From Planctomycetota bacterium (lineage in GTDB: Bacteria > Planctomycetota > Planctomycetia > Isosphaerales > Isosphaeraceae), in the NCBI GenBank assembly GCA_021807585.1, contig JAKBCQ010000002.1:1-17399 (forward strand): 17,399 bases of DNA, written 5' to 3'. This document shows positions 1 to 17,399 of the stretch, piece after piece; positions within the stretch are counted from its first letter, which is position 1; every line of letters starts with the position of its first letter. A program made the translations under genes and the position numbers. The notes beneath the pieces were generated by a model. It worked only from the letters and a program-made list of their open reading frames with translations, had not been told where the DNA came from and did not search any database.

Positions 1-1
1 A

Positions 2-1276
2 GCGATCATCTTTTTCGCGTCGGACGCATCGGCCGAGGGGGACGACGCGATTCGGGTCGAAGCGGCGATTGAGGCTCGGCGTTGTTATGTGGGGGAGCCG
101 GTGTTGTTGCGGGTGCGAGCGATCGCGACGGGATCTCGGCCGACGATCGAGCCTCCCGTGCTCGATCGAATCGAGCTCACTCCGATCGGCCGTGATATGC
201 GTCAAATCGCCACGACGGCGATCGGCGATCACGTTCGCGAGACGATGCTGTATCGCTGGGATTATCGAGTGATTCCGTTTCGCGTCGGGTCGATCGTCGT
301 CCCGCCGTTTCGCGTTCGAGCCGGGGAGAATCGAGGGGTCGGCAAGCCGATCGGGTTCGAGGCGGTCGCGCCTCCCGCATCGGGACGTCCCGATACGTTT
401 CTGGGAGGGATCGGCCGCGTATCGATCGCGGTCGCGGTCGAGCCCAAAGCGACGCGTGTCGGAGATCCGATCGAGGTCGACGTGATCTTAAAAGACGAAG
501 GGGCGTTGGGCTCGGTTCGACCTCCGGCGATCGATCGCTTGATCCAGCCGAAATTCTCCGGGGAGATACGCGAACTCGAGCCGAGTTACACGGCGGACCC
601 TCCTGAACGAACGTATCGATTCTCGATGAGACCGACGACCGCGGGGGATTTTTCGATCGGTCCGATCGCGGTCGCGACGTTCGATCCCGCGAGCCGGCTG
701 TATCAAACGCGGGTCGCTCCGAGCGTCAAGGTTCATGTGATCGAGATCGCTCGATTTGACGTTCGCGAGGCGCGTTCGGCGGGTAAGGAGGTTGTTGAAC
801 CGATCGAGAGGGATGAGAATTTTGATCGATTGAGGATTGCGGCGTCGATCGGTGCGGGAGCGATCGGTTTGTTGATTTTGACGATCGGGGGGATCGGCTA
901 TCGCGTTTGGCAACGACGAGATGCGCGTTCGCCGGGGCGAGCGATCGCGGGGTTGGAACGCGAGATTGGTTCGGCGGAGAACTCGGCCGCGGCGGCCGAG
1001 ATGATCCAGGAGCGATTGGCGAGCTACCTTCATCTGACGGTCGCGGCGCCCTCGGGAGCGACGACTCCCGATGAAGCGTATCGAGCGATTTACAAGTTGA
1101 CAGATGATGAAGAGGCTGCTCGTCGCGGCGGCGCGCTTTTCGCCGAGTGCGACGACGCGCGGTTCGGTCGATCGGAGCGGGATGCGGATCGGCGCGGGAT
1201 GATCGAGCGGACGGGGTTTGTGGTTCGCGTGTTATTGAAAAGCGACCCGCGACCTCGCCGGGGAAGAGCCCCCTGA
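2..1276 (+). CDS. BatD-like oxygen-tolerance family membrane protein (5' end outside window)
   Basis: The reading frame is open from base 2, so the true start lies to the left; a GTG at 89 is internal. The first visible residues (AIIFFASDASA) look like the end of a signal peptide. The mature part opens with an RCYVGEPVLLRVRA segment, the pattern that begins the beta-sandwich modules of BatD proteins, and a second module follows around base 440. A single hydrophobic helix at about bases 836-901 is followed by a basic stop-transfer stretch (YRVWQRR). The cytoplasmic tail is Ala/Glu-rich and contains ERLASYLHLTVAAPSGATTP, like the helical tail of BatD. BatD partners with BatA/B (VWA proteins) and a MoxR ATPase in the envelope, but those genes would lie outside this window. 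The family call rests on architecture and the short motif, so a related exported beta-sandwich protein is possible. It converges on the helicase gene. Confidence 0.72.
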   Translation, partial: AIIFFASDASAEGDDAIRVEAAIEARRCYVGEPVLLRVRAIATGSRPTIEPPVLDRIELTPIGRDMRQIATTAIGDHVRETMLYRWDYRVIPFRVGSIVVPPFRVRAGENRGVGKPIGFEAVAPPASGRPDTFLGGIGRVSIAVAVEPKATRVGDPIEVDVILKDEGALGSVRPPAIDRLIQPKFSGEIRELEPSYTADPPERTYRFSMRPTTAGDFSIGPIAVATFDPASRLYQTRVAPSVKVHVIEIARFDVREARSAGKEVVEPIERDENFDRLRIAASIGAGAIGLLILTIGGIGYRVWQRRDARSPGRAIAGLEREIGSAENSAAAAEMIQERLASYLHLTVAAPSGATTPDEAYRAIYKLTDDEEAARRGGALFAECDDARFGRSERDADRRGMIERTGFVVRVLLKSDPRPRRGRAP

Positions 1277-1376
1277 AACGGCGGTCGCGGGAGTACGTGC
1301 TGAAACGCGATCCGGAGATCTAAGCAGGCGGGTATTCGATTACGCGTTATGTTTGTGTATGATTTGTGAGAGTAAA

Positions 1377-1419
1377 GATCGCCGCGATATCGATATAGAC
1401 ACGCGATGATGCGGCGATC
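1377..1419. terminator. Hairpin between convergent genes, possible bidirectional terminator
   Basis: GATCGCCGC (1377-1385) and GCGGCGATC (1411-1419) form a perfect 9-bp inverted repeat. The 25-base loop holds the palindrome ATATCGATAT (1387-1396). It lies about 100 bases past the BatD-like stop and 9 bases past the helicase stop. Neither strand has a clear T-run after the stem, so termination is inferred from position only. Confidence 0.4.
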
Positions 1420-1427
1420 ACGACGCT

Positions 1428-2654
1428 TTAGGTATGAGCGAAGACGACGCGGGATTGGGTGGTGTTAAAGATTTCACGGACGGCGGATTTGGGATCGCGT
1501 CTGCGACGGACCTCGAAGCCCTCGAGCTGAATCGGCGTGATCGTTCGATTGATCAAGAGCTCGATCGCGGTGAGGGGGTCTCCCTGGTCGGGGCAAACGA
1601 ATAAGTAAGCGACGCCGTCTCGTCCCATGCGTCCCGTGCGGCCGATCCGATGGACGTAATTTTCGGGATCGTCGGGGATATCGTAATTGATGACATGGCT
1701 GATCCCGACGACATCGATGCCGCGACCGACGACGTCGGTGGCGACGAGGATCGGGATCGACCCGTCGCGGAAGCCGCGCATCACGCGGTTTCGTTCGGAC
1801 TGGTTTAAGTCGCCGTGCATCGCGGCGGCGCCTTTGAGGCGGGAAGCGAGCATGCGACCGAGCTTATCGGCGCCCCGTTTGGTACGCGTGAAGACGATGC
1901 ATTGACGGGGTTTATCGCGTTCGAGCAAGTGGAGCAAAACATCGAACTTGCGTTCGTGCTCGACGCTGATATAGCACTGCCGGATCGTCTCGACCGTCGG
2001 TTCATCCTTGGAAAGGTTGAGTTCAACGGGTTGGTACATGTACTTCTGAGCAAGCTTGCGAATTTCGGGACTGATCGTCGCCGAAAGGAGCATCGTTTGG
2101 TGAGGCGTCGGCGTGCGTTTGAGAATGCGTTCGATATCGGGCCGAAAGCCGATATCAAGCATGCGGTCGGCCTCGTCGAGGACGACGTGAAAGATTTCGC
2201 TCAGATCGAGCGTTTTCCGTTGAATATGATCGAGCACGCGTCCAGGCGTGCCGACGATGATATCGACGCCGTGTTCGAGCGATCGAAGCTGTTTATGGAT
2301 CGCTTCTCCGCCGTAAATTCCGCGCACGACGACCGGGTGACCGTGGGCGAATTTCTCGAATTCGACGACGATCTGCTGAACGAGTTCACGCGTGGGGGCG
2401 AGTACGATCGCCTGCGGTCCACGTCCGCCGGGTTCGAGCATTTCGATCAAGGGGATCGCGAATGCGGCGGTTTTCCCCGTTCCCGTCTTGGCTTGACCGA
2501 TCACGTCGTGACCGTCGAGCGCCACAGGAATCATTTCCGCCTGAATCGGAGAGGGGGTGAGGAAGCGTGCGCGTTGCAAGGCGTGAAGCATATGAGGGCT
2601 AAGGCCCATCGAGGAGAACCCAAACGCGGGTTCCTCGACTGCTCGTTGAATCAA
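1428..2654 (-). CDS. DEAD-box ATP-dependent RNA helicase
   Basis: ATP-dependent RNA unwinding enzyme of superfamily 2, acting in RNA remodelling such as ribosome assembly or mRNA decay. All core motifs are present in order: Q motif (PSPIQ near 34-38), Walker A AKTGTGKT (55-62), PTREL (87-91), TPGR (136-139), DEAD (160-163), SAT (191-193), ATDVVGRGID (305-314) and HRIGRTGR (335-342). At 408 residues it is essentially the two-RecA core with a short tail, closest in shape to RhlE/CsdA-type cores without the long C-terminal extension. The start is TTG at 2654: GAGGAG sits 6 bases upstream, and no ATG is available until residue 16, inside the Q-motif region. The subfamily is not certain, so no symbol is given. 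Confidence 0.95.
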   Translation of the reverse strand: MIQRAVEEPAFGFSSMGLSPHMLHALQRARFLTPSPIQAEMIPVALDGHDVIGQAKTGTGKTAAFAIPLIEMLEPGGRGPQAIVLAPTRELVQQIVVEFEKFAHGHPVVVRGIYGGEAIHKQLRSLEHGVDIIVGTPGRVLDHIQRKTLDLSEIFHVVLDEADRMLDIGFRPDIERILKRTPTPHQTMLLSATISPEIRKLAQKYMYQPVELNLSKDEPTVETIRQCYISVEHERKFDVLLHLLERDKPRQCIVFTRTKRGADKLGRMLASRLKGAAAMHGDLNQSERNRVMRGFRDGSIPILVATDVVGRGIDVVGISHVINYDIPDDPENYVHRIGRTGRMGRDGVAYLFVCPDQGDPLTAIELLINRTITPIQLEGFEVRRRRDPKSAVREIFNTTQSRVVFAHT

Positions 2655-2666
2655 AAAAAACTCCTC
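2655..2666 (-). promoter_or_regulatory. Ribosome binding site deciding a TTG start; T-run spacer
   Basis: Read on the minus strand, GAGGAG (2666-2661) is followed by TTTTTT and then the TTG start codon, giving an uninterrupted run of eight T ending in the start codon. The spacing and strength of GAGGAG fix the TTG as the start of the helicase. Confidence 0.8.
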
Positions 2667-2683
2667 AAAAACTGAAGGTTAAG

Positions 2684-2701
2684 GAATCGTGCAACCGATT
2701 C
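2684..2701 (-). other. Leader hairpin of the helicase mRNA
   Basis: GAATCG (2684-2689) and CGATTC (2696-2701) form a 6-bp stem with a 6-base loop, about 30 bases before the helicase start and downstream of the predicted promoter. It would therefore lie in the 5' untranslated leader. The stem is short, so a role in translation control is only a possibility. Confidence 0.3.
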
Positions 2702-2734
2702 TCTGGGGATCTCTCATCTATCTAGCTACGATGT

Positions 2735-2763
2735 AGTTTAGCGACACGAAACGTACGAGTCAA
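2735..2763 (-). promoter_or_regulatory. Sigma70-type promoter of the helicase gene
   Basis: On the minus strand TTGACT (2763-2758) is followed by a 17-base spacer and TAAACT (2740-2735), matching the -35 consensus in five of six and the -10 in four of six positions. The -35 lies in a duplicated TTGACTTTGACT. The predicted transcript start gives a leader of roughly 75 bases. Confidence 0.5.
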
Positions 2764-2822
2764 AGTCAACCCGGCGATTTTTTTGAGATTCACCAAAGCT
2801 TCGCAACGAAACGCGGCGCGAT

Positions 2823-2844
2823 CCCGCGGTCGAATCGCCGCGGG
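2823..2844 (-). terminator. Second hairpin downstream of the LTxxQ gene
   Basis: CCCGCGG (2823-2829) and CCGCGGG (2838-2844) form a 7-bp GC-only stem with loop TCGAATCG. It follows directly behind the larger hairpin at 2851-2894 in the direction of minus-strand transcription, giving a tandem structure. It has no T-run. Confidence 0.35.
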
Positions 2845-2850
2845 GAATCA

Positions 2851-2894
2851 CGCGGGTCGAAGGCTCAAGCGGTCGCAAACGCCTTCGACCCGCG
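2851..2894 (-). terminator. Strong hairpin after the LTxxQ gene stop codon
   Basis: CGCGGGTCGAAGGC (2851-2864) and GCCTTCGACCCGCG (2881-2894) are a perfect 14-bp inverted repeat with a 16-base loop. It begins 9 bases after the stop codon at 2904-2906 on the minus strand. Position and stability suggest transcription termination or 3'-end protection, although no U-tract follows. Confidence 0.6.
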
Positions 2895-2903
2895 CTCCAC
2901 AGA

Positions 2904-3299
2904 TCACTTCGAAGACTTGGCGCTCTTCTTCTTCGAGGCGCGTTCCTCGGATTGCTCCTTGTCGATCTTGCGGCGATCTTCGAGCATTTTCTTCTGGGTG
3001 GAAGTGAGCACGGTTTCACATTCTTTAAGTGATTGCGCTTCAAGATCGTCAATTTGACGTTGCAGTTCGGCGATCTTACCGGCGTGCTTGGCGCGGATCG
3101 AGTAGATCTTTTCTTTCTGTTCGCTCGTCAGACCGATGTCGCCGAAGAGAGGCGGCACGCGGCGCGACGGATCGTTCTTTTTCTTGCTCGAGGCCGACTT
3201 GCCCGAAGGTTCTTGCCCCTGGACGTCGCCGAGGAATCCCACGCCCAGGATCAATGCGACTCCCAACCCCGCCGCGTACGCTTTGCGCGACCCGATCAT
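2904..3299 (-). CDS. Exported LTxxQ-motif (Spy-like) protein
   Basis: A 131-residue exported protein. Residues 1-28 are a signal peptide with a basic start, a hydrophobic core GLGVALILGVGFLG and a likely cut after VQG. The linker is Lys/Ser-rich. The mature part carries two LTxxQ motifs, LTSEQ (57-61) and LTSTQ (98-102), on either side of an amphipathic helical stretch, and ends in a Lys/Ser-rich tail. LTxxQ pairs are the mark of the Spy/CpxP periplasmic chaperone-like family, and planctomycetes carry many short members whose function is unknown. The start is ATG at 3299, with AGGA six bases upstream. A possible small upstream frame overlaps this start as ATGA. A 14-bp hairpin follows the stop. 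The family assignment is good; the binding partner is unknown. Confidence 0.85.
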   Translation of the reverse strand: MIGSRKAYAAGLGVALILGVGFLGDVQGQEPSGKSASSKKKNDPSRRVPPLFGDIGLTSEQKEKIYSIRAKHAGKIAELQRQIDDLEAQSLKECETVLTSTQKKMLEDRRKIDKEQSEERASKKKSAKSSK

Positions 3300-3550
3300 G
3301 TTCGGTCCTCTCGATAATGATCAATTTTGTGAAGAATGAGAAACGGACGTAGGTAAATTAATCGATCACGAATCGCGGGGCCAGTGGCCGACGCAAAAAA
3401 TCGACGCGTCGATCGATGATCGCATTCGCCGATTCGAGACTCGCGCTCGAGATCCGCCGAGCCGTCGAGACGCCGAGCCGCGTCCGGATCTCGCTCGATC
3501 AATTGAAGTCGCAACTTCCATCGCCCGATCGGAATATTCTGTATTTTCAT
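3296..3550 (-). CDS. Possible small 84-residue protein upstream of the LTxxQ gene (uncertain)
   Basis: Starting at ATG 3550, with GAGG five bases upstream, this frame encodes 84 residues beginning MKIQNIPIGRWKLRLQLIER. It stops at TGA 3298-3296, which overlaps the ATG of the LTxxQ gene as ATGA, the arrangement typical of translationally coupled genes. Against it, the product is unusually Arg-rich, about one residue in six, which is common in chance frames of this CGA/TCG-rich DNA. It matches no family I know, and it contains a short palindrome plus T6 that could instead be a leader element. I see no signal peptide. I list it as a candidate only. Confidence 0.22.
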   Translation of the reverse strand: MKIQNIPIGRWKLRLQLIERDPDAARRLDGSADLERESRIGECDHRSTRRFFASATGPAIRDRLIYLRPFLILHKIDHYREDRT

Positions 3551-3672
3551 TCGCGCCTCTTGACCCGCCGTCGCGCACGAGCGATGATTACCCATACCCT
3601 TCCGTGAAGTCGGGTCTCCGGCCGCTTCATCTTCGTCGATACGGCGGCGCGCTCATAATTCGGGAGACAAAC
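3300..3672. other. Structured divergent intergenic region
   Basis: A 373-base spacer between divergently oriented genes. It contains the palindrome ATCGACGCGTCGAT (3400-3413), directly followed on the minus strand by six T. It also has a 9-bp inverted repeat CGAGATCCG (3448-3456) / CGGATCTCG (3485-3493), whose loop holds two copies of CGCCGAGCCG (3455-3464 and 3471-3480). Promoters for both flanking genes should be here, but I found no convincing -35/-10 pair on either strand. The only possible gene is the candidate frame listed at 3296-3550. Confidence 0.45.
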
Positions 3673-4647
3673 ATGCGTACACGACGCGCTTGGTTGGCTT
3701 CGACGTTTGTCATTTTCGGTCTCTTATCGGCGAATGACGCCTTCGCGATCGATCCCCCCGGGGGGGATTCACATAATAAACCGGCGAGTTCGGCTCGCTA
3801 CGCGGTCGTAGGCTACATTCCGAACTATCATGTCGATCGTCTCGAGCAGTTCGATCTCAATCGACTGACCGACCTGATCTTTTTCTCGATCGAGCCGACC
3901 GCCGACGGGGGCGTCGATCGCCAGACGCTTACCCCAGAAACTCTCTCGCATCTTCAATCGTTAAAATCAAAGCACGGCTTCCGCCTGCTCGTTTCGGTGG
4001 GGGGATGGGGTCGATCGAATCATTTCGCCGCGATGGCGCGAAATTTGGCGAATCGTCGTCGATTTATCGTCGAATTGACGCGGTTCTGCGTGAATAATCA
4101 ATTCGACGGCGTCGATTACGATTGGGAGCACCCGGCGAATCCCGGTGAAGAATCGGCTTACGCGTCGTTGATCAGCGAAACCAAGAAATCGTTTCAATCG
4201 AGGCGGATGATCGTCACCGCGGCGCTCGCCGCGTGGCAAAAGATGCCCAAAGAAGGGCTCAAGGCTCTCGATCGGATTCACTTAATGGCGTATGATCATG
4301 AGCAACGGCACTCGACCGTCGAACACGCGACCGCCGACATCGATCTGATGATCAAGCGAGGCGTTCCCGCTTCCAAGCTTTGTCTGGGCGCTCCGCTTTA
4401 CGGCCGGATGATCAAAGACGCCAATCAGGTGATGACTTACGGCGAGATCGTCGGTCGATATCACCCCGCGGCGAACGTCGACGAGGTCGACGACTGCTAC
4501 TTTAACGGCGTCGAGACGATGAAGCGGAAAGCCGCGATCGTCCGCGACCGTGGGCTCGCGGGGATGATGATTTGGGAGGTCGGGCAGGACGCCCCCGGCG
4601 ACGCCTCGCTGCTCAAGGCGATCGCGACCGACCTGAACGCTCCCTAA
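3673..4647 (+). CDS. Secreted glycoside hydrolase family 18 (chitinase-like)
   Basis: A 324-residue exported GH18 enzyme, expected to cut beta-1,4 links in chitin or other N-acetylglucosamine polymers. Residues 1-25 form a signal peptide with Arg-rich start MRTRRAW and cut after AFA. The catalytic barrel shows SVGGWG (108-113), the signature DGVDYDWE (145-152) with general acid Glu152 and the assisting Asp148 and Asp150, MAYD (205-208) and the closing strand MMIWEV (298-303). There is no carbohydrate-binding module, so it is a minimal single-domain enzyme. I chose ATG 3673 over the in-frame GTG at 3604 because GGGAG sits six bases before it and the signal peptide then begins at residue 1. Some GH18 members act on peptidoglycan or other glycans, so the exact substrate is open. 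Confidence 0.9.
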   Translation: MRTRRAWLASTFVIFGLLSANDAFAIDPPGGDSHNKPASSARYAVVGYIPNYHVDRLEQFDLNRLTDLIFFSIEPTADGGVDRQTLTPETLSHLQSLKSKHGFRLLVSVGGWGRSNHFAAMARNLANRRRFIVELTRFCVNNQFDGVDYDWEHPANPGEESAYASLISETKKSFQSRRMIVTAALAAWQKMPKEGLKALDRIHLMAYDHEQRHSTVEHATADIDLMIKRGVPASKLCLGAPLYGRMIKDANQVMTYGEIVGRYHPAANVDEVDDCYFNGVETMKRKAAIVRDRGLAGMMIWEVGQDAPGDASLLKAIATDLNAP

Positions 4648-4747
4648 CGACTCGAACCGATCGCGATCGTCGTCGGGTGGAATCGAACGAGGGGAATCGT
4701 TCGGAAAAGTTCGTGGATCGTTCGACCTGATGCGGGTGCGGCGTCGG

Positions 4748-4777
4748 CTTGGTTCGCGCGATCGGTCGCGAACCAAG
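4748..4777 (+). terminator. 11-bp perfect hairpin after the chitinase gene
   Basis: CTTGGTTCGCG (4748-4758) and CGCGAACCAAG (4767-4777) pair perfectly around the 8-base loop CGATCGGT. It is 100 bases downstream of the chitinase stop and about 100 bases before the EF-G start, so it probably separates the two transcripts. No T-run follows. Confidence 0.5.
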
Positions 4778-4878
4778 TTCGGGGTTGCGCTGTGCATTCG
4801 GCGTCGGTCGGTTAAGCTGGAACGATCGATGATCGTCCCCGCTTTGAACCCGCCGCGACACCTGGAACGAACGCGAAC

Positions 4879-6987
4879 ATGAACGAAAGTGAATCTTCCC
4901 CCCTGGCCTCGATCCGCAACATCGGCATCATCGCCCATATCGACGCGGGCAAAACGACGACGACCGAACGGATCCTCTATTACACCGGCATGACGCACCG
5001 AATGGGCGAGGTCGATTCGGGGACGACCGTCACCGATTACCTTGAGGAGGAACGTGAACGCGGGATCACGATCGTCGCGGCGGCGATCACGTGCCGATGG
5101 AAAGATATCACGATCAATATTATCGACACGCCGGGACACGTCGATTTTACGGTCGAGGTCGAGCGTTCGCTCCGCGTCCTCGACGGCGCGGTCGTGATAT
5201 TCTCGGCGGTCGAGGGGGTCGAGGCGCAAAGCGAAACCGTTTGGCGTCAGGCGGCGAAGTACTCCGTCCCGCGGATCTGTTTCATCAACAAGATGGACCG
5301 GATCGGCGCCGAGTACGATCGCGTGTTCCACGAGATCAGCGAGCGGCTTGAGAGCACGCCGATCCCCGTGCAAATTCCGATCGGCGCGGGCCCCGAGGGT
5401 TCGATGGGGGAATTCCAGGGACTCATCGACCTGATCACGATGAAAGCGCTTTATTATAAGACCGAGGATCTGGGCTCGTCGGTCGTCGAGCGCGCGATCG
5501 ACGATTCGCTCCGCGCCGACGCGGATCTGTGGCGTGAAACGATGTTGAACGCGCTATCCGATCTCGACGAGCCGTTCGCAGTCGCTTATATGACGCATCT
5601 CGAGGGGGAAGAGTTGCCGACCTCGGCGATCGAGGCGGCGCTTCGACGCGTGACCGTTTCGGGTCGAGCCCAGCCCGTTTTGTGCGGATCGAGCTTCAAG
5701 TACGTCGGCGTGCAGCGACTGCTCGACGCCGTTTCGGCGTACTTGCCGTGCCCGCTCGATCGTCCTCCCGTCGTCGGTCGGCATCCCAAAAAAGGGACCG
5801 AACTGTCCCGAAAACCGTCGATCGAGGAGCCGTTCTGCGGGCTCGTTTTCAAAATTCAAAATGATGAACACGGCGATCTTTCGTTCGTCCGGGTCTATTC
5901 GGGCGAACTCAAGGCGGGTACGCGCGTTTACAACCCGGGCAAAGATAAAAAAGAGATCTGCTCGAGGCTTTGGCACATTCAGGCCGATGATCGCGAAAAG
6001 GTCGAGACGGCGCACGCGGGAGATATCGTCGGCGTCGTCGGTCTGAAGGATTCGGTGACGGGAGACACGCTCTGCGACGCGACCCAGCCGATCCTCCTCG
6101 AACGGATCGAATTCCCCGAGACCGTGATCAGCATGTCGATCGAGCCGATCAACTCGGCCGACAAGGGGAAACTCGCCGATACGCTCGCGGCGCTTTCACG
6201 CGAGGATCCAACATTCGCTTACAAGTTCAACGATGAGACCGGTCAAACCATTATCTCAGGTATGGGAGAATTGCATCTGGAGATTTTGAAAAATCGGATG
6301 CAGCGTGATTACCGGCTCAAAGCGCATGTCGGTCGGCCTCGGGTGAGTTATCGCGAGACGATCCGGCATGCGGTGAAGGGGATCCAGGGATCTTGCATTC
6401 GTCAGACCGGGGGTTCGGGGCTGTTCGCCAGGGTGAAGATCGACCTTGAACCCGAGGGTCAACCCAAAGGCGCTCCTGTGCTTCGATTTGTGAATAAATT
6501 GAAGGGGGGAGTGATTCCCTCGGAATACATCCCCGCGATCGAGGCCGGCCTGCGTGAGGAAGCGAAATCGGGCGGGAGAACGGGGTTCCCGCTCGTCGAC
6601 CTCAAAGTAACGCTCGTCGACGGCGATACGCACGACGTCGACTCGAACGAAATCGCCTTCCGCGCCGCGGCTTCGGACGCGCTCCGCAAGGCTGTTCATG
6701 AAGCCGGCGCCGTGCTTCTGGAACCGATCATGAAACTCGAGGTCGTAACACCCGAAGAGTATCTGGGGGATGTCGTCGCCGATCTCGGCGGCCGCCGCGC
6801 CGAGATCAGCGAGATGCACAATCGCGGCAAGCTGAAAGTGATCGAGGCGCGGGTTCCGCTCGAGAAGATGTTCGGTTATTCGACCGCCGTCCGAAGCCTG
6901 AGCCAGGGACGCGCAAGCTACTCGATGGAACCGCTCCATTATTCGGCTGCGCCCGCGAGCTTGCTCGAGGTTCTGAGCGGGGAATGA
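4879..6987 (+). CDS. Translation elongation factor G paralogue, EF-G2/spdEFG2-like
   Basis: A full-length 702-residue translational GTPase. The G domain has AHIDAGKT (19-26), switch I RGITI (61-65), DTPGH (83-87) and NKMD (137-140), followed by domains II-V and the ending GRASYSMEPLHY. Canonical EF-G drives tRNA-mRNA translocation. This protein carries VTDYLEEERERGITI and then AAAITCRW, closer to mitochondrial EF-G2 and the planctomycete/spirochaete spdEFG2 group than to the translocation-type EF-G. In mitochondria and in Borrelia that group works mainly in ribosome recycling with RRF. No rpsL, rpsG or tuf lies nearby, unlike the classical str operon, which supports a second copy. ATG 4879 has only a weak upstream GGA. 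Subgroup assignment is by motif resemblance, so I do not use the symbol fusA. Confidence 0.93.
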   Translation: MNESESSPLASIRNIGIIAHIDAGKTTTTERILYYTGMTHRMGEVDSGTTVTDYLEEERERGITIVAAAITCRWKDITINIIDTPGHVDFTVEVERSLRVLDGAVVIFSAVEGVEAQSETVWRQAAKYSVPRICFINKMDRIGAEYDRVFHEISERLESTPIPVQIPIGAGPEGSMGEFQGLIDLITMKALYYKTEDLGSSVVERAIDDSLRADADLWRETMLNALSDLDEPFAVAYMTHLEGEELPTSAIEAALRRVTVSGRAQPVLCGSSFKYVGVQRLLDAVSAYLPCPLDRPPVVGRHPKKGTELSRKPSIEEPFCGLVFKIQNDEHGDLSFVRVYSGELKAGTRVYNPGKDKKEICSRLWHIQADDREKVETAHAGDIVGVVGLKDSVTGDTLCDATQPILLERIEFPETVISMSIEPINSADKGKLADTLAALSREDPTFAYKFNDETGQTIISGMGELHLEILKNRMQRDYRLKAHVGRPRVSYRETIRHAVKGIQGSCIRQTGGSGLFARVKIDLEPEGQPKGAPVLRFVNKLKGGVIPSEYIPAIEAGLREEAKSGGRTGFPLVDLKVTLVDGDTHDVDSNEIAFRAAASDALRKAVHEAGAVLLEPIMKLEVVTPEEYLGDVVADLGGRRAEISEMHNRGKLKVIEARVPLEKMFGYSTAVRSLSQGRASYSMEPLHYSAAPASLLEVLSGE

Positions 6988-7079
6988 ATCTTTGAAATCG
7001 AGACGTCATCGCGGATTAAACGAGCAATCGCTTGTCGAATTCGCGTCTTCTTCTTGTCGATCCGCTGATCGTGTTCGAT

Positions 7080-10000
7080 TCATGGAACGGGATTTTCGGC
7101 GGGGAGTGGGACCTGCGTCTGGTGTTTGAGGTAGGCGAAGAGATCACGAATTTGATCGTCGTTGATCGTCGAGGCCAGTCCGTCGGGCATGAGCGATCGA
7201 TCCGACGGTCGCTCGTCTTCGATGTCGGAGCGATCGATGACGATCGCCTCGTTCTGGGTTTGAAGCGTGAGGGTGCGCTCGGTCCGATTCCGAATCAGTC
7301 CGTTGAGCACGCGACCGTCGCGGAGCGCGACGACCGTCATTTTGAAGTCGGCGTTCACCGTCGCGGCGGGATCGAAGACGTTCTCAAGCAGATATTCGAG
7401 ATTATCGCGACCCGCTCCGGTGAGATCGGGACCGATCGCTCCACCATATCCATATAACTTATGACATGACGAGCAAACTTTGTTAAACAACACCCTCCCC
7501 GCGCCGAGATCGGCGCCGGCGAGAGCTTGTTCGTTTAATTTCTTGCGCATGATAGCGATTTGCGCTTTGCGATCGGCGGGGGTGTCGTGGATCTCTCCCC
7601 AGGTTTCGCCGAGTTTGCGCGTCAAGCGCGGGTCGCCGAGTTCGCGGATTTGCCGAGCCTGGAACGCCGAGACGTCGCCGCGGGGGATTTTTCCGAGGGC
7701 CAGGGCGTCGAGCAGCGCGGAAGCGAACGACGGCCGCGAGACGAGAGCGTCGATCACCGCGGCGCGTTCGGACGGATGAAACGCACGATAACTCGCCGCC
7801 AACCGAGCGCCGATCGCGGGATCGTCGAACCCCGCGAGCCCTCGCGCCGCGGTCTTGTTCAAAAAGCGAACGCCGAGCAGCCGCTCGCAGATCGACCGTA
7901 AATCGTCGGGGCGAGCCGCGATCAACGATTCGAGCGCGGATTGTCGCAAAAGAATATCCGCATGATTATCAAGCGCCGTCTTTTTGATTTCATCAAGAGC
8001 TCGTCCCACGCCGAAGACGACGGCGAGCTCGCGAGCCTTGCTCTCGATCTCGGGGTTCGCGTCGCGTTCGACGGCGCGCGCCAAGTTATCCCACGACGCC
8101 GGTCGAGGCGCTTTCCGCCTGCCTCGAAGCGCCTGCCAAACCCCGGCGATCACGTCGCCTCGCAGCGGTCGAGACGCGCTCGAAGCCGCCGCCAGCAAGC
8201 GATCGAGCGGAGCGGGATTCGATTCGATCTCCTCGGCGAGTCGCCGTGCGATCAGGCGACGCGTCGTCGCGATCTCGCACGTCTCGCCCAGCCGAGCGAG
8301 CGTCGACAGATCGGCGTCGGCGACAGGTATCAAGCCGTACCATATCAGCAATGGTAAATTATGATCGGACGAATCTTCTTTGTGTCGCAGCAGCGGCTCG
8401 GCGAGCGCCGTTCGATCCGCGATCGTCAGCCTGCAAAGCGTCGACGCCAGGATCAACCGCACGAGCGCCGAATCGTCGTCCCGCGCGATGCGGACGAATT
8501 CGGAGAGCACGTCGCGCGGAAGCGATCGCTCCCCCGCGGGACGTTTGCCGAGCACCGTATCGAGCGGAGCGTCCTCGGTAAGAAGACGAACGCCCCACGC
8601 TCGAACCGATTCATGCTTATCTTTAAGAAGTGAACGAAAGATTGCTTCGTTATCGTTTGAGTCGCGCACCGCCCGCAGCGTCCAGACCGCCCGAAGTTTG
8701 CGGACGGGATCGGACTCGCGCGCGATCATCTGTTCCGCGGCGGCGACCGCGGCGACGGGTTTCTCTCCCGCGGCGGCTCGATCCGCCAGTACCCGCCGAG
8801 CCCCGCGCGCGAACCATTCGTTCGAATCGCGCTGGTATTCGACAAGTTCGATCTCGCTCGCCTTCGTAAGATCAACCGGTTTGAACTTGTTCTGATCTCC
8901 GTATGAGAACTTAAATATTCGCCCCGATGTTCGATGAACGCCGTCGTTTTCGTGGCATTCGCCCGCGTCGCTCCAATCGAGGACGAAAGCGTTTCCATCG
9001 GGGGATTGAGAGATCTCCATACCGCGGAACCACGCGTCGGCGGCGAAGAAGACGTCGGCCTCGTGGCGGCCGACATAGCCGCTTCCCGCACGATCAAGCC
9101 GATCGACGTTGGCGCGCCTGCCGTGCATGTTGAGCGTGAAGAGCCTGCCTCGATATTGTTCGGGCCAGCGGTTCGCCTGATAAATCATCGCGCCGATGTG
9201 CGCATGCCCCCCTCCTTTTTTATCGTGCTCCCCCTTCGCCGAACGCGAATCGGTCCAGTCTTTGGATTCATCCCAGTGCCAATGATCGGCGTGTTGATCG
9301 ATCAGTTCATAAACATGCGGGTTGGGGTCGATCGTATGGGGTCGAACGAAATGCATTCCGGCGATCGCGTGCCAAAGGTGCCCGTTGACGGTGTTGATGA
9401 AAAAAGGCTCGCCGAATTCGTTCCAGTCGTGCCCCCAAGGGTTCGTCACGCCGTGAGCGAGCGCCTCGAACCGCTTCGTTCGCGGGCTGAACCGCCACAA
9501 TCCTCCGGCGAGCGGAACTCGATCCGCCGCGGGCGATCCGGGAGGACCGACGAGCCCCGGAGAAGACGCTCCGCATCGGCCGTATAAATCGCCGTCGGGT
9601 CCCCATCGTAATCCATTGGCAAAATTATGATAATTTTCTTCGGGAACGGTGAAGCCGTCGAGCACGACGCGGGCGGGACCGTCGGGACGGTCGTCGCCGT
9701 CGCGATCGGGAATGAACAGGAGCCGCGGCGGACACATCAGCCAAACGCCGCCGAGTCCGACCTCCACGCTTGTTAATGTTTGCACTTGATCGGTGAAAAC
9801 GGTGCGGCGGTCGAACTTGCCGTCGCCGTCGGAATCTTCCAGGATCAACACGCGATCACGAAGGTTGAGATCGAACCGAACGGCGCGTTCGGAATACGTG
9901 TAATTCTCGGCCACCCAGACGCGTCCGCGGGCGTCCCACGTCATCGCGATCGGATTCATCACGTCGGGCTCGGCGGCGAACACCGAAACGCGAAAACCGG

Positions 10001-10160
10001 GAGGCGTGCGGAACGAAGCCGCCGCCTTCTCCGCGGGCGAAGGGCCGGTGCGATCGGGTTCGCTGTTATAAAGCCGCGGGAAATCGTCGGCTTCAACTCG
10101 AACGTCACACCACAAAGCCACCGAAAGAACGACGATTCCGATCAATTCTCGGGGCTTCAT
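7080..10160 (-). CDS. Exported PVC-type membrane-bound dehydrogenase with C-terminal cytochrome c domain
   Basis: A 1026-residue exported protein of the large planctomycete/verrucomicrobial family with a sugar-dehydrogenase-like propeller and a haem domain. A signal peptide (1-24, cut near VEA) is followed by a beta-propeller region opening with TPPGFRVSVFAAEPDVMNPI. It carries two Asp-rich loops, DSDGDGKFD (109-117) and DRDGDDRPDG (152-161), which resemble calcium sites. A helical HEAT-like stretch runs from about 430 to 850. Last comes a class I cytochrome c module with CSSCH (896-900) and a probable axial Met991 in SLMPDG. It should oxidise an unknown carbohydrate-like substrate outside the cytoplasmic membrane and pass electrons through the haem; the substrate cannot be read from sequence. 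ATG 10160 has AAGGA nine bases upstream. A good promoter lies at 10252-10280. Confidence 0.92.
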   Translation of the reverse strand: MKPRELIGIVVLSVALWCDVRVEADDFPRLYNSEPDRTGPSPAEKAAASFRTPPGFRVSVFAAEPDVMNPIAMTWDARGRVWVAENYTYSERAVRFDLNLRDRVLILEDSDGDGKFDRRTVFTDQVQTLTSVEVGLGGVWLMCPPRLLFIPDRDGDDRPDGPARVVLDGFTVPEENYHNFANGLRWGPDGDLYGRCGASSPGLVGPPGSPAADRVPLAGGLWRFSPRTKRFEALAHGVTNPWGHDWNEFGEPFFINTVNGHLWHAIAGMHFVRPHTIDPNPHVYELIDQHADHWHWDESKDWTDSRSAKGEHDKKGGGHAHIGAMIYQANRWPEQYRGRLFTLNMHGRRANVDRLDRAGSGYVGRHEADVFFAADAWFRGMEISQSPDGNAFVLDWSDAGECHENDGVHRTSGRIFKFSYGDQNKFKPVDLTKASEIELVEYQRDSNEWFARGARRVLADRAAAGEKPVAAVAAAEQMIARESDPVRKLRAVWTLRAVRDSNDNEAIFRSLLKDKHESVRAWGVRLLTEDAPLDTVLGKRPAGERSLPRDVLSEFVRIARDDDSALVRLILASTLCRLTIADRTALAEPLLRHKEDSSDHNLPLLIWYGLIPVADADLSTLARLGETCEIATTRRLIARRLAEEIESNPAPLDRLLAAASSASRPLRGDVIAGVWQALRGRRKAPRPASWDNLARAVERDANPEIESKARELAVVFGVGRALDEIKKTALDNHADILLRQSALESLIAARPDDLRSICERLLGVRFLNKTAARGLAGFDDPAIGARLAASYRAFHPSERAAVIDALVSRPSFASALLDALALGKIPRGDVSAFQARQIRELGDPRLTRKLGETWGEIHDTPADRKAQIAIMRKKLNEQALAGADLGAGRVLFNKVCSSCHKLYGYGGAIGPDLTGAGRDNLEYLLENVFDPAATVNADFKMTVVALRDGRVLNGLIRNRTERTLTLQTQNEAIVIDRSDIEDERPSDRSLMPDGLASTINDDQIRDLFAYLKHQTQVPLPAENPVP

Positions 10161-10251
10161 GGCGCACGATCCTTAATGATAAATATCAACGAATTTAATT
10201 CCGCGATCGCGATCGCATTCGGCCGGTCGTCGATCGCCCGGCTCGGAATCG

Positions 10252-10280
10252 ATTATAAATGCGTTCGACCCCGCGGGCAA
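10252..10280 (-). promoter_or_regulatory. Sigma70-type promoter of the cytochrome c/dehydrogenase gene
   Basis: On the minus strand TTGCCC (10280-10275) is followed by exactly 17 bases and a perfect TATAAT (10257-10252). The predicted start leaves a leader of about 85 bases before ATG 10160. The -35 matches TTGACA at four of six positions. Confidence 0.6.
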
Positions 10281-10303
10281 AGCGCGAACCGTTGAATCAG
10301 AGC

Positions 10304-10323
10304 GAGGGGGAGGGGGAGGGGGG
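10304..10323 (+). repeat. G-rich polypurine tract
   Basis: Twenty consecutive purines: GA followed by G5, A, G5, A and G6 on the plus strand. It lies 24 bases upstream of the -35 element of the cytochrome gene promoter. Three G-runs are not enough for a standard four-run intramolecular quadruplex, but the mirror-like tract could form a triplex or pair with another G-run. Confidence 0.7.
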
Positions 10324-10452
10324 CGAGATTTTTATACTTGCAAACATGTCAGAGCATTGAGAGGATTTTCGATCGCTCGGTCGGGTTGAGTGATCAAGCG
10401 TATCAAATCGAATCGGCGTTCGAACCCGCGAGGAACACGAAAACGGCGAACG

Positions 10453-10499
10453 TCTCGCGCTCGATCGCTTTGCGGGATCGATGGAGATCGAGCGCGAGA
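10453..10499 (-). terminator. 14-bp perfect hairpin after the small exported protein gene
   Basis: TCTCGCGCTCGATC (10453-10466) and GATCGAGCGCGAGA (10486-10499) pair perfectly around a 19-base loop. It begins 21 bases past the stop codon at 10521-10523 on the minus strand. A CGTTTTCG stretch follows shortly downstream, but there is no clean U-tract. Confidence 0.6.
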
Positions 10500-10520
10500 G
10501 GGAGAACGATCGACCAAAGC

Positions 10521-11012
10521 TTACGGGATAAGCCCTGAGCTCCCGGCGTTCGTCGGCGGCGCCTCGACGCGTCCCGAGAACCGGGGAACACGAACCCGCG
10601 GACCGCGACTGATCGTCTCATTGTAAGGATTCATCGGCGTACTGTCGGAAGCGAGCGGAGGTCCCCCCATCGGATGCTCGCCGCCGCAGCCGGCGTAAGG
10701 AATGTATCTTTCGCCTCGATTAATGTACGGATTGTAATATGTTGACAAAAACGATTGATCAGGGCGCGAAGCGAAGTAGCGCGGGAAGAAGTATTCGGGG
10801 TTGCGATCGGCGCCGAGTGGTAGTGTGTCGCCGTAATCGATCCAGCCGTAATGATCGGGGCTGTCGTTGGGGAAACCCCAACCGGCGCCCGGCCCTGGAG
10901 CGAGGATTCGGCCGCCTCCGCCGAAGTGGCGCGCCTCGCGGATTCGACCGAGAAGCCCTCCGGGAGAGCTCATCGCCAGGATTAAGACGACCGTCGTGGC
11001 GGAAATCGTCAT
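10521..11012 (-). CDS. Small exported Gly/Tyr/Pro-rich protein of unknown function
   Basis: A 163-residue protein I cannot assign to a named family. The start ATG 11012 is fixed by a near-ideal AAGGAGG seven bases upstream; a longer frame to 11102 exists but lacks such a site. Residues 4-22 (SATTVVLILAMSSPGGLLG) are a hydrophobic segment resembling a signal peptide, though without a basic start. The rest is rich in Gly, Pro, Tyr and Arg, with segments such as GWIDYGDTLPLGADRNPEYF (56-75), STYYNPYINRGERYIPYAG (90-108) and RVPRFSGRVEAPP (141-153). It has a single Cys109. This looks like an extracytoplasmic structural or low-complexity protein; I infer planctomycete restriction from style, not from a search. 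A 14-bp hairpin follows the gene. Confidence 0.72.
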   Translation of the reverse strand: MTISATTVVLILAMSSPGGLLGRIREARHFGGGGRILAPGPGAGWGFPNDSPDHYGWIDYGDTLPLGADRNPEYFFPRYFASRPDQSFLSTYYNPYINRGERYIPYAGCGGEHPMGGPPLASDSTPMNPYNETISRGPRVRVPRFSGRVEAPPTNAGSSGLIP

Positions 11013-11259
11013 CTGTTTTCCTCCTTGCTCGTCGAGGCGCGACGACCGCGCTCGGACGAGGGCCGCGCGCGGCGAAGTCGGCAATTTTCTCAAGCGTATC
11101 ATGCGAATCGAATCGACGTCGAAATCCCCTTCGGTTTCACTTCCGCGTCGCCGTTAAAACCGGTACGATTCAAGGGTCCCGGCCGTGTCTCGCGGTGAGC
11201 GGGACGACTCGAACGTGTTCGCCTTCGTCGATTCGATTCCGACGTGAAGTTGGGGCGGT
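11013..11259. promoter_or_regulatory. Divergent control region between the small exported protein gene and pabA
   Basis: A 247-base spacer separating divergently oriented genes, which must hold both promoters. It contains the perfect 12-bp palindrome GCCGCGCGCGGC (11062-11073), a possible operator or hairpin. I could not pick a convincing -35/-10 pair for either direction. Confidence 0.35.
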
Positions 11260-11874
11260 ATGATCCTTTTAATCGATAATTACGATTCGTTTACTTATAA
11301 CCTGGTGCAACGATTGGGAGAGATCGACTCGACGATCGAACTCAAGGTCGTCCGAAACGATCAAATCACGCTCGACGCGATCGAAGAGCTGGCGCCCGAA
11401 CGGATCATCATTTCGCCGGGTCCCTGCACGCCGAGGGAGGCCGGTATTTCCACCGACGTCGTGCGTCGGTTCGGCGCCAAAATCCCCCTGCTCGGAGTCT
11501 GTCTCGGCCATCAGTGCATCGGCGAGGCGTTCGGCGCCGCGATCGTTCGCGCCGATCGGATCATGCACGGCAAGACGTCGCTCATTCGTCACGACGGCGC
11601 GGGCCTTTATCAGGGGGTCGCAAACCCGTTCGAGGCCACGCGTTATCACAGCCTTGTCATCAAGCCGGGCACGCTCCCCGACGAGCTCCGCGTCGTCTCC
11701 TGGACCGACGAGGGAGAAATCATGGGAGTTCGCCACCAAAGCCTGCCGATCGAAGGGGTTCAATACCACCCGGAGAGCTTTCTCACCGTCGAGGGGCACG
11801 CGCTTTTGCGCAATTTTTTGTTGATGCGTCTGGACGGTCGACTCGTTCGCTCGATCGACGTGAACCTCGAGTAA
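11260..11874 (+). CDS. pabA: Glutamine amidotransferase subunit of aminodeoxychorismate/anthranilate synthase
   Basis: A 204-residue class I glutaminase that releases ammonia from glutamine for the partner synthase acting on chorismate. The start MILLIDNYDSFTYNLVQ is the family signature. The oxyanion region ISPGPCTP is at 51-58, the catalytic Cys81 in GVCLGHQ (79-85) and the His170-Glu172 pair in YHPES (169-173), so the triad is complete and the length normal. PabA (folate) and TrpG (tryptophan) cannot be separated by sequence alone, and in many bacteria one protein serves both; no component I gene is in the window. ATG 11260 has GGGG close upstream. moeA follows after 23 bases on the same strand, suggesting a cofactor-oriented operon, which slightly favours the folate role. 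Confidence 0.92.
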   Translation: MILLIDNYDSFTYNLVQRLGEIDSTIELKVVRNDQITLDAIEELAPERIIISPGPCTPREAGISTDVVRRFGAKIPLLGVCLGHQCIGEAFGAAIVRADRIMHGKTSLIRHDGAGLYQGVANPFEATRYHSLVIKPGTLPDELRVVSWTDEGEIMGVRHQSLPIEGVQYHPESFLTVEGHALLRNFLLMRLDGRLVRSIDVNLE

Positions 11875-11897
11875 GATCGCGGGAAAAGGAGGCGCCG

Positions 11898-13187
11898 GTG
11901 ACGACGGTCGAAGAGGCGAAGAGGCTGATTCTCGAACGTACCGGAACGCTCACCGCGAAGCGATTGGTGCTTTCTCAGAGCCACGGTCTCGTCCTCGCCG
12001 ATCCGATCTTCGCCGACCGCGATTCGCCGCCGTTTGACAAGGCGCTCGTCGACGGCTACGCGATCCGCTCGAGCGATTATCGCGGCGGAGATCAAGCGTG
12101 GCGGGTCGGCGAACGCGTCGTCGCGGGTTCCGAACCCAAATACCCGCTCGAACCCGGCGCGACGGCGCTCGTCATGACCGGAGCGCCCGTCCCGCAAGGT
12201 TGTGATTGCATGATTATGCGTGAGCAATCCAGGCGGGTTGAATCGTCAAATCAAATCGATTGTTCAAGCGAGTTTGTTTCGTTTGATCTCGGAGAAATCC
12301 CCCGGCCGGGGCGGAACGTCGCGCGGCGTGGAAGCGAATTCCACGGCGGCGACCTCTTGATTGAAGCGGGCGTTCGGCTCGATCCGGTCGTCTCCGCGAT
12401 CGCCGCGACGGTCGGTTATCACACTCCCAAGATCGTCCCGCGTCCTTCGGTTTTGATCGTGCCGACGGGGAACGAACTCGTTTCGCCGCAGGTCGAGCCC
12501 GGGAGGCTCCGCATCCGTGAATCGAACGGAACGCTCTTGAAAGGGTTTTGCCTTCAAGCGGAATGCGCCGCGATCATCCTACCGATCGTCGACGACGAAG
12601 CCGATCGATTATATCAATCTCTTGAATACGCTCTTTCCAACGCCGACGTCGTTCTCATTTGCGGAGGCGTTTCGGCGGGGGATCTTGATCTCGTCCCCGA
12701 AACGCTCGAAAAACTCGGTGTGGAACGCGTGTTTCATAAGGTTTCAATCAAGCCCGGCAAGCCGATTTGGTTCGGTGTGAAGAGTCGCCGACGGCCGCCG
12801 GGCGATTTTCCGGTCGCGCGTGCCGACGACGGCCCCGAACGGCTTGTTTTCGGCCTTCCCGGCAATCCCGTCAGCGGACTCGTGTGCTTTTTGGAGTTTG
12901 TTCTCCCCGCGTTACGCAAGCTTGCCGGAAGGCCCGACAAAGGGGAATCGAGAGAACGAATGCCCCTTTCGGCGCGGTTCGAGCAGCGCGGCGACCGGAC
13001 TTCGTACCAGCCCGCTCGCCTCGTTCGAGAGCGCCCGACCGATCGTCCCTTGATCCAGACGCTTGCCTGGAAAGGCTCGGCCGATTTACGTTCGGTCGCT
13101 CGCGCCGACGGTTTCGCGATATTTCCACCCGGCGACCGAATCTATGAAGAGGGGGATTGCGTCGATTTTCTGCCGATCAGGGGTTAA
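11898..13187 (+). CDS. moeA: Molybdopterin molybdenumtransferase MoeA
   Basis: A 429-residue cytoplasmic enzyme that inserts molybdate into adenylylated molybdopterin in the last step of molybdenum cofactor synthesis. Family marks in order are DSPPFDKALVDGYA (42-55, with the conserved Asp52), VMTGAPVPQGCD (92-103), GRNVARRGSEF (138-148), PTGNEL (189-194), RESNG (207-211), GGVSAGD (256-262), HKVSIKPGKP (280-289) and GLPGNPVSG (319-327). The C-terminal beta domain is complete. The start is GTG 11898, fixed by AAAAGGAGG five bases upstream. The frame is open further back through pabA, but that part encodes nothing MoeA-like and is a chance extension. It follows pabA by 23 bases. No other moa, mob or mog gene is in the window. 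Confidence 0.95.
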   Translation: MTTVEEAKRLILERTGTLTAKRLVLSQSHGLVLADPIFADRDSPPFDKALVDGYAIRSSDYRGGDQAWRVGERVVAGSEPKYPLEPGATALVMTGAPVPQGCDCMIMREQSRRVESSNQIDCSSEFVSFDLGEIPRPGRNVARRGSEFHGGDLLIEAGVRLDPVVSAIAATVGYHTPKIVPRPSVLIVPTGNELVSPQVEPGRLRIRESNGTLLKGFCLQAECAAIILPIVDDEADRLYQSLEYALSNADVVLICGGVSAGDLDLVPETLEKLGVERVFHKVSIKPGKPIWFGVKSRRRPPGDFPVARADDGPERLVFGLPGNPVSGLVCFLEFVLPALRKLAGRPDKGESRERMPLSARFEQRGDRTSYQPARLVRERPTDRPLIQTLAWKGSADLRSVARADGFAIFPPGDRIYEEGDCVDFLPIRG

Positions 13188-13382
13188 AGCGAACGCGATT
13201 CTCGTCGAAGCCGAGGAACGCCGAACGAACGGTTTGGATCAAATCGCGCGTACGACCGTCGATTCGATGCGACTCGACGCGATCCGCCCGATCGAGGCGA
13301 AAGGCGATTCAAGCCGCTTGGGCGATCGGAATCCGACGATCGACTAAACATCGATCATTCCAGATAGAACAGGATGTCATTG

Positions 13383-15176
13383 ATGAAGAAGCGATCGAAG
13401 GATCGACTCCGCGCGGGCGGGAAGACGAACGAAGCGGGACGAACCGCGATCGTCGCGAGCGCGGCTGAGCCGTCGTTCGAAGAGAAAACATACGCGGCGC
13501 CGAACCCGATCGTTCTGGGAATTACCTCGGGGCTATTGTTGTGGTGTTCGTTTCCTCCCGCGGGTTGGCGTTGGCTCGTTTGGATCGCGGTTGCGCCTTT
13601 GTTTTCGCTGATCGGCAGTCGACGCTCGCCGGCGCTCATCTATCTGGGGGCGTGGCTCGGCGGCGAGGTGTTTTGGCTCGCCGCGATCCGCTGGGTTAGC
13701 CTGGCGGACGAATCGGCGCGGCTCGGCTGGATCGTGATGGCGACTTTCCTTTCGCTCTTCTGGGTGCTCTTCGTCCGATTGGCGCGGGTCGCTCATTTGC
13801 GATTCAAGATTCCGCTTTTAATCGCCGCGCCGGTCGTCTGGACCGGACTCGAACAACTTCGCGCACACATATTAACAGGTTTTCCTTGGTATAACCTGGC
13901 GCATGCGCTTGTTGATCCGGCACGAATCGGCGGATCGCCCGATCCTTTGCCGCAGATCGCCGATTTCGCGGGGGCGATCGGCGTGAGCCTGATTTTGGCG
14001 ATCGTGAACGCGTATTTCGCCGAGTGGATTGAAGTCTTGGCGGCGACCGACGACGAGCGGATTCGACGAGCGTTCGATCGCGGTCGAATCAAACGCGGCG
14101 CGATCGTCTTATCAATAATTATTTGCTGTTATTTATACGGCGTGTATCGAATCTCGCAGGCGCGGTTCAAGCCCGGTCCGCGGATCGCGGTGTTGCAAAC
14201 CGACATCGTACAAAGGTATCGCGATACGATCACGCCGATCGACGCGATCGCCAAATTTGATAAGTTGACGACCGCGGCCGCTTCGTCGGGCGAGCGTCCC
14301 GATCTGATCGTGTGGCCCGAAACGGCGTATCCGTATGGATACGTGACGATCGACCCCAAAATCTCCAACGACGAGTTGAACCGACAGGCGGCGATGATCA
14401 GTGATTCGTGGAACGCTTCGACCGTCCGCGAACGCCGCGACGACGTGAGCGAGCACGTTCATTCGTGGACCGATCGGCTCGGTTCTCCGATGCTCCTCGG
14501 CGCGACGCATTACGTTTTCGGCCCCGGCGGTCCCGCACGATACAACGGAGCGATACTTCTTCAACCACATTCCTTATTGATCCAGGCATATCATAAACTC
14601 CATCTTGTGCCGTTTGGAGAATACGTTCCGCTCGTCGACGTCTTCCCGTGGTTGACGATTCTGACGCCGTATCGCGGCCGCAAGGTGACGGGACTGACGT
14701 TCGGCGAACGCGTGTCGATCATCCGGCTTAAAGATTATCGATTCGCGGTATGGATATGTTTTGAAGATACGTTGCCGTATACGGCGCGGCGTTTTTTCGC
14801 CGAATCGACCGGCGGCGATCCCGATTTCGTGATCAATCAATCGAACGACGGCTGGTTCCACGGCTCGGAGGAACACGACATGCACCTGGCGATCAGCGTG
14901 TTCCGCGCGATCGAAAATCGGACGCCGATCGCGCGCGCCGTCAATCTGGGAATCTCGGCGTTCATCAACGGCGACGGAGTGATTGAGGCGGTGATTCCCA
15001 AGAAGGCGATGAAATCGCTGACGCGATCGATCACGCTCGACGACCGCTCGGCGCTTTATTCCAGGCTCGGCGACTGGCCGGGGGGGATTTGCCTCGTCGC
15101 GTGCGGCGGATTGCTCGTCGCTCCAATTTTTCTTCGTGGAAACAAATCCACAAACAAATCTAAGTTAAGTCAATAA
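13383..15176 (+). CDS. lnt: Apolipoprotein N-acyltransferase
   Basis: Integral membrane enzyme that adds the third acyl chain to the N-terminal cysteine of lipoproteins. The N-terminal part has several hydrophobic segments and TGFPWYNLAH, typical of the Lnt membrane domain. The nitrilase-like domain carries the catalytic triad Glu313 (WPET), Lys405 (YHKLHLVPFGEY) and Cys459 (VWICFED), followed by NQSNDGWF. Glu and Lys are 92 residues apart against 68 in the E. coli enzyme (Glu267, Lys335), so about 24 extra residues sit there. I chose ATG 13383, with AGGA eight bases upstream, over ATG 13374, which would add three residues but has no spaced ribosome site. The 195-base gap after moeA suggests its own promoter, though none was clear. 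Confidence 0.94.
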   Translation: MKKRSKDRLRAGGKTNEAGRTAIVASAAEPSFEEKTYAAPNPIVLGITSGLLLWCSFPPAGWRWLVWIAVAPLFSLIGSRRSPALIYLGAWLGGEVFWLAAIRWVSLADESARLGWIVMATFLSLFWVLFVRLARVAHLRFKIPLLIAAPVVWTGLEQLRAHILTGFPWYNLAHALVDPARIGGSPDPLPQIADFAGAIGVSLILAIVNAYFAEWIEVLAATDDERIRRAFDRGRIKRGAIVLSIIICCYLYGVYRISQARFKPGPRIAVLQTDIVQRYRDTITPIDAIAKFDKLTTAAASSGERPDLIVWPETAYPYGYVTIDPKISNDELNRQAAMISDSWNASTVRERRDDVSEHVHSWTDRLGSPMLLGATHYVFGPGGPARYNGAILLQPHSLLIQAYHKLHLVPFGEYVPLVDVFPWLTILTPYRGRKVTGLTFGERVSIIRLKDYRFAVWICFEDTLPYTARRFFAESTGGDPDFVINQSNDGWFHGSEEHDMHLAISVFRAIENRTPIARAVNLGISAFINGDGVIEAVIPKKAMKSLTRSITLDDRSALYSRLGDWPGGICLVACGGLLVAPIFLRGNKSTNKSKLSQ

Positions 15177-15313
15177 ATGTTTAGAATCGTTCGAATTTTT
15201 TGACGCCGGCCGATCGGTATCGGCGTTGGGAAACGGGCGGACGACCCTACCCGCGACCGAATCGCCGCGCGACGGATTTTGGGCTCTTCATCGCGATGAA
15301 CACATGAACCTAG

Positions 15314-15338
15314 TATCCGAAAGATATTCTTTCGGATA
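15314..15338. terminator. 10-bp perfect hairpin between convergent genes
   Basis: TATCCGAAAG (15314-15323) and CTTTCGGATA (15329-15338) pair perfectly around the tight loop ATATT. It lies between the convergent lnt and MurE-like genes, about 140 bases past lnt and 112 past the other stop, so it could stop transcripts from both sides. There is no adjoining T-run on either strand. Confidence 0.5.
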
Positions 15339-15449
15339 TGCGGCTCGCCGTGAGGTTCGCCTTATTATATTTGGGTTCGCCCGCGACGGCGGATCTCGAA
15401 TCGGATCACCCGATTGCGTGGGCGATTCAATTCGGCGCTCGTCGACGAT

Positions 15450-16967
15450 TCAAGCGGTGTGCCTTCGTCGATCGGACGCGGCGCGGCGAAGCCGACGAAT
15501 CGCGACGACAAAATCGCTCGAACCGATCGCGTCGTTCGAGAAATCGGCGTGCATCGCCCGCCTCGCTCCCACGATCAGCACGCCGTCGGCGGCGGACGAT
15601 TCGTCGATCGCCTTCTCGATCGCCGCGGCGCGACGCGGCTCGTGCTCGATCGTCGCCGACGAATCGAACATCGATCCCCAAATCGCCGGCCAATCTTCGC
15701 TCGATCGCGATTGCAACAAATCGCTTGTTAAAATCAAATGATCCGCATATCGGCCCGCGATCTTGGCCGATGATCGTCGTCCCGCGGTCGTCGCGGCGAC
15801 GTCGGGACCGAGCACGCATCGAATCTTCCCCGCCACGATCGCTCGTAACGACCGAAACGCGAGCTTGAGGTCGCGCGTCGATTCAATCGCCTCGATCCAC
15901 ACGGGAAATCCCTGGCCTTCTTGGATCGGTTCGAATCGTCCAGGAACGCGGTCGACCGCTTCAATCCCGGCGACGATCGGCTCGATCGATACGCCCGATG
16001 ATCGCGCCGCGGCGAAAGCCGCGATCGCGGCGGGAAGACGACCCGCGCCGGCTAATTTCAAATGAACATGAGATTCAGCGTTTGTTTCTTTGACGAGCAA
16101 ACGCGATCCCGACGCGTCGGCGCTTTCGATTTTCGCGGAGAAATCGGCGGGAGCGAAGAGCCCGAACGTCACGCGGTCGGCTTCGAGATTCACGCCTCCC
16201 AGAATCTCGACCTCGGGATCGTCGGCGGCGACGATCGCGGCGCCGTCGGGAGCGACCATCCGCACGAGTCGAGCGTGCCTCATGCGTTCCAGACGCAGCT
16301 TCTCACCGCGCACCGGAGATCCGGTCGAAAGATCGGTCACGACGGCGCGATCAAGCGTCACGCCTTCAATCAACCGATTCTCAAGCGTCTCCGAAGAAAC
16401 GAGTAAGACGGCGCCTTCGCATTCGTTTTCAACCATTCGGGCGAGCATCCGCGCCCAGACCTCGGGCTTCCAGGGGGGCGGAGCGACGGGCAAGCGCGAT
16501 CGACCGTCGAACCAGCCGTCGCGGCCCACGTAACCGTAACGTCGCCCGGACGCCTCGTAGATCGATCGGAGAAAGACGCTCGTCGTCTCGGCGCTCGAGA
16601 GTCCCGATACCGCGATCAGCTTGAGCCGGCTCGAAGGATCCCCCGCTAGCGCCTGGCAAATCCTGCCGTAAGCCGAGCGGGTATCGGAGACGACAATCTG
16701 CACGGGACCCGCCGATTCGCAGAACCGATCGACGACGACCCCCGACGCTCCCCGATCAAGCGCCTTGGCGATCTGATCGTGACCGTCGATTCGTTCGCCT
16801 CGAATCGCGATGTAAACCTGACCGGGCTCGATCCTTCGGCTATCCGCCGAGCATCCCGAGACGATCAGGTCCGGACAACCGACGAACCGCGCTCCAGGAA
16901 GCAAGTGGCGAAGGCTGACCGAGGGGATGCCCGATTGGGCGAAACGATCGACAAACCAACGAGCCAT
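15450..16967 (-). CDS. MurE-family Mur ligase homologue lacking catalytic motifs (probable pseudoenzyme)
   Basis: A 505-residue intact frame with MurE architecture. The N-terminal UDP-binding part keeps CSADSRRIEPGQVYIAIRGE (39-58) followed by DGH (61-63), and the joint to the C-terminal domain keeps PGRFEPIQEGQGF (342-354). Active-site motifs are lost. The expected GTNGKTT loop reads GLSSAETT (122-129), with Glu127 replacing the ATP-binding lysine. The DHLD motif after the TN position is replaced by STGSPVRGEK. DYAH reads EAIE (359-362), DNPR reads DLLQ (416-419) and GKGHE reads GARRA (467-471). It should therefore not catalyse ATP-dependent amino acid addition; binding of UDP-MurNAc peptide or a structural role is possible. 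ATG 16967 has GGAGG nine bases upstream. It follows a DUF1553-type gene on the same strand. Confidence 0.85.
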   Translation of the reverse strand: MARWFVDRFAQSGIPSVSLRHLLPGARFVGCPDLIVSGCSADSRRIEPGQVYIAIRGERIDGHDQIAKALDRGASGVVVDRFCESAGPVQIVVSDTRSAYGRICQALAGDPSSRLKLIAVSGLSSAETTSVFLRSIYEASGRRYGYVGRDGWFDGRSRLPVAPPPWKPEVWARMLARMVENECEGAVLLVSSETLENRLIEGVTLDRAVVTDLSTGSPVRGEKLRLERMRHARLVRMVAPDGAAIVAADDPEVEILGGVNLEADRVTFGLFAPADFSAKIESADASGSRLLVKETNAESHVHLKLAGAGRLPAAIAAFAAARSSGVSIEPIVAGIEAVDRVPGRFEPIQEGQGFPVWIEAIESTRDLKLAFRSLRAIVAGKIRCVLGPDVAATTAGRRSSAKIAGRYADHLILTSDLLQSRSSEDWPAIWGSMFDSSATIEHEPRRAAAIEKAIDESSAADGVLIVGARRAMHADFSNDAIGSSDFVVAIRRLRRAASDRRRHTA

Positions 16968-17326
16968 CGGTTCTGGCCTCCATGCCGATACGGGACCGAT
17001 CTATCCGTCGTCCTTGACCGGGAATTCACGTTCCGTTCCCGAGTCCCAACCCCAAGCGGTCGAACCGCCTGATCGCCTCGCGTCCATCCAGCGACATCCA
17101 GCGACCCATCGAGCGGCCGCATTTTCGCCGGCATTCAAAAAAACGCAATCCCAAGGTCGCGGAATGTCGATGATTTCCGTTTACCCTCGAACGATCATCG
17201 CGCTCTCACAACCGTTTCCAAGCCTTCACGAGCCCTCAGAGATGGCGATCGCGGCTTCAGCATGCCTTCAACCGCATCGCGATCTCTCGCCGATCCTTCG
17301 GCGTGTCATCCCCTCAAGATCGGCGA
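16968..17326. other. Intergenic region upstream of the MurE-like gene
   Basis: A 359-base stretch without a credible gene. It holds the GGAGG site of the MurE-like gene (about 16977-16981), a tandem ATCCAGCGAC duplication (17086-17105) and a run of seven A near 17136. A hairpin pair next to the DUF1553-type stop codon is listed separately. I found no convincing promoter, so the two minus-strand genes could share a transcript or the promoter may be atypical. Confidence 0.4.
17287..17326 (-). terminator. Hairpin abutting the DUF1553-type stop codon
   Basis: TCGCCGATC (17287-17295) and GATCGGCGA (17318-17326) are a perfect 9-bp inverted repeat with a 22-base loop, ending directly against the stop codon at 17327. 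An alternative shorter stem, CGCCGA (17288-17293) with TCGGCG (17298-17303), uses the same left arm, so the two are mutually exclusive. Confidence 0.45.
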
Positions 17327-17399
17327 TCAATGCCGGAAGAGGAACTCTTTCGAGTTGATCAGCACCCAGCCCAGATCCTCAACCGCCTGCCTGCGATTC
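17327..17399 (-). CDS. C-terminal end of a DUF1549/DUF1553-type protein (partial)
   Basis: The last 24 residues of a minus-strand gene that enters from the right edge: they read NRRQAVEDLGWVLINSKEFL, then FRH and, after a further base fragment at the edge, TGA at 17329-17327. The ending DLxWxLINSKEFLFxH is characteristic of the large DUF1549/DUF1553 proteins abundant in planctomycetes, which often carry a cytochrome c module (PSCyt1) and sit next to DUF1501 genes. The function of that family is unproven, with proposed roles in polysaccharide (sulfated glycan) breakdown. Only the tail is visible, so domain content cannot be judged. A hairpin begins directly after the stop. Confidence 0.78.
   Translation of the reverse strand, partial: NRRQAVEDLGWVLINSKEFLFRH

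Follow-up and report, generated by a model that had tools for sequence, protein, structure and literature searches.

A probable MurE pseudoenzyme is retained under purifying selection in a planctomycete genus

Introduction

For its reaction, MurE requires ATP and Mg2+ as well as an amino acid and UDP-MurNAc-dipeptide. As described in PMC3829189, domain 1 of the enzyme contains the uridine site, the TGTxGKT loop binds ATP between domains 2 and 3, and DNPR together with Glu-468 (E. coli numbering) binds the incoming amino acid. The MurE homologue PAP11 is reported to be a peripheral subunit of the plastid RNA polymerase (PMC12681378, PMC9456514) and to be unable to replace moss MurE (PMC12681378).

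The use of peptidoglycan enzymes by planctomycetes is an old dispute. For the Isosphaerales and two other orders, a loss of murA, murC, murD, murF and murG is reported together with a murB gene that is conserved throughout (PMC12283558). The gene murE is described as 'semi-conserved' in the Planctomycetia (PMC10632474), and murB, murE and mraY are reported for Paludisphaera borealis (PMC5352709). The loss of the pathway in these orders and their uneven retention of murE have been described before; among titles and abstracts, we recognised no report of MurE active-site loss in planctomycetes.

Results

A MurE-like protein with a replaced active site

The whole stretch of DNA that was analysed, here called the window, has a length of 17,399 nucleotides. 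It contains a MurE-like gene of 505 codons plus stop (15450..16967, minus strand; open reading frame and profile matches), which is read from an ATG at 16967 down to 15450, and the plus-strand reading of the same interval is interrupted by stops. A GGAGG ribosome-binding site (16977..16981, minus strand) stands 9 bases before the ATG. This confirms the uninterrupted 505-residue frame and the ribosome site of a first, sequence-only reading, in which the strand had not been named. An Rfam scan of the window matched no RNA element.

All three Mur-ligase Pfam domains scored above their gathering thresholds in the 505-aa protein. The best NCBIfam models were those of MurE, every one of them below its curated cut-off, with 164.2 bits for TIGR01085 (162.4 in the genome search) against a cut-off of 257.3. 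With MurE as the best match among the Mur ligases, the protein belongs by ancestry to the MurE branch of the superfamily, and its predicted structure has the three-domain MurE fold over nearly the full length. At E <= 0.001, 495 homologues were found, 120 of which entered the analysis; those with names were assigned to Singulisphaera, Tundrisphaera, 'Isosphaeraceae bacterium' and broader planctomycete labels, and by these names the host family of the gene would be the Isosphaeraceae.

All parts of the protein are encoded on the minus strand. A family-typical N-terminal extension (MARWFVDR..., residues 1-15; 16923..16967) is followed by domain 1, the uridine-site domain in MurE (residues 16-112; 16632..16922), the middle or ATPase domain (residues 113-334; 15966..16631) and the C-terminal domain (residues 335-470; 15558..15965). 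We compared the motifs with those of planctomycete MurE proteins from G025, G030 and G038 (family f2), G029 (family f6), G027 (family f4) and a contig of G003. The query protein keeps DSR (42-44) and DGH (61-63) in domain 1, PGRFE (342-346) and both aspartates of the NADD motif. In the alignment, GLSSAET (122-128; 16584..16604) replaces the P-loop GTNGKTT, EAIE (359-362; 15882..15893) replaces DYAH, DLLQ (416-419; 15711..15722) replaces DNPR and GARRA (467-471; 15555..15569) replaces GKGHE, all on the minus strand. A DHLD motif is absent on alignment with planctomycete MurE, the glutamate and the histidine of EVSSHAL are changed to leucine and glutamate, and a histidine occupies the position of the carbamylated lysine. 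All motif statements of the sequence-only reading (GLSSAETT, EAIE, DLLQ and GARRA, no DHLD, and DSR, DGH and PGRFE kept) thus hold against planctomycete MurE; the changes in EVSSHAL and at the carbamylated lysine and the retained NADD aspartates had not been named there.

The query protein therefore resembles MurE (TIGR01085; PDB 1e8c, 2wtz, 4bub, 4c12) in its predicted three-domain fold, in DSR and DGH of domain 1 and in PGR at the domain joint. In contrast to a functional MurE ligase, it scores below the curated cut-off, it lacks the P-loop GxxGK[ST], DHxD, the carbamylated lysine, the EVSSHAL glutamate, DYAH, DNPR and GKGHE with its glutamate, and the partners MurA, MurC and MurD exceeded their cut-offs in none of 25 family genomes. 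The alignment indicates that the domain-1 landmarks are kept and that the ATP and amino-acid sites are lost.

The gene is under purifying selection

In G001, a genome of the same genus, the gene is 93% identical, shares the motif losses and has no indel. Comparison of the two copies gave a dN of 0.041 and a dS of 0.449 (omega 0.092) without any stop. By region, omega was 0.014 for residues 31-112, 0.07 for 113-334 and 0.14 for 335-505; the value of 0.33 for residues 1-30 is based on two nonsynonymous and two synonymous differences, too few to judge. In codons 1-30 (16878-16967), dS against G001 was 0.09 compared to 0.45 overall, a weak observation with about 23 synonymous sites; the scarcity of synonymous change might perhaps reflect a signal for translation start. 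When base changes were placed at random in equal number, 996 of 1000 simulated copies carried a stop and the minimum number of amino-acid differences was 105, compared to 37 observed. For other pairs, omega amounted to 0.28 (G007/G024), 0.22 (G006/G023), 0.26 (G006/G004) and 0.27 (G028/G037 of f5). At the DNA level, the window is similar to G001 in the gene, in a stretch of about 240 bases upstream and at the window's end (the final 85 bases); on the downstream side, no similarity was found within the 20 kb compared.

The low dN/dS, the lack of stops and indels and the shared losses in G001 indicate that the gene is not an artefact and shows no visible decay. An assembly artefact is ruled out by the same motif losses in G001 and in the homologue P0001 (four member sequences on five contigs). 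The sequence-only reading had proposed a maintained pseudoenzyme, and had named dN/dS of orthologues and a predicted structure as checks and a lack of orthologues with the same substitutions as a sign of decay. Such orthologues exist in G001 and P0001, and purifying selection, the shared losses and the MurE fold of the model all speak for the proposal as far as sequence and model reach: the fold appears to be kept, the catalytic residues are lost and selection is purifying.

Constraint is not evenly spread over the protein. In 370 divergent family pairs, identity averaged 59% in domain 1 (16-112) and 39% in the middle domain, and the query shared 64% (domain 1), 42% (middle) and 33% (C domain) with the family (134 rows), whereas ten pairs of canonical MurE showed 40% in both domain 1 and middle domain. 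The ratio of domain 1 to middle domain was accordingly 1.57 on average for family pairs, with a wide spread (0.56-2.38), and 1.51 (0.87-2.17) for the query against the family, compared to 0.99 (0.73-1.23) for canonical MurE. P0087, whose C-terminus is unaligned, and the canonical MurE of G003 were left out of this comparison. In the sequences compared, constraint has moved to domain 1 in this family relative to canonical MurE. The constraint on the middle and C-terminal domains in this genus (omega 0.07 and 0.14) is not explained by domain 1 alone. Canonical MurE proteins of related planctomycetes lack the N-terminal extension. All 121 sequences of the listed set have its M1, R3, W4, F5 and R8, whereas the full R3-W4-F5-R8 pattern is missing in three of 18 genome copies (G003, G018, G021).

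Erosion of the active site across the family

The MurE-like gene is present in 32 of 45 family genomes; 33 match the homologue P0048 (from Singulisphaera sp. PoT) at E <= 1e-10, but G011 was discounted because its match is a MurF-like protein. Among genomes with at least 90% completeness and at most 5% contamination, 18 of 26 have a match (17 without G011). The gene was not found in any of the four g5 and four g8 genomes or in G010, G011, G012, G020 and G045, and with 13 of 45 genomes lacking it, it is dispensable for some members.

Motifs were counted in 135 family rows (119 listed homologues, including P0087, and 16 genome copies; near-duplicates were kept, and the query's genus and P0001 were excluded). 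The P-loop lysine position holds K in 59 rows and R in 54, and GxxGK[ST] is complete in 41. The carbamyl-lysine is kept in 55 rows, together with the P-loop in 26. A histidine was found in EVSSHAL and in DYAH in two rows each; the E..H pair of EVSSHAL, the exact DYAH motif and the D..H pair of DHxD occur in none. DNPR is exact in 92 rows, the GKGHE glutamate is kept in seven and the exact GKGHE in two, and no row combines all catalytic motif sets. At the level of sequence, active-site erosion is family-wide and the query's genus is among its most extreme cases. The P-loop lysine in 59 rows, the full P-loop in 41 and DNPR in 92 suggest that some family members might have retained the binding of nucleotide or amino acid.

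A tree was built by FastTree only, after removal of the P-loop and DNPR columns; it gave long-branch warnings, and the canonical group was split by the root. On this tree, the K/other state of the P-loop changes at least 19 times within the family, a count of changes that is not restricted to losses. The query groups with G001 and P0001 in a single clade (support 100), which P0007 joins at 99; P0007 has a long branch and has also lost DNPR and GKGHE.

The peptidoglycan pathway and the genomic context

We searched 40 genomes, 25 of the family and 15 others of the class, with curated models. MurA, MurC, MurD, MurF, MurG and MraY were over the curated cut-off in none of the 25 family genomes, with only sub-threshold matches for MraY. 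MurB passed in 20 of 25, was below the cut-off in four (three of them partial) and was not found in one; the query's own genome has a MurB over the cut-off (C10:4898-5716). The same models recovered the pathway in families f2 and f6, with MurG alone falling short of its cut-off (250.25 bits) in G029 (192 bits) and G038 (231 bits), which indicates that the search method works. Of the searched family genomes, 18 of 25 have the MurE-like gene, and eight of these 18 pass TIGR01085 (six outright, two together with neighbouring pieces). The losses agree with those described in PMC12283558 and the patchy murE with PMC10632474, whereas the mraY reported for Paludisphaera borealis in PMC5352709 differs from the sub-threshold matches obtained here. 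The known MurE substrate chain seems to be missing from the family.

A second intact MurE, which the sequence-only reading had advised to look for, was not found in the query's own genome at E <= 10, a result that is weak alone as the genome is 68.75% complete. The other TIGR01085 matches there are C25:3560-4696 (105.4 bits) in a 1033-aa frame, perhaps a cyanophycin synthetase judging by its length, and a weak one on C90. In the family, the only separate canonical MurE is that of G003 (contig C163), near the edge of a 17-kb contig and beside an ftsI-like frame, in a genome with 5% contamination. We take the look of both genes to be alphaproteobacterial, and this MurE looks like contamination.

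Further Mur ligase remnants were observed. A MurC-like protein below the MurC cut-off is present in eight family genomes (G009, G015, G010, G019, G021, G024, G002 and G007:C786) and by coordinates directly adjoins murB in all eight. None of the seven examined (all but that of G007) has GxxGK[ST], and MurC was the best match for both of the two that were scanned; in the query's genus, no MurC-like protein was found at E <= 1e-10. After the loss of the pathway, the family thus retains more than one Mur ligase without a P-loop. In G011, a family genome without the MurE-like gene, the middle part of a 452-aa frame (G011:C70:10930-11970) resembles a Mur ligase; the P-loop of this frame (GSVGKTTT) looks intact, and its MurF score is below the threshold. 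Outside the family, G028 and G037 of planctomycete family f5 likewise have a MurE homologue while MurA, MurC, MurD, MurF, MurG and MraY are not over cut-off. In contrast to the query, these proteins keep GTNGKTT and the carbamyl-lysine and have lost DNPR, GKGHE and parts of DSR. As this erosion is opposite to that of the query, orphan MurE proteins need not have one common retained function.

The neighbourhood was compared in 17 family loci of 5.6-20 kb, scanning only proteins common to several loci. In five family genomes (G001, G002, G009, G018 and G021), a PSCyt2/PSD1 (DUF1549/DUF1553) protein with Big_2 is encoded upstream of the MurE-like gene and on its strand; the final 85 bases of the window (17315-17399) match the end of the G001 copy. 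In G006, G009 and G014, mraW and a LysM protein are located 1-8 kb from the MurE-like gene; mraW belongs to the division and cell-wall cluster, of which these neighbours are perhaps a remnant. Neither set of neighbours names a function for the MurE-like gene. In the window, an apolipoprotein N-acyltransferase over the NCBIfam cut-off (13374-15176) is convergent with the gene, and a TrpG/PabA-type amidotransferase lies further along (11260-11874).

Comparison with PAP11

PAP11 was the top Foldseek match for the query and second by sequence, both with the single query and with the profile. Its standing as a special relative is weakened by a control in which canonical planctomycete MurE also matched PAP11 well and by VIA-align, which ranked MurE chains above it; both results indicate that the resemblance reflects ancestry and not shared function. 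PAP11 differs from the query in keeping GTNGKTT, DYAH and GKGHE and in having more than 200 residues before the match. PAP11 shows that a MurE can be taken on as a binding or scaffold protein; it serves as a precedent, not as evidence for the same role.

Discussion

Our data are best accommodated by a MurE descendant that probably persists as a folded protein with a binding or scaffolding role and no catalysis. It descends from MurE in a planctomycete family in which, at curated cut-offs, the cytoplasmic peptidoglycan pathway is gone except for MurB. In the query's genus, the residues for ATP, Mg2+ and the incoming amino acid are lost, most likely together with ligation, and purifying selection retains the predicted fold, above all domain 1, for a putative binding or scaffold role. 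The loss of these residues and the lack of recognisable enzymes that make the dipeptide lead us to infer such a role, and judging by its sequence the protein is most likely no ligase in this genus. One point against this explanation is that PAP11 keeps its P-loop.

A special form of this explanation, possible although rather unlikely, is a sensor or carrier of UDP-sugars, in which domain 1 putatively binds UDP-GlcNAc or the ligand of MurB and the dead ligase body relays the state to a partner. Domain 1 is the most constrained part and keeps DSR and DGH, it corresponds to the uridine site described for MurE (PMC3829189), and a MurB that passes its cut-off occurs in 20 of 25 family genomes as well as in the query's own; without MurA, however, the usual MurB substrate would not be made. 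A ligase that uses another nucleotide site or substrate in place of the MurE reaction strikes us as improbable. The complete fold would allow it, as would relatives with exact DNPR (92 of 135) or with both P-loop and carbamyl-lysine (26 of 135), but the D..H pair of DHxD is found in none of the 135, the P-loop state changes at least 19 times, and this genus has lost the P-loop lysine, the EVSSHAL glutamate, DHxD, the carbamyl-lysine and DNPR altogether, making new chemistry unlikely here.

The non-essential murE of Planctopirus limnophila (PMC10632474, PMC12283558), the 13 of 45 family genomes without the gene and the lost pathway would suit a relic that is being lost and has so far survived only through chance and recent shared ancestry. 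A dN/dS of 0.09 without stop or indel at a dS of 0.45, when 996 of 1000 neutral simulations acquired a stop, makes this very improbable. The sequence-only reading had also considered a partner of an active MurE or MurF and a sensor of UDP-MurNAc peptides. Both would fit the MurE ancestry and the retained domain-1 motifs, and the canonical MurE of G003 could be such a partner. With MurA, MurC, MurD, MurF, MurG and MraY over cut-off in none of 25 family genomes, and with the G003 gene near the edge of a 17-kb contig in a 5% contaminated genome and likely foreign, neither is supported and we regard both as hardly credible.

Returning to a non-catalytic binding or scaffold protein, a broader proposal can be made, and only tentatively: Mur ligases of this family may have been converted rather than discarded, after peptidoglycan synthesis had been dismantled, with the eroded MurE and, in some genera, the P-loop-less MurC next to murB taking part in the control of envelope or division by binding UDP-sugars or by scaffolding, without catalysis. 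They would then make up a new class of regulators derived from Mur ligases. Many homologues are annotated as 'UDP-N-acetylmuramoyl-L-alanyl-D-glutamate--2,6-diaminopimelate ligase' and eight of 18 family homologues pass the MurE cut-off, so eroded proteins can be miscounted as evidence of peptidoglycan synthesis. If our explanation is true, a bacterial Mur ligase can outlive its own pathway as a non-catalytic protein.
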